Shown here in pieces: positions 1 through 64,000 of a DNA stretch of 64,000 bases. The first letter of the stretch is position 1. Every line of letters begins with the position of its first letter. The position numbers were made by a program, and so were the translations under genes. The stretch covers positions 1-64,000 of the forward strand of contig NZ_QJKC01000009.1 in assembly GCF_003202035.1 (NCBI RefSeq), written 5' to 3'. The notes under the pieces are model-generated. The model saw nothing but the letters and a program-made list of their open reading frames with translations, did no database searches and had not been told where the DNA came from. The DNA is from Aquitalea magnusonii (GTDB lineage Bacteria; Pseudomonadota; Gammaproteobacteria; Burkholderiales; Chromobacteriaceae).

Positions 1-15
1 CCTATCGGTTATTCT

Positions 16-29
16 GTTTTTTAAAGAGC
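16..29 (-). promoter_or_regulatory. boxA antitermination element of an rRNA operon leader
   Basis: On the minus strand this reads GCTCTTTAAAAAAC and is followed by AGAATAACCGATAGG at the window edge. It closely matches the boxA (GCTCTTTAA) of bacterial rRNA leaders, which binds NusB/S10 and makes polymerase resistant to Rho. Transcription runs leftward, so the 16S gene should begin just outside the window. The match is seen directly; the 16S gene is inferred. Confidence 0.75.
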
Positions 30-83
30 GGTGCAGGTCGCTGCGTTTCGTTTCCGTCGCTGCGTTGTCTGCTGAGGAGGCGA

Positions 84-112
84 ACTATACCGCCCTGCCC
101 CACCCTCGTCAA
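84..112 (-). promoter_or_regulatory. Strong sigma-70 promoter of the rRNA operon
   Basis: The minus strand carries TTGACG (112-107), a 17-base spacer and TATAGT (89-84), five of six and five of six matches to consensus with ideal spacing. Upstream there is an A/T-rich stretch (about 113-150) that could act as an UP element. The promoter sits about 55 bases before boxA, the arrangement expected of an rRNA P1 promoter reading off the left edge. Confidence 0.75.
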
Positions 113-314
113 CACTTTGTGTGAAGAAAAGTGCAGATTTTGCTGAAATCCCGGCCCGCCGCGCGCTAAGTGACTGAGCAGCAAGCAACTATGCCGTGGG
201 GGTTTTATTACGGCTTTGCTGCAAGTACATAGCAGCGGACGGATAACAGCCTGCGCCCGCCATGAAAACCGGGCGATCTGACGCAAAAAGCCGGCCTCAT
301 CCGGCACACAGGCA

Positions 315-345
315 GCAAAAAGCCCGGCTGGGCCGGGCTTTTTGC
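315..345. terminator. Bidirectional rho-independent terminator after pilR
   Basis: A perfect 14-bp inverted repeat, GCAAAAAGCCCGGC, closes on a TGG loop, so the hairpin has an A tract on one side and a T tract on the other. It lies about 40 bases after the pilR stop codon and would end the parC-pilS-pilR transcript. The stretch between it and the rRNA promoter (about 150-314) shows no credible gene. Confidence 0.85.
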
Positions 346-387
346 ATGCGGAACTCTATATAGAGGCAATGCGCTTCTGCTGCGGGT

Positions 388-1725
388 TTATTTGATACCC
401 AACCTGTCCATGCGATAGCGCATGGAGCGGAAGGTGAGACCCAGCAGCTTGGCCGCCTGGGTGCGGTTGAAGCGGGTGGCATCCAGTGCCTTGAGAATGG
501 CCTCGCGCTCGACGCGGTCGAGAAAGTCCTGCAATGGTTCGCTGCCGGCGTATTCGGCATTCTGTTCATCGTCTGGTGGCGGGCAGGGTGTCAGTTGCAG
601 GTCGAGTACGTCGACCTTGTCATCGCCGGCCAGGGCGATGGCACGCTCCAGGATGTTTTCCAGCTCGCGGAAATTGCCGGGGTAGTTATACGCCAGCATG
701 GCCTTGACGGCGTCCGGGGTCAGCCGGGGCCGGCTGTCGGCTGTGGCGAAGCGGTCGAGCAGTGCGCCGATGAAGCGGGGAATGTCGTCGCGCAGTTCGC
801 GCAGCGGCGGCATGCGCAGTGGCAGTACATTCAGCCGGTAATACAAGTCCTGGCGGAACTGGCCGGCCTCGACCAGCGTGGCCAGGTCTTTGTGGGTGGC
901 GCAGATGATGCGGACATCAACGGCTTCTTCTTGCGGGCTGCCCAGCTTGCGTACTTTCTTTTCCTGAATGGCACGCAGCAGCTTGACCTGCATGGCCAGC
1001 GGCAGGTCGGCGACTTCATCGAGAAACAGCGTGCCGCCATTGGCCTGCTGGAAAAAACCGTCGCGCTCGCTGTCGGCGCCGGTAAAAGCGCCCTTGCGAT
1101 AGCCGAAGAACTCGCTTTCCATCAGGTTTTCCGGAATGGCGCCGCAATTGACCGGTACGAAGGGGCGCTCGGCGCGTGCGCTTTGTTCGTGAATCAGCCG
1201 GGCGGCTTGCTCCTTGCCGGTGCCGGATTCGCCACTGATGTAGACGGCGGCCTGACTGCGCGCCAGCTTGTCCACCATGCGGCGTACTTCCAGCATGGCC
1301 GCCGAGTCGCCCACCAGCCGCTCGACGCTGAGCGGCTTGCCATTGCCTTCGACCTTTAATACGGATTTCACCAGGGTGCGCAGCTGCGCCAGGCTGATGG
1401 GCTTGGACAGATAGTCGAAGGCTCCGGCTTTCATGGCACGGACGGCACTTTCGGTGCTGCCATAGGCGGTGATGATGGCACTGGGAATATCCAGCGACTG
1501 GTCGGCAATGAATTGCACCACCTCGATACCTTCGCCATCCGGCATGCGCATGTCGGTGAGGACCAGGTCGAAGGGCTCGCGTGCCAGACGGGCGGTGGCT
1601 TCGCCGACATTGCCGGCGGTGACCACTTCCAGGCCCATCTTGATCAGGGTGAGCTCCAGCAGTTCGCGGATATCCGGTTCGTCGTCGACGACCAGCACGC
1701 GCAAGGCTTTCTTATTCATAGGCAT
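388..1725 (-). CDS. pilR: Sigma-54-dependent response regulator PilR
   Basis: NtrC-family activator that, once phosphorylated by PilS, turns on sigma-54 promoters such as the type IV pilin gene. The 445-residue protein has an N-terminal receiver domain with the acidic pair D14-D15 and phospho-acceptor D58 (TDMRMPDG). A central AAA+ domain follows with Walker A GESGTGKE and the sigma-54 contact motif GAFTGA. The C-terminal Fis-type helix-turn-helix contains RTQAAKLLGL. The start overlaps the pilS end by 14 bases; a second ATG two codons in would leave 8, so the exact start is open. It is the last gene of the parC-pilS-pilR run and is followed by a strong terminator. Close homology to PilR rather than another NtrC-type regulator rests on the pilS partner. 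Confidence 0.93.
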   Translation of the reverse strand: MPMNKKALRVLVVDDEPDIRELLELTLIKMGLEVVTAGNVGEATARLAREPFDLVLTDMRMPDGEGIEVVQFIADQSLDIPSAIITAYGSTESAVRAMKAGAFDYLSKPISLAQLRTLVKSVLKVEGNGKPLSVERLVGDSAAMLEVRRMVDKLARSQAAVYISGESGTGKEQAARLIHEQSARAERPFVPVNCGAIPENLMESEFFGYRKGAFTGADSERDGFFQQANGGTLFLDEVADLPLAMQVKLLRAIQEKKVRKLGSPQEEAVDVRIICATHKDLATLVEAGQFRQDLYYRLNVLPLRMPPLRELRDDIPRFIGALLDRFATADSRPRLTPDAVKAMLAYNYPGNFRELENILERAIALAGDDKVDVLDLQLTPCPPPDDEQNAEYAGSEPLQDFLDRVEREAILKALDATRFNRTQAAKLLGLTFRSMRYRMDRLGIK

Positions 1726-3265
1726 GATGACAGCTTAAACGGAAAACGCCGCCCGGTGGGATGTAGTCGAGCCGGGCATCATTGGCCTCGGCCAGTTCGC
1801 GGGCGATATACAAGCCCAGGCCGGTACCGCTGCTTTCCGTGGTAAAGAAGGGCTCGAACAGGTGTGACTGGGCCTCGTCGTTCATGCCGGGGCCATCGTC
1901 GATGACGCGGATCAGCACTTGCGACTCCTGCTGGCTGATTTCGATCTGCACCGCCCCATGCACGCGCGAGGAGTGGCGCCAGGCATTGGCCACCAGATTG
2001 GACAGGATCTGTCCCAGGTGGCCACGGTCGAAATACACGCTGCTGCTGCAGTGAAAGGTGGTGAGGATGCGCCCGGCCGCTTCCGGCTGGGCCATGCCGA
2101 ACTGTTCGAGAAAGTCGGCCAGGAATTGCGACAGCTTGATGGTTTCGGTCTTGACCCGGTCGCGCCGGCCCAGCATCAGCACTTCTTCCACCAGTCCGTT
2201 GATGCGGCGGGCGTTGTCGCGCACGATACGGGTCAGCCTTTGTGTGGCGGCATCTTCCGCGCCTTCGGCCAGCAGGTCGCCGGCGTGGGAGATGGCGGCC
2301 AGCGGGTTGCGGATTTCATGGGCGATATTGGCGGTGAGCCGGCCCAGCGCCGCCAGCTTGATGCGTTTGGCTTCTTCGGCCATGTCGGCCATGTCGCGCA
2401 GGAACATCACCACGCCACGCAGATCACCGGCCAGAATCGGCACCATGCGCCCGGCCAGCTGGCGGCCGCGCACATTGCGCTCGACAAATACCGGCATGGG
2501 CGAATGGCTGTTCAGGCGCCAGCGTTCGACAATCGGGGCCAGTTCCGGCAGCAGGATGCCGCGCTGCATGCCGGGGAAATAGCGTACCGCCTGGGCATTG
2601 AACTGGCGGACGGTGCCGGTTTCATCCAGCACGATGACGGCGTCGCGCTGGCTTTGCAGCACCAGCTCATTCAGCCGGTTAAGGTTGGCAATTTCCCCGC
2701 CACGGCGCGAGGCCAGTTCTTCCGACTCGCGTGCCACGCGCGCCAGCTGGTAGGTGACCATCGAGGTCACGAAGCCGGCCAGCGACAGCAAGCCGGTCTG
2801 GAACAGGTCGGCGGTACTGCCAAACAGCACCTCGTGACGGTAATGCTCGTAGCCCACGTAGCCGAACAGGCTGGCGGTGGCAATGGAGGCATAGAACAGG
2901 GCATAGCGGCCGGAGGACAGCAGGCCGGCCACCGCCAGATAGGGCAGCAGCAGCATGCCATAGCCGCTTTTCACCCCGCCGTTCATGCCCATCAGCAGCA
3001 CGATCATCAGGATGTCCGCCGCAATGGCCAGCGACAGTTGCAGGGTGTGGGCGATCTTGCCGGTGCGCAGGGCAAACCAGCAGAGGATCAGCCCGGCATA
3101 CACCGCCGACCACAGATAGAAACGCGCACCACCGTCGACCAGCGGCTGTCCTTCCGTGCCTTGCAGCAGGGACATGAACAGCAGCACCAGCAGCATCAGG
3201 GCGCGGAAGCCGTTGACGAAAGCCAGTGCCTTGCGCGGGGTCAGCGGCAGCGAGCGGTCCAGCAT
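1712..3265 (-). CDS. pilS: Sensor histidine kinase PilS
   Basis: Membrane kinase that phosphorylates PilR and, in studied species, monitors pilin in the inner membrane. The 517 residues start with about six hydrophobic segments (residues ~15-190), then a PAS-like region (~205-300). The phospho-acceptor motif is NIAHEIRNPLAAISHA. The ATPase region shows an N box (NLVANAWRHS), DDGPGM and GTGLGLYIA. The ATG overlaps the parC stop by one base (TGATG), implying translational coupling to parC. The pairing of pilS with pilR is usual; the coupling to a topoisomerase gene is a positional fact whose meaning is unknown. Confidence 0.93.
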   Translation of the reverse strand: MLDRSLPLTPRKALAFVNGFRALMLLVLLFMSLLQGTEGQPLVDGGARFYLWSAVYAGLILCWFALRTGKIAHTLQLSLAIAADILMIVLLMGMNGGVKSGYGMLLLPYLAVAGLLSSGRYALFYASIATASLFGYVGYEHYRHEVLFGSTADLFQTGLLSLAGFVTSMVTYQLARVARESEELASRRGGEIANLNRLNELVLQSQRDAVIVLDETGTVRQFNAQAVRYFPGMQRGILLPELAPIVERWRLNSHSPMPVFVERNVRGRQLAGRMVPILAGDLRGVVMFLRDMADMAEEAKRIKLAALGRLTANIAHEIRNPLAAISHAGDLLAEGAEDAATQRLTRIVRDNARRINGLVEEVLMLGRRDRVKTETIKLSQFLADFLEQFGMAQPEAAGRILTTFHCSSSVYFDRGHLGQILSNLVANAWRHSSRVHGAVQIEISQQESQVLIRVIDDGPGMNDEAQSHLFEPFFTTESSGTGLGLYIARELAEANDARLDYIPPGGVFRLSCHHAYE

Positions 3266-5640
3266 CAGGCGGTCTCGACCGAGGGCAGGTCAGTAATGGC
3301 GGACACGGCCCATTTCTTCGGCATCAGCTTGCCTTTTTTGCCACGCTTGGCGTCGAACTCGGCCAGTGCCAGTTTTTCGTCGGCCACCTTGCCGCGCACC
3401 GATACCGTGGCCAGCAGCGCCTTGTCGCCCTTGACCAGACCGATGGCGGTGACCGATTCACCGGCCTCCAGCCCCATCAGCATCAGGCCACGACCCTTGG
3501 CCATTTCCTTGAGTTCGCCGGCGGGGAAGGCCAGCAGACGGCCATTGTCCGCCGCCGCCACCAGCCGCAGCGCAGCCAGATCGGCATGGGCGGCCACCGC
3601 CACCGGGGTCAGCACGCTTTCCCCCTCGTCCAGCGTCATGAAGGCCTTGCCTGCCTTGACCCGGCCCGCCATGTCGGACAGCCTGGCCACAAAGCCATAA
3701 CCACCGGAACCGGCCACCACGAAGCGGGCGTCGTCCTTGCCGGAAATCATCTGCGCCGGCTTGGCGTTGTCCTGCAGGTCCACCAGCGAGGCCACCGGCA
3801 CGCCGTCGCCACGCCCGGTGGGCACATCCGCCGGGTCGATGGTGTAGGCGCGGCCCTTGTTGTCCAGCACGATGACCGACCACACGGTGCGGGTTTCCAC
3901 CACGGTGTGCAGGCCATCGCCATCCTTGAAGGCCAGCGCCGACAGATCGACATTGTGGCCGACGCGGGCGCGGATCCAGCCCTTTTGCGACAGGATGATG
4001 GTGACCGGCTCGTCGGCGATGGTCTGGGTCAGCACGGCGCGCTCGGCCGCCTTGATTTCACTGCGCCGCTTGTCGCCGTACTTGGCGGTGTCGGCCATGA
4101 TTTCGTCGCGGATCAGCCGGGTGAGGGCGTCCGGGGTATCCAGCACATGGCGCAGACCTTCGCGCTCTTCGCGCAGCTCGGACAGCTCCTTCTCCAGCTT
4201 GAAACCTTCCAGCCGCGCCAATTGGCGCAGACGGATTTCCAGAATGTCCTCAGCCTGCGCTTCGGACAGGCCGAAGGCTTTCATCAGGTCGGGCTTGGGT
4301 TCGTCCGATTCACGGATGACGCGGATGACTTCATCGATATGGATGAAGGCAATCATGCGGCCTTCGAGAATATGAATGCGCTTTTCCACCTGGCCCAGGC
4401 GATGCTTGAGGCGGCGGGTGACGGTGCTGCGGCGGAAATCGATCCACTCGGACAGAATGGCCTTGAGTCCCTTCTGCGCCGGGCGGCCATCCAGACCGAT
4501 CATCACCAGGTTCATCGAGGCATTGCCTTCCAGGCTGGTTTGCGCCAGCAGGATGTTGATGAACTCGTCCGGGTCCTGGCGGCTGGACTTGGGTTCGAAC
4601 ACCAGCCGCACCGGGCACTGGCTGTCCGATTCGTCGCGCACGCGGTCCAGCAGCGACAGCATCAGGCTCTTGAGGTTTTGTTGCTCCTGCGTCAGCGCCT
4701 TCTTGCCGGTCTTGAGCTTGGGATTGGTGGCTTCTTCGATTTCGGCCAGCACCTTCTGCGCCGACGAGCCGGGCGGCAGCTCGGAGACGATGACGCGCCA
4801 CTGGCCACGCGCCAGCTTTTCCACTTCCCACTTGGCGCGCACGCGCACGCTGCCACGGCCACCTTCATAGGCAGCCAGGATGTCGTCGAAGGGGGTGATG
4901 ATCTGGCCGCCACCGGGGAAGTCCGGGCCGGGAATGTAGTCCATCAGCTCGCGCGTCGTCAGCTCCGGATTGGCCAGCAAGGCCAGGCAGCCGCGTGCCA
5001 CTTCGGTCAGATTATGCGGCGGGATTTCCGTGGCCATGCCGACGGCAATGCCGGAAGCGCCGTTGAGCAGCACCATGGGCAGGCGCGCCGGCAGCAGGGC
5101 GGGTTCTTCGAAGGCGCCATCGTAATTCGGTACGAAATCCACCGTGCCCATGTCGATTTCGCCCAGCAGCAGTTCGGCAATGGGGGTGAGGCGTGCTTCG
5201 GTGTAACGCATGGCGGCGGCACCGTCGCCATCGCGGCTGCCGAAGTTACCCTGGCCGTCGATCAGCGGATAGCGCAGGGTGAAGTCCTGCGCCATGCGCA
5301 CCAGCGCCTCGTAGGCCGAGCTGTCGCCATGCGGGTGGTATTTACCCAGGATTTCACCCACCACCCGCGCTGATTTCACCGGCTTGGCACCGTGCGCCAG
5401 TCCCATGTCGCGCATGGCATACAGAATGCGCCGCTGCACCGGCTTCTGGCCGTCGGCCACTTCCGGCAGCGCGCGGCCCTTGACCACGCTCATGGCGTAC
5501 TCGAGATAGGCGCGTTCGGCATAGACATCCAGCGGGATCCAGTCGCCCGTCAGCGCGTCGACCGGCGGAGCCGGTGGCGCAGGGGGAACCAGCATGCCGG
5601 CAGCGGGCAGCGCTTCGTCAAAGAGATCGTTACTGTTCAT
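3265..5640 (-). CDS. parC: DNA topoisomerase IV subunit A
   Basis: Breakage-reunion subunit of topoisomerase IV, which with ParE unlinks daughter chromosomes. The N-terminal half holds [19 protein letters not shown] and the quinolone-resistance region [13 protein letters not shown] with Ser and Glu at the classic resistance positions, so it looks drug-sensitive. The catalytic tyrosine is in [10 protein letters not shown]. The C-terminal half has the beta-propeller blades of the ParC/GyrA tail, shorter than in GyrA and lacking an obvious GyrA box. The open frame extends to 5706, but I chose the ATG at 5640 ([10 protein letters not shown]) because the upstream residues are low-complexity and unlike the family. 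parE is not in the window. Confidence 0.92.
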
Positions 5641-5765
5641 GGGGCAGGGCTTGCTTGTGTGATAGGGTTTCAGCTTGTTCATCTGCAGTGCCGCCCAGCT
5701 GCACACCGGCCATCAGCCGGGGAGGGCAGGGCACTGCGCCATTCATTATCGAGGGCAATTCTACT

Positions 5766-6236
5766 ATGGCCAGCCTGTTGCAGTGGCAATGCCACCCGTT
5801 TGAGGGTTTTACCCCGCACGCACTGTATGAAATGCTGCAGTTGCGCGACCGGGTTTTCGTACTGGAACAACAATCCATCTACGGCGATGTCGACGGTGTC
5901 GACCTGCATTGTCACCACCTGCTGGGGCGCGACGACCAGGGCCGCTTGCTGGGCTATGCCCGGCTGATTGCCCCTGGCAGCAAATACCCGGATGCCGCCG
6001 CCATTGGCCGTGTGGTGCTGGAACCGGCCGCGCGTGGCAAGGGCCTGGGCAACCAGCTGCTGGCCGAGGCGGTGAACCACTGCCTGCAGCGATGGCCAGC
6101 GGCACCCATCATGCTGTCGGCCCAGACCGCCGCCCAGGGTTTGTACGAACGCTTTGGCTTTGTCGCCGTCTCCGCGCCCTATGACGATGGCGGCATCCTG
6201 CATGTGGACATGCGCCGCAGCACCCTGGCCGCCTAA
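5766..6236 (+). CDS. ElaA-like GNAT acetyltransferase
   Basis: Small N-acetyltransferase of the ElaA type, substrate unknown. The 156-residue protein carries the acetyl-CoA binding motif A as IGRVVLEPAARGKGLGNQLLAEA, followed by a motif-B-like stretch ending in LYERFGFVAVS. The early LYEMLQLRDRVFVLEQ segment is typical of ElaA proteins. The start is supported by GAGGG ten bases upstream; an in-frame extension upstream has no homology-like content. It is divergent from parC, with about 125 bases between them for both promoters. Confidence 0.85.
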   Translation: MASLLQWQCHPFEGFTPHALYEMLQLRDRVFVLEQQSIYGDVDGVDLHCHHLLGRDDQGRLLGYARLIAPGSKYPDAAAIGRVVLEPAARGKGLGNQLLAEAVNHCLQRWPAAPIMLSAQTAAQGLYERFGFVAVSAPYDDGGILHVDMRRSTLAA

Positions 6237-6242
6237 GCCAGC

Positions 6243-6974
6243 TCAGGCTTGCCGTACGGCGAACAGGTCTTTCCAGCCGGTATAGGCGGTGACATACAGC
6301 ACCGGAAACCACAGCAGCAGGCCCAGGCCCAGCGGCAGCAGTGCCAGAAACAGCAGCAGCGCCAGCATGAAGGCCGACAGCAACACCGCCGGCCAGTTGG
6401 CGAGGCCGGCGCGGAAGCTGTCACGCAAGGCCTGCCACGGCCCCAGCCCGTTCAGCACCACCAGCGCCGGGGCAAACCAGTAACACAGGCTGAGCAGAAA
6501 CATCAGCGCGGAAGTGAGCAGCATGAAGGGCGCCACGGGGCCGCTGAGCTGTGGCAGCTCCTGCCCGGCCTGCGGCGCCGCCATATGGATGCCCAGCATG
6601 GGCATCAGCGCACTGAGCAGCATCATCGCCAGCAGCAGTAGTGCCAGATACAACATTCCCACATTCAGCAAGGGCCGCAGTGCCAGACGAAATCCGGCAA
6701 ACAGCGCTGCCATTTTCAGCTCCACGCCCTGCTCGGCCTGTTGCGCCGCCAGCACAAAAGCAGCGGCAAAAATGGGCGCCAGAAAAAAGGTGAGCGGGGC
6801 GCCCAGCAGCGGAATGGCCGCCACGGCAAAGTGGATGAGCAAATAGCTGCCGGCCAGCAGCATCCAGGTCAGCGGCTGCTGCCGCACCAGGTAAAAAGCC
6901 TGCACGATCCAGCGCCAGCCCTGTGTGTAGCCCACTTTGCGTGCATCGACGCGTGCCGAGAAATCAGTCTGCAT
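6243..6974 (-). CDS. BPSS1780-family inner-membrane protein
   Basis: Hydrophobic 243-residue protein with about six predicted membrane segments (clusters of Leu/Ala/Met at ~30-75, 95-125, 150-175, 195-235). The opening ARKVGYTQGWRWI and the overall pattern match the BPSS1780 membrane-protein family of betaproteobacteria, whose function is unknown. It converges on the GNAT gene with only six bases between the stops, so the two transcripts probably share or overlap termination signals. Confidence 0.7.
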   Translation of the reverse strand: MQTDFSARVDARKVGYTQGWRWIVQAFYLVRQQPLTWMLLAGSYLLIHFAVAAIPLLGAPLTFFLAPIFAAAFVLAAQQAEQGVELKMAALFAGFRLALRPLLNVGMLYLALLLLAMMLLSALMPMLGIHMAAPQAGQELPQLSGPVAPFMLLTSALMFLLSLCYWFAPALVVLNGLGPWQALRDSFRAGLANWPAVLLSAFMLALLLFLALLPLGLGLLLWFPVLYVTAYTGWKDLFAVRQA

Positions 6975-7300
6975 GCTTGTCCCTGTCTGAATGGCTGGTG
7001 GTGAAATGTGGAAAACATCCGCCGACTGTCAATGAGGCGAGGGGGTGGCGTCAAGCCCGCACACCGGCGGCACAGTGGCAGGGTGGGTCTGCCACCATGC
7101 CGTCACACCGGCACGGGGCATTGAAATTGCATGAAACTGGCGCACTACCTGCGCCGTGAAGGTTGCCGCAATGCGGCAAAATCAGGGATAATTCCATGAT
7201 TTAGCGACGGTTAATCCATGCCAGCGCCATGCGCCGGCAGAAAATCACTGTCGTACCGGTTCTGTCCCGCCCCCTTTACTGTTTTTGAGGTTTTCCCGAA
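6975..7300. other. Regulatory gap before tkt
   Basis: About 325 bases between two divergent genes. No coding signal was found: the short frames here lack codon bias and ribosome sites. The segment holds the putative tkt promoter and its overlapping palindrome, and must also hold the promoter of the membrane-protein gene on the other strand. Confidence 0.5.
7163..7192 (+). promoter_or_regulatory. Putative tkt promoter with overlapping palindromic operator
   Basis: TTGCCG (7163-7168), an 18-base spacer and GATAAT (7187-7192) form a plausible sigma-70 promoter about 110 bases before tkt. The -35 box is the left arm of a perfect inverted repeat, TTGCCGC-AAT-GCGGCAA (7163-7179). A dimeric regulator bound there would block polymerase. 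Both elements are seen; their use is inferred. Confidence 0.45.
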
Positions 7301-9286
7301 ATGGTCACCCGAACCGAGCTAGCCAACGCCATTCGTTTCCTGTCTATGGATGCAGTGGAAAAGGCCAAATCCGGTCACCCCGGCGCCCCGATGGGCATGG
7401 CTGATATCGCCGAAGTGCTGTGGCGCGATCACCTGAAGCACAATCCCGCCAATCCTTCCTGGTCCAACCGTGACCGCTTCGTGCTCTCCAACGGGCACGG
7501 CTCCATGCTCATCTACAGCCTGCTGCACCTCACCGGCTACGATCTGTCCATCGATGACCTCAAGAACTTCCGCCAACTGCATTCCAAGACGCCGGGTCAC
7601 CCGGAATACGGTTATGCACCGGGCGTGGAAACCACCACTGGCCCGCTAGGCCAGGGCATCACCAATGCGGTGGGCATGGCGCTGGCGGAAAAGATGCTGG
7701 CCGCCCAGTTCAACCGCGACGGCCACACCATTGTTGACCACAACACCTGGGTCTTCCTGGGTGATGGTTGCCTGATGGAAGGCATCAGCCACGAAGCCTG
7801 CTCGCTGGCCGGCACCTGGGGCCTCAACAAGCTGATCGCCTTCTGGGACGACAACGGCATCTCCATCGACGGTCACGTCGAAGGCTGGTTCACCGACAAT
7901 ACCCCGGCCCGCTTCGAAGCCTACGGCTGGCAGGTGATCAAGAACGTCAACGGCCACGATCCGGTGGAAATCGCCACCGCCATCGAAACCGCCAAGAAGG
8001 GCGACCGCCCGACGCTGATCTGCTGCAAGACCACCATCGGCTTTGGCTCGCCCAACAAGCAAGGCACCCACGACGTACACGGCGCACCGCTGGGCGCTGC
8101 GGAAATTGCCGCCGCGCGCGAAACGCTGAACTGGCCGCACGCGCCGTTTGAAATTCCGGCCGAGATCTACGCGGCCTGGAGCGCACGCGACAAGGGCGCA
8201 CTGGCCGAGATCGCATGGAACAAGCAGTTTGACGCCTATCGCGCCGCCTACCCGGAACTGGCTGCCGAATTCGAACGCCGCATGCAGGGCGAACTGCCGG
8301 CGGCCTGGGCCGAAGCCCGCGATGCCGCCATCGCCAAGATCGTCGATGCTGCGCAGACCGTGGCCACCCGCAAGGCCAGCCAGATTGCGCTGGAAGCCTT
8401 CTCGCCCAGCCTGCCGGAATTTGTCGGCGGTTCAGCCGACCTGACCGGCTCCAACCTGACCAACTGGTCTGGTTCCAAGTGGATAGACGCGGCCGGTAAC
8501 GGCAACTACATCAGCTATGGCGTACGCGAGTTCGGCATGGCCGCCATCATGAACGGCATGACGCTGCACGGTGGCCTGCGCCCCTACGGCGGCACCTTCC
8601 TGATGTTCAGCGAATACGCCCGCAATGCGCTGCGCATGGCCTCGCTGATGAAGATCAACCCGGTATTCGTGTTCACTCACGATTCCATCGGTCTGGGTGA
8701 AGATGGCCCGACCCACCAGCCGGTCGAGCAAGTGGCCACGCTGCGCATGATCCCGAATCACCACACCTGGCGTCCGTGTGACACCACCGAAGCCGCGGTG
8801 GCCTGGGCCCATGCCATCGAACAGAAAACCACGCCGAGCAGCCTGATCCTCAGCCGCCAGAACCTGCCTTTCGTGCAGCGTGATGCGCAGCAGGTGCAGG
8901 ACATCGCCCGTGGCGGCTACGTGCTGCGCGATGCAGCCGATGCCAAGGCCGTGCTGATTGCCACCGGTTCGGAAATCGAACTGGCGCTGAAGGCACAGGA
9001 AGCACTGGCAGCCGAAGGCATTGCCGTGCGCGTGGTGTCCATGCCCTGCACCAATGTGTTCGACCAGCAGGACAAGGCCTGGCAGCAAAGCGTGCTGCCG
9101 GCCGGCCTGCCGCGTCTGGCCATTGAAGCCGGTGTGCCGGACTTCTGGCGCAAGTATGTCGGTCTGGAAGGCGATGTGGTCGGCATAGCCCACTTCGGCG
9201 AATCCGCACCGGCAGGCGTGCTGTTCAAGGAATTCGGCTTCACCGTCGACAATGTCGTCGCCAAGACCAAGAACATCATCCAATAA
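7301..9286 (+). CDS. tkt: Transketolase
   Basis: Thiamine-diphosphate enzyme moving two-carbon units between sugar phosphates in the pentose phosphate pathway. The 661-residue length is standard. Visible signatures are the N-terminal [19 protein letters not shown], the ThDP/metal motif [18 protein letters not shown] with the following Asn, and the pyrimidine-domain segment [14 protein letters not shown] and [18 protein letters not shown]. It opens the carbon-metabolism cluster tkt-gap-pgk-(lysE)-fba, an arrangement common in betaproteobacteria. A rho-independent terminator follows directly, so gap is probably driven mainly by its own promoter. Confidence 0.97.
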
Positions 9287-9295
9287 ATAAAGCAC

Positions 9296-9337
9296 AGGCC
9301 ACCCCATCCAAAAACAAAGCAGGGGTGGCCTTATTTT
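9296..9337 (+). terminator. Rho-independent terminator after tkt
   Basis: A perfect 10-bp stem AGGCCACCCC/GGGGTGGCCT (9296-9305 and 9322-9331) with a 16-base A-rich loop is followed by TATTTTC. It starts ten bases after the tkt stop codon. Confidence 0.85.
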
Positions 9338-9401
9338 CATGGTGTCTCCATTCTGACCCGCACCCGCGGGGAGGCACCAGACTTTCCGGGAGAGTAATAG
9401 C

Positions 9402-10415
9402 ATGACCATTCGCATCGCGATCAATGGCTACGGCCGCATTGGCCGACAGGTACTGCGCGCCATTTACGAATACGATCTGCACAACGACTTCAAGGTGGTT
9501 GCCGTCAACGCTACTGGCGATCTGGCCACCAACGCCCACCTGACCAAGTTCGACACCGTGCACGGCCGCTTTCCGGCAGACATCGCTCATGACGAAGAAA
9601 ACCTGCTGATCAACGGCGAGAAGATTCCCTTCTTCTCCACCCGCAACCCGGCCGAACTGCCGTGGAAAGCGCTGGATGTGGACCTGGTACTGGAATGTAC
9701 CGGTGCCTTCACCAGCAAGGAAAAGTGCCAGGTCCACCTGGACGCCGGTGCCAAGAAGGTGCTGATTTCCGCACCGGGCGGCGACGACGTTGACGCCACC
9801 ATCGTCTACGGTGTGAACCACGATGTGCTGACCAGCGCCATGACCGTGGTGTCCAACGCCTCCTGCACCACCAACTGCCTGGCACCGGTGGCCAAGGCAC
9901 TGAACGACACCATTGGCGTGACCAAGGGCCTGATGACCACCATCCACGCCTTTACCAACGACCAGGTACTGACCGACGTGCGTCACAAAGACCTGCGCCG
10001 TGCCCGCTCCGCCACCGAAAACATGATCCCGACCAAGACCGGTGCTGCCAAGGCCGTGGGTCTGGTGCTGCCGGAACTCAAGGGCAAGCTGGATGGCTTC
10101 GCCGTACGCGTTCCCACCATCAATGTGTCGCTGGTGGACCTGACCTTCAAGTCTGGCCGTGACACCACCAAGGACGAGGTCAACGCAATCCTGCAGGCTG
10201 CTGCCGAAGGCCCGATGAAGGGCGTGCTGGGCTTCAACACCCTGCCGCTGGTTTCGTCCGACTTCAACCACAGCACCGAAGCCTCCACCTTTGACGCCAC
10301 CCTGACCAAGGTGACTGGCGGCAATATGGTGAAGGTACTGGCCTGGTACGACAACGAGTGGGGCTTCAGCAACCAGATGCTGAAAACCGCACGCGCCATG
10401 TTCGAAGCCAAGTAA
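9402..10415 (+). CDS. gap: Type I glyceraldehyde-3-phosphate dehydrogenase
   Basis: Converts glyceraldehyde-3-phosphate to 1,3-bisphosphoglycerate. The 337 residues include the dinucleotide motif [10 protein letters not shown], the catalytic cysteine in [12 protein letters not shown], the partner histidine in [10 protein letters not shown], and the closing [12 protein letters not shown]. The residue expected to be the NAD-selecting Asp (usually N-D after the second beta strand) is Ala here (VNATGDL), which may relax the preference for NAD over NADP. GGGAGAG lies upstream of the ATG. Erythrose-4-phosphate dehydrogenase is the main alternative, but the pgk/fba neighbourhood and the beta-type sequence favour Gap. 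Confidence 0.93.
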
Positions 10416-10809
10416 TCCGCCGGCCCGACAGGGCCGTGCTGCTGGAAACCGGCAGGCCGGTCATCACCGTCCCTGCCTGCCGGCTACCATGAACGACCCG
10501 CTGGCGCCCCGGTAGAGCCTCGCTCCCGCCCAGCCTCCGCCATGGTGGCGGCCCGTATTCGCGCTGCAGCTAGCAGCCTGCCGCCAGCCGTGCAAGCCCA
10601 TACTGCTGTAATAAATACACTACTTGATCTGGTATCTGTTAAGCCTGCGGGCAGCCCGGTACAGTAGCTGACAGCAACAGCACCGCAGCAGGCCATCCCA
10701 CCGGGAATGAGCTTGGCGCTCACGCTGTCGCCGCCCTGAACAACGGTAGTACGGCCTTCCCCACGAAGGCGGTCGCCAATTGCATTCAACAGATAAAAGC
10801 GAGCCACCG
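10416..10809. other. Gap-pgk intergenic region
   Basis: Nearly 400 bases without a credible gene; the minus-strand frame across it lacks a ribosome site and has arginine/serine-rich shadow composition. Just after gap, CCGGCAGG (10449-10456) pairs with CCTGCCGG (10476-10483) in a GC hairpin that lacks a T tract. An A/T-richer stretch near 10605-10640 is the likeliest place for a pgk promoter, but no box pair is convincing. Confidence 0.4.
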
Positions 10810-11985
10810 ATGAAATTCAACAAACTGACCGAGCTGGATCTGGCCGGCAAACGTGTGCTGATCCGTGTTGACATGAACGTGCCGGTGAAAAATGGCGTGA
10901 TCGGCGACGACACCCGTATCCGCGCCAGCCTGCCGTCCATCGAACACAGCCTGAACGCCGGTGCCGGCGTCATCCTGATGACCCATCTGGGCCGTCCTAC
11001 CGAAGGCGAACCCAAGCCGGAAGACAGCCTGGCTCCGGTGGTCGAGCGCCTGTCCACCCTGCTGGGCAAGCCGGTACGGCTGGTTGCCGACTGGCAAGCC
11101 GGCCTGAGCGTGGCCCCTGGTGAAGTGGTGATGCTGGAAAACGTACGCCTGAACAAGGGCGAGAAGAAGAACAATGCCGATCTGGGCAAGGCTTACGCCA
11201 GCCTGTGCGACGTATTCGTCAACGATGCCTTTGGCACCGCGCACCGCGCCGAGGCCTCCACCCACGCCGTGGCCCAGTTTGCCCCCACCGCTTGCGCCGG
11301 CATCCTGCTGGCGGCCGAACTGGATGCGCTGGGCAAGGCCCTGCTGGCCCCGGCGCGTCCGCTGGTGGCCATTGTGGCCGGCTCCAAGGTTTCCACCAAG
11401 CTGACCATTCTGGAAGCCCTGGCCGACAAGGTGGACCAGCTGATCGTCGGTGGCGGCATTGCCAACACCTTCCTGCTGGCCGAAGGCAAGAACATCGGCA
11501 AATCGCTGGCCGAGGCCGACCTGGTCGACGAAGCGAAGAAGGTGATTGCCAAGATCCGCGCCCGTGGCGGCGATGTACCGCTGCCCAGCGACGTGGTGTG
11601 CGCCACCGAATTTGCCGAAACCGCCGCTGCCACCACCAAGCCGGTGGCCGAAGTTGGCGCTGACGACATGATTCTGGACATCGGCCCCGACTCCGCCGCC
11701 GAACTGGCGGGCATCATTGCCAAGGCTGGCACCGTGGTATGGAACGGCCCGGTCGGTGTCTTCGAGTTCGACCAGTTCGGCAATGGCACCAAGACCCTGG
11801 CCCAGGCCATCGCCCAGTCGCCGGCCTTCTCCATTGCCGGTGGTGGTGACACCCTGGCGGCGATTGCCAAGTACGGCATCACCGATGACATCAGCTATAT
11901 CTCCACCGGTGGTGGCGCTTTCCTGGAATTCCTGGAGGGCAAGACCCTGCCGGCGGTAGCCATTCTGAGCGAACGCGCCGCCTGA
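10810..11985 (+). CDS. pgk: Phosphoglycerate kinase
   Basis: Transfers phosphate from 1,3-bisphosphoglycerate to ADP. The 391 residues show the N-terminal substrate motif [13 protein letters not shown], the second substrate loop LMTHLGRPT, the [14 protein letters not shown] segment and the C-terminal nucleotide-binding [10 protein letters not shown] followed by [14 protein letters not shown]. The ATG at 10810 gives the normal family start; an in-frame upstream codon adds ten unlike residues. It follows gap by about 400 bases and precedes a LysE-type exporter gene, with no pyk in the cluster. Confidence 0.97.
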
Positions 11986-12059
11986 TCGCAGTCATCACCA
12001 CATGCAAGTGAATGGCGCGGCTATCGTGCCATTCTCCCCACCCTTGCCGGAGTACTGCC

Positions 12060-12689
12060 ATGCCCTTGAATACCTGGTTGCTGTTTGTCACCACCGTATT
12101 TTTTGTTTCCGCCACCCCCGGCCCCAACATGCTGCTGGCCATGACCCACGGCATTCACCATGGCGTGCGTCGCACCGCCGTGACCTGCCTGGGGCTGATG
12201 AGTGGCCTGGGCATCATCATGCTGGGTTCGGCTGCTGGCCTGGGTGCCTTGCTGGCCGCATCGGAACAACTGTTTTCTATCGTAAAATACGCCGGTGCCG
12301 CTTATTTGATTTACCTGGGCATCAAGACCTGGCGCGCGATACCGCAACCGGTAACGGAAGTGGCCGACGACGAAAGCATCCGCCACACGCCCTGGATGAT
12401 GTTCCGCACCGGTTTTCTGGTGTCGATGAGCAATCCCAAGGCCTTTATCTTTTTCACCGCGCTGTTTCCGCAGTTCATGGATGCGCGCCTGCCACAGGGT
12501 CCGCAGCTGGCGGTGCTGGCGGCCACGTTTTACGTGATCGAGGCATCCTGGCAGTTTGCCTATGCCAGTGGCGGAGCCCGCCTGGCCGGCTGGCTCAATA
12601 GCGCCCGCCGTCTGAAACTGGTGAACCAGGTATCCGGCGGGGCCTTTGTCGGTGCCGGCCTGTTGTTGTCCGGTGTGTCCCGCCATTAG
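12060..12689 (+). CDS. LysE/RhtB-family amino-acid exporter
   Basis: Inner-membrane exporter of the LysE/RhtB type, which in known members effluxes basic or small neutral amino acids. The 209-residue protein has six hydrophobic segments and the family signature FFVSATPGPNMLLAMTHG near residues 14-31, plus MSNPKAFIFFTALFPQF around 120-136. I chose the ATG at 12060 (MPLNTWLLF), the normal family start. It sits between pgk and fba although it has no link to glycolysis; substrate cannot be read from sequence. Confidence 0.88.
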   Translation: MPLNTWLLFVTTVFFVSATPGPNMLLAMTHGIHHGVRRTAVTCLGLMSGLGIIMLGSAAGLGALLAASEQLFSIVKYAGAAYLIYLGIKTWRAIPQPVTEVADDESIRHTPWMMFRTGFLVSMSNPKAFIFFTALFPQFMDARLPQGPQLAVLAATFYVIEASWQFAYASGGARLAGWLNSARRLKLVNQVSGGAFVGAGLLLSGVSRH

Positions 12690-12798
12690 GCGGCTTGCAT
12701 TACCCGTATTCCTGATTGGATTGCCGCTGTATCCCGGCAGGCAGTCCCCGATTTGAAACCCATGCCGCCAAACCGCGGCATGATCTGAGGAGATTTTC

Positions 12799-13863
12799 AT
12801 GGCACTCGTTTCCATGCGTCAGCTGCTGGACCATGCAGCCGAATTCAGCTACGGCCTGCCGGCTTTCAACGTCAACAACCTGGAACAGATGCGCGCCATC
12901 ATGGAAGCCGCCGACAAGTGCGATGCACCGGTGATCGTGCAAGCCTCGGCCGGTGCCCGCAAATACGCCGGCGCACCCTTCCTGCGCCACATGATCCTGG
13001 CCGCGGTGGAAGAATTCCCGCATATCCCGGTGGTGATGCACCAGGACCACGGCACCAGCCCGGACGTATGCCAGCGCTCCATCCAGCTGGGCTTCTCTTC
13101 CGTGATGATGGACGGCTCGCTGAAAAGCGATGGCAAGACCCCGGCCAACTACGACTACAACGTGGAAGTGACCCGCACCGTGGTCAACTTCGCCCATGCC
13201 TGCGGCGTGTCGGTGGAAGGTGAAATCGGCTGCCTGGGCAGCCTGGAAACCGGCATGGCCGGCGAAGAAGACGGCGTGGGCGCCGAAGGCGTGCTGGACC
13301 ACAGCCAGCTGCTGACCGACCCGGAAGAAGCCGCCCGCTTCGTCAAGGACACCGGCGTGGATGCCCTGGCCATTGCCATCGGCACCAGCCACGGCGCGTA
13401 CAAGTTCAGCAAGAAGCCCACCGGCGACGTGCTGCGCATCGACCGCATCAAGGAAATCCACGCCCGCATCCCCAATACCCACCTGGTGATGCACGGCTCC
13501 TCCTCGGTACCGCAGGAATGGCTGCAGATCATCAATGAATTCGGTGGTGAGCTGGGCGAAACCTATGGCGTGCCGGTGGAAGAAATCGTCGAAGGCATCA
13601 AGCACGGCGTGCGCAAGGTGAATATCGACACCGACCTGCGCCTGGCCTCCACCGGTGCCATCCGCCGCTTCCTGGCGCAAAACCCGAAGGAATTCGACCC
13701 GCGCAAATACCTGAAAGCCTCCACCGAGGCCATGCGCGATATCTGTATCGCCCGCTACGAAGCCTTCGGTGCCTGCGGTCAGGCCAGCAAGATCAAGGCC
13801 ATCAATCTGGACACCATGGCCAATCTGTATCTGAAGGGCCAGCTGGCGCAGATCGTCAAATAA
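12799..13863 (+). CDS. fba: Class II fructose-bisphosphate aldolase
   Basis: Zinc-dependent aldolase cleaving fructose-1,6-bisphosphate. The 354 residues start [30 protein letters not shown]. Metal ligands lie in [11 protein letters not shown] and, further on, [14 protein letters not shown]; the glycine-rich GTSHGAYKF and the [15 protein letters not shown] segments bind the phosphates. This is the long betaproteobacterial subtype. TGAGGAG lies a suitable distance before the ATG. A terminator follows within 25 bases, closing the carbon-metabolism cluster. Confidence 0.96.
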
Positions 13864-13884
13864 GCTGCCACCGCTGAATCGACC

Positions 13885-13910
13885 AACCCGCTGCCTGCAG
13901 CGGGTTTTTT
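13885..13910 (+). terminator. Rho-independent terminator after fba
   Basis: AACCCGCTG (13885-13893) pairs with CAGCGGGTT (13898-13906) over a four-base loop and runs into a six-T tract, about 20 bases after the fba stop. Confidence 0.9.
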
Positions 13911-14000
13911 CTTGGCCGCGCCATACTGGCCGACCGCAGCATGACCATCTCCCCCATCAGCAGCATTGGCGCAGGCCACGCCATTGCTTACACTGCAGCC

Positions 14001-14141
14001 ATGGCCGATCTCTTATCTCCCCTGGAATGGTTTTTCGTCGTCCTGCTGGCCGTGGTGCCATTGCTGGGACTGGGTTTTCATCTGTGGATCATGTTGCTGG
14101 GACATGGCAAGGCCAGCACACAAGCGGAAGACAAGTCATGA
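14001..14141 (+). CDS. Small single-pass membrane protein upstream of moaD
   Basis: A 46-residue frame beginning MADLLSPLEWFFVV with one long hydrophobic segment (about residues 10-33) and a short polar tail. Its TGA overlaps the moaD ATG (ATGA), a coupling pattern that supports real translation. A longer in-frame start at 13941 would add 20 residues without hydrophobic or conserved character, so I prefer 14001. No family is recognised. Placement suggests a role tied to molybdopterin synthesis or simply a leader whose translation sets moaD output. Confidence 0.55.
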   Translation: MADLLSPLEWFFVVLLAVVPLLGLGFHLWIMLLGHGKASTQAEDKS

Positions 14142-14389
14142 AACTGAACATGGTGTATTTTGCCCGGCTGAAAGACAGCTTTGGCACCAGCCAGGAAAGT
14201 CTGGAAACCGACGCGACAAGCGTGGCCGAACTATTGGTGGAGCTGCGCCAGCGTGGTGGCAGCTGGGCCACGGAACTGGGCCATGGCAAGACATTCCGCG
14301 TGGCCTGCAATCAGGAGCTGGCCGGCCCGGACAGTGCACTGCGTGATGGCGATGAAGTTGCCATCTTCCCACCCGTGACCGGGGGCTGA
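14138..14389 (+). CDS. moaD: Molybdopterin synthase sulfur-carrier subunit MoaD
   Basis: Ubiquitin-like carrier that delivers sulfur, as a C-terminal thiocarboxylate, to precursor Z in molybdopterin synthesis. The 83-residue protein ends in FPPVTGG, with the essential Gly-Gly terminus. It overlaps the preceding small frame by four bases and is one base from moaE, its enzymatic partner, so the two subunits are co-expressed. The true start is fixed by that overlap and by the family length. Confidence 0.95.
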   Translation: MKLNMVYFARLKDSFGTSQESLETDATSVAELLVELRQRGGSWATELGHGKTFRVACNQELAGPDSALRDGDEVAIFPPVTGG

Positions 14390-14390
14390 G

Positions 14391-14849
14391 ATGTCGCCCT
14401 TTACTGTAAGCGTGCAAAGCGGGCGCTTTGATGCCGGAGCGGAAATCGACCGGCTGTCGCGCAATCCGGCCTGCGGCGCAGTGGTGAGTTTCAGCGGCCT
14501 GGTGCGCGATTATGGCGACCGGCAGGATGTGGCTGCACTGGAGCTGGAGCACTATCCGGGCATGACGGAAAAAGCCCTGCACGCCATCATCGGACAGGCG
14601 CGGGAGCGCTGGCAGCTGCAAGCCGCCACCATCATCCATCGCATCGGTTATCTCGCGCTGGGCGAGCCCATCGTGCTGGTGGTCACCGCCTGCAGCCATC
14701 GCAAGGATGCCTTTGCCGCGGCGGAATTCCTGATGGACTTTCTCAAGACCGCCGCCCCCTTCTGGAAGAAGGAAATCCTGCAGGATGGCAGCGCCCACTG
14801 GGTGGAAGCCAAACACAGCGATCAGGCTGCCAGCGGCCGCTGGCAATGA
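14391..14849 (+). CDS. moaE: Molybdopterin synthase catalytic subunit MoaE
   Basis: Large subunit that converts precursor Z to molybdopterin using MoaD thiocarboxylate. The 152 residues include GAVVSFSGLVRDYGD near the start, ELEHYPGMTEKAL, the IIHRIGYLALGEPIVLV strand and the active-site region SHRKDAFAAAEFLMDFLKTAAPFWKKE with the conserved lysines. It overlaps the following mobA by four bases (ATGA), continuing a tightly coupled operon. Confidence 0.95.
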   Translation: MSPFTVSVQSGRFDAGAEIDRLSRNPACGAVVSFSGLVRDYGDRQDVAALELEHYPGMTEKALHAIIGQARERWQLQAATIIHRIGYLALGEPIVLVVTACSHRKDAFAAAEFLMDFLKTAAPFWKKEILQDGSAHWVEAKHSDQAASGRWQ

Positions 14850-15427
14850 GCTACACCGCATTGATTCTGGCCGGCGGGCAGGCCCGCCGCATGGGCGGGG
14901 TGGACAAGGGGCTGGTGAAGCTGGCCGGCCGGCCGCTGATCGCGCATACCTTGCAAGCACTGGCGCAACAAAGCCAGCCGCCACAACACATCCTGATTTC
15001 TGCCAATCGCCATCTGGATGAATACGCGGCGTACGGGCATGCGGTATTGCCGGACAGCCTGCCTGATTACCCTGGCCCGCTGGCTGGCTTGCTGGCGGGC
15101 ATGCAGGCGGCACCGGACGCCACCCTGCTGCTGCTGCCCTGCGATGCGCTTGTGCTGCCGGTAGATTTTGCTGCCCGCCTGCTGGCGGCCCTGCCGGGGC
15201 AACAGGTGGTCAGCGCCAGCGACCCGGCCCAATGGCATCCCAGCCTGCTGGCGCTGCAAGCCGGGCTGCAACCCTCGCTGCTGGACTACCTGCAACAAGG
15301 TAGCCGCTCCATCCGTGGCTGGCTGGCCGGGCTGCAACACGATACCGTGCCGTTCGCTCAGCCCTTTGCCAATCTCAATACCCTGGATGACGTCCGTCAG
15401 CTGGAACGGCAGTGGCCGGCTGGCTGA
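14846..15427 (+). CDS. mobA: Molybdenum cofactor guanylyltransferase MobA
   Basis: Adds GMP to molybdopterin to give the bis-MGD cofactor. The 193-residue protein has the nucleotidyltransferase signature LILAGGQARRMGGVDKGLVKLAGRPL at its start and a PCDALVLP Asp-containing metal loop near residue 95. Translation is coupled to moaE by an ATGA overlap. Its last 53 bases overlap the 3' end of the convergent LysR gene, so both ends are read on both strands. Confidence 0.93.
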   Translation: MSYTALILAGGQARRMGGVDKGLVKLAGRPLIAHTLQALAQQSQPPQHILISANRHLDEYAAYGHAVLPDSLPDYPGPLAGLLAGMQAAPDATLLLLPCDALVLPVDFAARLLAALPGQQVVSASDPAQWHPSLLALQAGLQPSLLDYLQQGSRSIRGWLAGLQHDTVPFAQPFANLNTLDDVRQLERQWPAG

Positions 15428-16316
15428 CACTGTCCAGCAGCCAGTGCTTGAACAGCCGGGCATTGTCGCTCAGTGATTTGTGGCGGGGATGGGCGAGAAA
15501 GTCCACCTTGCCGCTGACAAAGGCAAACGGCCCCAGGCGCTTGAGCACCCCCTGCTGCAGCAGGTCATGCGCCATGAATTCCCAGCCCAGCCCTATGCCC
15601 ATGCCTTGCAGCACCGCATTGAAGGCCAGCGTCACCTGATTGAACATCGGCACCCGTGCCGGCGGGGTATAGGCCAGACCGAAATGGCCGAACCAGTCAT
15701 GCCAGTTGATGCAGTTCCAGGCCGAGGAGTCCAGCTGGATCAGCGGCAGGGCGGCCAGCTGCTCCACCTGGGTAACCGCCGGGTAGTCGAGCTGGGCGCT
15801 GTACACCGGGTAAACAATCTCGGGAAACAAGGGCTCGGCCGCCAGCGAACTCCAGCGCCCGTCACCATAGAAAATGGCAAAGTCGTACTCCGCCACGCTG
15901 GCCTCGTCCATGCTGTTGCTGGCGTGGATATTGACGGTAATGTCGGGATGCTGCTGGCTGAAGGCCACCAGGCGCGGGAACAGCCAGAACTGCGCCACGG
16001 CATGGGTGCAGTTCACGGTGAGCGTGTGGCGGTTATGCTCGGCCTGCAGCCGTGCCACGCTGTGCAACAGCGATTGCAGCATGGGAGACACCTCGCGCTG
16101 CAGCGCCAGCCCGGCCGGCGTGGGCTGGATGCCGCGCACCAGCCGCTCGAACAGCGGCAGCTTGAGCCAGTCCTCCAGCGTACGGATCTGCTTGCTGACT
16201 GCGCTCTGCGTCACGCACAGCTCGGTGGCCGCCTTGGTAAAGCTGCCATTGCGCAGTACCGCCTCGAAATGAATCAGGCTTTCCAGCGGTGGCAGGTTTT
16301 TCAGATAACGACTCAT
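15375..16316 (-). CDS. LysR-family transcriptional regulator (GcvA-like)
   Basis: DNA-binding regulator with an N-terminal winged helix (LIHFEAVLRNGSFTKAATEL, VTQSAVSKQIRTLE) and a periplasmic-binding-like effector domain typical of the GcvA/AmpR branch (WLFPRLVAFSQQHPDITVNI). The start at 16316 is supported by GGGGAGGAG six bases upstream; a longer frame to 16367 is unlikely. It lies divergent from a DMT exporter gene 200 bases away, the usual arrangement for a LysR regulator and its target, so the exporter is the best candidate for control. Effector unknown. Confidence 0.88.
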   Translation of the reverse strand: MSRYLKNLPPLESLIHFEAVLRNGSFTKAATELCVTQSAVSKQIRTLEDWLKLPLFERLVRGIQPTPAGLALQREVSPMLQSLLHSVARLQAEHNRHTLTVNCTHAVAQFWLFPRLVAFSQQHPDITVNIHASNSMDEASVAEYDFAIFYGDGRWSSLAAEPLFPEIVYPVYSAQLDYPAVTQVEQLAALPLIQLDSSAWNCINWHDWFGHFGLAYTPPARVPMFNQVTLAFNAVLQGMGIGLGWEFMAHDLLQQGVLKRLGPFAFVSGKVDFLAHPRHKSLSDNARLFKHWLLDSVSQPATAVPADGRHPGY

Positions 16317-16514
16317 GCCAGCTCCTCCCCATTGTGACCACCGCATGGTGGCATTCCCGATCCGCATCCTGTCATTGCCATCGCATTAATCCAGATGCGG
16401 CAATTACTGGCAAGCCATTCCTGCAGGGAATGCGTCAATGCCGAGATATCCTTTGTCTGCCAGCGGGCTGCCGCTTAGTCTTGTGCTGGTGACGGGCAGA
16501 CAGGAAACAAGCAG

Positions 16515-17474
16515 ATGAAACAAGGTGTGGGATATGCCGCCATGGCCGGGGCCGTGTGGGGACTGGTGCTGATGGTGCCGCAGGTATTGCCGGAATTCAG
16601 CCCCTGGCTGCTGTGCGCGGTGCGCTTCAGCCTGTATGGCTTGATTTCCCTGCTGCTGGCGCTACCGCTGGCCAGCCGGCTGCGTGCGCGGCTGCAGCGC
16701 GAGGATGTGCTGATGCTGGCGCGGCTGTCGCTGGTGGGCAATCTGCTGTATTTCATCCTGCTGGCCGCCGCCATCCAGCTGGTGGGCATCGCCCCGGCTT
16801 CGCTGATTGTCGGCGTGCTGCCGGTCACCATCACCCTGCTGGGGCTGAAGGATGAAGGCGCCTTGTCGCTGCGCCAGTTACGCTGGCCGCTGGCGCTGGT
16901 GCTGGCCGGCATTGTCTGCATCAATATCGATACCTTTGGCGGCAGCCATGGCGGTGAGAGCAGCTGGGCGCGGCTGAGCGGGGTGCTGGCCGCACTGGGT
17001 GCGCTGGCCAGCTGGAGCTGGTTTGCCGCCAGCAACGCCCGCTATCTGCGCCGGCGGCCTTGCTTCGATAGCCATGAATGGTCCTGCCTGCTGGGCATGG
17101 TCACCGGGGTGATGGGGCTGCTGCTGTGGCTGGCTTGCCACTGGCTGGGCCTGCCCATGGTCAGCCATGCCACTACGGCCCAGCACTGGCAGCTGTTCTG
17201 GCTGGCCGCTGCCGGCTGCGCACTGGGTGGCTCCTGGCTGGCCAATGCCTTGTGGTATGCCGCCGCCCGCCGTCTGCCGCCCACGCTGTCCGGCCAGCTG
17301 ATCGTGTTTGAAACCGTCTTTGCCTTGCTGTATGGCTTTGTCTGGCTGCAACGCTGGCCACGGCCGCTGGAGCTGGCTGCCATGCTGTTGTTGCTGGGCG
17401 GCGTGTGCTGGGCGGTAAGGCGGCATGCCACGCCAGCAGAAGAGCAAGCCATGCCGGCCTGGCAGGGGAGTTGA
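16515..17474 (+). CDS. DMT-superfamily (EamA) transporter
   Basis: Inner-membrane drug/metabolite transporter with ten hydrophobic segments in two EamA repeats over 319 residues. The first repeat begins GYAAMAGAVWGLVLMVP; the second begins LSGVLAALGALASWSWFAASNARYL. Exporters of this family often carry amino acids or other metabolites, but no substrate can be assigned. It is divergent from a LysR gene that probably regulates it. Confidence 0.85.
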   Translation: MKQGVGYAAMAGAVWGLVLMVPQVLPEFSPWLLCAVRFSLYGLISLLLALPLASRLRARLQREDVLMLARLSLVGNLLYFILLAAAIQLVGIAPASLIVGVLPVTITLLGLKDEGALSLRQLRWPLALVLAGIVCINIDTFGGSHGGESSWARLSGVLAALGALASWSWFAASNARYLRRRPCFDSHEWSCLLGMVTGVMGLLLWLACHWLGLPMVSHATTAQHWQLFWLAAAGCALGGSWLANALWYAAARRLPPTLSGQLIVFETVFALLYGFVWLQRWPRPLELAAMLLLLGGVCWAVRRHATPAEEQAMPAWQGS

Positions 17475-17508
17475 TTCCGGCGAGTGCCGCACAGAGACAA
17501 ACCCCCTC

Positions 17509-17531
17509 TCGCTTTCCGGAAGGAAAGCGAG
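17509..17531 (+). terminator. Hairpin after the DMT transporter gene
   Basis: CTCGCTTTCC (17509-17518) pairs with GGAAAGCGAG (17522-17531) over a three-base loop, followed by GCTCCTTTCTTC. The stem is perfect but the T run is broken, so this is a moderate terminator candidate. Confidence 0.5.
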
Positions 17532-17614
17532 GCTCCTTTCTTCAAATTGGCAGGGCAAGGGCGGGGGGATTGGGAATAGATGGGAAGGCTGCGAAAGCAA
17601 TATCTTAGTCGAAA

Positions 17615-17633
17615 GGCCCGGCTTTGCCGGGCC
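17615..17633. terminator. GC-rich hairpin between DMT transporter and aroG
   Basis: GGCCCGGC-TTT-GCCGGGCC is a perfect 8-bp stem. The minus-strand side runs into TTTCG, so it may be a second, backup stop for aroG. Confidence 0.4.
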
Positions 17634-17670
17634 CAGTGCAATCGCACCAAATCACTTTATTAGCAGCCTG

Positions 17671-17696
17671 AAAAACGCTGCCAAGGCAGCGTTTTT
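17671..17696. terminator. Bidirectional terminator after aroG
   Basis: AAAAACGCTGCC and GGCAGCGTTTTT form a perfect 12-bp stem with a two-base gap and A/T tracts on both sides. It begins 20 bases downstream of the aroG stop on the minus strand and can also stop plus-strand transcripts from the transporter gene. Confidence 0.88.
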
Positions 17697-17715
17697 TACT
17701 GAGAGAAACAGCAGC

Positions 17716-18792
17716 TTACTTGCCGCCGGCCGTACCCAGCTTGGCGCGACGGGCCTTGACCGCATCGGCCAGGGTGGTGAGCAGCTTCTCGGTATCATCC
17801 CAACCGATGCAGGCATCGGTGATGCTCTGGCCATAATTCAGCTCACAGCCGGGCTTCAGATCCTGACGGCCTTCCACCAGGTGGCTTTCCACCATCACCC
17901 CGAAGATGTGCTGATCGCCGGCGGCCATCTGGGCGGCCACATCGTCGGCCACTTCCATCTGGCGACGATAGTCCTTGCGGCTGTTGGCATGGCTGAAATC
18001 CACCATCAGCTTTTGCGGCAGGCCCACGGCCGCCAGTTCGGCCGCAGCGGCGCGCACGTGCTCGGCGGAATAATTGGGTTCCTTGCCACCACGCAGGATG
18101 ACATGGCAATCCGGATTGCCGCCGGTGGACACAATGGCGGAGTGACCGGTCTTGGTCACCGACAGGAAGTGGTGCGACACGCTGGCCGAGCGGATGGCAT
18201 CCACGGCAATTTTCAGGTTGCCGTCGGTACCATTCTTGAAGCCCACCGGGCAGGACAGGCCGGAGGCCAGCTCGCGGTGTACCTGGCTTTCGGTGGTACG
18301 GGCACCGATGGCACCCCAGCTGATCAGGTCGGCAAAGTATTGCGGGGTGATCATGTCGAGGAATTCGGTGGCTGCCGGAATGCCCATGTCGTTGAGCGTC
18401 AGCAGCAGGCGGCGCGCCAGGCGCAGGCCGGTATTGATATCGTAGGATTCGTTCAGGTGCGGGTCATTGATCAGACCCTTCCAGCCCACCGTGGTACGCG
18501 GTTTTTCAAAGTAGACACGCATCACCACCACCAGCTCGCCCGCCAGGCTGTTGCGCAGGGTGGAGAGTTTGCGCGCGTATTCGATGGCCGCTTCCGGATC
18601 GTGGATGGAACAGGGGCCGATGACCACCAGCAGACGGTCATCCTCGCCGCGCAGCAGGGCCGCGATGTCCTTGCGCGTGGTGTAGATGACTTCGGAAGCG
18701 GTTTCGGTAATCGGCAGTTCGTACAGATGGGCGATGGGCGGCAGTAACTCTTTGATTTCGCTGATTCTTACGTCGTCGGTCTGGCGTTGCAT
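17716..18792 (-). CDS. aroG: 3-Deoxy-7-phosphoheptulonate synthase, class I
   Basis: First enzyme of the shikimate pathway, joining phosphoenolpyruvate and erythrose-4-phosphate. The 358 residues show LLVVIGPCSIHDPEAAIEYA, the active-site stretches RVYFEKPRTTVGWKGLINDP and GARTTESQVHRELASGLS, and metal ligands in MVDFSHANS, HIFGVMVESHLVEG. The family has three feedback types (Phe, Tyr, Trp); I cannot tell which, so the symbol denotes family only. It is a single-gene unit with a strong terminator. Confidence 0.93.
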   Translation of the reverse strand: MQRQTDDVRISEIKELLPPIAHLYELPITETASEVIYTTRKDIAALLRGEDDRLLVVIGPCSIHDPEAAIEYARKLSTLRNSLAGELVVVMRVYFEKPRTTVGWKGLINDPHLNESYDINTGLRLARRLLLTLNDMGIPAATEFLDMITPQYFADLISWGAIGARTTESQVHRELASGLSCPVGFKNGTDGNLKIAVDAIRSASVSHHFLSVTKTGHSAIVSTGGNPDCHVILRGGKEPNYSAEHVRAAAAELAAVGLPQKLMVDFSHANSRKDYRRQMEVADDVAAQMAAGDQHIFGVMVESHLVEGRQDLKPGCELNYGQSITDACIGWDDTEKLLTTLADAVKARRAKLGTAGGK

Positions 18793-18888
18793 GTTTGTCC
18801 CTAGCTGATATCGTTTTTACCTTGCATAGCAGCAAGATACCCGTACCAGCCAAGGCCGACAAGCCCTTATGTACTTGACAAGCTCCGG

Positions 18889-18928
18889 CAAAAAAACAAA
18901 AAGCGCCATCGCAAGGCGATGACGCTTT
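18889..18928 (-). terminator. Rho-independent terminator after dksA
   Basis: On the minus strand AAAGCGTCATCGC pairs with GCGATGGCGCTTT across a CTT loop with one mismatch, followed by a long T-rich run (18899-18889). It begins about 24 bases after the dksA stop. Confidence 0.9.
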
Positions 18929-18951
18929 GTTGGGCAGAACGCCGCAGAGTA

Positions 18952-19362
18952 TCAGTCTGCGTACTGACGCTTCATGCGTTCGCGGCGTTCCTGGGCTTCC
19001 ACCGACAGGGTGGCGGTGGGACGGGCCATCAGGCGGCGCAGGCCGATGGGCTCACCGGTGTCTTCGCAGAAACCGTAGGAACCATCGTCAATCTGACGGA
19101 TGGAGGCCTGGATCTTCTGCAGCAGCTTGCGCTCGCGGTCGCGGGTGCGCAGCTCCAGTGCATACTCTTCTTCCAGCGTGGCCCGGTCCGCAGGGTCCGG
19201 GGTTGCTTCCTGCTCTTGCAAATGGTTGGCAGTGGCATTGGCGTTGATCAACAACTCCTGCTGCATCTGCAACAACCGGTCTTTGAAGAACTCAAGATGG
19301 TCGGCGTTCATGTAATCATCGCCTTCCCAGTTGAGAATATCTTGTTCGGTCAGCTTGGCCAT
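18952..19362 (-). CDS. dksA: RNA polymerase-binding transcription factor DksA, zinc-ligand-poor type
   Basis: Binds the RNA polymerase secondary channel and, with ppGpp, tunes rRNA and amino-acid promoters. The 136-residue protein keeps the coiled-coil tip motif DPADRATLEEE (Asp56, Asp59) needed for activity. Of the four zinc-binding cysteines of E. coli DksA, only C99 remains; the others are T102, S120 and A123, so it should not bind structural zinc in the classical way. The ATG at 19362 is the family start; the longer frame is spurious. A single-gene unit with its own terminator. Confidence 0.93.
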   Translation of the reverse strand: MAKLTEQDILNWEGDDYMNADHLEFFKDRLLQMQQELLINANATANHLQEQEATPDPADRATLEEEYALELRTRDRERKLLQKIQASIRQIDDGSYGFCEDTGEPIGLRRLMARPTATLSVEAQERRERMKRQYAD

Positions 19363-19522
19363 AATTTTGGTGCTTCCAGCATGAGAGTTGGCAGACAGGC
19401 GAAGAAGATTACCCACGGTATCGGATTTGTGCAACTGCCAACGACAATTCACCTTCTTCGTCATCACCTGCTGCTGACAATCGGTATAGCGCCATTCCAG
19501 GCCGGTAACAAGCCTGTCACAT

Positions 19523-19546
19523 GAAAAAGGCGGCCTGGGGCCGCCT
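19523..19546 (-). terminator. Rho-independent terminator after the cytochrome c gene
   Basis: Minus strand: AGGCGGCC-CCA-GGCCGCCT followed by TTTTC, a perfect 8-bp stem 18 bases after the stop codon. Confidence 0.85.
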
Positions 19547-19564
19547 GGTGCTACTGCATGATGC

Positions 19565-19870
19565 TTATTTTTGCGACAGAACCCACTTGACCAGGGTCTT
19601 GATGTCGGCATCGCTGACCTGGGAGTTCGGCGGCATCGGAATCGGGCCCCAAACGCCGGAACCACCGGCCTTCACCTTGGCGATCAGCTTGGCTTCCGCA
19701 CCCTTGTCGCCAGCGTATTTCTTGGCTACGTCCTTGTAGGCCGGGCCGACCACCTTGTGGTCAACTGCATGACAGGACAGGCAGTTGTTCTTTTGTGCCA
19801 GCGCCAGATTGGCCATGGCAGGCGCAGCAGCAGTACCCAGCAACAGGGCAGCAAGCAGCATTTTCTTCAT
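19565..19870 (-). CDS. Periplasmic class I cytochrome c (c551/c552 type)
   Basis: Small electron carrier. The 101-residue precursor starts with a signal peptide (MKKMLLAALLLGTAAAPAMA) cut near residue 20. The single haem site is CLSCH, the distal methionine ligand is in GPIPMPPN, and the C-terminal helix DADIKTLVKWVLSQ is typical of c551/c552 proteins. TGGAG precedes the ATG at 19870 with good spacing; the six extra upstream residues in the open frame would spoil the signal peptide. Redox partners are not in the window. Confidence 0.93.
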   Translation of the reverse strand: MKKMLLAALLLGTAAAPAMANLALAQKNNCLSCHAVDHKVVGPAYKDVAKKYAGDKGAEAKLIAKVKAGGSGVWGPIPMPPNSQVSDADIKTLVKWVLSQK

Positions 19871-19947
19871 CACGATTCTCCAGATCATTTAGGAAATGTC
19901 TCTACATCTTTTCAGATGTGACTGAGCATGACAAATAAACATATTTA

Positions 19948-20526
19948 CTACATCGCCACCTTGAGTTGCATCAAGAAGCTGTTTTCCAGGTACTGCACCG
20001 GCAGCATCAGCACCACCTGGATGATCAGGAAGAGAATCAGCGGCGACAGATCGACCCCGCCTACAGTGGCGCGACGGAAGGGTTTGAGAAACGGCCGGGT
20101 AAGCGCATCCAGGATGGGAGTGAGCGGGTTATAAGGGTTCACCCAGCTGAGCACGGCCTGTACGATGACCGCGCCCATCAGCAAGGTCAGCGACTGCTTG
20201 AACACATCCAGCACGGCCAGCAAGGACAGCGCCAGCCAGGTTTCCGGTGCCGCCAGGGTGTACATGGGGTTGAATGCCAGGATGATCACGCTGGAAACCA
20301 TGCTGACCAGCCAGGCCAGCAGCATGGTGGCACTGTCGTAACCGCGCAGCGATGGCACCAGCTTGCGCAGCGGCAGCACGGCAAAATTGGTGGCCGCCAT
20401 GACAAACTGGCACAGGGGGTGCTTGAACGGCGCCCGTGCCACTTGCAGGTAAAAACGCAGCAGCAATACCAGCACGAACAGGTCGGCGATGGTCTTGATC
20501 AGAAATTGCACGGTTTCCAGAAACAT
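19948..20526 (-). CDS. yggT: YggT-family inner-membrane protein
   Basis: Integral membrane protein of the YggT family, 192 residues with two copies of a two-helix YggT domain. The segments FLIKTIADLFVLVLLLRFYLQ and FAVLPLRKLVPSL mark the first; ALSWVNPYNPLTPILDALTRPFLKPFRR marks the second. Function is unproven; links to osmotic tolerance, cell division or FtsZ-related processes have been reported for homologues. It follows proC with six bases between and belongs to the yggS-proC-yggT group often seen in bacteria. Confidence 0.88.
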   Translation of the reverse strand: MFLETVQFLIKTIADLFVLVLLLRFYLQVARAPFKHPLCQFVMAATNFAVLPLRKLVPSLRGYDSATMLLAWLVSMVSSVIILAFNPMYTLAAPETWLALSLLAVLDVFKQSLTLLMGAVIVQAVLSWVNPYNPLTPILDALTRPFLKPFRRATVGGVDLSPLILFLIIQVVLMLPVQYLENSFLMQLKVAM

Positions 20527-20532
20527 GAAGCT

Positions 20533-21336
20533 TTAATCCTGACTGAGTTGTTGGCCCATTTCGATGGAGCGGTCACGGCAGTCCATGGCACCGGCGATGA
20601 TGGCCGCCTTGACGCCTTCGGCCTCGAAGCGGCTGATGGCGCGCTCGGTGGTACCGCCCTTGGACATGACATTGGTGCGCAAGGTAGCCACCGGCAGCGG
20701 ACTCTGGCGCGCCAGCTCCACCGCACCGTCAAAGGTGGCCAGCACCAGGCGGCGGGCTTCGTCGGCAGCAAAGCCGGCCTGTTCCGCCGCTTCGATCATG
20801 CTTTCGATAAAGTAGAAGACATAGGCCGGGCCACTACCGGAAACGCAGGTAATGTCGTCGATGCCTTCTTCCTTGTCCAGCCATACCGTGATGCCGGCAG
20901 CCTGCATGATGGTGTCGGCATGCTCGCGGTCGGCGGCGCTGGTACCAGGGGCGGCATACAGGCCGGAAACCCCCTTGCCCACCATGGCCGGGGTATTGGG
21001 CATCACGCGCACGATGCGCTCGCTACCCAGCCAGCGCGCCATGGCATCGCAACGGATGCCGGCAGCGATGGACAACACCATGCCGCCATTCAGGCGCGGG
21101 GCCAGTGCCTGGCACACTTCCTTGAGCTGCTGCGGCTTGACCGCCAGCAGCACGATATCGTCTGCCGACAGCTGTTCGGGCAGGCTGGCGGATGTGCTCA
21201 CGCCAAAATCACGGGCCAGCTCGGCCAGCTTGGCGTCATTCGGGTCCACCACATGGATCTGGTGGCCGCCCTGCTGGTGAAGTCCGCCAATGATGGCCGT
21301 GGCCATATTGCCGCCGCCGATGAAGGTAATCTGCAT
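20533..21336 (-). CDS. proC: Pyrroline-5-carboxylate reductase
   Basis: Last step of proline synthesis, reducing pyrroline-5-carboxylate with NAD(P)H. The 267 residues have the Rossmann signature MQITFIGGGNMATAIIGGL at the start, RVMPNTPAMVGKGVSGLYA in the middle, and the C-terminal family signature VSGSGPAYVFYFIESMIEAA with LRTNVMSKGGTTERAI. It lies between yggS and yggT on the same strand. Confidence 0.95.
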   Translation of the reverse strand: MQITFIGGGNMATAIIGGLHQQGGHQIHVVDPNDAKLAELARDFGVSTSASLPEQLSADDIVLLAVKPQQLKEVCQALAPRLNGGMVLSIAAGIRCDAMARWLGSERIVRVMPNTPAMVGKGVSGLYAAPGTSAADREHADTIMQAAGITVWLDKEEGIDDITCVSGSGPAYVFYFIESMIEAAEQAGFAADEARRLVLATFDGAVELARQSPLPVATLRTNVMSKGGTTERAISRFEAEGVKAAIIAGAMDCRDRSIEMGQQLSQD

Positions 21337-21426
21337 TGCCTGTTTTTCCTCTTTGACTCTTGTAGGCGGGCCGGCCGAGCTGCAGGCCGCTTGTCCGCTG
21401 ATGAATACCAGCTGATGAATGCCAAT

Positions 21427-22122
21427 TTATGAATGATAGTGGCGCGCCCCGAAAATGGCAGTACCAACGCGCACCATGGTGCTGCCCGCGGCAATGGCTT
21501 GTGCCATGTCAGCGGACATCCCCATGGATACAGTATCCAATGCAAGACCGGCCGTGCGCAATTCCTGTTGCAATTGCTGCAGCAAGGCAAACTGGCCAGC
21601 CAGCTTTTGCGCATCTTCGGTAGGCTCGGGAATGCACATCAGCCCGCGCAGTTGCAGCCGTGGCAGCGCCGCCACCGCCAGTGCCAGCTCTTTAGCCTCC
21701 TGCGGGGCACAGCCGCTCTTGCTGGCTTCACCGGATACATTCACCTGCACGCATACCTGCAGCGGCGGCAGGCTGTCCGGGCGTTGCTCGGACAGGCGCT
21801 GGGCAATCTTCAGCCGTTCGATGGAATGCACCCAGTGCGCGGTTTCCGCCACGATGCGGGTCTTGTTGGATTGCAGCGGCCCGATGAAGTGCCACTCTAT
21901 ATCCAGCGCGGCCAGCTCGCTCGCCTTGGCCTGCAGCTCTTGCACATAATTTTCACCAAAAGCCCGCTGTCCGGCGGCATAAGCCTGCTGCACGGCACTG
22001 GCGGGGAAGGTCTTGCTCACGGCCAGCAGGCGGACGCTGCCGGCCTCACGCCCGGCGGCGGCTTCGGCGGCGTGGATCTGCTGACGGACGTGTTCGATGG
22101 CGTGTGCGACGGAATCGCTCAT
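21427..22122 (-). CDS. yggS: YggS/PLPBP-family pyridoxal-phosphate homeostasis protein
   Basis: Pyridoxal-5'-phosphate binding protein that buffers B6 vitamers; it is not thought to be a catalytic enzyme. The 231 residues fold as an alanine-racemase-like barrel with the PLP lysine in LLAVSKTFPA, then FGENYVQELQAKA, WHFIGPLQSNK and the phosphate-binding GMSADMAQAIAAGSTMVRVGTAIFG. It is divergent from pilT, the two starts being about 160 bases apart, as in many proteobacteria. Confidence 0.93.
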   Translation of the reverse strand: MSDSVAHAIEHVRQQIHAAEAAAGREAGSVRLLAVSKTFPASAVQQAYAAGQRAFGENYVQELQAKASELAALDIEWHFIGPLQSNKTRIVAETAHWVHSIERLKIAQRLSEQRPDSLPPLQVCVQVNVSGEASKSGCAPQEAKELALAVAALPRLQLRGLMCIPEPTEDAQKLAGQFALLQQLQQELRTAGLALDTVSMGMSADMAQAIAAGSTMVRVGTAIFGARHYHS

Positions 22123-22281
22123 GGTGTTCCTTGTGGCGATGGCGGGCTGTCTCTACAAAGAAAACAGCGGGACCTGATGCTTAGATTGCTGTCCACATAT
22201 CCTTTTGCAACAGCTTGCGCTTACAATCGCAAAAAACCTTAGCGTCATGCCCACCGCCGGGTAATCGTGGAGAAATTATAA

Positions 22282-23319
22282 ATGGAAATTTCCGAGCTCT
22301 TGGCCTTTACCGTCAAGAACAAGGCATCGGACCTGCACCTGTCCGCCGGTCTGCCACCCATGATCCGGGTCCATGGCGACGTGCGGCGCATCAATCTGCC
22401 GCCGCTGGATCATCATGATGTGCACGATATGGTGTACGACATCATGAACGACTACCAGCGCAAGATTTTCGAGGACGAGTTCGAGTGTGACTTCTCCTTC
22501 GAGCTGCCGGGCATTGCCCGTTTCCGGGTGAATGCCTTTGTACAGAACCGCGGCATGGGTGCGGTGTTCCGGGTGATTCCGTCCAAGGTGCTGACGCTGG
22601 AACAGCTGGGTGCGCCGAAAATCTTCCAGGACATCGCCAGCTATCCGCGCGGCCTGGTGCTGGTGACCGGCCCGACCGGCTCGGGCAAGTCCACCACGCT
22701 GGCGGCGATGGTGGATTTCGTCAACGAGAACAATTATTCGCACATCCTGACGGTGGAAGACCCGATCGAATTCGTGCATGACAGCAAGAAGTCGCTGATC
22801 AACCAGCGGGAAGTCGGCTTGCAGACCCACAGTTTTTCCAATGCCTTGCGCTCGGCGCTGCGTGAGGACCCGGATGTGATCCTGGTGGGCGAATTGCGTG
22901 ATCTGGAAACCATCCGGCTGGCACTGACCGCGGCGGAAACCGGCCACCTGGTGTTTGGCACGCTGCATACCAGTTCGGCCGCCAAGACCATTGACCGTAT
23001 CGTTGACGTGTTTCCGGCCGGTGAAAAGGAGATGGTGCGCTCCATGCTGTCGGAATCGGTGCGGGCGGTGATTTCGCAAACCCTGCTGAAAACCAAGGAC
23101 GGCAATGGCCGGGTGGCGGCCCATGAAATCATGATCGGCACGGCAGCCATCCGTAACCTGATCCGCGAAAACAAGATCGCCCAGATCAATTCGATGATCC
23201 AGACCGGCCAGCAACACGGCATGCAGACGCTGGACCAGTGCCTGCAGGAGCTGGTGCGGCGCAATATCGTGACCCCGAACGAGGCGCGCCAGAAGGCGGC
23301 ATCCAAGGATGCGTTCTAA
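22282..23319 (+). CDS. pilT: Type IV pilus retraction ATPase PilT
   Basis: Hexameric ATPase that disassembles pili to power twitching motility and DNA uptake. The 345 residues show the N-terminal KNKASDLHLSAGLPPM, Walker A GPTGSGKST near 130, the Asp box and Walker B region VILVGELRDLETIRLAL, the His box TGHLVFGTLHT, and the PilT-specific AIRNLIRE motif near 290, required for retraction. Followed by pilU after 28 bases; shares a divergent promoter region with yggS. Confidence 0.97.
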   Translation: MEISELLAFTVKNKASDLHLSAGLPPMIRVHGDVRRINLPPLDHHDVHDMVYDIMNDYQRKIFEDEFECDFSFELPGIARFRVNAFVQNRGMGAVFRVIPSKVLTLEQLGAPKIFQDIASYPRGLVLVTGPTGSGKSTTLAAMVDFVNENNYSHILTVEDPIEFVHDSKKSLINQREVGLQTHSFSNALRSALREDPDVILVGELRDLETIRLALTAAETGHLVFGTLHTSSAAKTIDRIVDVFPAGEKEMVRSMLSESVRAVISQTLLKTKDGNGRVAAHEIMIGTAAIRNLIRENKIAQINSMIQTGQQHGMQTLDQCLQELVRRNIVTPNEARQKAASKDAF

Positions 23320-23347
23320 ACTTCAGCAGGCAAGCTAGCCAGCCCGG

Positions 23348-24493
23348 ATGGCCATCATGGAAAAAGACCAGGCATCAAAATTCATTCACGATCTGCTCAA
23401 GCATGCGGTGGGCAAGAATGCCTCCGATATCTTCATTTCCGCCGAATTTCCCCCGGCCATGAAGATAGACGGCAAGATCACCCCGGTGGCCCCGCAGCCG
23501 CTGTCGGCGCAGCACACCAAGGAACTGGTGCGCTCGGTGATGAACGACCGCCAGACCGAAGAGTTCGAATCGAAAAAAGAGGCCAACTTCGCCATCAACC
23601 CGCCGGGACTGGGCCGTTTCCGGGTCAGCGCCTTTATCCAGCAGGGCTGTGCCGGCATGGTGATGCGCAAGATCAATACCGAGATTCCCACTTTCGACAA
23701 GCTGAACCTGCCGGATGTATTGCAGGATATTGCGCTGATCAAGCGCGGCCTGGTGATTTTCGTCGGCGGTACCGGCTCGGGCAAATCCACCTCGCTGGCG
23801 GCACTGGTTGACTGGCGCAACAGCCACAACCAGGATCACATCATCACCATCGAAGACCCCATCGAATACGTGCATCAGCACAAGAAGTGCATCGTCACCC
23901 AGCGCGAGGTGGGCGTGGATACCGAAGACTGGGAAATCGCGCTGAAAAACACCCTGCGCCAGGCGCCGGACGTGATTCTGATGGGGGAAATCCGCGACCG
24001 CGAAACCATGGGCTACGCGCTGCAATTTGCCGAAACCGGCCACCTGTGCCTGGCCACGCTGCACGCCAACAATGCCAACCAGGCGCTGGACCGCATTCTG
24101 AACTTCTTCCCGGAAGAGCGTCACCAGCAGGTGCTGATGGATTTGTCGCTGAACATGCGCGCCATCATTTCGCAGCGCTTGCTGCCGATCAAGACCGGCC
24201 GCGGCCGGGTGGCGGCGGTGGAAATCCTACTGAACACGCCGTTGATTTCCGACATGGTGTTCAAGGGTGAAATTGCCGGGCTGAAGGAAGTCATGGGCCG
24301 TTCACGCGAGTCGGGCATGCAAACCTTCGACCAGTCGCTGTTCGACCTGTTCGAAGCGGGCTATATCAGTTACGAGGATGCGCTGCGCAATGCCGACTCG
24401 ATCAACGACCTGCGTCTGAAAATCAAGTTGTACAGTGAAAGCTCCAAGGGCCGCGATCCACTGGAAGGCATCGATCACCTGGATATCGTCTGA
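23348..24493 (+). CDS. pilU: PilT-like ATPase PilU
   Basis: PilT paralogue that assists retraction in a PilT-dependent way. The 381-residue protein retains Walker A (GGTGSGKST), the Asp/Walker B region VILMGEIRDRETM and the His box GHLCLATLHANNANQALDR, but lacks the AIRNLIRE motif (it has TPLISDMVFKGEIAGLK instead). The ATG at 23357 (MEKDQASKF) is an equally good start. It is directly downstream of pilT, probably co-transcribed. Confidence 0.94.
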   Translation: MAIMEKDQASKFIHDLLKHAVGKNASDIFISAEFPPAMKIDGKITPVAPQPLSAQHTKELVRSVMNDRQTEEFESKKEANFAINPPGLGRFRVSAFIQQGCAGMVMRKINTEIPTFDKLNLPDVLQDIALIKRGLVIFVGGTGSGKSTSLAALVDWRNSHNQDHIITIEDPIEYVHQHKKCIVTQREVGVDTEDWEIALKNTLRQAPDVILMGEIRDRETMGYALQFAETGHLCLATLHANNANQALDRILNFFPEERHQQVLMDLSLNMRAIISQRLLPIKTGRGRVAAVEILLNTPLISDMVFKGEIAGLKEVMGRSRESGMQTFDQSLFDLFEAGYISYEDALRNADSINDLRLKIKLYSESSKGRDPLEGIDHLDIV

Positions 24494-24561
24494 GATATGC
24501 CGTACAAACCGTGCCCGTCAGCACCTGCAGGGTGACGGACGCGCCGGCTGGAAAATAACTG

Positions 24562-26187
24562 ATGTACCTTGACGAAAACACCACCGTCCTCATCATCGAG
24601 GACTCCCTCACCGTCCGCCAGGGGCTGCGCACCATGCTGTCCATGGCCGGCATCACCCGTTCCGATGCCGTCAGCAGCGCGGCAGAAGGGCGCGCACGCC
24701 TGAAGGGACGCCGCTTTGATGTGGTGCTGTGCGACTACAACCTGGGTGACGGCATGGATGGCCAGGAGCTGCTGGAGGCCCTGCGCAAGACCGGCACCCT
24801 GCCGCTGTCCACCATCTGGATCATGATTACCGGCGAGCGCAAATACGAGCGGGTGGTGGCGGCGGCGGAAATGGCCCCGGATGACTACATCCTCAAGCCC
24901 TTCAACTCCAATCTGCTGCTGACGCGCATGAACAGCGCGCACCGGCGCAAAACCTTTCTGGCGCCGGCGCACGAGCTGCTGGAAAAGGGCAATCGCAGTG
25001 CCGCCATCAACACGCTGCAACAGCTGGCGGCAGCAGCCCCCGGTCCGATGAATCGCATCGATGCCAACCGCCTGTGCGCCGAACTGCTGGTCAGCGAAGG
25101 GCGACAGGGTGAAGCGCTGCATATCTACCAGGCGCTGCTGGAAAGCAAGGTGATTCCCTGGGCCAAGATGGGGGTGGCGCGCATTCAGGCCGACCAGGGC
25201 ATGCAGGGCGAGTCCTGTGAGCTGCTGCGCGAAATCATCCAGGATGCACCGCTGTATACCGATGCCTACGACCTGCTGGCTCAGAACCTGATCGACGAGG
25301 GCCAGTACGCCCAGGCGGTGGATGTGCTGGAGAAAGCAGTCAATATCTCGCCGCGCAATTTCCACCGGCTGAAAAGCTGTGGCACGGCGGCCCTGCGCTC
25401 CGGCGATCCGGAAAAAGGGGCGCAATACCTGCAACGCGCAGTGGAAATCGGCCGCAACAATAATTTCTTTGGCCCGGAAGTGCTGGTCGACCTGTTGCAG
25501 GCCTATTCCGAAACCGGCAATACCCAGTATATCGACCGCTTGCAGGCCGATATCAACGCCAGCCTGGCCGAGCGCCCGGAAGCGCAATTCACCCTGCTGA
25601 CCTGCAAGGCGCTGACCGCACTGGCGCAGCAAAGAGCCGAAGAAGGGCTGGCGCAGCTGAAGCTGGCCGCCAACGACCTGCTCAAGTCCTTTGTCAATTT
25701 CGAATCGGCCCAGCGTTTTCTGGGCGCGGTGGTGCGGCTGCCGGAAACACTGCTCGAACCAGAGCTGCTGACAAGCTGGGCCCGCACCATCACCATGCGC
25801 TTTGCCTATAGCCGGCACGAGCTGGCCACGCTGCTGGAAATCGCTCGCAAGCATGCCCAGTGCAGCGAGCTGATCGAACACGCTTATGCCGAACTGCAGG
25901 AACAAAGCAACCGTGCGGTGGAACTGACCACGGAAGGCCGGGCCGTCGAAGCCGGGCGCATGCTGCATGAAATGGCCATGCGCCTGTACAACGAGCGTAC
26001 CGGCATGAATGCCTGCGCCATTCTGTTACGGGTGCGCGAACAAATGCGCAAGAAAAACCAGCCAACCGGCGAATACGACCAGATGCTGCGCGAGATGCTG
26101 GACTGGCTGCCCAGAGACAATGAACGGGTGCAGGGCCTGCTCAGCCGGCTGCACGAACAGGACGGGGCAGAAGCCCGCTCGGGCTGA
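24562..26187 (+). CDS. Receiver-domain protein with tetratricopeptide-type repeats
   Basis: A 541-residue protein with an N-terminal CheY-like receiver (residues ~8-130): acidic pair in IIEDSL, phospho-acceptor Asp in VVLCDYNLGDG, conserved Thr/Ser in MITGE and Lys in ILKPF. The rest is helical repeats resembling TPRs, with units near NRSAAINTLQQLAAAAP, GEALHIYQALLESK and YAQAVDVLEKAVNISPRNF. There is no output enzyme or DNA-binding motif, so it probably acts by phosphorylation-dependent protein contacts. Only 68 bases after pilU on the same strand, so a role in pilus or motility control is a reasonable inference. Confidence 0.8.
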   Translation: MYLDENTTVLIIEDSLTVRQGLRTMLSMAGITRSDAVSSAAEGRARLKGRRFDVVLCDYNLGDGMDGQELLEALRKTGTLPLSTIWIMITGERKYERVVAAAEMAPDDYILKPFNSNLLLTRMNSAHRRKTFLAPAHELLEKGNRSAAINTLQQLAAAAPGPMNRIDANRLCAELLVSEGRQGEALHIYQALLESKVIPWAKMGVARIQADQGMQGESCELLREIIQDAPLYTDAYDLLAQNLIDEGQYAQAVDVLEKAVNISPRNFHRLKSCGTAALRSGDPEKGAQYLQRAVEIGRNNNFFGPEVLVDLLQAYSETGNTQYIDRLQADINASLAERPEAQFTLLTCKALTALAQQRAEEGLAQLKLAANDLLKSFVNFESAQRFLGAVVRLPETLLEPELLTSWARTITMRFAYSRHELATLLEIARKHAQCSELIEHAYAELQEQSNRAVELTTEGRAVEAGRMLHEMAMRLYNERTGMNACAILLRVREQMRKKNQPTGEYDQMLREMLDWLPRDNERVQGLLSRLHEQDGAEARSG

Positions 26188-26202
26188 GCGCGCCGGCCTT
26201 CT

Positions 26203-27414
26203 TTACTGCCACATGCCGTTGACCCAGTCCAGCGCCTGGGTTTCCACCCGCAGCAACACTTCCGGGTCATAGCCGGCCGGATGCGGCACGGCATCGTCCT
26301 CCAGGCTCAGCGTCACGCGCAGCAATTCGCCCAGCACATGGCGGCCTTCCAGCACCGCCTCTTTCAGGCTGTCCTCGATGGGCAGGCTGGCAATCACCTC
26401 GGCCATGGGCTGCTGTACCAGCACATCCACCAGCGACAGCATGCCGATCATGAAGGCACTGTCCCGGACATCAGGCCGCTGCGGATAGCAGGCTTCCGCC
26501 AGCAGTTCCATGATGCGGCCGCGGGTGGCCGCCAGCTCCAGCAGCGGGTTGCGCTGCGGCTGGACATCCGTGGCATGGCTGGCAAACAGCAGCAGCATCG
26601 ACCAACGCTTGATCTTGGCCCGCCCCAGCAACATGATGGCCTCGCTGACCGAAGCCACCGGCCGGCGCGTGGCGACCGAGGCAGTCGAGCTGAGTTTCAT
26701 CAGCATCAGCACCACGTCCGGTGCCATTTTCAGCGCCTGCGCCAGTTCTTCATTGTCGGCATCACTCATCAGCAAGCCCAGCAGGCTGAGCATGGCATGC
26801 TGGCTGGCATTGGCCTGGCGGGTGGACAGCACGGTGGGACGGGCAAAGAAATAGCCCTGGAACCACTGGATGCCCAGCTCGCGACACAGTTCGAACTGTT
26901 CCACCGTGTCGACCTTCTCCGCCAGCAATATGCCGGGGAAGCTGGCCAGATCAGCCACCAGCTGCCGCAATTGCAGCAGGCTGAGCGCCACCAGATCGAT
27001 CTTGACGATGTCCACCAGCGGCAATAGCGCACGGCGGTCGGCATCCAGCTCCACCACATCGTCCATGGCCAGGCGGAAGCCCTTTTGCCGCAGCTCGGCC
27101 AGCCGTGCCAACAAGGGTGGGGTCACCTGCACCGTTTCCAGTATTTCCAGCACCACCTTGTCGCACGGCAACACATCCAGCAGATCATCCATCAGCAAGG
27201 TTTCGCTGACATTGATGAAACCCAGGCGGTCACCCAGCACCTCGCCCACACCCAGATCGACAAAGGCATGGCGGATCACCGCCGTGGTGGCCATCACATC
27301 GTCGTCGACCCTGGCGACATTGGCCTGGCTGGAGCGGAACAACAGTTCGTAAGCCACCAGCTGCTGGTTGGCATCGACGATGGGCTGTCGCCCGAGATAA
27401 CGGGTTGAATACAT
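26203..27414 (-). CDS. Degenerate EAL plus HDOD signalling protein
   Basis: A 403-residue YuxH-type protein. The N-terminal ~200 residues resemble an EAL phosphodiesterase: RQPIVDANQQLVAYELLFR, FINVSE, VVLEILE, MDDVVELDADRR, KIDLVAL and LAEKVDT. The EAL triplet itself is ELL and the DDxD-type metal motif is altered, so hydrolysis of cyclic-di-GMP is doubtful. The C-terminal half is an HDOD domain, a non-catalytic HD relative used in signalling. It converges on the receiver-TPR gene with 15 bases between the stops. Likely a cyclic-di-GMP or stress-linked regulator; partner unknown. Confidence 0.85.
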   Translation of the reverse strand: MYSTRYLGRQPIVDANQQLVAYELLFRSSQANVARVDDDVMATTAVIRHAFVDLGVGEVLGDRLGFINVSETLLMDDLLDVLPCDKVVLEILETVQVTPPLLARLAELRQKGFRLAMDDVVELDADRRALLPLVDIVKIDLVALSLLQLRQLVADLASFPGILLAEKVDTVEQFELCRELGIQWFQGYFFARPTVLSTRQANASQHAMLSLLGLLMSDADNEELAQALKMAPDVVLMLMKLSSTASVATRRPVASVSEAIMLLGRAKIKRWSMLLLFASHATDVQPQRNPLLELAATRGRIMELLAEACYPQRPDVRDSAFMIGMLSLVDVLVQQPMAEVIASLPIEDSLKEAVLEGRHVLGELLRVTLSLEDDAVPHPAGYDPEVLLRVETQALDWVNGMWQ

Positions 27415-27561
27415 GGACTGGTCTGGCTGGAAAGGGTTGGCGCTATCGTCAGTGTAGGCGCGGTGCAGAGAGGTTAGCAGGGTTTTTTCTCTGATGATAA
27501 TACAACAACGTTTACATCATTTGTAAGTATTATCAATTAATAACAATAACAATGTCATTAT
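27415..27561 (-). promoter_or_regulatory. AT-rich promoter region of the EAL-HDOD gene
   Basis: About 150 bases upstream of the EAL-HDOD start, strikingly AT-rich (27495-27560) compared with the surrounding GC-rich DNA. On the minus strand it contains repeated TTGTTATT/TTGATAAT-like stretches and the inverted repeat TTACA-AATGA-TGTAA. Several overlapping promoter boxes are possible and I cannot choose between them. Confidence 0.4.
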
Positions 27562-27688
27562 TGCCGCGCTTTTGTCAGAGCGGCTAACAAAATAGCGTAG
27601 CGGCCCTGGGACAAGGCGCGCCGGCGCAGACAGTACTCAGCGTAAGGCAAGACGGCGCAACGCAGCAGCAGGGCTTTTGTCAGCCGCT
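27562..27688. repeat. Dispersed intergenic repeat, copy 1
   Basis: Its ends are an imperfect 14-bp inverted repeat: AGCGGCTAACAAAA (27579-27592) and TTTTGTCAGCCGCT (27675-27688), differing at one position. The core CAAGGCGCGCCGGCGCAGACAG (27612-27633) recurs with one change at 59261-59282. A further TTTTGTCAG (27570-27578) faces CTAACAAAA next to it and could form a small alternative hairpin. The element has no coding potential and lies between gltL and the EAL-HDOD gene. Family unknown to me. Confidence 0.75.
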
Positions 27689-27753
27689 CACAGCAAGCTG
27701 GCGGAAATAGCCGGCACCACCACGATCAGGCAGGCCAGCGGCCCGGCATAAAA

Positions 27754-27774
27754 AAACCCGGCGTTGCCGGGTTT
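27754..27774 (-). terminator. Rho-independent terminator after gltL
   Basis: Minus strand AAACCCGGC-AAC-GCCGGGTTT followed by TTTTAT. It starts about 18 bases after the gltL stop and ends the gltIJKL transcript. Confidence 0.92.
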
Positions 27775-27791
27775 GTGCGTGGTCAGACTGC

Positions 27792-28535
27792 TCAGTGTTG
27801 CAGAATCTTCGACAGGAACTGCCGTGCCCGCTCGGAGCGGGCATTGATGTCGCCAAAAAAGGCATCCTTGTCGCAGTCTTCCACGATGGCACCCTTGTCC
27901 ATGAAGATGACCCGGTGTGCCACACGCCGGGCAAAGCCCATTTCGTGGGTGACGCACATCATGGTCATGCCTTCCTGGGCCAGCTCGGTCATCACGTCCA
28001 GCACTTCGTTGATCATTTCCGGGTCCAGCGCGCTGGTCGGTTCGTCAAACAGCATGGCAATCGGGTCCATCGCCAGCGCACGGGCAATAGCCACGCGCTG
28101 CTGCTGACCACCGGACAGCTGGCCGGGGAATTTGTGGGCATGGGCTTTCAGGCCAACCCGATCCAGCAGCTTCAGGCCCTTGTCGCGTGCTTCTTCCTGA
28201 CTGCGGCCCAGTACCTTGACCTGGGCAATGGCTAGGTTTTCGGTGATGGACAGATGCGGGAACAGCTCGAAATGCTGGAACACCATGCCGACCCGGCTGC
28301 GCAGCTTGGGCAGATCGGTTTTCGGGTCGCCCACCGAGATGCCGTCGACAATGATCTCGCCCTTCTGGAAGGGTTCCAGCGCATTGACGCACTTGATCAG
28401 GGTGGACTTGCCGGAACCGGACGGCCCGCATACCACCACCACTTCGCCTTTTTTCACGCCAGTGGTGCAGTCGGTCAGCACCTGGAAATCGCCATACCAC
28501 TTGCTTACATTGTTGATGCTAATCATCGCGCTCAT
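27792..28535 (-). CDS. gltL: Glutamate/aspartate ABC transporter ATP-binding protein
   Basis: ATPase driving import of glutamate/aspartate. The 247-residue protein has Walker A GPSGSGKST, Q-loop VFQHFELFPHLS, signature LSGGQQQRVAIARAL, Walker B AMLFDEPTSALDPE and the switch histidine in CVTHEM, i.e. all residues for activity. I chose the ATG at 28535 because it overlaps the gltK stop by four bases; the next ATG (28526) is also possible. Last gene of gltI-gltJ-gltK-gltL, with a terminator behind it. Confidence 0.93.
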   Translation of the reverse strand: MSAMISINNVSKWYGDFQVLTDCTTGVKKGEVVVVCGPSGSGKSTLIKCVNALEPFQKGEIIVDGISVGDPKTDLPKLRSRVGMVFQHFELFPHLSITENLAIAQVKVLGRSQEEARDKGLKLLDRVGLKAHAHKFPGQLSGGQQQRVAIARALAMDPIAMLFDEPTSALDPEMINEVLDVMTELAQEGMTMMCVTHEMGFARRVAHRVIFMDKGAIVEDCDKDAFFGDINARSERARQFLSKILQH

Positions 28536-29203
28536 ACCGCCAACCTTTTTTGCAGACGCTTCACGCATTGCGACGCGCCAAAACTGATCACGAAGTATAC
28601 CGCACCGGCAAACAGCAGGAATTCATGCGGCAAACCCACGACATCGCCCTTGGAACGGGCCGTATTGAGGAAGTCCATCAGACCGACCGCATACACCAGC
28701 GAGGTGTCCTGGAACAGGATGATACTTTGCTGCAACAACAGCGGCATCATTTTGCGAAAGGCCTGCGGCAGGATCACCAGCCGCATGGCCTGGCTGTAGG
28801 TCATGCCCAGGGCGTAAGCGGCATTGATCTGCCCACGCGAAATGGACTGGATGCCGGCGCGGACGATCTCGGAGAAATACGCCGCCTCGAACATCACGAA
28901 GGCCACCAGGCAGGAGGTGAAGGCGCCCACCGGGGTCAAATCGCCGGTGATCCAGCTCAGCACCATGGGCACCACCAGATAGAACCAGGAGATGACCAGC
29001 AGCAGCGGTATCGAGCGGAAATAATTGACATACCACTTGGCCAGCCGCGACAGCAGCGCGTTGTCCGACAGCCGCGCCAGGGCCAGCAGGGTACCCAGTA
29101 CCACGCCGCCGCCCACGGCCATCACCAGCAGTTTGAGCGTCAGCGCCATGCCGTCGGCCAGGCCGGGCAGGGCGGGGATGATCTGACTGAAATCGAGGGC
29201 CAT
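28532..29203 (-). CDS. gltK: Glutamate/aspartate ABC transporter permease GltK
   Basis: Inner-membrane permease subunit of a polar amino-acid importer, 223 residues with about five hydrophobic segments. The EAA coupling loop is visible as INAAYALGMTYSQAMRLVILPQAFR. The early YFRSIPLLLVISWFY segment is characteristic of the HisM/GltK family. Start overlaps the gltJ stop by one base and its stop overlaps gltL, so the set is translated as a unit. Confidence 0.92.
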   Translation of the reverse strand: MALDFSQIIPALPGLADGMALTLKLLVMAVGGGVVLGTLLALARLSDNALLSRLAKWYVNYFRSIPLLLVISWFYLVVPMVLSWITGDLTPVGAFTSCLVAFVMFEAAYFSEIVRAGIQSISRGQINAAYALGMTYSQAMRLVILPQAFRKMMPLLLQQSIILFQDTSLVYAVGLMDFLNTARSKGDVVGLPHEFLLFAGAVYFVISFGASQCVKRLQKRLAV

Positions 29204-29946
29204 TATTTGCTACCTCCCATCATGCCGGGAATACGCACCCGCTTTTCCACCCAGGACATGAAACCCATCAGGCTCATGTTGAGCACAAAGTAGATCAGCG
29301 TGGCCAGGGTGAAGGCTTCGAAAATATTGGCGGAAAACTCGGCAACTTGCTTGGTTTGCGCCAGCAGCTCCATCAGGCCGATCAGGGACGCGACCGAGGA
29401 GTTCTTGAAAATGTTCAGGAACTCGCTGGTCAGTGGCGGAATGATGATGCGGAAAGCCTGTGGCAGCAGTACGAAGCGGTAGGTCTGCGCCGTGGAAAAG
29501 CCCATGGCCAGTGCCGCATTGTTCTGTCCGCGCGGCAGCGCCTGGATGCCGGTACGCACCTGCTCGCACACCCGGGCTGCGGTAAACAGCCCCAGGCACA
29601 CCACCACCGACAGATAAGCCGAAGTTGCCGGGCTGATGCCCTGCTTGAACCACATTTCCAGCGGCGTGGGCAGCAAGTCCGGTACCAGGAAGTACCAGAT
29701 GAACAGCTGCACCAGCAGCGGTACGTTGCGGAACAGTTCGACATAGGCGGTGGCAATGGCGGGCAACAGCTTGCCCGGCAAGGTGCGCATCACGCCCAGC
29801 ACCGAGCCGAGTGCGAGGGCGATGATCCAGCCGGCCAGCGCCACGGCGATGGTCCAGCCCAGACCGGACACAAACCAGTTCAGGTAGATTTCGCTGCCGA
29901 CACCGGTGGACTTGAAGAAGATGCCCCAGTCCCAGTGGTAATTCAT
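29203..29946 (-). CDS. gltJ: Glutamate/aspartate ABC transporter permease GltJ
   Basis: Partner permease of GltK, 247 residues starting MNYHWDWGIFF. It has the family segment YVELFRNVPLLVQLFIWYF and the EAA loop NNAALAMGFSTAQTYRFVLLPQAFRIIIPPL. CTGGAG lies eight bases before the chosen ATG, and 34 further upstream residues in the open frame are not protein-like. It follows gltI after about 240 bases that contain no obvious terminator. Confidence 0.92.
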   Translation of the reverse strand: MNYHWDWGIFFKSTGVGSEIYLNWFVSGLGWTIAVALAGWIIALALGSVLGVMRTLPGKLLPAIATAYVELFRNVPLLVQLFIWYFLVPDLLPTPLEMWFKQGISPATSAYLSVVVCLGLFTAARVCEQVRTGIQALPRGQNNAALAMGFSTAQTYRFVLLPQAFRIIIPPLTSEFLNIFKNSSVASLIGLMELLAQTKQVAEFSANIFEAFTLATLIYFVLNMSLMGFMSWVEKRVRIPGMMGGSK

Positions 29947-30185
29947 GTTTTTCTCCAGATGCAAGCAGACGCAGGGGTCTGCTGCCGACAGCAGCATGCC
30001 TCCCGCCAACGGGAAGACATGAAGGCCGGATGAAGTCCCTGCCTGCAATGAGCTTGAGCAGGCAGCCAGGGCAGACGCAACGCCGCCTCCCGTGCTGCCG
30101 TTATAGCTGGTAGCACGAGGGGAAAACAGGCAGCAATTGAGCCGGCATCGGCCGGCTCAGCATCTGCACTACAGGAAGGAATCGC

Positions 30186-31085
30186 TTATTCGGCGGCCTT
30201 GTCGGTCGGCTTGGCGATCAGTTCCTTCACCACATCGGACATCGGGAAATTCAGGTTCAGGCCCTTGGGCGGAACCGGGCTGGTGAACCACTTGGCGTAG
30301 ATCTTGTTCACTTCGCCAGACTTGTAGGTGGCCTTGATGGCATCGTCCACCACCTTCTTGAAGGCAGCGTCGTCCTTGCGCAGCATGCAGCCGTAGATTT
30401 CGAAGGACTGCGGCTTGCCGGTCACCACCCAGTTGGCAGGGTTCTTGGCCTTGGCCATTTCACCGTACAGCAGGGCGTCGTCCATCATGAAGGCAACAGC
30501 ACGGCCGGATTCCAGCATCAGGAAGGATTCGCCATGATCCTTGGCGGAGATGATGTTCATGCCCATTTGCTTGTCGGCATTCATGGACTTGAGCAGGCGC
30601 TCGGAGGTGGTGCCGGCGGTGGTCACCACGTTCTTGCCCTTGAGGTCGGCAAAGTCTTTCACGCCGGAAGTCTTGGCGGTCAGCAGACGGGTGCCGATTT
30701 CAAAGATGCCCACCGAGAAGGCCACTTGTTTCTGGCGCTCGGCATTATTGGTGGTGGAGCCACATTCCAGATCGACAGTACCGTTCTGTACCAGCGGAAT
30801 ACGGGTCTGCGAGGTCACCAGATTGTACTTGACCTGCAGATTGGGCATCTTCAGCTCTTTCTTCACGCCTTCGACAACCTTGTTGGCCAGGTCTACCGAG
30901 TAGCCAATGGGCTTCTGGTTATTGTCGTAGTAGGAGAAAGGAATGGAGGCATCGCGGTTGCCCAGTACGATGACGCCGGAATCCTTGATCTTTTTCAGGG
31001 TGCCGGTCAGTTCGGCGGCCATGGCCGGGGTGCTGGCCAGAGCGGCCAGGGTTGCTGCAGAGATAAGACGGGTGCAAAGCTTCAT
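30186..31085 (-). CDS. gltI: Glutamate/aspartate periplasmic binding protein
   Basis: Solute-binding protein that captures glutamate/aspartate for GltJKL. The 299-residue precursor has a signal peptide (MKLCTRLISAATLAALASTPAMAA) and the bacterial SBP family 3 pattern: GVIVLGNRDASIPFSYYDNNQKPIGYSVDLA, then ECGSTTNNAERQKQVAFS and the hinge region GTTSERLLKSMN. CAGGAGAAAC precedes the ATG at 31085. First gene of the transporter operon; the binding protein is separated from the permeases by the usual longer spacer. Confidence 0.94.
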   Translation of the reverse strand: MKLCTRLISAATLAALASTPAMAAELTGTLKKIKDSGVIVLGNRDASIPFSYYDNNQKPIGYSVDLANKVVEGVKKELKMPNLQVKYNLVTSQTRIPLVQNGTVDLECGSTTNNAERQKQVAFSVGIFEIGTRLLTAKTSGVKDFADLKGKNVVTTAGTTSERLLKSMNADKQMGMNIISAKDHGESFLMLESGRAVAFMMDDALLYGEMAKAKNPANWVVTGKPQSFEIYGCMLRKDDAAFKKVVDDAIKATYKSGEVNKIYAKWFTSPVPPKGLNLNFPMSDVVKELIAKPTDKAAE

Positions 31086-31413
31086 ATAAGTTTCTCCTGG
31101 GGTCCTTGATCGATCACTGCCCTTGGCCCGAAGACCGCGGACACTGCTGTTATAGGCTGGATACTCCAGCAACAGGATGGGCTTTGACCCTGGAGCAATG
31201 CGGCAAACCCCCGTTTGCCTGCCCCCAGCCAAATACCGGCATCCTGCTTACAGTCACCGCCTCTTTATGCGGGCGGCTCTCCCTGTATGACTGCACACCC
31301 CGACCAGGCCGGGGTGAAAGGTTTGCGATTCTGCGGCCAGTGGCGACAGTATGCAAGTGGCACTGCAACAAGTGCGGCCATATGGACCGCACTTGTCAAT
31401 TGCTTGCGACAGT
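31086..31413. other. gltI upstream region and rsmA downstream region
   Basis: About 330 bases with no credible gene. It holds the gltI promoter (not resolved), a GC hairpin CACCCCG/CGGGGTG near 31296-31317, and the long perfect inverted repeat listed separately. Confidence 0.4.
31368..31396. repeat. 10-bp perfect inverted repeat between gltI and rsmA
   Basis: ACAAGTGCGG (31368-31377) and CCGCACTTGT (31387-31396) flank a nine-base centre that itself contains the palindrome CCATATGG. On the minus strand it begins 18 bases after the rsmA stop, with only two Ts after the stem, so it is either a weak terminator for rsmA or a binding site far upstream of gltI. Confidence 0.6.
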
Positions 31414-32187
31414 TCAGGCGGACAGGTGGTTCGCCATGCGCACGAAGTCTTCCACCGCCAGGTTTTCCGGACGCAGGCCGGGGTCTATGCCCAGCGCCTC
31501 GAAATCGGCCAGTTCCAGCACGCCTTTCAGATTGTTGCGCAGGGTCTTGCGGCGCTGCGAGAAAGCCTTGGTCACCAGCTCTTCCAGGGCTTTTTCGTCC
31601 TTGGCCACGCCGCAGCGGCCCGGCGCCGGAATCATGCGCACCACGGCCGAATCCACCTTCGGTGGCGGCCAGAAGGCATCCGGCGGCACATTCAGCACCA
31701 GCTCCATTTCAAAGCGGTACTGCAACATCACCGTGAGGCGGCCGAAATCGGTGGTGGACGGCTCGGCCAGCATGCGGTCCACCACTTCCTTTTGCAACAT
31801 GAAGTGCATGTCGGTCACGCGCTGGCCAAAGCTGGCCAGGTGGAACAGCAGCGGGGTGGAGATGTTATAGGGCAGGTTGCCGACAATCTTGAACGCACCC
31901 TCGCTAATGGAGCCGAAGTCGAACTTGAGGGCATCGCCTTCATGGATGGTCAGGCGTTCCGGCGGAAATTCCTTTTTCAGCCGGGCGATGATGTCGCGGT
32001 CGATTTCCGCCACATGCAGATGCGGCAGGCGCTCCAGCAGCGGTTTGGTGATGGCGCCCAGACCGGGACCGATTTCGATGACCACATCGTCCGGCTGCGG
32101 ATTGACCGCATGCACGATGTTTTCAATCACGCTGGCATCTTGCAGAAAATTCTGGCCAAAGCGTTTGCGGGGAATATGTTGGCTCAT
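31414..32187 (-). CDS. rsmA: 16S rRNA dimethyladenosine transferase RsmA (KsgA)
   Basis: Dimethylates A1518 and A1519 in the 3' helix of 16S rRNA late in small-subunit assembly. The 257 residues show the N-terminal [11 protein letters not shown], the SAM motif [17 protein letters not shown], and the catalytic [14 protein letters not shown]. The ATG at 32187 ([11 protein letters not shown]) is the family start; the longer open frame is not protein-like. Upstream on the same strand are yqaA-like and cyaY genes. Confidence 0.95.
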
Positions 32188-32260
32188 GGAAGCTCGAAAT
32201 AAGAATTGCCTGAATTGTAAACCCTCAGCGGCGGCCCATGCCAACCCGCTGTCGCATTAT

Positions 32261-32677
32261 TCAGGCATGCAGCGCGGCCAGCACGCCCCAGGCCAGTACC
32301 AGATAGCGTGCCGCCTTGCCCACGGTCAGCCACAACAGGCTGGGCAGCCAGGGCAGGCGCAGCCAGCCGGCGGCCAGCGGCAGGGCATCACCGATCAGCG
32401 GCACCCAGCTGAGCAAGAGCACGGCCGGGCCATAGCGTTCAAACCAGCGCTGGATGCGGGGTGACACTTCCTTTTTCGGCGCCACCCGTCCCAGCCACAG
32501 GCTGGTGGCGCTGCCGGCGCTATTGGCCACGGTGGCCAGCAGCAGGGCCGGCCACAGCCAGTCCGGCCACTTGTACAGAAAGGCCGCCAGCACCACTTCG
32601 GAATTGCCGGGCAGGATGGTGGATGAAGTAAAGGCCGACAGCACCAGCCCGCCCAGCGCCAGCCACACGGCCTGCAT
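32261..32677 (-). CDS. YqaA-family membrane protein
   Basis: Integral membrane protein of 138 residues related to the DedA/VTT superfamily YqaA group, with about four hydrophobic segments. Recognisable are FTSSTILPGNSEVVLAAFL near residue 17, NSAGSATSLWLGR, and LLLSWVPLIGDALPLAAGWLR. Function is unproven; relatives act in envelope or lipid transport. The ATG overlaps the cyaY stop by one base (TGATG), indicating coupling. Confidence 0.82.
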   Translation of the reverse strand: MQAVWLALGGLVLSAFTSSTILPGNSEVVLAAFLYKWPDWLWPALLLATVANSAGSATSLWLGRVAPKKEVSPRIQRWFERYGPAVLLLSWVPLIGDALPLAAGWLRLPWLPSLLWLTVGKAARYLVLAWGVLAALHA

Positions 32678-32997
32678 CAGATGTCCAGCTCCAGGTCCGG
32701 CTCGCCGCAAGCCTGGGCGATGGCGGTTTTCAGCGTGCTGAAAAATTCCGCACCGTCACGGGCGGCCAACCACTGGCCATCCTTGAAGGCAAAGTGGTAG
32801 CCGCCGCTCTTGGCGGCGATCCACAGCTCCTGATTGGCGGCATGGCGGTTGACCACGATCTTGCCGCCGTCGTCGAATTCGATTTCCAGCACATTGCCAT
32901 TGCTGACAAAGTCGGCATCCAGACCGGCATCGTCGATGGCATCTTCGATACGGCTGAAAATGTGGTCGGTCATATCCAGAAATTCGCTCTCGTTCAT
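32677..32997 (-). CDS. cyaY: Iron-sulfur assembly protein CyaY (frataxin)
   Basis: Bacterial frataxin that binds iron and modulates the cysteine desulfurase IscS. The 106-residue protein starts with an acidic helix (MNESEFLDMTDHIFSRIEDAIDD) that forms the iron-binding ridge, followed by the beta sheet NVLEIEFDDGGKIVVNRHAANQELWIAAKSGGYHF. It lies divergent from lptM with about 60 bases between, a common pairing in proteobacteria. Confidence 0.93.
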   Translation of the reverse strand: MNESEFLDMTDHIFSRIEDAIDDAGLDADFVSNGNVLEIEFDDGGKIVVNRHAANQELWIAAKSGGYHFAFKDGQWLAARDGAEFFSTLKTAIAQACGEPDLELDI

Positions 32998-33059
32998 GTC
33001 GTCTCTTCCTTGAATAGCGTGTGCTAGACTGCCGATTTTGCCACACCGGACTGCTTTTT

Positions 33060-33203
33060 ATGCTGCGAACCATGCTGACCTGCCTTGCCCTGAGCCTTGT
33101 CGTGACTGCCTGTGGCTATAAAGGCAACCTGTATCTTCCCAAGCCGGACCAGACCCGCAGCCATGCCTCGGCACCGGCGGCCGAGGCCAGACCGGCCCCC
33201 TGA
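33060..33203 (+). CDS. lptM: Small lipoprotein LptM (YifL-like)
   Basis: Short outer-membrane lipoprotein; in E. coli LptM helps LptD fold with correct disulfides. The 47-residue precursor has a signal sequence MLRTMLTCLALSLVVTAC with lipobox VTAC and the conserved post-cysteine sequence GYKGNLYLPKP. A longer in-frame start at 33021 would add a cysteine-rich stretch that disrupts the signal. In many proteobacteria lptM is followed by lysA; here the next gene encodes an aminotransferase. Confidence 0.88.
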   Translation: MLRTMLTCLALSLVVTACGYKGNLYLPKPDQTRSHASAPAAEARPAP

Positions 33204-33385
33204 GCGGCTCCCTTTACCGGTTTTTACCACCCCTGACAGCGCAGCGCCGACCCGTGCCAAGCTTACACTGGCGTGCCGTCGGTCTTGGCTGCCTTATCCT
33301 GCAGGATGCTATCGTTAGCTGATCTGGTGATTTGTCGCCGCCCCGTCGCCATCTAGAATGTTCTGCTGCAAGGACGAAAGCCGCC

Positions 33386-34486
33386 ATGACCCGTTTTGCC
33401 CGCCATCTCGAACACCACACCATCGTCAATCCCTTTCCCGGCATCGTGAAGCTGGAAACGGCGCTGGGCCACCGCATCAAGACCCGCATCGGCTCCAACG
33501 AGAGCCTGCCTGATCCGGTGTCGCCACTGGCCGGCGAACTGGGCAAGGCACTGGCGGAAATGGCCAGGCTGTATCCCGATCCCTATGCCCATGCGCTGCG
33601 TGAACGGGCGGCCCGGCTCAATGGCGTAAGTCCGACCGAGGTGCTGTTCGACACCGGGGCCGACAGCCTGATCCTGCTGGCGCTGCGGCTGACCTGTAAT
33701 CCGGGCGATGCCGTGGTCACCACCGCCGGCAGCTATCCCAGCTTCCGCTACTTTGCCGAAGGCGTGGGGGCCCGCGTGCTGGAAGTGCCCTATTGCCAGC
33801 GCGGCCAGCACATGCGGCCTGATCTGGCACGGCTGGCCGAAGTGGCCCGTGCCGAACATGCCTCGGTGCTGTATCTGGCCAATCCGGACAATCCCACCGG
33901 CCATTACTGGCAGGCCGAAGACATCCTCACCCTGCGCGCCGCGCTGCCGCCGCACACCCTGTTGCTGCTGGACGAGGCCTATGTCGATTTCTGTACCGAG
34001 GGCGCCGATGCGCCGCCGGCGGGCATCCTGCCGCACACCTTGCGCCTGCGCACCCTGTCCAAAGCCTATGCCCTGGCCGGGCTGCGCGTGGGCTATGCCA
34101 TCGCCAGCGCCGACATCATCGCCAAGGCCGACCAGATCCGGCCGCAATACGCCCTGTCCAGCATTGCCCAGGCGGCAGCACAAATCGTGCTGGATGACCC
34201 GGACTACTCGCGCAAGCTGGTGGCCCAGACCATCACCCTGCGCCATCACCTGAGCCATGCGCTGTACGACCAGGGCCTGACACCGCTGCCCTCGCACACC
34301 AATTTCGTCTGCGTGGCCTACCCGGATGCGCTGCAGGCCGAGGCCATCCAGCGCCATCTCTTGCAATGCGGCATCGCCATTCACCGTCCGCAACACCCGG
34401 CGGTACGCCACATGCTGCGCATCACCGCCCACCCGCAGGCCACCAGCGCGCGCGTGCTGGCGGCGCTGGCCGGCCAGCTGGACTGA
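33386..34486 (+). CDS. Histidinol-phosphate-type aminotransferase
   Basis: PLP-dependent fold-type I aminotransferase of the HisC group, 366 residues. Signatures: GSNESLPDPVSPLA near the start, LFDTGADSLILLALRLTCNPGD, the substrate/PLP contacts LANPDNPTGHYW and LLLDEAYVDF, the PLP-lysine motif TLSKAYALAGLRVGYA, and a C-terminal arginine in HMLRITAH. There are no other his genes nearby, so it may be a second HisC or an aminotransferase for another imidazole or aromatic substrate. The ATG at 33386 is preferred over an upstream in-frame start. A terminator follows. Confidence 0.82.
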   Translation: MTRFARHLEHHTIVNPFPGIVKLETALGHRIKTRIGSNESLPDPVSPLAGELGKALAEMARLYPDPYAHALRERAARLNGVSPTEVLFDTGADSLILLALRLTCNPGDAVVTTAGSYPSFRYFAEGVGARVLEVPYCQRGQHMRPDLARLAEVARAEHASVLYLANPDNPTGHYWQAEDILTLRAALPPHTLLLLDEAYVDFCTEGADAPPAGILPHTLRLRTLSKAYALAGLRVGYAIASADIIAKADQIRPQYALSSIAQAAAQIVLDDPDYSRKLVAQTITLRHHLSHALYDQGLTPLPSHTNFVCVAYPDALQAEAIQRHLLQCGIAIHRPQHPAVRHMLRITAHPQATSARVLAALAGQLD

Positions 34487-34520
34487 GCGCCGGGCCAGAC
34501 CGCTTCCGGGCAACGCCATC

Positions 34521-34553
34521 AGCCACCGTGCCTGCCAGCCGGTGGCTTTTTTG
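34521..34553 (+). terminator. Rho-independent terminator after the aminotransferase gene
   Basis: AGCCACCG (34521-34528) pairs with CGGTGGCT (34540-34547) across 11 bases, followed by a run of six Ts, 35 bases after the stop codon. Confidence 0.88.
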
Positions 34554-34646
34554 CGCCCCGCCAGCGGCTACTGACAACAGGCTGTCAGCAGGGGGCGTGC
34601 ATGCTGTGAACACGGCATCCCGCCGTCCCCCTTTTGGAGCCACACC

Positions 34647-35000
34647 ATGTCGCTGATTCACTGGTTTGAAATCCCCGCCGCCAATTTTGACCGTGCCGTT
34701 GCCTTTTACCAGCAGGTCTTGCAGTTGCAACTGAAGCAGGAAGACTGCATGGCTGATCGCATTGCCGTGTTTCCCGACAGCTCCGGCTGCATCATGGCCA
34801 GCCCGCGCCTGCCGGCCGGCGGCCAGGGTTGCCGCATTTATCTGGATGGCGGGCCGGATCTGGCCGCCACGCTGCAGCGGGTGGAGCGGGCCGGCGGCAA
34901 GGTATTGCTGCCCATCACCACGCTGGCAGACGGCAATGGCGATATCGCGCTGATGGAAGACAGCGAGGGCAATTGCATCGGCCTGCATGTGGAACCCTGA
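34647..35000 (+). CDS. VOC-fold (glyoxalase-like) protein
   Basis: A 117-residue single VOC module (two beta-alpha-beta-beta-beta units): IHWFEIPAANFDRAVAFYQQVLQ at the start and the closing ALMEDSEGNCIGLHVEP. One His and one Glu at the ends of the strands could hold a metal as in glyoxalase/dioxygenase relatives, but substrate is unknown. First of three small genes leading to a WYL regulator; the next gene begins 95 bases on. Confidence 0.82.
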   Translation: MSLIHWFEIPAANFDRAVAFYQQVLQLQLKQEDCMADRIAVFPDSSGCIMASPRLPAGGQGCRIYLDGGPDLAATLQRVERAGGKVLLPITTLADGNGDIALMEDSEGNCIGLHVEP

Positions 35001-35094
35001 AGCAGGCAAGTCCGCTAGCGGATATCATGTCCTTTCCCGCCAGGCTGGCAGTCGTCCGCTGCCGCTTGCCAGCCGGCATACCAGGAGCAGATCC

Positions 35095-35361
35095 ATGCCG
35101 TTTTCCACAGAGGAACGCCAGCAATTGCTGGCGCTCAAGGGCGTTGGGCCAACCGTCATCGCCAGGCTGGAGCAGCTGGGCTTTGACCGCCTGAGCCAAC
35201 TGGCCGACCAGGAAGCCGCCGCCATCACCTGGCAAGTGGCACAAGCCCTTGGCTCCAGTTGCTGGCATAACAGCCCGCAGGCGCGGCAGGCCATCACCAG
35301 CGTCATCGCACTGGCACGGGAACAAGCACCCCGCTGCACATCAGGAAAGGAAGCAGGATGA
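35095..35361 (+). CDS. Helix-hairpin-helix protein (Cdd1/pathogenicity-locus type)
   Basis: An 88-residue protein with a helix-hairpin-helix core, LLALKGVGPTVIARLEQLGF, resembling the short Cdd1/pathogenicity-locus family once annotated as mitomycin-resistance proteins. Such motifs usually bind DNA backbone non-specifically; the actual role is unknown. AGGAG lies nine bases before the ATG at 35095. Its stop overlaps the next VOC gene start by four bases (ATGA), so the two are coupled. Confidence 0.75.
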   Translation: MPFSTEERQQLLALKGVGPTVIARLEQLGFDRLSQLADQEAAAITWQVAQALGSSCWHNSPQARQAITSVIALAREQAPRCTSGKEAG

Positions 35362-35750
35362 AGTTTGCCTACACCATTGTTTACGTGGCGGATGTCGCCG
35401 GCTCGCTGGCCTTTTTTGAAGAGGCATTCGGCTTTGCCCGGCGCTTGCTCACCCCGGAAGGCGACTATGGCGAGCTGGACACCGGCGACACCACGCTGTC
35501 CTTTGCCAGCAAGTCACTGGCCCTCAGCAATCACCCCGCGGGCTTTCGCTTTGCCGATGATGGCGCACTGCCACTAGGCGTAGAGATTGCCCTGGCCACC
35601 GAGGATGTCGCCGCCGCACATCAGGCGGCACTGGCTGCCGGCGCCCACGAGCTGGCTGCACCGCAGCTCAAACCCTGGGGGCAGACCGTGTCTTTCCTGC
35701 GCTGCCCGGACGGCATGCTGCTGGAGCTGTGCAGCCCGCTGCCGCACTAA
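35358..35750 (+). CDS. VOC-fold (glyoxalase/bleomycin-resistance-like) protein
   Basis: A 130-residue VOC protein starting MKFAYTIVYVADVAGSLAFFEEAFGF and ending PDGMLLELCSPL, where the Glu in the last strand is the usual metal ligand. The central GVEIALATEDVAAAHQAALAAGA is typical of glyoxalase-like superfamily members. Coupled to the HHH gene upstream and 15 bases from the WYL regulator downstream, suggesting one small operon. Substrate not predictable. Confidence 0.83.
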   Translation: MKFAYTIVYVADVAGSLAFFEEAFGFARRLLTPEGDYGELDTGDTTLSFASKSLALSNHPAGFRFADDGALPLGVEIALATEDVAAAHQAALAAGAHELAAPQLKPWGQTVSFLRCPDGMLLELCSPLPH

Positions 35751-35765
35751 AACCGGACCCACACC

Positions 35766-36479
35766 ATGCGCCGTGCCGACCGTCTGCTGCAAATCCTGCA
35801 CCTGCTGCGTGGCCGCCGGCGCACCACGGCAGCACAGCTGGCCGCCTGGCTGGAAGTGTCGGTACGCACCGTCTACCGCGACATGGCCGACCTGCTCGCC
35901 AGCGGCGCGCCGCTCAATGGCGAAGCCGGCACGGGCTACTGGCTGGAAGCAGGCTTCAGTCCGCCGCCACTGAGCTTTTCTGCCGAAGAGCTGGCGGCGC
36001 TGGAAGTGGGCGCACGCATGTTGGCCGGCTGGACTGATGCCGCCACGGCCACGGCAGCCGCCAGCGCACTGGCCAAGATTCACGCGGTGCTGGGCTCGGC
36101 CGGACTGACGCCGGCACCACTGTTTGTGCCGCAGCACCACGACTATCCCTGCGAGCGGCTGGCGGCCTTGCGCACGGCCATACTGGCCGGCCAGGCATTG
36201 GACATCGATTATCAGGATGAAGCAGGCCATGCCAGCCAGCGCTGCGTCTTGCCACTGGGCCTGTTTTTCTGGGGGGATCGCTGGACGCTGGCGGCCTGGT
36301 GTCAGCTGCGCCAGGATTATCGTCATTTTCGCGTCGACCGCCTGCAGCACTGGCAGCCGGTCACCGCCAGCTGGCCGCCACACATTTCGCTGGATGGTTT
36401 TTTGCAGGCCGCACAGGCCGGCGCGGCCAATCGCCAGCAACTGGCGCAAACCACCCATCAGTCCTGGCACCGTGTCTAG
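35766..36479 (+). CDS. YafY-type HTH/WYL transcriptional regulator
   Basis: A 237-residue regulator with an N-terminal HTH_11 winged helix (RADRLLQILHLLRGRRRTTAAQLAAWLEVSVRTVYRDMADL) and a WYL domain at 145-220 (LDIDYQDEAG, LPLGLFFWGDRWTLAAWCQLRQDYRHFRVDRL). WYL domains sense small ligands or nucleic acids. It ends the short operon with the VOC and HHH genes and so probably controls it. Confidence 0.87.
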   Translation: MRRADRLLQILHLLRGRRRTTAAQLAAWLEVSVRTVYRDMADLLASGAPLNGEAGTGYWLEAGFSPPPLSFSAEELAALEVGARMLAGWTDAATATAAASALAKIHAVLGSAGLTPAPLFVPQHHDYPCERLAALRTAILAGQALDIDYQDEAGHASQRCVLPLGLFFWGDRWTLAAWCQLRQDYRHFRVDRLQHWQPVTASWPPHISLDGFLQAAQAGAANRQQLAQTTHQSWHRV

Positions 36480-36565
36480 TGGCCTGCGCATGACAATTAC
36501 CATCACAACAGCATAATGGCTGGCTATAGTAAGAACTCGGGAGAAGTGTTGCCGGGGAAATAGGC

Positions 36566-36934
36566 ATGAATCTAGAAGATGCCCTGCTGCTCCATTTCGA
36601 ATTAAAGCTGGAACTGCGCACGGCCATGCTGGAGGGCAGGCAGCTGGATGCCGCGCAGATTGGCGACTGTTGTGGCTGCGAGCTGGGTCGCTGGTTGCAG
36701 GATGAAGGCAGGATCAGCTGCGCGCGCTATCCGGCCTATCAGCAACTGCTGGAAAACCACCGCGAATTCCATCTGGAAGCGGCGCGGGTGGCCGAGCTGA
36801 TCAACCAGGGCCAGTTCGATGCCGCCCGCGAGGCACTGGCGGTGGGGCCATCGCGCTACAGCCAGCTGTCCTCTGCCGTGGGCAGCGGCATTGCCGAGCT
36901 GCGCAAGCGGCTGTTCCAGCAATTCAGCGGCTAG
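36566..36934 (+). CDS. Stand-alone CZB (chemoreceptor zinc-binding) protein
   Basis: A 122-residue all-helical protein matching the CZB domain normally found at the C terminus of chemoreceptors and diguanylate cyclases, where it binds zinc and adjusts signalling. Candidate ligands follow the HxnCxnHx3H order: H10, C38 in CGCELGRW, H65 and H69 in HREFHLEA. Here it is not attached to any sensor or output domain. Its stop codon TAG and the convergent helicase stop share the four-base palindrome CTAG. Confidence 0.8.
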   Translation: MNLEDALLLHFELKLELRTAMLEGRQLDAAQIGDCCGCELGRWLQDEGRISCARYPAYQQLLENHREFHLEAARVAELINQGQFDAAREALAVGPSRYSQLSSAVGSGIAELRKRLFQQFSG

Positions 36935-39678
36935 CCACCTTGCAACAAGGTCAGTAGCGCCGCGCCATCCAGTCTGGCTGCCAGATCCCCCCCTGCCAGC
37001 AAGCTGTCGGCCAGCGCGCGTTTTTCCGCATGCAGGGCGACGATTTTCTCTTCGATAGTGTTTTCCGCCACCAGCCGGTACACCGTCACCGGCCGCTGCT
37101 GGCCCATGCGGTAGGCACGGTCGCTGGCCTGGTCTTCCACCGCCGGGTTCCACCACGGGTCCAGATGAATCACATAGTCCGCTGCGGTGAGGTTCAGCCC
37201 GGTGCCACCGGCTTTCAGGCTGATCAGGAAGACCTCGCCCACACCAGCCTGGAAGGCATCCATGCGTGCCTTGCGCTGCTTGCCCGGTGTGGCACCGTCC
37301 AGATACTGGTAGGCAATGCCTTGTTCATCCAGCCATGCGCGCGCCAGCGCCAGATGGTCGACAAACTGGCTGAACACCAGCGCCTTGTGGCCGTTGTCCA
37401 ACAGCTCGGTCATCAGCTGACGAAAGAAGGCAAACTTGCTGGCGGGCAGGGCGGTATCCGGCTGTAACAAGGCCGGGTGGCAGCAGAAGCGGCGCAAGCG
37501 GGTCAGCTCGGCCAGCACCTGCATGGTCTTCTTGTCCTGGCTGTCCACCTCGGCCAGCTTTTGCAGCGCCTGCTGGCGCATGGCCTCGTACACATGCAGC
37601 TCCTGCTCGGACAGGGCAATACGGCGGGTGATGTCGGTGCGCGGTGGCAGCTCGGTCAGCACCTCGGCCTTGGTGCGGCGTAACAGATAAGGCTGGATCA
37701 GCGCCTTGAGCGTGGCGCGGGCTTCTTCGTCGCCCTCGGCGATGGGCTGGGCAAAGCGCTGCTGGAAGCGCTCCTCATTACCCAGCAAACCGGGCGTGAT
37801 AAAGCGGAACAGGCTCCACAACTCGCCCAGATGGTTTTCCACCGGCGTGCCACTGGCCGCCAGGCGAAAATCCGCCCGCAGGCTTTGTGCCGCCTGCGCG
37901 CGCTTGGTACCCGCATTCTTGATGGCCTGCGCCTCGTCCAGCACCACGCTGGCCCAGTGCACCTCGGCAAAATCGTCCGCCTGCAATTGCAGCAGGCCGT
38001 AACTGGCAATCACCAGGTCCTGCGGCCCGACTGTGGATAAGTCGCGCTGCTGTTGATAAGGGCGCAAGCGCAGGCTGGGGGCAAAGCGGGCGGCTTCGGC
38101 CAGCCAGTTGAGCGCCACCGAGGTAGGCGCCACCACCAGTTGCGGGCCCAGATGCGCGCGGGCCAGCAATAGCGCCAGCGTTTGCACCGTCTTGCCCAGC
38201 CCCATATCGTCGGCCAGACAGGCCCCGGCACCGATATGCGCCAGCCGCGACAGCCAGGCAAAGCCTTGCAGCTGATAGGGCCGCAAGCTGGCTTGCAGGG
38301 TGGCAGGGACCTCAGGTTGAAAGGTAGCCAGGCTGTCCCAGCCTTGTTGCAGCTGCTGCCAGCCGGCGTCGCCGTCAAACTGGCCGATGTCCTCACCCAG
38401 CCCGGCCAGCAGCGGGGCGGCCAGCAGGCTGAGACGCAAGCCATCAGCCACCGCGTGATCGGCCAGCCGGGCCAATTGCTGCAACCTGGCTTGCAGACTG
38501 TCGGAGAGTACCAGCCAGTCCTGCTCGGACAGGCGCAGATACTGCCCGGGCTGATTGGCCAAGGCTTCCAGCAACTGACGCAGTTGCAGTACCCGGTCCT
38601 CATCCACCTGCACTTCACCCGTCACTTCCAGCCAGCCGTTCTTGCGTCTGGTTTTCAACCGCAGCTGCGGCAGCCCAGCCTGCGCCTGGATACGCATGCG
38701 CTGTCCCTGCGGCCAGACGCACTCCAGCCTCTGCGGGGCGATGGCCTGTAATTGCTGCAACTGCTGTACGACTTGCAGGGCCTGTTGCTGGTCGGCCAGC
38801 AGCCATTGCAGCACGCCATCTGGGTCGGGCCGGGCGCTCGCCAGCGCCGGGCAATCTTCCAGCAAGGCGGCCAGCGCCTGTTTTTCCTCGCTCAACTGGC
38901 GCTGAAAGCGGATGGCCTGGCCCTGAGACAAGGCTACTTGCTGCCATGGCCCGCGCCCCGGCGGATACCAGGCGGCCTGTTCCGCCACCCGGCAGCGCAG
39001 TTGCAGGCGTAAGCCTTCCGGCAATGGCGTGAGGACAGCAAACAAACGCGGGTCGGCCGGCATGGCGGGCAGGTCGGCGCCATCGTCCGCATCCACCAGC
39101 TCCACCGGCAGCCACGGCACCATGTCGCCGATGGCCTCCAGCAGCTTTTTGCGTGCGGCCACAGGCACGCTCAGGCGATGGCCCAGCAGCGCGGCCAGCT
39201 GGCGGATTTCCGGCCCCGGCCAGTACAGCAGCAGGCTGTTCGGGCCGCTGCGCTGCCACAGGCAATGCTGACAGGCGGCAATGCCGGGCGGGCTCAGTTG
39301 CAGCACCATCTGCTGTTGCTGGCGTTGTAGTAACAGGCTGATCTGGCCTGCTTCCAGCGTGACCGGCTGTTCCGGCTGTTCTTCCCAGAACAAGGCCGGA
39401 TGACCCAACAGCAAGGGCAGGGCGGCTTCGCCCTCCAGCTCGGCCAGACTGCTGCCATCGCTCAACTGATGGGTGCGCTCAAGCTGGCTGATCACCAGCC
39501 GGTCCTGCGCGCTCAGCCAGTCCCACTGCGCGGCCTGATCGAGCAAGCGCCCCAAGGGCAGCACGCGGCCACGGCTCCAGCCAGCGTCCTCCCGTTGCTG
39601 GATGCAGGGGGTGAGGCGGATACCGGCTTCATTGGCCAGAATGCGCCAGGCCAGGCGCTGCGAGGTGGTGGTAGGCAT
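36931..39678 (-). CDS. SNF2-family DEAD/DEAH-box helicase (HepA/RapA-related)
   Basis: Large 915-residue Swi2/Snf2 ATPase. The N-terminal ~440 residues are not recognised. The motor begins with the LRPYQLQGFAWLSRL Q-like motif, Walker A DDMGLGKTVQ, motif II VVLDEAQAIKN, SGTPVENHLGELWSLF (III), then the second lobe with LVFSQFVDHL, LISLKAGGTGLNLTAADYVIHLDPWWNPA and QASDRAYRMGQQRPV. This layout is typical of bacterial SNF2 proteins thought to remodel RNA polymerase or DNA-protein complexes. Motif II is DEAQ rather than DEAH. It ends against the CZB gene with a four-base convergent overlap. Confidence 0.9.
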   Translation of the reverse strand: MPTTTSQRLAWRILANEAGIRLTPCIQQREDAGWSRGRVLPLGRLLDQAAQWDWLSAQDRLVISQLERTHQLSDGSSLAELEGEAALPLLLGHPALFWEEQPEQPVTLEAGQISLLLQRQQQQMVLQLSPPGIAACQHCLWQRSGPNSLLLYWPGPEIRQLAALLGHRLSVPVAARKKLLEAIGDMVPWLPVELVDADDGADLPAMPADPRLFAVLTPLPEGLRLQLRCRVAEQAAWYPPGRGPWQQVALSQGQAIRFQRQLSEEKQALAALLEDCPALASARPDPDGVLQWLLADQQQALQVVQQLQQLQAIAPQRLECVWPQGQRMRIQAQAGLPQLRLKTRRKNGWLEVTGEVQVDEDRVLQLRQLLEALANQPGQYLRLSEQDWLVLSDSLQARLQQLARLADHAVADGLRLSLLAAPLLAGLGEDIGQFDGDAGWQQLQQGWDSLATFQPEVPATLQASLRPYQLQGFAWLSRLAHIGAGACLADDMGLGKTVQTLALLLARAHLGPQLVVAPTSVALNWLAEAARFAPSLRLRPYQQQRDLSTVGPQDLVIASYGLLQLQADDFAEVHWASVVLDEAQAIKNAGTKRAQAAQSLRADFRLAASGTPVENHLGELWSLFRFITPGLLGNEERFQQRFAQPIAEGDEEARATLKALIQPYLLRRTKAEVLTELPPRTDITRRIALSEQELHVYEAMRQQALQKLAEVDSQDKKTMQVLAELTRLRRFCCHPALLQPDTALPASKFAFFRQLMTELLDNGHKALVFSQFVDHLALARAWLDEQGIAYQYLDGATPGKQRKARMDAFQAGVGEVFLISLKAGGTGLNLTAADYVIHLDPWWNPAVEDQASDRAYRMGQQRPVTVYRLVAENTIEEKIVALHAEKRALADSLLAGGDLAARLDGAALLTLLQGG

Positions 39679-39764
39679 CGGCAGGAACAGGAAAATTCAG
39701 CGGACTATTGTGCCTTAAGCCCGCTGTTGATGGCAGATCTGCCGGGCGGCAACAGCAAACAAAA

Positions 39765-39786
39765 ACCGCCCACCAAGGTGGACGGT
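39765..39786 (-). terminator. Rho-independent terminator after hemL
   Basis: Minus strand ACCGTCCACC-TT-GGTGGGCGGT with one mismatch, followed by TTTTGTTTG. It lies between the hemL stop (39835) and the helicase start. Nearby, GGCAGATCTGCC (39732-39743) is a perfect 12-bp palindrome just upstream of the helicase gene. Confidence 0.85.
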
Positions 39787-39834
39787 TGATCTGCCAGGCG
39801 GCTACAAAACAGCAGCCATTGGTGAGCCGTGGGC

Positions 39835-41112
39835 TCAGATACGCGCCAGGGCGCGACGGGCGGCAGCGATGGTCTGTTCGATGATCTCGTCGGTATGAGC
39901 GATGGAGACAAAACCGGCTTCGTAGGCCGACGGGGCCAGGTATACGCCTTCGTCCAGCATGGCGTGGAAGAAGCGGTTGAAGCGTTCGCGGTCCGAGGCG
40001 GTCACCTGGGCATAGCTGGTGGGTACGGCATCGCAGAAGTAGATGCCGAACATGCCGCCCACGCTGTCGGTCACCATGGAGACACCGGCCTCCTTGGCGG
40101 CTTCGGCCAGGCCCTGTGCCAGACGCGCGGTGCGGCGGCTGAGGGTGGCATGGAAGCCCGGTTCCTGGATCAGCTTCAGCGTGGTGAGGCCGGCAGCCAC
40201 GGCCACCGGGTTACCGGACAGGGTGCCGGCCTGATACACATTACCCAGCGGCGAGATGCAGCCCATGATGTCGGCGCGGCCACCAAAAGCCGCCAGCGGC
40301 ATGCCACCGCCAATCACCTTGCCCAGCGTGGTGAGGTCCGGCTTGACGCCGTGCAGCGCCTGGGCGCAGCCCAGATCAACACGGAAACCGGTCATCACTT
40401 CGTCGTAGATCAGCACCGTGCCGTGCTTTTCGGTCAGCGCGCGCAGGGCGTGCACGAATTCTGCCGACGGCTTGATCAGGTTCATGTTGCCGGCAATCGG
40501 CTCCAGGATGACGCAGGCAATCTGCTCGCCGATTTCCCGGAAAGTACGTTCCAGCTGCTCGACATTGTTGTACTCCAGCACCAGGGTGTGCTTGGTGAAA
40601 TCCGCCGGAACACCACCGGAAGAGGGGTTGCCAAAAGTCAGCAGGCCGGAACCGGCCTTCACCAGCAGGCTGTCGGAGTGGCCGTGGTAGCAGCCTTCAA
40701 ACTTGACGATGGCGTCACGGCCGGTAAAGCCACGCGCCAGACGAATCGCGCTCATGGTGGCTTCGGTACCGGAAGACACCAGGCGTACTTGCTCTACCGA
40801 GGGCAGCAGCTTGCAGATTTCCTCGGCAATCTCGATTTCCGCTTCGGTGGGCGCGCCAAAGGACAGGCCATCCACCGCCACATCCTGCACTGCCTTGATC
40901 ACGGTGGGGTGGGCGTGGCCGACGATGGCCGGGCCCCAGGAGCCGATGTAGTCGATGTACTGCTTGTCGTCGGCATCCCAGAAATGTGCGCCCAGCGCCT
41001 TTTTCACAAAACGCGGCGTGCCGCCTACCGAGCCAAAGGCGCGTACCGGCGAATTGACGCCACCGGGAATGGTTTTCTTGCCACGTTCAAACAGTTCGAG
41101 ATTGCGGGACAT
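39835..41112 (-). CDS. hemL: Glutamate-1-semialdehyde 2,1-aminomutase
   Basis: PLP enzyme making 5-aminolevulinate from glutamate-1-semialdehyde in the C5 haem pathway. The 425 residues begin [26 protein letters not shown], with [18 protein letters not shown], the [19 protein letters not shown] signature, the [12 protein letters not shown] Asp contact, and the PLP lysine in [19 protein letters not shown]. Strong terminator downstream. hemJ-like and rubredoxin genes lie 1-1.4 kb upstream on the same strand. Confidence 0.97.
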
Positions 41113-41266
41113 GCGGTTTCCTTATGACGGGTAGGGCGCAAACCGTGTGGTTTGCTGCCGCTGAATCTGGTTTGCCAGTGGCGCAGAGCATGTGCCGTGC
41201 GCCATACGGTATCCATGCTGGCGAAAGCGTTATTTTTCCACAGCCGGGCGGGGCAGTGTTGGCATT

Positions 41267-41737
41267 TCAGCGCTGCGTCCAGCTGGTATAGGGCTTCTTG
41301 GACAGATAGGCATTGGTATAACGCCCGTCTGTGGTGACTTCTGCGCCCACCCAGTCCGGCTTGGCAAACGGGGTGTCCTCGGCCGGCAGTTCGATTTCTG
41401 CCAGCACCAGCCCGGCGTTTTCTCCGAAGAATTCGTCCACCTCCCAGACGTAGCCGCCAAACTCGATGCGGTGGCGCAGCTTGTCCACCACCATCGGGCA
41501 CATGGCATCCATGATGGTCTGGGCATCGGCCAGCGGGATGGCGTATTCGAATTCGTGGCGGCTGATGTCGCTGATATTGCCCTTGAGGGTGAGCCAGGCC
41601 TGATCACCCACGATACGCACGCGCACGGTGCGTTCCTTTTCTACCGACAGATAACCCTGGCGGTATTGCACGCCTGCGGCCAGGCCGCGCCAGCCATCGT
41701 TGGCAATGACAAAACGGCGTTCGATTTCCAGTCCCAT
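41267..41737 (-). CDS. CYTH-domain protein (YgiF/triphosphatase-like)
   Basis: A 156-residue CYTH protein starting with the defining EIERRF motif (MGLEIERRFVIAND). The fold is an eight-stranded tunnel that binds triphosphates with divalent metal; charged strands RQGYLSVEKERTVRVRIVGDQAWLTLKG and EVDEFFGENAGLVLAEIEL fit that. Relatives are inorganic triphosphatases or adenylyl cyclases; at this size triphosphatase is likelier. It lies between hemL and the hemJ-like gene on the same strand. Confidence 0.85.
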   Translation of the reverse strand: MGLEIERRFVIANDGWRGLAAGVQYRQGYLSVEKERTVRVRIVGDQAWLTLKGNISDISRHEFEYAIPLADAQTIMDAMCPMVVDKLRHRIEFGGYVWEVDEFFGENAGLVLAEIELPAEDTPFAKPDWVGAEVTTDGRYTNAYLSKKPYTSWTQR

Positions 41738-41790
41738 GCTTGTTTTCCTGTTGCGGGCCCATGGCCCAGCTCATTGTGAGCCCACTACAT

Positions 41791-42219
41791 TCAGAAGGGT
41801 TTGACCACCACCAGAATCACCACCGCGCACAGCGCCAGCACCGGGATTTCATTGAAATAGCGGTACCACACATGGCTGTGGCGATTGGCCCCGGCAACAA
41901 AGTCGCGGTACAGCTTGCCGCAGTACAGGTGATAGGCAATCAGCAGCGCCACCAGGGTGAGCTTGGCATGCAGCCAGCCACCACCAATGCCAAAGCCCTG
42001 CCACAGCCACATACCCAGAGCCAGAGCCAGCACCGCCAGCGGCGTCATGAAGCGATACAGCTTGCGCGCCATCAACAGCAGGCGGTCGTACTCGGCACCC
42101 GGCGCGGCCATGGCCAGGTTGACGAAGATGCGCGGCAGGTAAAACAGACCGGCAAACCACGAGGTGACAAAAATGATGTGAAAAGCCTTGAGATACAGGT
42201 AAGCCAATTCAGACTCCAT
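41791..42219 (-). CDS. hemJ: HemJ-family protoporphyrinogen oxidase (CopD-like membrane protein)
   Basis: Membrane protein of 142 residues with four hydrophobic segments. The start ELAYLYLKAFHIIFVTSWFAGLFYLPRIFV matches the HemJ (UPF0093) family, which oxidises protoporphyrinogen IX in bacteria lacking HemG/HemY; the histidine at ~13 and the lysine in LHAKL (conserved Lys) are visible. I chose the ATG at 42219 since upstream residues run through the parS-like palindrome and are not protein-like. Proximity to hemL supports a haem role. Confidence 0.82.
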   Translation of the reverse strand: MESELAYLYLKAFHIIFVTSWFAGLFYLPRIFVNLAMAAPGAEYDRLLLMARKLYRFMTPLAVLALALGMWLWQGFGIGGGWLHAKLTLVALLIAYHLYCGKLYRDFVAGANRHSHVWYRYFNEIPVLALCAVVILVVVKPF

Positions 42220-42243
42220 GGGGGCAGTGCTGCTGCACTGCCA

Positions 42244-42259
42244 TGTTTCACGTGAAACA
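42244..42259. other. parS-like ParB binding site 1
   Basis: TGTTTCACGTGAAACA, a perfect 16-bp palindrome identical or nearly identical to the conserved bacterial parS consensus recognised by chromosomal ParB (Spo0J). It is intergenic, between the hemJ-like and rubredoxin genes. parS sites cluster around oriC in most bacteria. Sequence match is direct; ParB binding is inferred. Confidence 0.85.
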
Positions 42260-42389
42260 GCCTGCCGGCAGGCAGCTGACCCGGTATTTGCGCATAAATG
42301 TCTGTCAGGCACCTTTTCGGCCGTGACAATTCATGCCACATTCCTTGCCACGGCATGCGTGCCGTGAGTGCATGCGTGCCGGCAAGCGA

Positions 42390-42554
42390 TCAGATTTCCA
42401 CCATTTCGAAATCGTCCTTGCGGGCATCGCAATCGGGACAGGTCCAGTTGGGCGGCACATCTTCCCACGGAGTTCCCGGCGCGATGCCATCTTCCGGTCG
42501 CCCGGCTTCCTCGTCGTAGATGAAACCGCAGATCAGACACATCCAGGTGCGCAT
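42390..42554 (-). CDS. Rubredoxin
   Basis: A 54-residue iron protein for one-electron transfer. The four cysteine iron ligands are C6 and C9 (MCLICG) and C39 and C42 (CPDCDA), with the conserved GFIYDEEAG, PEDGIAPGTPWEDVPPNW in between. Length and spacing are those of classical rubredoxins. It reads away from thiD, with 73 bases between the two starts. Its electron partner is not in the window; rubredoxins serve oxygen-detoxifying or alkane oxidation systems and, in some bacteria, respiratory assembly. Confidence 0.95.
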   Translation of the reverse strand: MRTWMCLICGFIYDEEAGRPEDGIAPGTPWEDVPPNWTCPDCDARKDDFEMVEI

Positions 42555-42627
42555 ACGTTTATCCCAAGCTCGGTTAAAATAGTCATTCTAATTGCTGCTG
42601 CACGATCTGACCAAAGAGGTTACCGCC

Positions 42628-43467
42628 TTGTCCACATTGCCCCCTCCGCCCGCCGTACTGACCCTGGCCGGCTCCGATCCCTCCGGCGGCGCCGGCATCC
42701 AGGCCGACATCCTCACCCTGGCCAGCCTGGGTTGCCATCCCTTGTCGGTCATTACCGCCATCACCGTGCAGGATACCGTGGGGGTGGATGACTTCATGGT
42801 GCTGGATTCCGACCTGGTCAACGACCAGGCGCGCTTTCTGCTGGAAGACATTCCGGTGCTGGTGTTCAAGATCGGCATGCTGGGCAGCGTGGAAAACGTG
42901 GCGGTGGTGGCGCAGCTGATTGCCGACTACCCGGACGTGCCGGTGGTGCTGGACCCGGTGCTGCGCAGCGGCGGCGGCCACGAACTGGCCGATGACGACC
43001 TGATTGCCGCCATGCGCGATTTGCTGATTCCGCAGGTGTCCATCATCACCCCCAACAGCATGGAAGCCCGCCGGCTGGCGATGAACGACCCGGACGAAGA
43101 CGAGGAACTGAGCCTGGACGAAGCAGCCAAGCGGCTGCTGGCGCTGGGCTGCCCGCATGTGTTGATTACCGGCACCCACGAAAATACCAAAGAAGTCATA
43201 AATAGTCTGTACAGTCCCAACGGCATAGTACGCGCCGACCGCTGGGAGCGGCTGCCCGGCAGCTATCATGGCTCCGGCTGCACCCTGGCCTCGGCCATTG
43301 CCGGCATGCTGGCCACCGGCCTGATGCTGCCCGAGGCAGTACGTGAAGCGCAGGAATATACCTATCAGAGCCTGGTGGCGGGTTTCCGCCCCGGCATGGG
43401 ACAAAGCATTCCGGACCGGATGTTCTGGGCCCGCGAAGACGAAGGAGCAGAGGGTGACAGTGATTAA
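42628..43467 (+). CDS. thiD: Hydroxymethylpyrimidine/phosphomethylpyrimidine kinase
   Basis: Phosphorylates HMP and HMP-P in thiamine synthesis. The 279-residue ribokinase-fold protein has VLTLAGSDPSGGAGIQADILTL near the start, PVVLDPVLRSGGGHEL, ITPNSMEARRL, and the catalytic anion hole/base LPGSYHGSGCTLASAIAGMLA. I chose the TTG at 42628 because AGAGG lies eight bases upstream; an in-frame TTG at 42592 has no such site. It overlaps thiE by 14 bases. No TPP riboswitch was seen upstream. Confidence 0.92.
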   Translation: MSTLPPPPAVLTLAGSDPSGGAGIQADILTLASLGCHPLSVITAITVQDTVGVDDFMVLDSDLVNDQARFLLEDIPVLVFKIGMLGSVENVAVVAQLIADYPDVPVVLDPVLRSGGGHELADDDLIAAMRDLLIPQVSIITPNSMEARRLAMNDPDEDEELSLDEAAKRLLALGCPHVLITGTHENTKEVINSLYSPNGIVRADRWERLPGSYHGSGCTLASAIAGMLATGLMLPEAVREAQEYTYQSLVAGFRPGMGQSIPDRMFWAREDEGAEGDSD

Positions 43468-44068
43468 GGGCTTGTATGCGGTATCGCCAGAGGCGGAGGA
43501 CAGTGAGCAACTGCTGGCCAAGGTCAGCCGCGTGCTGGACAACGGCGTGGCCATCCTGCAATACCGCAACAAGAGCGCCAATACCGTGCGCCGCCTGCGC
43601 CAGGCCAGCCTGCTGGCCAGCCTGTGCAAAAGCCGCCGGGTGCTGTTCCTGATCAACGACGATGTCACCCTGGCCCGCGCCGTGGAAGCCGATGGCGTGC
43701 ATCTGGGCAAGACCGACGGCTCGGTGGCCGATGCCCGCGCCATCCTGGGAAAAAACGCCATCATCGGTGTGTCCTGCTATAACGACATCGCGCTGGCCGA
43801 GCAGGCTGCGCGTGATGGTGCCAGCTATATCGCCTTTGGGGCCGTCTACCCCTCGCGCACCAAGCCCAATGCGGTGGCAGCGCCGCTGTCGCTGTTTGCC
43901 GAGGCGAAAAGGCTGGGCCTGCCTTCGGTCGCCATTGGCGGCATCACCCCGGACAATGCGGCCGAGGTGGTGGCGGCCGGCGCCAGCGCCATCGCCGTCA
44001 TCGGTGGCCTGTTCGATGCTCCCGATCCCGCCGCCGCTGCCCGGCAGATGGCGGCGCTGTTCGACTAG
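43454..44068 (+). CDS. thiE: Thiamine-phosphate synthase
   Basis: Joins HMP-pyrophosphate and the thiazole phosphate. The 204-residue barrel starts from GTG (VTVIKGLYAVSP) with AAGGAG six bases upstream; it overlaps thiD by 14 bases. Signatures: ILQYRNKSA (pyrophosphate-binding), FLINDDVTLARAVEADGVHLGKTD, IGVSCYNDIALAEQA, YIAFGAVYPSRTK and GGITPDNAAEVVAAGASAIAVIGGLFDAPD. The open frame extends upstream inside thiD, but that part is a shadow. Confidence 0.94.
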   Translation: MTVIKGLYAVSPEAEDSEQLLAKVSRVLDNGVAILQYRNKSANTVRRLRQASLLASLCKSRRVLFLINDDVTLARAVEADGVHLGKTDGSVADARAILGKNAIIGVSCYNDIALAEQAARDGASYIAFGAVYPSRTKPNAVAAPLSLFAEAKRLGLPSVAIGGITPDNAAEVVAAGASAIAVIGGLFDAPDPAAAARQMAALFD

Positions 44069-44129
44069 CACCCCGCGATTTCCCCAACCTTGCAGACTAC
44101 GCCGGCGCGTCCGGCAGCCAGGAGTGAGC

Positions 44130-44579
44130 ATGACAGCCTTTCACTTTGCGCCGGCCTGTGCCGCTGATTTTGACGAATTGCTGGCGCTGCGCCTGCGCGC
44201 CTTGCGGGTCAGTCTGGAGGCACTGGGGCGCTACGACCCGGTGCGGGCACGCCAGCGCTTTACCGAGCAATTCCAGCCGGCATACTGTCGCCACATCGTG
44301 GTGGAAGGACGCCGCGTGGGCTGTGTTTCGCTCAAGCCGGCCGAGGACGGCCTGCTGATCGACCAGTTCTACCTGCAACCGGCCTGGCATGGCCGGGGGC
44401 TGGGCAGCCAGGTATTGCAGGCCTTGCTGGCCGAGGCCGACGAGCGGGGCCTGCCGGTACAGGTGGAAGTGCTCAAGGGCAGCCGCGCCAATGGCTTTTA
44501 CCAGCGGCAGGGCTTTGTGCTGCAGTCCGATGGTCCTTATGACAATTACTATCGCCGTGCTGCCTGTGTAGCGGCCTGA
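44130..44579 (+). CDS. GNAT-family acetyltransferase
   Basis: A 149-residue N-acetyltransferase. Acetyl-CoA motif A is LLIDQFYLQPAWHGRGLGSQVLQALLAEA and motif B ends VEVLKGSRANGFYQRQGFVLQSDG. AGGAGTGAGC precedes the ATG at 44130. Substrate unknown. It follows thiE after 60 bases and may be in the same transcript. Confidence 0.85.
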   Translation: MTAFHFAPACAADFDELLALRLRALRVSLEALGRYDPVRARQRFTEQFQPAYCRHIVVEGRRVGCVSLKPAEDGLLIDQFYLQPAWHGRGLGSQVLQALLAEADERGLPVQVEVLKGSRANGFYQRQGFVLQSDGPYDNYYRRAACVAA

Positions 44580-44586
44580 ACGGTCT

Positions 44587-44639
44587 GGCTGGTGTGGCTG
44601 CCTGGCCGCACCAGCCAGCTTTCCCGGCGCGACGCCGGG
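44587..44639. terminator. Convergent-terminator region between GNAT and outer-membrane factor genes
   Basis: GGCTGGTGTGGC/GCCGCACCAGCC (44587-44616, one mismatch) and the perfect CCCGGCG-CGA-CGCCGGG (44623-44639) are two adjacent hairpins squeezed between convergent stops. Neither has a strong T tract, so their efficiency is uncertain. Confidence 0.55.
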
Positions 44640-44643
44640 AGAA

Positions 44644-46056
44644 TCATTTCACATCCCCGCCCAGCGCCTTGAACAGCGCCACCAGGTTTTCTGCCTGTGC
44701 CTGCTGCGATGCCAGCCATTGTTCCTTTACCAGCGCCAGTTGCTGGCTTTGTGCCAGCACTTCAGTCTGTGCCGCTTCCCCCACCCGCAGGCGCTGCCGC
44801 GCGATGTCCAGCTGGCGGCCGGCCAGTTGCAGGCTGCTGTGCAAGGCTTGCTGGCGCTGCTCCTCTTGCTGATAGCGCAGCAAGGCGGTTTCGGTATCGG
44901 CCAGCGCAGCCAGCACTTTTTGCCGATAGGCCGCCAGCGCGGCATCGCGGGCTGCTTCACGGCCGCTGACCTGGTTTTTCAGCCGGCCTCCATTCAGCAG
45001 GGGCAGGCTCAGTTGCGGGCCGACATTCCAGAAACGGCTGGCCGCCGCGGTCAGCTTGCCTTCGTGGATGGAATCCCAGCCGCCACTGCCCACCAGCACC
45101 AGCCGCGGGTATTGCTCGGCCACCGCCACACCGATATCGGCGGTGGCGGCCGCCAGCTCGCGCTCGGCCTGGCGGATGTCGGCACGGCGGCGCAGCAAAT
45201 CTGCCGGCAGCCCGATAGGCGGCTGTGCCAGGGTGGCCGGTATCGGCCGCTCGCCGGCCAGCCGCGCTGCCACCTCCGCCAGTGGCTGATCCAGCAATAC
45301 GCTCAAGGCGGTCAGCGCCGCGCCCTGTGCCGTCTGCAAGGGGGGCAGCGTGGCTTGCAGGCTGGCCACGCTGGCGGCTGCCTGGTTCAGTTCGCTGTCG
45401 GACACTTCGCCACTCTGCCGCAACAAGCGCGTCAGGCGCAGGGTTTCCGCTGCGTCGGCCAGCTGGGTTTGGGCATTGTGCTGGCGTGCCACCCAGCCGC
45501 GATAGTCGATCACATTGCGTGCCACCTCGGCCGCCACCCGCAGCGCGATATCCGCCTGTTGCTGCTGCAGGCTGTCCAGCCTGGCGCTGGCCGCCTCACG
45601 GCTGCGCGCGGTATGGCCGAACAGGTCGATTTCCCAGCTGGCATCCAGCCCCAGCCGGTAGTCATTGAAAGCGGTTTTGGGATTGGCCAGCGGGATATTG
45701 GCAAAGTTTTCGCTGTTGCGGCTGAACTGGTCACGGCCGCTACGCGCGCCGGCACTCAGTTGCGGCCACAAGGCGCTGTCCACCTGGCCCAGGCTGGCGC
45801 GGGCCTGACGCACCCTTGCCTCGGCCTGCGCCAGATCCAGATTGGCCTGCAATGCCTGCTCCACCAGCTGGCTGAGGGCGGCATCGTCAAACACCGTCCA
45901 CCACTGCGGCTGTACCGTCTGGCTGGCCGTACTGGCTGGCTGGAAATGGTAGTGCGCGGGCAGGCTGCTGGCCGGTGGCTGGTAATCCGGCCCCACCGCG
46001 CAGGCGCCTAGCGCAGCACTGCTCAGGAAAAGGAAAATCCGCTGGCGAGATGACAT
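44644..46056 (-). CDS. NodT/OprM-type outer-membrane efflux lipoprotein
   Basis: TolC-like channel component of a tripartite exporter, 470 residues. It has a lipoprotein signal (MSSRQRIFLFLSSAALGAC, lipobox LGAC) followed by VGPDYQPP, the hallmark of NodT/OprM lipoproteins, and two outer-membrane efflux repeats with long coiled coils. DLLRRRADIRQAERELAAATADIGVAVAEQYPRL marks the second repeat. Its start overlaps the upstream permease stop, so it is the last gene of the TetR-MFP-ATPase-permease-permease-OMF operon. Confidence 0.92.
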   Translation of the reverse strand: MSSRQRIFLFLSSAALGACAVGPDYQPPASSLPAHYHFQPASTASQTVQPQWWTVFDDAALSQLVEQALQANLDLAQAEARVRQARASLGQVDSALWPQLSAGARSGRDQFSRNSENFANIPLANPKTAFNDYRLGLDASWEIDLFGHTARSREAASARLDSLQQQQADIALRVAAEVARNVIDYRGWVARQHNAQTQLADAAETLRLTRLLRQSGEVSDSELNQAAASVASLQATLPPLQTAQGAALTALSVLLDQPLAEVAARLAGERPIPATLAQPPIGLPADLLRRRADIRQAERELAAATADIGVAVAEQYPRLVLVGSGGWDSIHEGKLTAAASRFWNVGPQLSLPLLNGGRLKNQVSGREAARDAALAAYRQKVLAALADTETALLRYQQEEQRQQALHSSLQLAGRQLDIARQRLRVGEAAQTEVLAQSQQLALVKEQWLASQQAQAENLVALFKALGGDVK

Positions 46057-47153
46057 CAGTGACTCCTGCGCAAGAACATCAGATAGGCCAGTGCCAGCGT
46101 GCTGGCGGCAATGGCCAGCAGCGGCCACAGCTGTGGCCAGGCTTCAGCCAGGCCATAACCCTTCAGGAAGATGCCCTTGACGATGATGATGAAGTGGCTG
46201 AGCGGGTCCACCGCGCTGACCATGCGCAGTGGCAGGGGCATGTTTTCCACCGGGGCCATGTAGCCGGACAGAATCACCGCTGGCGACATAAAGGCAAACG
46301 AGCCCAGGAAAGCCTGCTGCTGATTGCTGCTGAGGGCGGAAATCAGCAGGCCGAAACCCACCAGCGACAGCCCGTAGCACAGCATGGACAGGATCAGCAG
46401 CCCCAGCGTACCGCTGAATGGCACCTGGTAAACCCACACTGCCGCCGCCGCGATGATGCAGCCCTGCACCAGCGCCACCAGCATGCCGGGCAGGGCCTTG
46501 CCGGCCATGATGTAGCCCGGCGTCAGCGGCGACACCAGCAGTTGCTCGAAGGTGCCTTCCTCGCGTTCGCGGGCCAGCGACAGCGCGGTCACCATCAGGC
46601 AGCCGATGGTGGTGATGATGGCCACCAGGCTGGGCAGCACGAACCAGCGGTATTCCAGATTGGGGTTGTACAGGTTCTGCACCACCAGCCTGGCCGCCGG
46701 AGCCTGATGGCTGTGCTCGGCGGCAAACTGCTGGATCACCTGCAGGGCATAGCCATAGGCGATTTGCGCGCTATTGCTGCGCCGGCCATCGATGATGGCC
46801 TGGGCAGCCACGCTCTGGCCAGCCGCCAGCTTGCGCGACAGGTCTTGCGGCAGGCTGATGGCCAGCAGCGCCTGCTGGCGGTCGATCACCTGCTGCATCG
46901 CTTGCTGGCTGTGCAGCATCAGCACATGGGGAAAGGCCTGGGTGGCGGCCAGCCGCTGCACCAGTTCGATGGAAGCGGCGCCGCCATCCTGGTTGAACAC
47001 CGCCAGCGTGCTGTTTTTCACTTCCAGCGTGGCGGCAAACGGAAACAGCAGCAGTTGCAACAGTACCGGGGCGATCAGCAGGCGGCGGCTTTGCGGGCTG
47101 CGCAGCAGCGCCTGCATTTCCTTGCGGATCAGGGTGAACAGACGTTGCCACAT
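46056..47153 (-). CDS. ABC-2 type permease, YbhR-like
   Basis: Inner-membrane half-permease of an exporter, 365 residues. Layout is typical of ABC-2 drug exporters: one N-terminal helix, a large periplasmic domain (~45-175) and five C-terminal helices. The late ERE-EEGTFEQLLVSPLTPGYIMAGKALPGML segment is the family signature. It is one base from the other permease stop and pairs with it to form a heterodimeric channel, as in E. coli YbhFSR. Confidence 0.88.
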   Translation of the reverse strand: MWQRLFTLIRKEMQALLRSPQSRRLLIAPVLLQLLLFPFAATLEVKNSTLAVFNQDGGAASIELVQRLAATQAFPHVLMLHSQQAMQQVIDRQQALLAISLPQDLSRKLAAGQSVAAQAIIDGRRSNSAQIAYGYALQVIQQFAAEHSHQAPAARLVVQNLYNPNLEYRWFVLPSLVAIITTIGCLMVTALSLAREREEGTFEQLLVSPLTPGYIMAGKALPGMLVALVQGCIIAAAAVWVYQVPFSGTLGLLILSMLCYGLSLVGFGLLISALSSNQQQAFLGSFAFMSPAVILSGYMAPVENMPLPLRMVSAVDPLSHFIIIVKGIFLKGYGLAEAWPQLWPLLAIAASTLALAYLMFLRRSH

Positions 47154-48278
47154 TTAATTGCCATCCAGTCGGCGCGGTGTCCGCCAGGCGGTCAGCCCCA
47201 GCCAGAAGGCGGCGGACAGCAGCAGAAACAGCAGGTTGATCAGCAGCACCGGCCAGATTTCACCAGCCTGGAATAGCGTCTGCAGGGCGCTGACAAAATA
47301 GCGCGCCGGAATCAGGTAAGTCACCGCCTGTACCGCCAGCGGCATGCTGCGGATTTCAAACACGAAACCGGACAGCATGATGGCCGGCAGAAAGGCCGCG
47401 GTCAGCGCAAACTGGGCGGCAATGAACTGGTTGCGCGTGGTGGTGGACAGCAGCAGGCCCAGCCCCAGCGCACTGCCCAGAAACAGGCTGGTCACCAGGA
47501 ACAATACCCACAACGAACCGCGTAGCGGCACCCCCATCACCAGCGTGGCCACCAGCACGCACATGCTCATGGCGGCCATGCCCAGCAGGTAGTAGGGAAT
47601 GATCTTGGACAACAGCAGCTCGGCCCGGGTCACCGGGGTGGACAGCAAGGCTTCCATGGTGCCGCGCTCCCATTCGCGCGCCACCACCAGCGAGGTAAGC
47701 AGCGCACCGATGATGGTCATGATCACCGAGATGGAGCCGGGCACCAGGTAATTGCGGCTGACCGTAGTCGGGTTGAACCAGTAACGCGCCTCTAGCGTCA
47801 GCCCGGCGGGCTCTGCCTGGCCTGACTGGCGCTGGGCCTGCCACAGCTGGAATACGCCCTGCACATAGCTGGCGACAAAATTGGCGGTATTGGGTTCGGC
47901 ACCATCGGTCAGCAGCTGGATGGCGGCCGCGCCCTGACCTTGCCTGACCTTGGCCGAGAAATCGCTGCGCAGGATCACCACGCCGCGCACGCTGCCCAGC
48001 TGCAATTGCTGGCGCATGGCGGCTTCGGAGCTCGACAGGCTGGCGGCGATATAGGGCGAGGCTTGCAGGGTCTGCACCAGACGGCTGGCTTCCACCCCGC
48101 CATCCTGCTGCACAATGCCCAGACGCACACGGTTGGCATCCAGATTGATGCCATAGCCGTAGATGAACAGCAGCAACACCGGCAGCACAAAGGCAATCAG
48201 GATGCTGCTGGGATCACGCACGATCTGGTAGCTTTCCTTGCGGCACAGCGCGACAAGGCGGCGCAGGCTGAGGCTCAT
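47154..48278 (-). CDS. ABC-2 type permease, YbhS-like
   Basis: Partner permease, 374 residues with the same architecture: N-terminal helix, periplasmic domain to ~180, then five helices including WERGTMEALLSTPVTRAELLLSKIIPYYLLGM. Start overlaps the ATPase gene by four bases. With the fused ATPase, MFP and outer-membrane protein it forms a full envelope-spanning exporter of YbhGFSR type; related E. coli systems export chloramphenicol-class drugs, cations or lipophilic dyes. Real substrate unknown. Confidence 0.88.
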   Translation of the reverse strand: MSLSLRRLVALCRKESYQIVRDPSSILIAFVLPVLLLFIYGYGINLDANRVRLGIVQQDGGVEASRLVQTLQASPYIAASLSSSEAAMRQQLQLGSVRGVVILRSDFSAKVRQGQGAAAIQLLTDGAEPNTANFVASYVQGVFQLWQAQRQSGQAEPAGLTLEARYWFNPTTVSRNYLVPGSISVIMTIIGALLTSLVVAREWERGTMEALLSTPVTRAELLLSKIIPYYLLGMAAMSMCVLVATLVMGVPLRGSLWVLFLVTSLFLGSALGLGLLLSTTTRNQFIAAQFALTAAFLPAIMLSGFVFEIRSMPLAVQAVTYLIPARYFVSALQTLFQAGEIWPVLLINLLFLLLSAAFWLGLTAWRTPRRLDGN

Positions 48279-50038
48279 GTGGCCTCCCGCTGCCGGTCAT
48301 CGCGCTCCACCAGCGCGATAAAGGCGTCTTCCATGCTGGGGTCGGGCAGTTCAGCACTGACCACCATGGCCTTGAGTGCGTCCGGCGTGCCGGCGGCGAT
48401 CATGCGCCCGCGATACACCAGGCCGATACGGTCGCAATATTCGGCTTCGTCCATGAAATGGGTGGTCACCATCACCGTCACCCCCTTGTCGACCAGGCCA
48501 TTGATATGGCTCCAGAATTCGCGGCGGCTGACCGGGTCCACCCCGGAGGTGGGCTCGTCCAGAAACAATAGCGGTGGCTGGTGCATCAGCGCGCAGGCCA
48601 AGGCCAGCCGCTGCTTGAAGCCCAGCGGCAGTTCACCGGCATTCATGCTCAGGAAAGGGTGCAGCGCAAACACCCGCACCATGTCGGCCACTGCCGCGCG
48701 CTGGCGCGCACCAGACAGGCCATAGATGCCGGAGAAGAATTCCAGGTTCTGCGCCACGCTGAGGTTGCCGTACAGGGCAAATTTCTGCGCCATATAGCCG
48801 ATTTGCTGGCGTGCCTGGCTGGCGGACTGTTGCAGGTCCAGCCCCATCACCCGCGCCGCGCCGCTGCTGACCGGCAGCAGGCCGCACATCATCTTGAAGG
48901 TGGTGGATTTGCCCGCGCCATTGGGGCCGAGCAGGCCGAAGATTTCGCCACGGCGGATGCGGAAATCCACATGATCGGTGGCGACAAAATCACCAAAGCG
49001 GCGGGTAAGCTGCTCGGCCACGATGACGGCGTCGGCATCCACTCCTTCCGGCAGTCGCGCGGGCGGCATGTGTTCGGTCAGCGGCGAATCGCCACCCGGC
49101 CCGCCGCCCAGCAAATCGATAAAGGCATCTTCCAGCCGCGGCTTTACCTGTTGCAGGCGGGCATCCGGCCCGGCCTGCAGGCTGGCCAGATCAGGCAATA
49201 CCCCGGCCTCACGCAACACCAGTCGCACCGCATGGCCTTGCAGCGCGCCGTCGATCACCGCAGGGCTGCGTAGCGCCCGCTGCAGCACCTGCCGCCGGTT
49301 GCCGGCAATATCCTGCAACAGCAGGCTGCGCCCCTGCATGCTGTCCATCAGCGCTTGCGGGCTGCCGCTGTATTGCAGACGGCCTTCGTGCATCAGCAGC
49401 ACTTCGCCGCACAGCTCGGCCTCGTCCAGATAGGAGGTACTCCACAGCACCGCCATGCCGCCATCGGCCAGACTGCTGACCATGCGCCACAGCTCACGCC
49501 GCGAAATGGGGTCCACCCCGACACAGGGTTCGTCCAGCAACAGGATGCGCGGCGAGCCCAGCAGGGTGCAGGCCAGCCCCAGTTTCTGTTTCATGCCGCC
49601 GGACAGCTTGCCGGCCAGCCGTTCGGTAAAGCGCGCCAGATCGGTAAAGGCCAGCAGGCGCTGAAAACTTTCCTCCCGCGCCGCGCCGGTGACACCGCGC
49701 AGATCGGCATACAGGGTGAGGTTTTCCAGCACGGACAGGTCTTCGTACAGGCCGAATTTTTGCGGCATGTAACCCAGTTGCAGGCGTAGTGCATCGCCGG
49801 CCATCACCGGGTCCAGCCCCTCTACGCGTATGCTGCCGGCGCTGGCCTTGAGCAGGCCGGCCATCAGCCGCAGCAGGGTGGTTTTGCCGGCACCATCCGG
49901 CCCCACCAGCCCGGTGATCACCCCGCGGCGGATGTCGGCACTCAGCTCGCACAGCGCCGGCCGCCCGGCAAAGGTGTGGCTGACCGCCTGCAGGCGGATG
50001 GCGATGGCGTCCGTGCTGGCCGTCATGGACGGATTCAT
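48275..50038 (-). CDS. Tandem ABC ATPase, YbhF-like
   Basis: A 587-residue protein with two fused nucleotide-binding domains. Domain 1: Walker A GPDGAGKTT, signature LSGGMKQKLGLAC, Walker B ILLLDEPCVGVD, switch region Ser in WSTSYLDEAE instead of His. Domain 2: Walker A GPNGAGKST, signature ELPLGFKQRLALAC (not LSGGQ), Walker B LLFLDEPTSGVD, switch His in TTHFMDEAE. The sites thus differ from canonical in a complementary way, suggesting one active and one degenerate composite site. The ATG at 50038 overlaps the MFP stop (ATGA); a longer frame is a shadow. Confidence 0.9.
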   Translation of the reverse strand: MNPSMTASTDAIAIRLQAVSHTFAGRPALCELSADIRRGVITGLVGPDGAGKTTLLRLMAGLLKASAGSIRVEGLDPVMAGDALRLQLGYMPQKFGLYEDLSVLENLTLYADLRGVTGAAREESFQRLLAFTDLARFTERLAGKLSGGMKQKLGLACTLLGSPRILLLDEPCVGVDPISRRELWRMVSSLADGGMAVLWSTSYLDEAELCGEVLLMHEGRLQYSGSPQALMDSMQGRSLLLQDIAGNRRQVLQRALRSPAVIDGALQGHAVRLVLREAGVLPDLASLQAGPDARLQQVKPRLEDAFIDLLGGGPGGDSPLTEHMPPARLPEGVDADAVIVAEQLTRRFGDFVATDHVDFRIRRGEIFGLLGPNGAGKSTTFKMMCGLLPVSSGAARVMGLDLQQSASQARQQIGYMAQKFALYGNLSVAQNLEFFSGIYGLSGARQRAAVADMVRVFALHPFLSMNAGELPLGFKQRLALACALMHQPPLLFLDEPTSGVDPVSRREFWSHINGLVDKGVTVMVTTHFMDEAEYCDRIGLVYRGRMIAAGTPDALKAMVVSAELPDPSMEDAFIALVERDDRQREAT

Positions 50039-51009
50039 GGCCGGGCCAGCTTCACCGTTACCGGCATGCCCTGACGCAGGGCGGCGTCCGGCTGGCTGAC
50101 AATCAGCCGCAAACGATAGACCTGGGCGGTGCGCAGGTCGGCGGTTTCCACATTCTTGGGGGTGAATTCCGCCGTGGGTGAGACAAAGCCCACCACCGCG
50201 GCATAAGGCTGGCTGCGCCCATCGCGGTAAATCCATACCTTGCGTCCCGGCTGGGCCTGGCCCAGCTGCGGCTCGGCCACATAGGCACGCACCCATACCG
50301 GCTGGCGCAGCGACAGGGTCAGCACGCTGCTGCCGGCAGCCAGCATGCTGCCCGGTTCCACCGCCCGGGTGAGGATGATGCCGTCGGCCGGCGCGGTGAG
50401 CACGGTATCGGCCAGTTGCAGGCGCGCACTGGCCAGCTGCGCCTGGGCCCGTTTCACATTGGCGTCCACCTCGGCCACTTCCTGCGGCCGGTAACCCTTG
50501 CTCAGCGCCTGGTACTGCTGCTGTGCTGCCTGGTATTGCGCCTGCGCCTGATCATGGGCAGAGCGGGCGGCATCCAGTGCCTTGACTGCGGCGGCGCCGG
50601 TACCGGCCAGCTCCTGCTGGCGCTGCCAGGCGGCACGGGCATCGGTCAACGCCGCCTGACGGGCATCCAGTGCGGCACGGGCCTGGGCCACGTCTTCGGC
50701 CCGGTAGCCCTGATGCATCAGCGATTGCCGGGCCTGGAGTGCGGCCAGTGCCGCTTCGGCATCGGCCACGGCATTGCGTTGCGGTGCGTCGTCCAGCCGG
50801 CCCAGCACCTGCCCGGCCTTGATCTGCGCTCCTTCGTCCACCTGCAGTTGCTGCAAGCGCCCGCCCACGCGGAATGACAGGTTTACCTCGCGGATATCCA
50901 CATTGCCGGACAGCACCAGCTCATCCGCCGCCTGCTGCTGCTGCCACCACAGATAGGCAGCACCTGCCAGCAGCAAAAGGACAAAGCCGAACAGTACACG
51001 CTTGTTCAT
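50035..51009 (-). CDS. HlyD-family membrane fusion protein, YbhG-like
   Basis: Periplasmic adaptor linking the ABC permeases to the outer-membrane factor, 324 residues. One N-terminal membrane helix (VLFGFVLLLLAGAAYLWW), lipoyl halves LSGNVDIREVNLSFRVGGRLQQLQVDEGAQIKAGQ and VLTAPADGIILTRAVEPGSMLAAGS, a long alpha-helical hairpin between them (~95-205), then a beta-barrel domain. AGGAG eight bases before the ATG at 51009 supports this start; a GTG three codons upstream overlaps the TetR stop. Confidence 0.9.
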   Translation of the reverse strand: MNKRVLFGFVLLLLAGAAYLWWQQQQAADELVLSGNVDIREVNLSFRVGGRLQQLQVDEGAQIKAGQVLGRLDDAPQRNAVADAEAALAALQARQSLMHQGYRAEDVAQARAALDARQAALTDARAAWQRQQELAGTGAAAVKALDAARSAHDQAQAQYQAAQQQYQALSKGYRPQEVAEVDANVKRAQAQLASARLQLADTVLTAPADGIILTRAVEPGSMLAAGSSVLTLSLRQPVWVRAYVAEPQLGQAQPGRKVWIYRDGRSQPYAAVVGFVSPTAEFTPKNVETADLRTAQVYRLRLIVSQPDAALRQGMPVTVKLARP

Positions 51010-51014
51010 GTGAA

Positions 51015-51650
51015 TCACTCCTGGCTACTGAGGCCCTTGAGCGCCCAGTGCAATCGCTGTTGCAGATGAGCCGGTTCCAGCGCATAGCTGGCCAGCGCTT
51101 GTTGCAGCATGTCCGGCAACAGGGTCTTGCCGCTGCTCATTTGCTGCAGCAAGACCGGAAACCCCAGTGCCGACATCAGGAACATCAGCTGGTGCATGGG
51201 TGGAGCCTGGCCGATCTGTCCGGCTTGCTGTGCCTCTTGCAGGCATTGCAGCAATAGCTGGGGATGACGCGGCGCCAGATTACGGATGAATGCCAGCACG
51301 GCAGCCTCGCCGGAACCGGCATCCAGCAGCAGCTGGCTGATCAGGCCGCGCTGCTCGCGCAGGAAATCCATCAGTTGCAGCAGCATGGCGGACAAGCGGC
51401 TGAGCGCTGCGCCTTCTTGCTGCTGTACCGCCTGCAATTGCTGGTAGAGCGGCACATACCAGCACTCCAGCAGTTCGGCGGCAAATTGCTGGCGGCTGCC
51501 AAAGTGATAGACAAAGCTGCCGGGATTCACCCCGGCCTGCTGGCACAGACCGCGCACGGTCAGCTGGCGCAGACCATGCTGGCGCATCAGCTGCAAGCCG
51601 TGTTGCAGCAGCAGGCTACGGGTGGGATGAGAGGCTGGTTCGCTGTTCAT
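51015..51650 (-). CDS. TetR-family regulator (CecR-like) of the ABC export operon
   Basis: A 211-residue repressor with an N-terminal TetR helix-turn-helix (GLRQLTVRGLCQQAGVNPGSFVYHFGSRQQFAAELL) and a ligand-binding C-terminal domain. It is the first gene of the operon encoding the MFP, ATPase, permeases and outer-membrane factor, an order seen with E. coli CecR-ybhGFSR. A perfect palindrome lies just upstream of its start, the likely operator, so it probably represses its own operon until inducer arrives. Confidence 0.9.
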   Translation of the reverse strand: MNSEPASHPTRSLLLQHGLQLMRQHGLRQLTVRGLCQQAGVNPGSFVYHFGSRQQFAAELLECWYVPLYQQLQAVQQQEGAALSRLSAMLLQLMDFLREQRGLISQLLLDAGSGEAAVLAFIRNLAPRHPQLLLQCLQEAQQAGQIGQAPPMHQLMFLMSALGFPVLLQQMSSGKTLLPDMLQQALASYALEPAHLQQRLHWALKGLSSQE

Positions 51651-51658
51651 GCTGCCAA

Positions 51659-51676
51659 TTTATACATGTGTATAAA
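51659..51676. promoter_or_regulatory. Putative TetR-family operator
   Basis: TTTATACA-TG-TGTATAAA is a perfect 8-bp inverted repeat with a two-base centre, nine bases upstream of the TetR start codon. AT-rich, sharp and unique in this GC-rich stretch, it fits a TetR dimer site overlapping the operon promoter or leader. Confidence 0.65.
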
Positions 51677-51775
51677 AATGGCAAAACAATATTCAGCGCT
51701 TATTGATGCAAAACAGGAAAAAACCAGCGCCGCGTGGCGGGAGGGCAACAGCTGCCCGCTTGCCGCCTGGGCATA

Positions 51776-53032
51776 TCACTGCGGAAGGTGGGCCTGCAGC
51801 AGGGCCACAATACGCTGGCTGGCCCCGCGATGGGCGGCGGTAAAGGCCTGCGCCGCCTTGCTCATCTGCTGCCTGCGCGCAGCATCCTGCAACAGGCTGA
51901 GCGCCTGTGCCACCAGTTGTCCGGCATCGGCCACCTGCATGGCGGCGCCTGCCTCCAGCGCCAATTCACTGGCCTGGGCAAAATTGAACATGGACGGGCC
52001 AAACAGTACCGGCAGGCCCAGGCTGGCCGGCTCGATCAGGTTCTGCCCACCCAGCGGCAGCAGGCTGCCCCCGACAAATGCCACATCGGCACAACCATAG
52101 TAGGCAAACAATTCGCCCATGCTGTCGCCCAGCCAGAGGCTGGTGTCGGCGGCAAGGGGGGTGTTATCGCTGCGCCGCTGTACGGCAAGGCCCATGTCCT
52201 GCGCCAGCGCGGCCACGCTGTCGAAACGTTCCGGATGACGCGGCACCAGCAATAGCAAGGTATTGCCCACCGCGGCCTGCTGCCAGGCTTGCAGGATCAG
52301 TTGTTCCTCGCCCTCACGCGTACTGGCGCAAATGAATACCGGCCGGTTGCCGATGCGCTGGCGAAACTGTGCCGCCAGTTCCGCCATGGCGGCGGGCGGG
52401 GTGAAATCGTATTTGGTATTGCCACACACCACGGCAGAAACTGCACCCAACTGCTGCAAACGCTCGGCATCTTGCGGGCTTTGTGCGGCAATGGCGGTCA
52501 AACTGCGCAGGGCCGGACCAATCAGGCCCTGAATGCGGCGATAGCCGCGCAGCGATTTTTCCGACAGCCGCGCATTGGCCAGAAACAGCGGCACGCCTTG
52601 CTGCTGGGCAGCATGCAGCAGATTGGGCCATAGCTCGGTTTCCATCAGCACGCCAAAGCGTGGTTGCCAGATCGCCAGAAAATCGCGCACCGCAGCGGGA
52701 TAGTCATAGGGCAGATAACGTACTTCGGCATCGGGGTAAAGCTGGCAGGCGGTATCGCGGCCGGTGGGAGTCATCTGCGTCAGCAGCAGCGGTGCATCCG
52801 GCCATTGCTGGTGCAGCGCCTGGATCAGCGGCAGGGCGGCGCGGGTTTCACCGACAGATACCGCATGAATCCAGATGGCGCCGGTCGTCCGCGGCTGAGT
52901 CGCCTGGCCGAAACGTTCGTCCCAGTGCTGCAGATAAGCCGGGGCCTTGCGCGCCCGTTTTTTCAGATAGCGGCGGATCAGCGGCGTGGCCACCCACCAC
53001 AATAGCGAGTACAGCCCGCGCCGCCAGTTCAT
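51776..53032 (-). CDS. waaA: 3-Deoxy-D-manno-octulosonic acid (Kdo) transferase
   Basis: Attaches Kdo to lipid A precursor at the inner membrane. The 418 residues have the N-terminal anchor (LYSLLWWVATPLIRRYLKKR), IWIHAVSVGETRAALPLI with the essential Glu, VLMETELWPNLLHAA, and the nucleotide-sugar domain with FICASTREGEEQLIL, VPRHPERF, LGDSMGELFAYYGCADVAFVGGSLLPLGGQNLIEPA. The ATG overlaps the waaC stop (ATGA). A single locus for inner-core LPS with waaC upstream. Confidence 0.94.
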   Translation of the reverse strand: MNWRRGLYSLLWWVATPLIRRYLKKRARKAPAYLQHWDERFGQATQPRTTGAIWIHAVSVGETRAALPLIQALHQQWPDAPLLLTQMTPTGRDTACQLYPDAEVRYLPYDYPAAVRDFLAIWQPRFGVLMETELWPNLLHAAQQQGVPLFLANARLSEKSLRGYRRIQGLIGPALRSLTAIAAQSPQDAERLQQLGAVSAVVCGNTKYDFTPPAAMAELAAQFRQRIGNRPVFICASTREGEEQLILQAWQQAAVGNTLLLLVPRHPERFDSVAALAQDMGLAVQRRSDNTPLAADTSLWLGDSMGELFAYYGCADVAFVGGSLLPLGGQNLIEPASLGLPVLFGPSMFNFAQASELALEAGAAMQVADAGQLVAQALSLLQDAARRQQMSKAAQAFTAAHRGASQRIVALLQAHLPQ

Positions 53033-53988
53033 TGCATGTCCTTGCGCGCCAGCAAGGCCTGATACACCACATCGACGCTTGGGCACTGGCCGATATTTCC
53101 CAGATTGGTGGCCCAGGCGGTTTCCACCACGCCGGTCTTGCTGGGGTCGGTATCGGTATAAATGGCCACCAGCGGCACATTCAGCGCATTGGCCAGGTGA
53201 CACAGGCCGGTATCCACGCCAATGACGGCGCGGGCATGGCCCAGCAAACCGCAGGCTTCGATCAGGTTGATGCGCGGTGCCACCATGGCCTGCGGCATGG
53301 CCGCCGCCAGACGGTTGGCCCGCTGCTGTTCGGCGGCATTACCCCAGGGAATGATCAGTTGCAGGCCGTGCCGTGCAGACAGCTGTTCACCCAGTGCAAT
53401 CCAGTGCGATTCCGGCCATTCCTTGGATGCACGGCTGGTGGCATGCAGCAGCACGGCGTATTGGCCTGGCGGCAACCAGTCTGGCCGGGCTGCCGCCGGC
53501 ACGCCAAAACGCGGGCTGCCCTCCGGCTGGTAACCAAATACCTTGGACAACAGCAAGCGGCAGCGCTCGACCGCAGACAGCGACCAGTCGACACGGTGGG
53601 TCTTGTCATACAGCAGGCAGGCCAGCGGTTCGCGAATGCTCTGTCTGTCGTAACCGGTCAGCGGGGCGCAGCTGAGCTTGGCCGGCAGCGCACTTTTCAA
53701 CAGGCCCTGGCAATCCACCACCAGCTCCCAGCGGGTGGCACGCAAGGCACGGCGCATGGCCCTGATTTCTGCCCAGGTGGCCGCGGACAGCAGGTTTTTG
53801 CGCCAGCGCCGCCAGGCCAGGGTAATGACTTCATCCACCGCCGGGTGCAAACGGGCGATGTCAGCGAAATTTTCTTCGGCCAGCCAGCTGATGCGAAGGT
53901 TGGGGTAGTGCGTTTTCAGCTCGGTAATGGCAGGCCAGGTGTGGATAAGGTCGCCCATCGACGAGGTACGCACGATCAGTACGTTCAT
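53029..53988 (-). CDS. waaC: LPS heptosyltransferase I
   Basis: Adds the first L-glycero-D-manno-heptose to Kdo in the LPS inner core. The 319 residues start MNVLIVRTSSMGDLIHTWPAI, the family hallmark with the catalytic Asp, and include LVVDCQGLLKSAL, VLLHATSRASKEWPESHW and the C-terminal GVDTGLCHLANAL nucleotide-binding stretch. Starts at 53991 or 54000 are also possible; I chose the one matching family length. One exact DnaA box (53940-53948) lies inside its first codons. waaA follows with coupling. Confidence 0.93.
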   Translation of the reverse strand: MNVLIVRTSSMGDLIHTWPAITELKTHYPNLRISWLAEENFADIARLHPAVDEVITLAWRRWRKNLLSAATWAEIRAMRRALRATRWELVVDCQGLLKSALPAKLSCAPLTGYDRQSIREPLACLLYDKTHRVDWSLSAVERCRLLLSKVFGYQPEGSPRFGVPAAARPDWLPPGQYAVLLHATSRASKEWPESHWIALGEQLSARHGLQLIIPWGNAAEQQRANRLAAAMPQAMVAPRINLIEACGLLGHARAVIGVDTGLCHLANALNVPLVAIYTDTDPSKTGVVETAWATNLGNIGQCPSVDVVYQALLARKDMQ

Positions 53989-54430
53989 CATGGCGCGCAT
54001 TGTAACCGAGCGTCACTGTGGTTAACCACGTAAAATCCACAGGCAGCATTTGTGGATAAGCAGCTGTGAATAATTCCGCCCATATTTATCCACAATCTGC
54101 CAGCGCTCCCGCCACCCGATTAATCCCAGTGCCATCAACAGGGCAAGTGACTGAACAGATAACGCTTTTTAAGGGTTATCAACAGAAAAGCACTGCTCTC
54201 ATTAGTCTCTTCATAATAAAATTAGGCTTAAGATAACTAATCTGGACACGACAAAAATGTGTATGCACAGACCGGTCTGCTCAAGTCTCTGACAGCATGT
54301 GGATAAACCCGGTCTGTTGCACACTGCCAAAGTTATCCACAAAGGATCATGTCTTCAGTCATCTGCTGACCAACAACTTCCAGTCAGCAATAAATCATTG
54401 AATAAACTGGTAAATAAGGACTTATCCACA
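53940..54430. other. oriC: Candidate chromosomal replication origin (DnaA-box cluster)
   Basis: Six exact 9-mers TTATCCACA lie within about 490 bases: minus strand at 53940-53948, 54051-54059 and 54298-54306; plus strand at 54086-54094, 54333-54341 and 54422-54430. Near matches include TTATTCACA (54065-54073, minus) and TTATCAACA (54176-54184). An AT-rich stretch (54195-54245) could be the unwinding element. Genes on each side diverge from here. Two parS-like sites lie 12 kb left and 8 kb right. A DnaA-titrating or DnaA-regulated locus is the alternative. Confidence 0.75.
54268..54279. repeat. 12-bp palindrome within the origin-like region
   Basis: CAGACCGGTCTG is a perfect palindrome in the middle of the DnaA-box cluster; its right half CCGGTCTG recurs at 54309-54316, just after a DnaA box. 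It may be a site for an origin-binding regulator. Confidence 0.5.
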
Positions 54431-54487
54431 GCAAGTGGGCTTCTTCTACCAGTTTCTTCCATATACATATGGGAATAACAAGAAAAG

Positions 54488-55246
54488 ATGCGAGAACCGC
54501 TCAGCGTTGTGCTCATCACCAAAAATGCTGCTCTCCAGCTGGAAAAAACACTGGCCAGCGTGCAGTGGGCAGATGAAATCGTGGTGGTGGATTCGGGAAG
54601 TACGGATGAAACCGTGGCGATAGCTTCTGCCTATAAGGCAAAAGTTATCCACCAGGACTGGCTGGGATTTGGTCCGCAGAAGCAATTTGCCGTTGCTGCT
54701 GCTAGCCATGACTGGGTGTTGTGCCTGGATGCAGACGAATGGCCATCGGCAGAATTGGTATTGCAAATCAAACAGATACTGAACAATCCACAGGCAGCCG
54801 CCTACCGCTTTGCCCGCAGCAACCGTTTCATGGGTCGTTTTCTCAAGCATGGCGAAGGCTACCCGGACTGGAGCCTGCGGCTGTTTGATCGCCGTCAGGC
54901 AGGCTGGTCCGATGATGTGGTGCACGAATACGTACAGTGCAATGGACCTGTGGAAAAACTCTGCGGCGACCTGATGCATGAATCAGGCGAGGACATCGCG
55001 CTGTATCTGGCCAAACAGAACCGCTACACCAGCTTGCAGGCAGAAATGCTGTATAAACGCGGGAAAACTGCGGGATGGGCCAAGCTGGTGTTCAGCCCCT
55101 TGCTGCGCTTTGCCAAGTTTTACCTGGTACGCCGTGGTTTTCTGGATGGTTTGCCCGGACTGGTCCACATCAGCATTGGCTGCTTCAACAGCTATATCAA
55201 ATACGCCAAGCTCAATGAGCTGCATCGATTGGGAAACAGGAAATGA
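54488..55246 (+). CDS. WaaE/LgtF-type family 2 glycosyltransferase
   Basis: GT2 enzyme of the WaaE/LgtF (KdtX) kind that adds a sugar, often beta-1,4-glucose, to heptose I of the LPS core. The 252 residues show LSVVLITKNAALQLEKTLASV, ADEIVVVDSGSTDETVAIA, the DXD-like CLDADEW, and RLFDRRQAGWSDDVVHEYV. Divergent from waaC across the origin-like gap, it fits the inner-core LPS theme. Its ATGA overlap with the epimerase gene indicates joint translation. One near-exact DnaA box (TTATCCACC, 54645-54653) lies inside it. Confidence 0.9.
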   Translation: MREPLSVVLITKNAALQLEKTLASVQWADEIVVVDSGSTDETVAIASAYKAKVIHQDWLGFGPQKQFAVAAASHDWVLCLDADEWPSAELVLQIKQILNNPQAAAYRFARSNRFMGRFLKHGEGYPDWSLRLFDRRQAGWSDDVVHEYVQCNGPVEKLCGDLMHESGEDIALYLAKQNRYTSLQAEMLYKRGKTAGWAKLVFSPLLRFAKFYLVRRGFLDGLPGLVHISIGCFNSYIKYAKLNELHRLGNRK

Positions 55247-56220
55247 AGATTTTGCTCACCGGCGTGGCCGGTTTTATTGGCCGGGCGGTGGCCGAACGTC
55301 TGCTGCAACAGGCAGGAATCGAAGTGGTGGGGGTGGATAATCTGAATGATTACTACCCGGTGAGCCTGAAACAGGCCCGCCTTGCCACGCTGCAGGGCCG
55401 TGACGGCTTCCGCTTCGTGCAGCTGGACCTGGCTGACTGGACGGCGCTGAACGCGCTGTGCGGGGCGGAAGGCTTCGATTACGTGATTCATCTGGCGGCC
55501 CAGGCCGGGGTGCGTTACTCCATCGACAATCCGCATGTCTACGCCCAGAGCAATCTGCTGGGCATGACCAATGTGCTGGAAGCCTGCCGTCGCCACGCGG
55601 TCAAGCACTTGGTGTATGCCAGCTCCAGCAGCGTGTACGGCCAGAATGCCAAGGTGCCGTTTGCCGAGGACGACCGGGTGGATGCCCCGGTCAGCTTTTA
55701 TGCCGCCACCAAGAAGGCCAACGAGGTGATGGCGCACAGCTATGCCCACCTGTATGACCTGCCTTGTACCGGCCTGCGCTTTTTCACCGTGTATGGCCCG
55801 TGGGGCCGGCCGGACATGGCGCCATGGCTGTTTACCGAAGCCATTTTGCAAGGTCGGCCGATCAAGGTGTTCAACCACGGCCAGATGCAACGCGATTTCA
55901 CCTATATCGACGATATTGTCGAAGGCGTGGTGCGGGTGATGCAGCATGTGCCGTCAGCGGAAAACGGCCAGCCGCCGTATGCCCTGTTCAATATCGGCAA
56001 TCACAATCCGGTAGCCCTGCTGGATTTCATCCACAGCATCGAAGCCGCCTGCGGTCGCGCCGCGGTGAAGGAGTACTACCCGATGCAGGATGGCGATGTG
56101 CCGGTGACCTATGCCGATACCAGCCGGCTGCGCGCTGCGGTGGGCTTTTCGCCGGATACGCCGCTGACGGTGGGCATGCAGGCCTTTGTCGACTGGTATC
56201 GCGGCTATCACCAGTGCTGA
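55243..56220 (+). CDS. NAD-dependent nucleotide-sugar epimerase (UDP-glucuronate 4-epimerase-like)
   Basis: Short-chain epimerase of 325 residues. Rossmann motif LLTGVAGFIGRAVAERLL, HLAAQAGVRYSIDNPHVYAQSNL, catalytic SSSSVYG and YAATKK (Tyr-Lys pair), and RFFTVYGPWGRPDMAPWLF. The last, with DNLNDYYPVSLK, is typical of UDP-glucuronate 4-epimerases (CapI/GAE group). It probably supplies UDP-galacturonate or a similar sugar for surface polysaccharide. Start overlaps the glycosyltransferase stop by four bases. Confidence 0.9.
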   Translation: MKILLTGVAGFIGRAVAERLLQQAGIEVVGVDNLNDYYPVSLKQARLATLQGRDGFRFVQLDLADWTALNALCGAEGFDYVIHLAAQAGVRYSIDNPHVYAQSNLLGMTNVLEACRRHAVKHLVYASSSSVYGQNAKVPFAEDDRVDAPVSFYAATKKANEVMAHSYAHLYDLPCTGLRFFTVYGPWGRPDMAPWLFTEAILQGRPIKVFNHGQMQRDFTYIDDIVEGVVRVMQHVPSAENGQPPYALFNIGNHNPVALLDFIHSIEAACGRAAVKEYYPMQDGDVPVTYADTSRLRAAVGFSPDTPLTVGMQAFVDWYRGYHQC

Positions 56221-56383
56221 AGACCATGATCTGGCCACTTGCTGCGGCGTAAAGGCGCTGTGACGCGTTGCTGGCGCGTTTTTGCCATAGCGGCTGCTCA
56301 GGATGGCTGGCGCAGCGTGGCGGGTGGTTTACGGGCCGCTTCTGGCGAGGTCGGTTTTTCAATCGTGAATGACAGGGACTGCC

Positions 56384-56881
56384 ATGCAGATACGCCCCGC
56401 GCTTGGCACGGATGTGGCCGCGCTCCAGCAACTGATACTGAACGATGGGCCGAATGACTGGAATTATTTGCCGCCGGATGGGGTGGCAGCGACGCTGCAG
56501 CAATTGGCGGCAGGCCGCGTGCAGGGTTTGCTGGCGGAGCAGCAGGGCAGGGTGATCGGCATCATGCTGTATGCCGGTGACGACCCTTATCCGCAATATC
56601 GCCCGGCGGATGTCGCGCCAGCGCAGGCGGCTTTTCTGATCGAGGCGGTGATCAGCCGCGACTGTGCCGGGCAGGGCCTGGGCAGCCGGCTATTGCTGGC
56701 GGTATGTGCCGCCTTGGCTGAACAGGGTTGTGGCTGGCTGTGTGCCGACCGCCATCAGCAAAATGCTGGCTCGGCCGGGATGATGCGCAAGGCGGGTTTT
56801 GTCGAACTGGGCAGTTATCCGGATAGCGAACGGCGCTGGAGTGGTTCGCGCCAGACCACGGTGTGTGGCCGCCGTCTGTAA
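56384..56881 (+). CDS. GNAT-family acetyltransferase
   Basis: A 165-residue N-acetyltransferase beginning MQIRPALGTDVAALQQLI. Motif A is FLIEAVISRDCAGQGLGSRLLLAVCAAL; the later NAGSAGMMRKAGFVELG corresponds to the aromatic-rich motif B. AGGGAC precedes the ATG at 56384; an in-frame ATG at 56369 is possible. Substrate unknown. It converges on the outer-membrane beta-barrel gene 25 bases away. Confidence 0.85.
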   Translation: MQIRPALGTDVAALQQLILNDGPNDWNYLPPDGVAATLQQLAAGRVQGLLAEQQGRVIGIMLYAGDDPYPQYRPADVAPAQAAFLIEAVISRDCAGQGLGSRLLLAVCAALAEQGCGWLCADRHQQNAGSAGMMRKAGFVELGSYPDSERRWSGSRQTTVCGRRL

Positions 56882-56906
56882 TGGCCACGGGCTGGCTCAG
56901 CCCAGT

Positions 56907-57581
56907 TCAGTACAGTTTGGCATTGAGACTGAACACCGCCTGCCAGCCGGCGCTGTGCTGCGCTTGCTGGTCGGCCATCCAGCGCGAACCGGCACCGACA
57001 TCCAGCGACCAGCGCGGGTTGAAGGGATGGTTCAGCATCAGCAGCAGATTGCTTTGCTCCAGGTGCCGGCCGCTGTCATTGGCCTGATGCCCCAGGCTGG
57101 CGGCGCGTTGGCTATCGGCCAGGCTGCCCCAGCCCAGCAGGCTGATGCGCTGGTTTTGCCAGTGGCCCAGGGTGATGTCCAGATTAAGCAGCAACAGGCT
57201 GCCGGGGCTGGCATGGCCCAGCCGGTCGGCATAGCCGATGGAAAGCGAACCATCCTGCGGCAGATCCAGCCCGTAGCGCGCCACCCCCATCCAGTGGCTG
57301 GAATTGGCCCCCAGTTCCCACTGGCTTTCATTGGCTGCGGCCAGCGATACCCAGCCGCCCGGTGCCGGCAGGCCGACGCCGGCTTCGCCTTGCTGCACAA
57401 ACAGGCTGCCGTATGGCGTATCGTGGCGCAGATCGACATTCGGTTGCAGCCGGGAGCCGCTGCCGGCGCTGGTCTGGTACAGATTGCCAGCCAGGCTGAT
57501 GCTCATGCTGTGCACTGCTTCCTCGGCCAGACAGGGCTGAACAAGCAGCAGGATGGGCAGCAGGCTGAGAACACGGGTCAT
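56907..57581 (-). CDS. Putative outer-membrane beta-barrel protein (YfaZ-like, uncertain)
   Basis: A 224-residue exported protein. Signal peptide MTRVLSLLPILLLVQPCLAEE is followed by alternating hydrophobic/polar strands typical of a small outer-membrane barrel (for example SLSIGYADRLG, SLLLLNLDITLGHWQ, WSLDVGAGSRW), ending in a C-terminal tyrosine (AKLY) instead of Phe. Resemblance to the YfaZ family is weak. CTGGAG precedes the chosen ATG; a much longer frame upstream is a shadow. No functional link to its neighbours is evident. Confidence 0.6.
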   Translation of the reverse strand: MTRVLSLLPILLLVQPCLAEEAVHSMSISLAGNLYQTSAGSGSRLQPNVDLRHDTPYGSLFVQQGEAGVGLPAPGGWVSLAAANESQWELGANSSHWMGVARYGLDLPQDGSLSIGYADRLGHASPGSLLLLNLDITLGHWQNQRISLLGWGSLADSQRAASLGHQANDSGRHLEQSNLLLMLNHPFNPRWSLDVGAGSRWMADQQAQHSAGWQAVFSLNAKLY

Positions 57582-57969
57582 GACAACTCCAGGAGCAGGG
57601 TAGTGGGGCTTGATTCCGGCTGCATGGAAACGATTTTCTGTGGCCAGCTGCCATTGTCGGCAGAGAATACGCCGAGCCGGTGTTTCTGCAAACCGCTCAC
57701 CGCGGCATTCCACCGGCTGTCCCCGCTTGCCGTTCTGCCGGGCATATTTTTTTTGGGCGGCGCAAAGCGGATGGACTGTTTTGCACCCTGTAGCCCTCAA
57801 GCTGATGAATTCATGTCGTAATTTGCAGCATCCTGCCAGCCAAAGGCGCTGAAATTTTATGCATTATTAATTATTTGTGTTTTTTAATGCATAAATCAAT
57901 ATTAAGCGGAACTACCTCGACTTTTTTGCTATCAGTCATTGCATCAAGACTTTGTCGGAGGGCTGCGCC

Positions 57970-59184
57970 ATGCTTCATCATTCGCCCCTGATTGCCACCA
58001 TTGTCGGCAGTCTGGTGTTTGCTTTCATCCTGGGAACGCTGGCTTTCCGCCTGCGTCTGCCGCCGCTGATCGGCTATCTGTGTGCCGGCATCGTGGCCGG
58101 CCCCTTCACCCCCGGCTTTACCGCGGACGGCCAGATTGCACCGCAACTGGCCGAGATGGGCGTCATCCTGCTGATGTTCGGCGTCGGCCTGCATTTTTCG
58201 GTGCGTGATCTGCTGTCGGTCAAGGCCATTGCCCTGCCGGGAGCCATCGGCCAGATCCTGCTGGCCACCGTGCTGGGGCTGGGTATGTCGCAGCTGTTGG
58301 GCTGGCCGCTGGGCGAGGGAGTGGTGTTCGGCCTGGCCTTGTCCACCGCCAGCACCGTGGTCTTGCTCAAGGCCTTGCAGGAAAAGAATCTGGAACAGAC
58401 AGATGATGGCAAGATCGCCATTGGCTGGCTGGTGGTGGAAGACCTGGTAATGGTGCTGACGCTGGTGTTGCTGCCCATCTTTGCCGGGGTGCTGGGTGGC
58501 AAGGGCGCGGCCACCGCCATCAGCGGCAGCGCGGTGCTGTGGACCATTGTGCTGACGCTGGGCAAGGTGGCGGCCTTTGTGGCGCTGATGCTGGTGTTTG
58601 GCCGCCGTTTCATTCCGTGGATGCTGGAACGCATCGTCTATACCGGCAGCCGCGAGCTGTTCCGGCTGGCGGTGCTGTCCACGGCGCTGGGGGTGGCTTA
58701 CGGCGCGTCCTTGCTGTTTGATGTGTCGTTTGCGCTGGGGGCATTCTTTGCCGGCATGGTGCTGGCCGAATCGCCGCTGAGCCACCGTGCGGCGGAAGAA
58801 TCATTACCCTTGCGCGATGCCTTTTCCGTGCTGTTTTTCGTGTCGGTGGGCATGCTGCTCAATCCAAGCGTGCTATTGCATAACTTCTGGGAAGTGCTGG
58901 GCACGCTGCTGATCATCGTGGTGGGCAAGTCGCTGGGGGCTTATGGCATTGTGCGCTTGTTTGGCCGCAGCCCGGCCACTGCGCTGACCATTGCCGCCAG
59001 TCTGGCGCAGATCGGCGAATTTTCCTTTATTCTGGCTGGTCTGGGCATTACCTTGGGCCTGATGAGCGAACACAGCCATTCGCTGATTCTGGCCGGGGCC
59101 ATTCTGTCCATCCTGCTTAATCCGCTGCTGTTTGTCTGGACCGGGCGCTATCGCCAGCGCCAGCAGCAGGCGCTGGATGGCTGA
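57970..59184 (+). CDS. CPA2-family cation/proton antiporter without regulatory RCK domain
   Basis: Monovalent cation:proton antiporter of the KefB/YbaL (CPA2) kind. The 404-residue protein is almost all membrane helices (about 12-13): PPLIGYLCAGIVAGP, GVILLMFGVGLHFSVRDLL, LALSTASTVVLLKALQE, VVEDLVMVLTLVLLPIFAG, FALGAFFAGMVLAESPLSHRA, ASLAQIGEFSFILAGLG. It stops right after the last helix and lacks the C-terminal TrkA-N/RCK domains that normally gate KefB and YbaL. GGAGGG lies seven bases before the ATG at 57970. Confidence 0.88.
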   Translation: MLHHSPLIATIVGSLVFAFILGTLAFRLRLPPLIGYLCAGIVAGPFTPGFTADGQIAPQLAEMGVILLMFGVGLHFSVRDLLSVKAIALPGAIGQILLATVLGLGMSQLLGWPLGEGVVFGLALSTASTVVLLKALQEKNLEQTDDGKIAIGWLVVEDLVMVLTLVLLPIFAGVLGGKGAATAISGSAVLWTIVLTLGKVAAFVALMLVFGRRFIPWMLERIVYTGSRELFRLAVLSTALGVAYGASLLFDVSFALGAFFAGMVLAESPLSHRAAEESLPLRDAFSVLFFVSVGMLLNPSVLLHNFWEVLGTLLIIVVGKSLGAYGIVRLFGRSPATALTIAASLAQIGEFSFILAGLGITLGLMSEHSHSLILAGAILSILLNPLLFVWTGRYRQRQQQALDG

Positions 59185-59216
59185 GTCAGGGCAGGCCGAC
59201 GCAGCAGCAATGGTGG

Positions 59217-59325
59217 GCCGCGCTCAGCGCGGCTAACCAAACCACGTAGAGAAGCCGGGCCAAGGCGCGCCGACGCAGACAGCACCAAGAGTAGGGCAAG
59301 CAGGCGCGGGGGTTTGGTTAGCGGG
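59217..59325. repeat. Dispersed intergenic repeat, copy 2
   Basis: Related to the element at 27562-27688: the core CAAGGCGCGCCGACGCAGACAG (59261-59282) differs by one base. Ends are a perfect 11-bp inverted repeat GCTAACCAAAC (59232-59242) and GTTTGGTTAGC (59312-59322). A small hairpin GCCGCGC-TCA-GCGCGGC (59217-59233) precedes it. It lies between the convergent antiporter and corC stops and may double as a transcription stop. Confidence 0.75.
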
Positions 59326-59327
59326 TC

Positions 59328-60647
59328 TCAATTGTCGTTATGCTCGAGCCGGCTGGAGGGCAGCCGGCACAGCATGATCTTGTCCACCCGGGTCTTGTCC
59401 ATGTCCACCACCTCGAAGCTGAAACCCTGCCAGTCGAAACGGTCGGTTACCGCCGGTACCCGGCCCAGCTGATACATCATCACGCCGCCCAGGGTGTGGA
59501 TATTGCCGGTGTCTTCACCCGGCAGCGGCTCATCGATATCGAAATACTGACGGAAGGCATCCAGCGTCACCATGCCATCCAGCAGATAACTGCCATCCTC
59601 GCGCTGCACGATATCGTCGTCTTCACCAGCGGTGTGTATGGAGGGCAGATCGCCCACCACGGTTTCCAGCACGTCGTTCATGGTCACCAGCCCTTCCAGT
59701 TCGCCGTACTCGTCCACCACCAGCGCCAGATGGGTGCGTGCCTGCTTGAACTGCTCCATCAGCTGCATCAGGCTGACCGTGGCCGGGATGTAGAGCGGGA
59801 TTTCCAGGTCGGCAATGAAATCCACGTTCTGGCCGGCCAGTACCCGGTCCAGCATGCGCTTGGTGTCCAGAATGCCCAGCACATGCTCCATGCCACCCTT
59901 GCACACCGGAAAACGGCTGTAGCCGTGGGCGATCAGCAGCTGGCGGTTGTCCTGCTGCTGGTCTTCGATATCGATGGAAACGATGTCCTTGCGCGGCGTC
60001 ATCACCGCCGCCACCTTGCGGTCATCCAGCCGGAAAATGTTTTCCACCAGCTCCTGTTCGGCACGGTCGAACACGCCTTCATCCGCCCCCTGTTCCATCA
60101 GCACGCGGATTTCTTCTTCGGTAATCGATGGCTCGCTGCTCTTGCGCGCACCGATCAGCCGCAACAGGGTGTCGGTCAGCCGCGACAGCAGGCGCACCAG
60201 CGGTGCGGCAGCACGCGACAGCAGCAACATGGGCGGAGCCAGGGTACTGGCAATGCCTTCCGGATTGAGCATGGCCAGCCGCTTGGGCACCAGCTCGCCA
60301 AAGATCAGCGACAGCATGGTGATGGCGGCCACCATCAGCGCTACCGACAGCGGTTTGTTATAGGCATGCAGTTGCGGCAGGCTCAGTTCCAGCCAGTCGC
60401 GCAGATGATCGGACAGCGCGGCTTCGCCATACACCCCGGAGAAAATGCTGATGCTGGTGATGCCGATCTGTACGGTAGACAGGAAACGGGTGGGTTCTTC
60501 CGCCAGCCGCAGCGCCGAACGGGCACCGCGACGGCCTTCTTCAGCCCATTGTTGCAAGCGTATCTTGCGTGAGGACACGATGGCGATTTCCGACATGGCA
60601 AACACGCCATTCAGCACAATCAGAACAAACAGAAAGAAAATATCCAC
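59328..60647 (-). CDS. CorC/HlyC-family protein (DUF21-CBS-transporter-associated domain)
   Basis: Membrane protein of the hemolysin-C/CorC family, 439 residues: an N-terminal DUF21 domain with about four helices (IFFLFVLIVLNGVFAMSEIAIVSSRKIR), two CBS domains (MTPRKDIVSIDIEDQQQ and near TVSLMQLMEQFKQARTHLALVVDEYGELEGLVTMNDVLETVVGD), and a C-terminal transporter-associated (CorC_HlyC) domain. Relatives modulate magnesium/cobalt efflux or cation homeostasis. It is next to the repeat element and is read towards the antiporter. Confidence 0.9.
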   Translation of the reverse strand: MDIFFLFVLIVLNGVFAMSEIAIVSSRKIRLQQWAEEGRRGARSALRLAEEPTRFLSTVQIGITSISIFSGVYGEAALSDHLRDWLELSLPQLHAYNKPLSVALMVAAITMLSLIFGELVPKRLAMLNPEGIASTLAPPMLLLSRAAAPLVRLLSRLTDTLLRLIGARKSSEPSITEEEIRVLMEQGADEGVFDRAEQELVENIFRLDDRKVAAVMTPRKDIVSIDIEDQQQDNRQLLIAHGYSRFPVCKGGMEHVLGILDTKRMLDRVLAGQNVDFIADLEIPLYIPATVSLMQLMEQFKQARTHLALVVDEYGELEGLVTMNDVLETVVGDLPSIHTAGEDDDIVQREDGSYLLDGMVTLDAFRQYFDIDEPLPGEDTGNIHTLGGVMMYQLGRVPAVTDRFDWQGFSFEVVDMDKTRVDKIMLCRLPSSRLEHNDN

Positions 60648-60708
60648 GATGCGGGAGAGGCGGGAAGATAACCCCTGCTAGCTTAGGGCAATGCGGCGCG
60701 GCTGCAAA

Positions 60709-60748
60709 GCAGGGTTTTGTTGCGCAGGGCTGCGCTTTGCAACCCTGC
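60709..60748. terminator. Hairpin between ung and corC
   Basis: GCAGGGTT (60709-60716) pairs with AACCCTGC (60741-60748) and an inner GCGCA/TGCGC extends the stem. On the minus strand it lies 13 bases after the ung stop and is followed by only TTT, so termination strength is uncertain. Confidence 0.45.
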
Positions 60749-60760
60749 AGCAAGGCCGTA

Positions 60761-61489
60761 TCAGAACAGGCTGTTCTGGCTGGCGGCCGGCATCCAGTGG
60801 ATGGTGCCGCGGCCATGGGCGGCCAGCCAGGCATTCACCTGCGAGAAATGACGACAGCCGTGAAAGCCGCGGCTGGCCGACAGGGGAGAGGGATGGGCGG
60901 CGGTCAGCACCAGATGACGGCTGCTATCGATGCGCTCGGCCTTGGTCTGGGCCCAGTTGCCCCATAGCAGGAAGACGCAGCCGGGATTTTTCTGGTTAAC
61001 GGCGTCGATCAGCGCGTCGGTCACCGCTTGCCAGCCCAGCTTGCCATGGCTGCCGGCCTTGTCCATTTCCACCGTCAGCACGCTGTTCAGCAGCAGCACA
61101 CCCTGCTCGGCCCAGTGCGTCAGGTCGCCGCTGGCCGGCATGCCACCACCCAGATCCGCCACCATTTCCTTGTAGATATTGCGCAAACTGGGCGGAATGC
61201 GCACGCCGGGCGGCACGGAAAACGACAGGCCCATGGCTTCGCCCTGACCGTGATACGGGTCCTGACCCAGGATCACCACCTTGATGTCGGCCGGTGCCAT
61301 GGTGCGCAGGGCATTGAAAATATTGGCGCGCGGCGGAAACAGGATTTTGCCCTGGGCAGCTTGCTGGCTGAGCTGCTGGTCAATCTGCAGCAGGCGGGCA
61401 AAGACGGCGGGTGATTTCAGCACATCCTCCCAGGCCGGATGGACCGGAGCCAGGGCAGGTGCAAGGTATTGGAGTTGTTTCAGGCTCAA
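60761..61489 (-). CDS. ung: Uracil-DNA glycosylase
   Basis: Removes uracil from DNA, starting base-excision repair. The 242 residues (family I) show the catalytic water-activating Asp in VVILGQDPYHGQGEAMGLSFSV, the Phe/Asn pocket with LLLNSVLTVE, and the DNA-intercalation loop TAAHPSPLSASRGFHGCRHFSQVN with the catalytic His. All active-site residues are present. Flanked by rhodanese and corC genes on the same strand with separate spacing. Confidence 0.96.
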   Translation of the reverse strand: MSLKQLQYLAPALAPVHPAWEDVLKSPAVFARLLQIDQQLSQQAAQGKILFPPRANIFNALRTMAPADIKVVILGQDPYHGQGEAMGLSFSVPPGVRIPPSLRNIYKEMVADLGGGMPASGDLTHWAEQGVLLLNSVLTVEMDKAGSHGKLGWQAVTDALIDAVNQKNPGCVFLLWGNWAQTKAERIDSSRHLVLTAAHPSPLSASRGFHGCRHFSQVNAWLAAHGRGTIHWMPAASQNSLF

Positions 61490-61623
61490 GACAGATACCG
61501 TATCAGTGTGGTTTTGCTGCGTTTTTGGACGCAGGCAGCAGGGACAAGTTGCAAAACAAAAGCCATTCCGCGGGGGAATGGCCTTGTCATGTTACGGCTA
61601 GCCGGCAGCGAGGTCTGCTGATC

Positions 61624-61950
61624 TCAATAATGGGCCATGGCCGGATCAACCTCGCTGGCCCAGGCTTCCACTCCACCACGCAGGCTCAGCACCTGCTCGA
61701 AACCGGCGTTGGCCAGATACAGGCCCACCTGATAGCTGCGCACGCCATGATGGCAGACAGTGACGATGGTCTGGTCGTCCGGCAGCTCGCTCATGCGCAG
61801 CGGAATCAGGTTCATCGGAATGTGCAGCGAGCCCGGAATGCTGGCCAGCTGCACTTCCCAGTCTTCCCTTACATCCAGCAGCACGGGCTGTTCTGTGCCG
61901 GCATCGGCCAGCCAGGCCGCCAGATCGCTGGCAGTGATTTCCCGCAGCAT
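61624..61950 (-). CDS. Single-domain rhodanese-like sulfurtransferase
   Basis: A 108-residue rhodanese domain with the catalytic cysteine in VTVCHHGVRSY (active-site loop CHHGVRS) and the upstream LLDVREDWEVQLASIPGSLHIPM. Probably transfers sulfur from thiosulfate or a persulfide; partner unknown. It overlaps the pcm stop/start by one base at 61950, so it is coupled to pcm. In related Neisseriales pcm and a rhodanese gene are often followed by an outer-membrane tolC-type gene, which is absent here. Confidence 0.88.
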   Translation of the reverse strand: MLREITASDLAAWLADAGTEQPVLLDVREDWEVQLASIPGSLHIPMNLIPLRMSELPDDQTIVTVCHHGVRSYQVGLYLANAGFEQVLSLRGGVEAWASEVDPAMAHY

Positions 61951-62609
61951 CAGAAAACGAAGCGTTCCGGCTCGATGGCTTCTGCCTGGGCCAGACGGGA
62001 AATACAGGTTTCAAACAGATTGGTTTCGCTGAAGGCGGATTCACCAACACGCTTGATCAGCTTGCAGCTCATCACCGGCAGGTCGCCAACCACCACGATC
62101 ATGCGGCCACCCACGGCCAGCTGGGCTTTCAGGCTTTCCGGCACCACCGGCAGCGAACCGCCGACCACGATCACATCAAACGGCGCCTGTTCCTTCAGGC
62201 CATCCAGACCATTGCCTTCCACCAGGGTGACATTGCCGATGCCGGCCTTTTTCAGGTTGGCCGCAGCGGTTTCGCGGGTGGCGGCGTTGATTTCCACGCT
62301 ATAGACATGGCGGCCCAGCTTGGCCAGCAGGGCGGTCAGGTAACCGGCACCGGTGCCGACTTCCAGTACCTTGTCCTGTGGCTGTACGGCAACATCCTGT
62401 GCCAGACGGGCTTCCAGCTTGGGCTGCAGCATCTTGCCACCGTGCGGCAGCGGCAGTTCGGTGTCGACAAAGGCCAGCTGGCGCTTGTCGGCAGCGACGA
62501 AGTCTTCGCGTTTCACGTGAAACAGCAGGTCCAGAATTTTCGGGTCAAGTACGTCCCACGGACGAATCTGCTGCTCGACCATGTTGAAACGGGCATTTTC
62601 AAAATCCAT
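61950..62609 (-). CDS. pcm: Protein-L-isoaspartate O-methyltransferase
   Basis: Repairs isoaspartyl residues in damaged proteins using SAM. The 219 residues have the family opening RFNMVEQQIRPWDVLD, LPLPHGGKMLQPKLEARLAQD, motif I VLEVGTGAGYLTALLAKLG and FDVIVVGGSLPVVPESL. The rest is shorter than the classical Pcm C-terminus. GGAG precedes the ATG. A parS-like palindrome (62509-62524) lies within its 5' third, read as part of HVKRED. Confidence 0.9.
   Translation of the reverse strand: MDFENARFNMVEQQIRPWDVLDPKILDLLFHVKREDFVAADKRQLAFVDTELPLPHGGKMLQPKLEARLAQDVAVQPQDKVLEVGTGAGYLTALLAKLGRHVYSVEINAATRETAAANLKKAGIGNVTLVEGNGLDGLKEQAPFDVIVVGGSLPVVPESLKAQLAVGGRMIVVVGDLPVMSCKLIKRVGESAFSETNLFETCISRLAQAEAIEPERFVF
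62509..62524. other. parS-like ParB binding site 2
   Basis: CGTTTCACGTGAAACA has a perfect 14-bp palindromic core GTTTCACGTGAAAC and differs from site 1 at one outer base. It lies within the pcm coding sequence, as parS sites commonly do in other genomes. Together with site 1 it brackets the DnaA-box cluster. Confidence 0.8.
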
Positions 62610-62909
62610 CAGCTTACTCCGAAGGGCTGGCTGCCTGAGCGGGTGTGCCGCATTGCGGAAAACCTGACTTCATGGGCAGCGTGTCATGACGATAACTTGC
62701 GATTATATCAACATGGACATTAAATTTATTTTAAATCATAGGCTTGCTGATGATTTCAAGTCGATTAATGTTCAGTTGTAGGCGTGGTGTAGGCAGTGGA
62801 TTCAGCGCGACTACATACCTACTGAAGGTCCACTGCGTTAGAAAGGGACAATGATACCGCTATCGGAGTAAGTTCCCAAGCGCTACAACCTACTGAATTC
62901 CTTAGCTAC
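62610..62909. other. AT-richer gap marking a composition change
   Basis: About 300 bases upstream of pcm with no credible gene. It contains an A/T-rich promoter-like stretch (62700-62745) and a long imperfect hairpin, GCAGTGGATTCAG (62793-62805) with CTGAAGGTCCACTGC (62822-62836, a two-base bulge). From here rightwards GC content drops compared with the rest of the window. Confidence 0.45.
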
Positions 62910-63356
62910 CTATCGTTCCGACCGGCGAATGTCAGTTTTACCATTCATATCGATAGACAGTCGGAAGTACTTGGTTTCGTTAGGCTTAAGGATGGTTTCA
63001 GTTTGCGTCCATTCATCTTGACCAAGGCTGCATAGGGCCTTGCCTTCAGGGTCACGACCAGATCGAAGTAGTACTTCGCCAGGGGCAACATAGAATGCCG
63101 CTGTCTCCCCTGTATCAAGTCGTGCAGCAAGTACTTTGTTGATGGCCAAAGAGTAGAAGCAACCACCACCCAAGAAGCCTGCATCACGGGTCACGACGAT
63201 AGTGCTGGTAGTTGTTTCATCCTTACTCTGAAATGCAAGTACACGGTTTGCTGGTGCTGGTTTTGCTTCAGATGCTGGTACTGCGGTGGTTGCGCAGCCG
63301 GTCAGCACACTAGTCATTGAACAGGCCATCACAGCTGTAACTAATAGTTTTTTCAT
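62910..63356 (-). CDS. Putative small lipoprotein
   Basis: A 148-residue exported lipoprotein. Signal MKKLLVTAVMACSMTSVLTGCA has a lipobox LTGC. The mature part is a compact beta-rich domain (VLAFQSKDETTTSTIVVTRDAGFLGGGCFYSLAINKV) with extra cysteines, vaguely like the DUF2846-type lipoprotein fold, but I do not recognise the family. Codon use is AT-richer than the core genes to the left, suggesting acquisition with the neighbouring recombinase. Confidence 0.7.
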   Translation of the reverse strand: MKKLLVTAVMACSMTSVLTGCATTAVPASEAKPAPANRVLAFQSKDETTTSTIVVTRDAGFLGGGCFYSLAINKVLAARLDTGETAAFYVAPGEVLLRSGRDPEGKALCSLGQDEWTQTETILKPNETKYFRLSIDMNGKTDIRRSER

Positions 63357-63487
63357 TTTAAATCTGTATTTATAGTGCAATTGTCATACTGAAATTTTAA
63401 CAGAGTACTTCAGGTCAGGCTGTGTGGCTGTAAGGGGTCAATGCGATTGCGCGTAATGGTTCATCAAGTTCTAAGTAAAGGACCAGT

Positions 63488-63574
63488 ATCGGTTCGGTTC
63501 AAAAAAGGTTTGAAAAGATAGTTGACACAATAAATGAACCGATGCCATGATACGGCCTATCAAGTGAACCGAAC
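63488..63574. repeat. Cluster of TGAACCGA inverted and direct repeats upstream of the recombinase gene
   Basis: GTTCGGTTCA (63492-63501) is the exact inverse of TGAACCGAAC (63565-63574); ATCGGTTC (63488-63495) is the inverse of GAACCGAT (63536-63543). The units surround a promoter-like TTGACA (63522-63527), 18 bases, CATGAT (63546-63551). They look like operator or recombination half-sites for the serine recombinase. Confidence 0.5.
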
Positions 63575-63586
63575 AGAGTCCAGCAG

Positions 63587-64000
63587 ATGGCCAAAATTGC
63601 ATACTTCCGGGTTAGTACTAAAGATCAGAGTATCGAAGCACAGCGTTCTGCACTTGGTAGTGGATTCGACAAGGAATTTTGCGATGAAGGCATTTCTGGT
63701 GCGGTACAAGCTGCATTTCGTCCAGGATTTGCCAAGATGCTGGAATATATCCGCGAAGGCGATAGCCTTCATGTATACGATGTATCGCGATTAGGACGGG
63801 ATGCTATCGACGTTCAGACTGTTGTGCGGGCATTACTTGATAAAAATGTTGTAGTAGAAATCAGGGGTATTGGAACGATTAGTCGCGGTGCAGGTGAATT
63901 GGTACTTGCGGTATTGGCTCAAGTTGCTGATATGGAAAGATTACGAATAATCGAAAGATGCGAATCTGGTAGAGAGCTTGCTAAGTCAAGACTTGCTGAA
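63587..64000 (+). CDS. Serine recombinase/resolvase (cut by the window edge)
   Basis: Site-specific recombinase of the small serine (resolvase/invertase) family; 138 residues are visible and the frame is still open at the edge. The N-terminal catalytic motif is IAYFRVSTKDQS with Arg8 and the nucleophile Ser10; HVYDVSRLGRDA provides the conserved Arg residues, and ISRGAGELVLAVLAQVADMERLRIIERCESGRE is the dimer helix region. The DNA-binding tail lies outside. Such enzymes resolve transposon cointegrates, invert DNA or integrate elements. The surrounding AT-rich DNA suggests a mobile element. Confidence 0.88.
   Translation, partial: MAKIAYFRVSTKDQSIEAQRSALGSGFDKEFCDEGISGAVQAAFRPGFAKMLEYIREGDSLHVYDVSRLGRDAIDVQTVVRALLDKNVVVEIRGIGTISRGAGELVLAVLAQVADMERLRIIERCESGRELAKSRLAE

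Follow-up and report, generated by a model that had tools for sequence, protein, structure and literature searches.

Two tandem copies of a DnaA-binding module between waaC and a glycosyltransferase-like gene very probably form the chromosomal origin of an Aquitalea species

Introduction

The chromosomal origin of Escherichia coli lies away from dnaA, and it is not yet settled how a single bacterial origin loads two helicases that face opposite ways. According to an excerpt of PMC10225481, E. coli oriC sits between gidA/mnmG and mioC. The published rule for the BUS of Bacillus subtilis asks for three consecutive trios (excerpt of PMC8287927), and the bipartite origin of Helicobacter pylori unites two box clusters in one origin (excerpt of PMC8235120). 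Laribacter hongkongensis, which has been compared with Chromobacterium and Neisseria, has an oriC with eight DnaA boxes as predicted by Ori-Finder (excerpt of PMC3135505).

Here we describe a cluster of DnaA boxes in a draft Aquitalea genome (G000; 4,405,446 bases, 49 contigs). The window, i.e., the whole stretch of 64 kb that was analyzed, comprises bases 1-64000 of contig C9. Judged from sequence comparison, the cluster is very probably the chromosomal oriC of an Aquitalea species, in which waaC and a glycosyltransferase-like gene flank two tandem copies of one DnaA-binding module. Like the origin of E. coli, it would be an origin with DnaA boxes that coincides with the skew minimum and lies away from dnaA; unlike it, the neighbors are waaC and the glycosyltransferase-like gene, the module is repeated, no IHF consensus was found, and mnmG is located on another contig (C10) that carries no exact box. 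The resemblance to the BUS of B. subtilis lies in the third box and what follows it, namely some 9-12 bp of spacer, triplets CTT/CTA (read as 3'-GAA/GAT-5' on the opposite strand) and AT-rich DNA, yet most relatives studied here have two consecutive trios instead of three. A predicted oriC with several DnaA boxes is shared with L. hongkongensis, for which the excerpt of PMC3135505 gives neither the neighbors nor a repeated module. As in H. pylori there are two box clusters in one origin, but here they are two copies of one geometry, each with its own AT-rich tract (the H. pylori layout was not compared). The probable oriC is of a known kind and the tandem module is the new part. The titles and abstract openings listed in our literature searches mention no oriC at waaC and no duplicated oriC module, and the only text on a related bacterium that came up was the L. 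hongkongensis prediction; an automatic prediction in DoriC or in supplements may well exist.

The box cluster and its neighbors

The original prediction of six exact DnaA boxes is borne out: TTATCCACA occurs at 53940(-), 54051(-), 54086(+), 54298(-), 54333(+) and 54422(+). The whole window holds seven exact boxes where 0.16 are expected, and none of 100 shuffles reaches seven. Spanning 491 bp, the cluster contains six of the 27 exact boxes in the genome (nine for the reversed control) and is the densest one genome-wide, the next being a group of four past thiC (C9:69927-70160) and a pair on another contig (C11:34698-34733). Weaker matches had been announced as well and are located at 54017, 54065, 54176, 54261 and 54470. 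The boxes had been placed in the gap and the start of waaC; the box at 53940 lies inside the waaC coding sequence and not in the gap. The locus is made up of the following parts.

53029 to 54000, minus strand: waaC, lipopolysaccharide heptosyltransferase I, left neighbor (TIGR02193, 380.5 bits, cut-off 185.3)
53940 to 53948, minus strand: exact DnaA box in waaC, coding for L-I-H of the SMGDLIHT motif of the protein
54016 to 54037, plus strand: conserved left arm TGTGGTTAACCA[AC]GTAAAATC, with the box-like TTAACCACA at 54017
54051 to 54258, plus strand: module 1, with boxes at 54051(-), 54065(-, TTATTCACA), 54086(+) and 54176(+, TTATCAACA), then an AT-rich tract at 54198-54258
54298 to 54480, plus strand: module 2, with boxes at 54298(-), 54333(+) and 54422(+), then CTTCTTCTACCAGTTTCTTC and an AT-rich tract to about 54480
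54488 to 55246, plus strand: glycosyltransferase-like gene, right neighbor (glycosyltransferase family matches, all under curated cut-offs)

An AT-rich stretch had also been foreseen, and two segments, 54198-54258 and 54366-54426, are indeed of low predicted duplex stability. With -69.7 and -73.0 kcal/mol they are the fifth and eighth least stable non-overlapping 60-bp stretches in the window (mean -93.9 kcal/mol, sd 5.5), four stretches elsewhere in the window being less stable than the first. The cluster shows two of the features expected of an oriC, boxes far above chance and, in terms of predicted duplex stability only, an AT-rich element alongside. The exact IHF consensus is absent from 53940-54520; a degenerate site may be present there.

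The leucine codon of the box at 53940, CTT, is rare (it accounts for 17 of the 831 Leu codons in 15 genes of the window). Even so, CTT-ATC-CAC-AC is conserved at the waaC motif in 23 of 26 relatives, and none of the 16 motif matches obtained from waaC loci of other families (16 loci) reads CTTATCCAC. The combination suggests selection acting on the DNA within the waaC coding sequence.

The protein of the right-hand neighbor has its nearest named relatives in Aquitalea (94% identity), and most genomes of the Chromobacteriaceae family set contain a strong match to the gene. In another Aquitalea genome (G006, C70:41169-41920) it is matched as two pieces with one internal stop. The genes had been said to diverge from the cluster, which holds close to it: eight genes at 44644-54000 are on the minus strand and the first three rightward on the plus strand. 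The contig-wide bias is only modest, with 30 minus and 18 plus to the left and 71 plus and 62 minus to the right on C9 (all by a crude GC3 gene call). The rRNA operon supposed at the left edge is not there, as the window has no Rfam match at gathering score; it has no tRNAs either. Further right, C9:63587-68000 is low in GC (0.408 at 64001-68000) and has matches to families of serine and tyrosine recombinases on its flanks; this is likely a mobile island, some 10 kb away from the origin.

A module present twice

The module consists of a box on the minus strand, a box on the plus strand at +35, a further plus-strand box 88-90 bp on and an AT-rich tract. The window has two tandem copies, with third boxes 89 or 90 bp further, at a distance of 247 bp from each other. 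Both copies are present in all 27 aligned loci (the window and 26 relatives), with one of the 54 modules spaced 88, and the geometry is found in none of 5400 shuffled sequences, where the shuffles, as those for the BUS rule below, preserve base composition only. All 42 family genomes examined at the locus, out of a family set of 57, have both modules (32 loci were retrieved via the neighbor genes and ten via their box pair), and the exact divergent box pair alone is present in 40 of the 57. The copies lie 246-247, 255-259, 311 or 337-340 bp apart in those 42 genomes; the inner geometry is therefore nearly fixed, whereas the distance between the copies varies.

A scan of 399 genomes of the order, limited to one spacing (third box at 89) with three mismatches allowed, gave matches in 14, namely in 12 of 13 genomes of the family and two of six of sister family f49, all at the waaC locus. 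None was obtained in the 380 genomes outside these two families or in the reversed control, and one family member that has both modules in the family locus scan (G022) was missed. In a looser scan of five f49 loci, three had two modules and the remaining two had one each; the 16 waaC loci of other families gave none, opposite-strand matches with four or five third-box mismatches being regarded as spurious. Box counts in the 1 kb upstream of the right-hand gene were obtained for 32 of 78 loci (the first 27 and five distant controls). There, 25 of the 26 aligned relatives, which exclude a Methylococcales MAG with one box (L070), have five to seven exact boxes and the remaining one (L069) has three only, while none occurs in the five distant controls.

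Alignment of the loci shows conserved box blocks and unconserved spacers. In both modules, CAA-N4-5-TGA precedes the third box by about 30 bp, and a tract resembling CTTCTACCAGTTTC[TA]TC, followed by AT-rich DNA, lies about 10 bp past it. When the parts outside the boxes are compared, the two copies are most alike in register: downstream the likeness is 0.45 at shift +1 versus 0.25-0.32 at shifts of at least 3, and upstream it is 0.36 at +1 versus 0.22-0.28 at shifts of at least 2. We applied the BUS rule as a box, a spacer of 0-16 bp and at least three NAN trios. At the third boxes it is satisfied in 11 of 27 loci for module 2 (6.7 expected) and in five of 27 for module 1 (7.7 expected), frequencies close to or under those of chance. 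The conserved arm left of module 1 satisfies it in 21 of 27 (5.0 expected), and this arm could alternatively be part of the waaC promoter.

Another reading is that the boxes serve as DnaA control of the promoters of two divergent genes, without origin function. The divergent intergenic gap and the conserved tracts directly upstream of each gene would fit such a role. Module 1, however, does not abut the right-hand gene, and both modules stay in five genomes (G010, G015, G023, G024, and G025, with loci found by their boxes) in which the best glycosyltransferase match lies elsewhere. Together with the skew evidence given below, this leaves promoter control with a negligible probability.

GC skew and the position of dnaA

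On C9, the cumulative GC skew declines weakly until about 52 kb, after which it climbs over 150 kb. Four relatives were traced densely. In a complete Aquitalea chromosome (G002; 4,359,891 bases) the lowest point of the skew in a 440-kb stretch falls on 1,155,390, 0.12 kb from the homologous boxes at 1,155,513-1,156,003. Twenty 20-kb samples of this chromosome reveal a single minus-to-plus turn at 1.00-1.20 Mb, bracketing the cluster, and a single plus-to-minus turn at 3.20-3.40 Mb, an interval that contains the cluster's antipode (3.34 Mb). In a genome of another genus (G027), the lowest value within 1-440 kb falls on 238,322, 1.5 kb off the boxes at 236,334-236,834, and the coarse plus-to-minus turn at 2.52-2.74 Mb includes the antipode at 2.61 Mb. 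The distance between minimum and cluster is 5 kb in G226, a member of sister family f49, and 13 kb in G055, the weakest case. A skew minimum elsewhere, which would have spoken against the original prediction, was thus not seen on C9, G002 or G027.

The skew also bears on an alternative reading, in which the cluster would be a datA-like or titration locus where DnaA is bound to adjust initiation, and the true origin would lie elsewhere. High-affinity boxes near the origin are expected of datA too, which is near oriC in E. coli (excerpt of PMC10380432), and another conserved box cluster is present 10-16 kb away. Yet datA predicts no skew minimum with a terminus opposite, and the genome has no denser cluster. 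The minimal datA moreover has an IHF site with DnaA boxes 2, 3 and 7 (excerpt of PMC10380432), whereas 53940-54520 lacks the exact consensus. We rejected an identity with datA on the skew minimum and consider such a locus very unlikely. The cluster does not have the core of a DARS either, i.e., head-to-head boxes I and II with a box III: its pairs are divergent with a start spacing of 35, against 14 and 12 measured in E. coli.

A second arrangement would have the origin within some kilobases, e.g., at the four-box cluster past thiC (C9:69927-70160), and leave the present cluster as an accessory. The skew minima are coarse enough to allow for this in G055 and G226, but those of G002 and G027 are close to the present cluster, in G002 the minimum is 12 kb from its three-box cluster, and it is the two-module form that is kept family-wide. 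Such a displaced origin is therefore highly improbable, and the two-module cluster is preferred as oriC.

The gene dnaA is found at C3:265853-267220 with one exact box upstream. Over 200-329 kb of C3 the skew falls overall but levels off or rises slightly at 276-308 kb, without a lasting turn at dnaA. In all 12 single-contig relatives, dnaA is about 75-300 kb from the cluster, the box pair or the neighbor gene, as computed by hand with box positions partly from the matches listed (in G032 and G040 the neighbor gene was seen and the box cluster itself was not). It starts at 1,286,942 in G002 and at 266 in G027; the start of the gene falls among the first 300 bases in G027, G037 and G040, with the box pair or the neighbor gene about 146-236 kb away. 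One exact box occurs at dnaA in ten of the 12 genomes and none in the two starting at the contig start. Neither a better box cluster, which would also have spoken against the original prediction, nor a skew turn thus accompanies dnaA, and an origin there was rejected, as was one at mnmG given the lack of exact boxes on C10. The predicted separation of origin and dnaA is supported by the skew turn at the cluster and by these distances. For Aquitalea, Chromobacterium, Vogesella and relatives, some of whose records are numbered from dnaA, the site would provide an origin landmark. Transcription of dnaA is directed towards the cluster, against the expected fork, in eight of the 12 genomes (G002, G003, G004, G015, G020, G023, G027, and G037) and away from it in four (G021, G032, G040, and G055).

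Proposed mechanism of initiation

We envisage that DnaA would occupy the high-affinity boxes, with the box within waaC anchoring the left edge of the origin. Starting at the third box of a module, a filament of ATP-DnaA would extend rightward onto the AT-rich tract that starts about 10 bp on. One or both AT-rich tracts would then melt, and DnaB would be loaded for two forks. A further-reaching and rather doubtful idea is that the origin consists of a tandem of two DnaA assemblies, both complete, phase-locked, equipped with an unwinding tract of their own and paired family-wide. Each may load one of the two helicases, or each may be able to fire independently. On this view the origin would have remained at waaC while dnaA ended up 75-300 kb away, and the box in the waaC motif would have aided this. 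We know of no chromosomal oriC described as working via two tandem complete assemblies. A repeated origin module with a fixed inner geometry and a variable distance between the copies would make the loading of two helicases testable.

Other box clusters in the genome and in relatives

In the small genomes of f43, which are probably Neisseriaceae, boxes gather around waaC in a looser manner. In G290, 19 of 47 exact boxes are loosely spread within 23 kb around waaC (C1:2313085-2336306), and in G098 ten of 26 are within 12 kb (C1:1578255-1590300). Less clear are G169, with six boxes 15 kb from waaC, and G223, with three of 20. This spread over 12-23 kb contrasts with the tight cluster in Aquitalea. 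The 5-kb skew samples of G290 are -0.002, -0.001, -0.105 and +0.026 to the left of waaC and +0.132, +0.073, +0.067 and +0.081 to the right. In view of this gathering of boxes and the G290 skew, an origin near waaC may be older than the family of Aquitalea, while the two-module form is seen only in the family and f49.

The four exact boxes past thiC are about 16 kb from the origin. Among the matches listed, G002, G003 and G004 have three or four boxes at a distance of 10-13 kb, to the same side of the cluster. Direct box pairs with a start spacing of 29-30 occur at C9:69927-70160 and also in G015, G020 and G027. Elsewhere in the window, at 38032-38059, an exact box and TTATCAACA are 19 bp apart within an ORF matching Snf2-type helicase families.

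The boxes at C11:34698-34733 (L029, L260) form a convergent pair, TTATCCACA-18 nt-TGTGGATAA, with a weak inner box. BLAST of this 36-base element against E. coli genomes gave no match. Its start spacings are 15 and 12, close to those of 14 and 12 in the bioD-uvrB and rppH-mutH gaps of E. coli, which we take to be the locations of DARS1 and DARS2; the element is a candidate DARS. Such a pair is present in 32 of the 57 family genomes (9/9 of g1, 18/19 of g2 and 5/12 of g9). By hand, and among the matches listed, it is located at about 0.55-0.7 of the path from origin to antipode in G002, G003, G004, G015 and G020.
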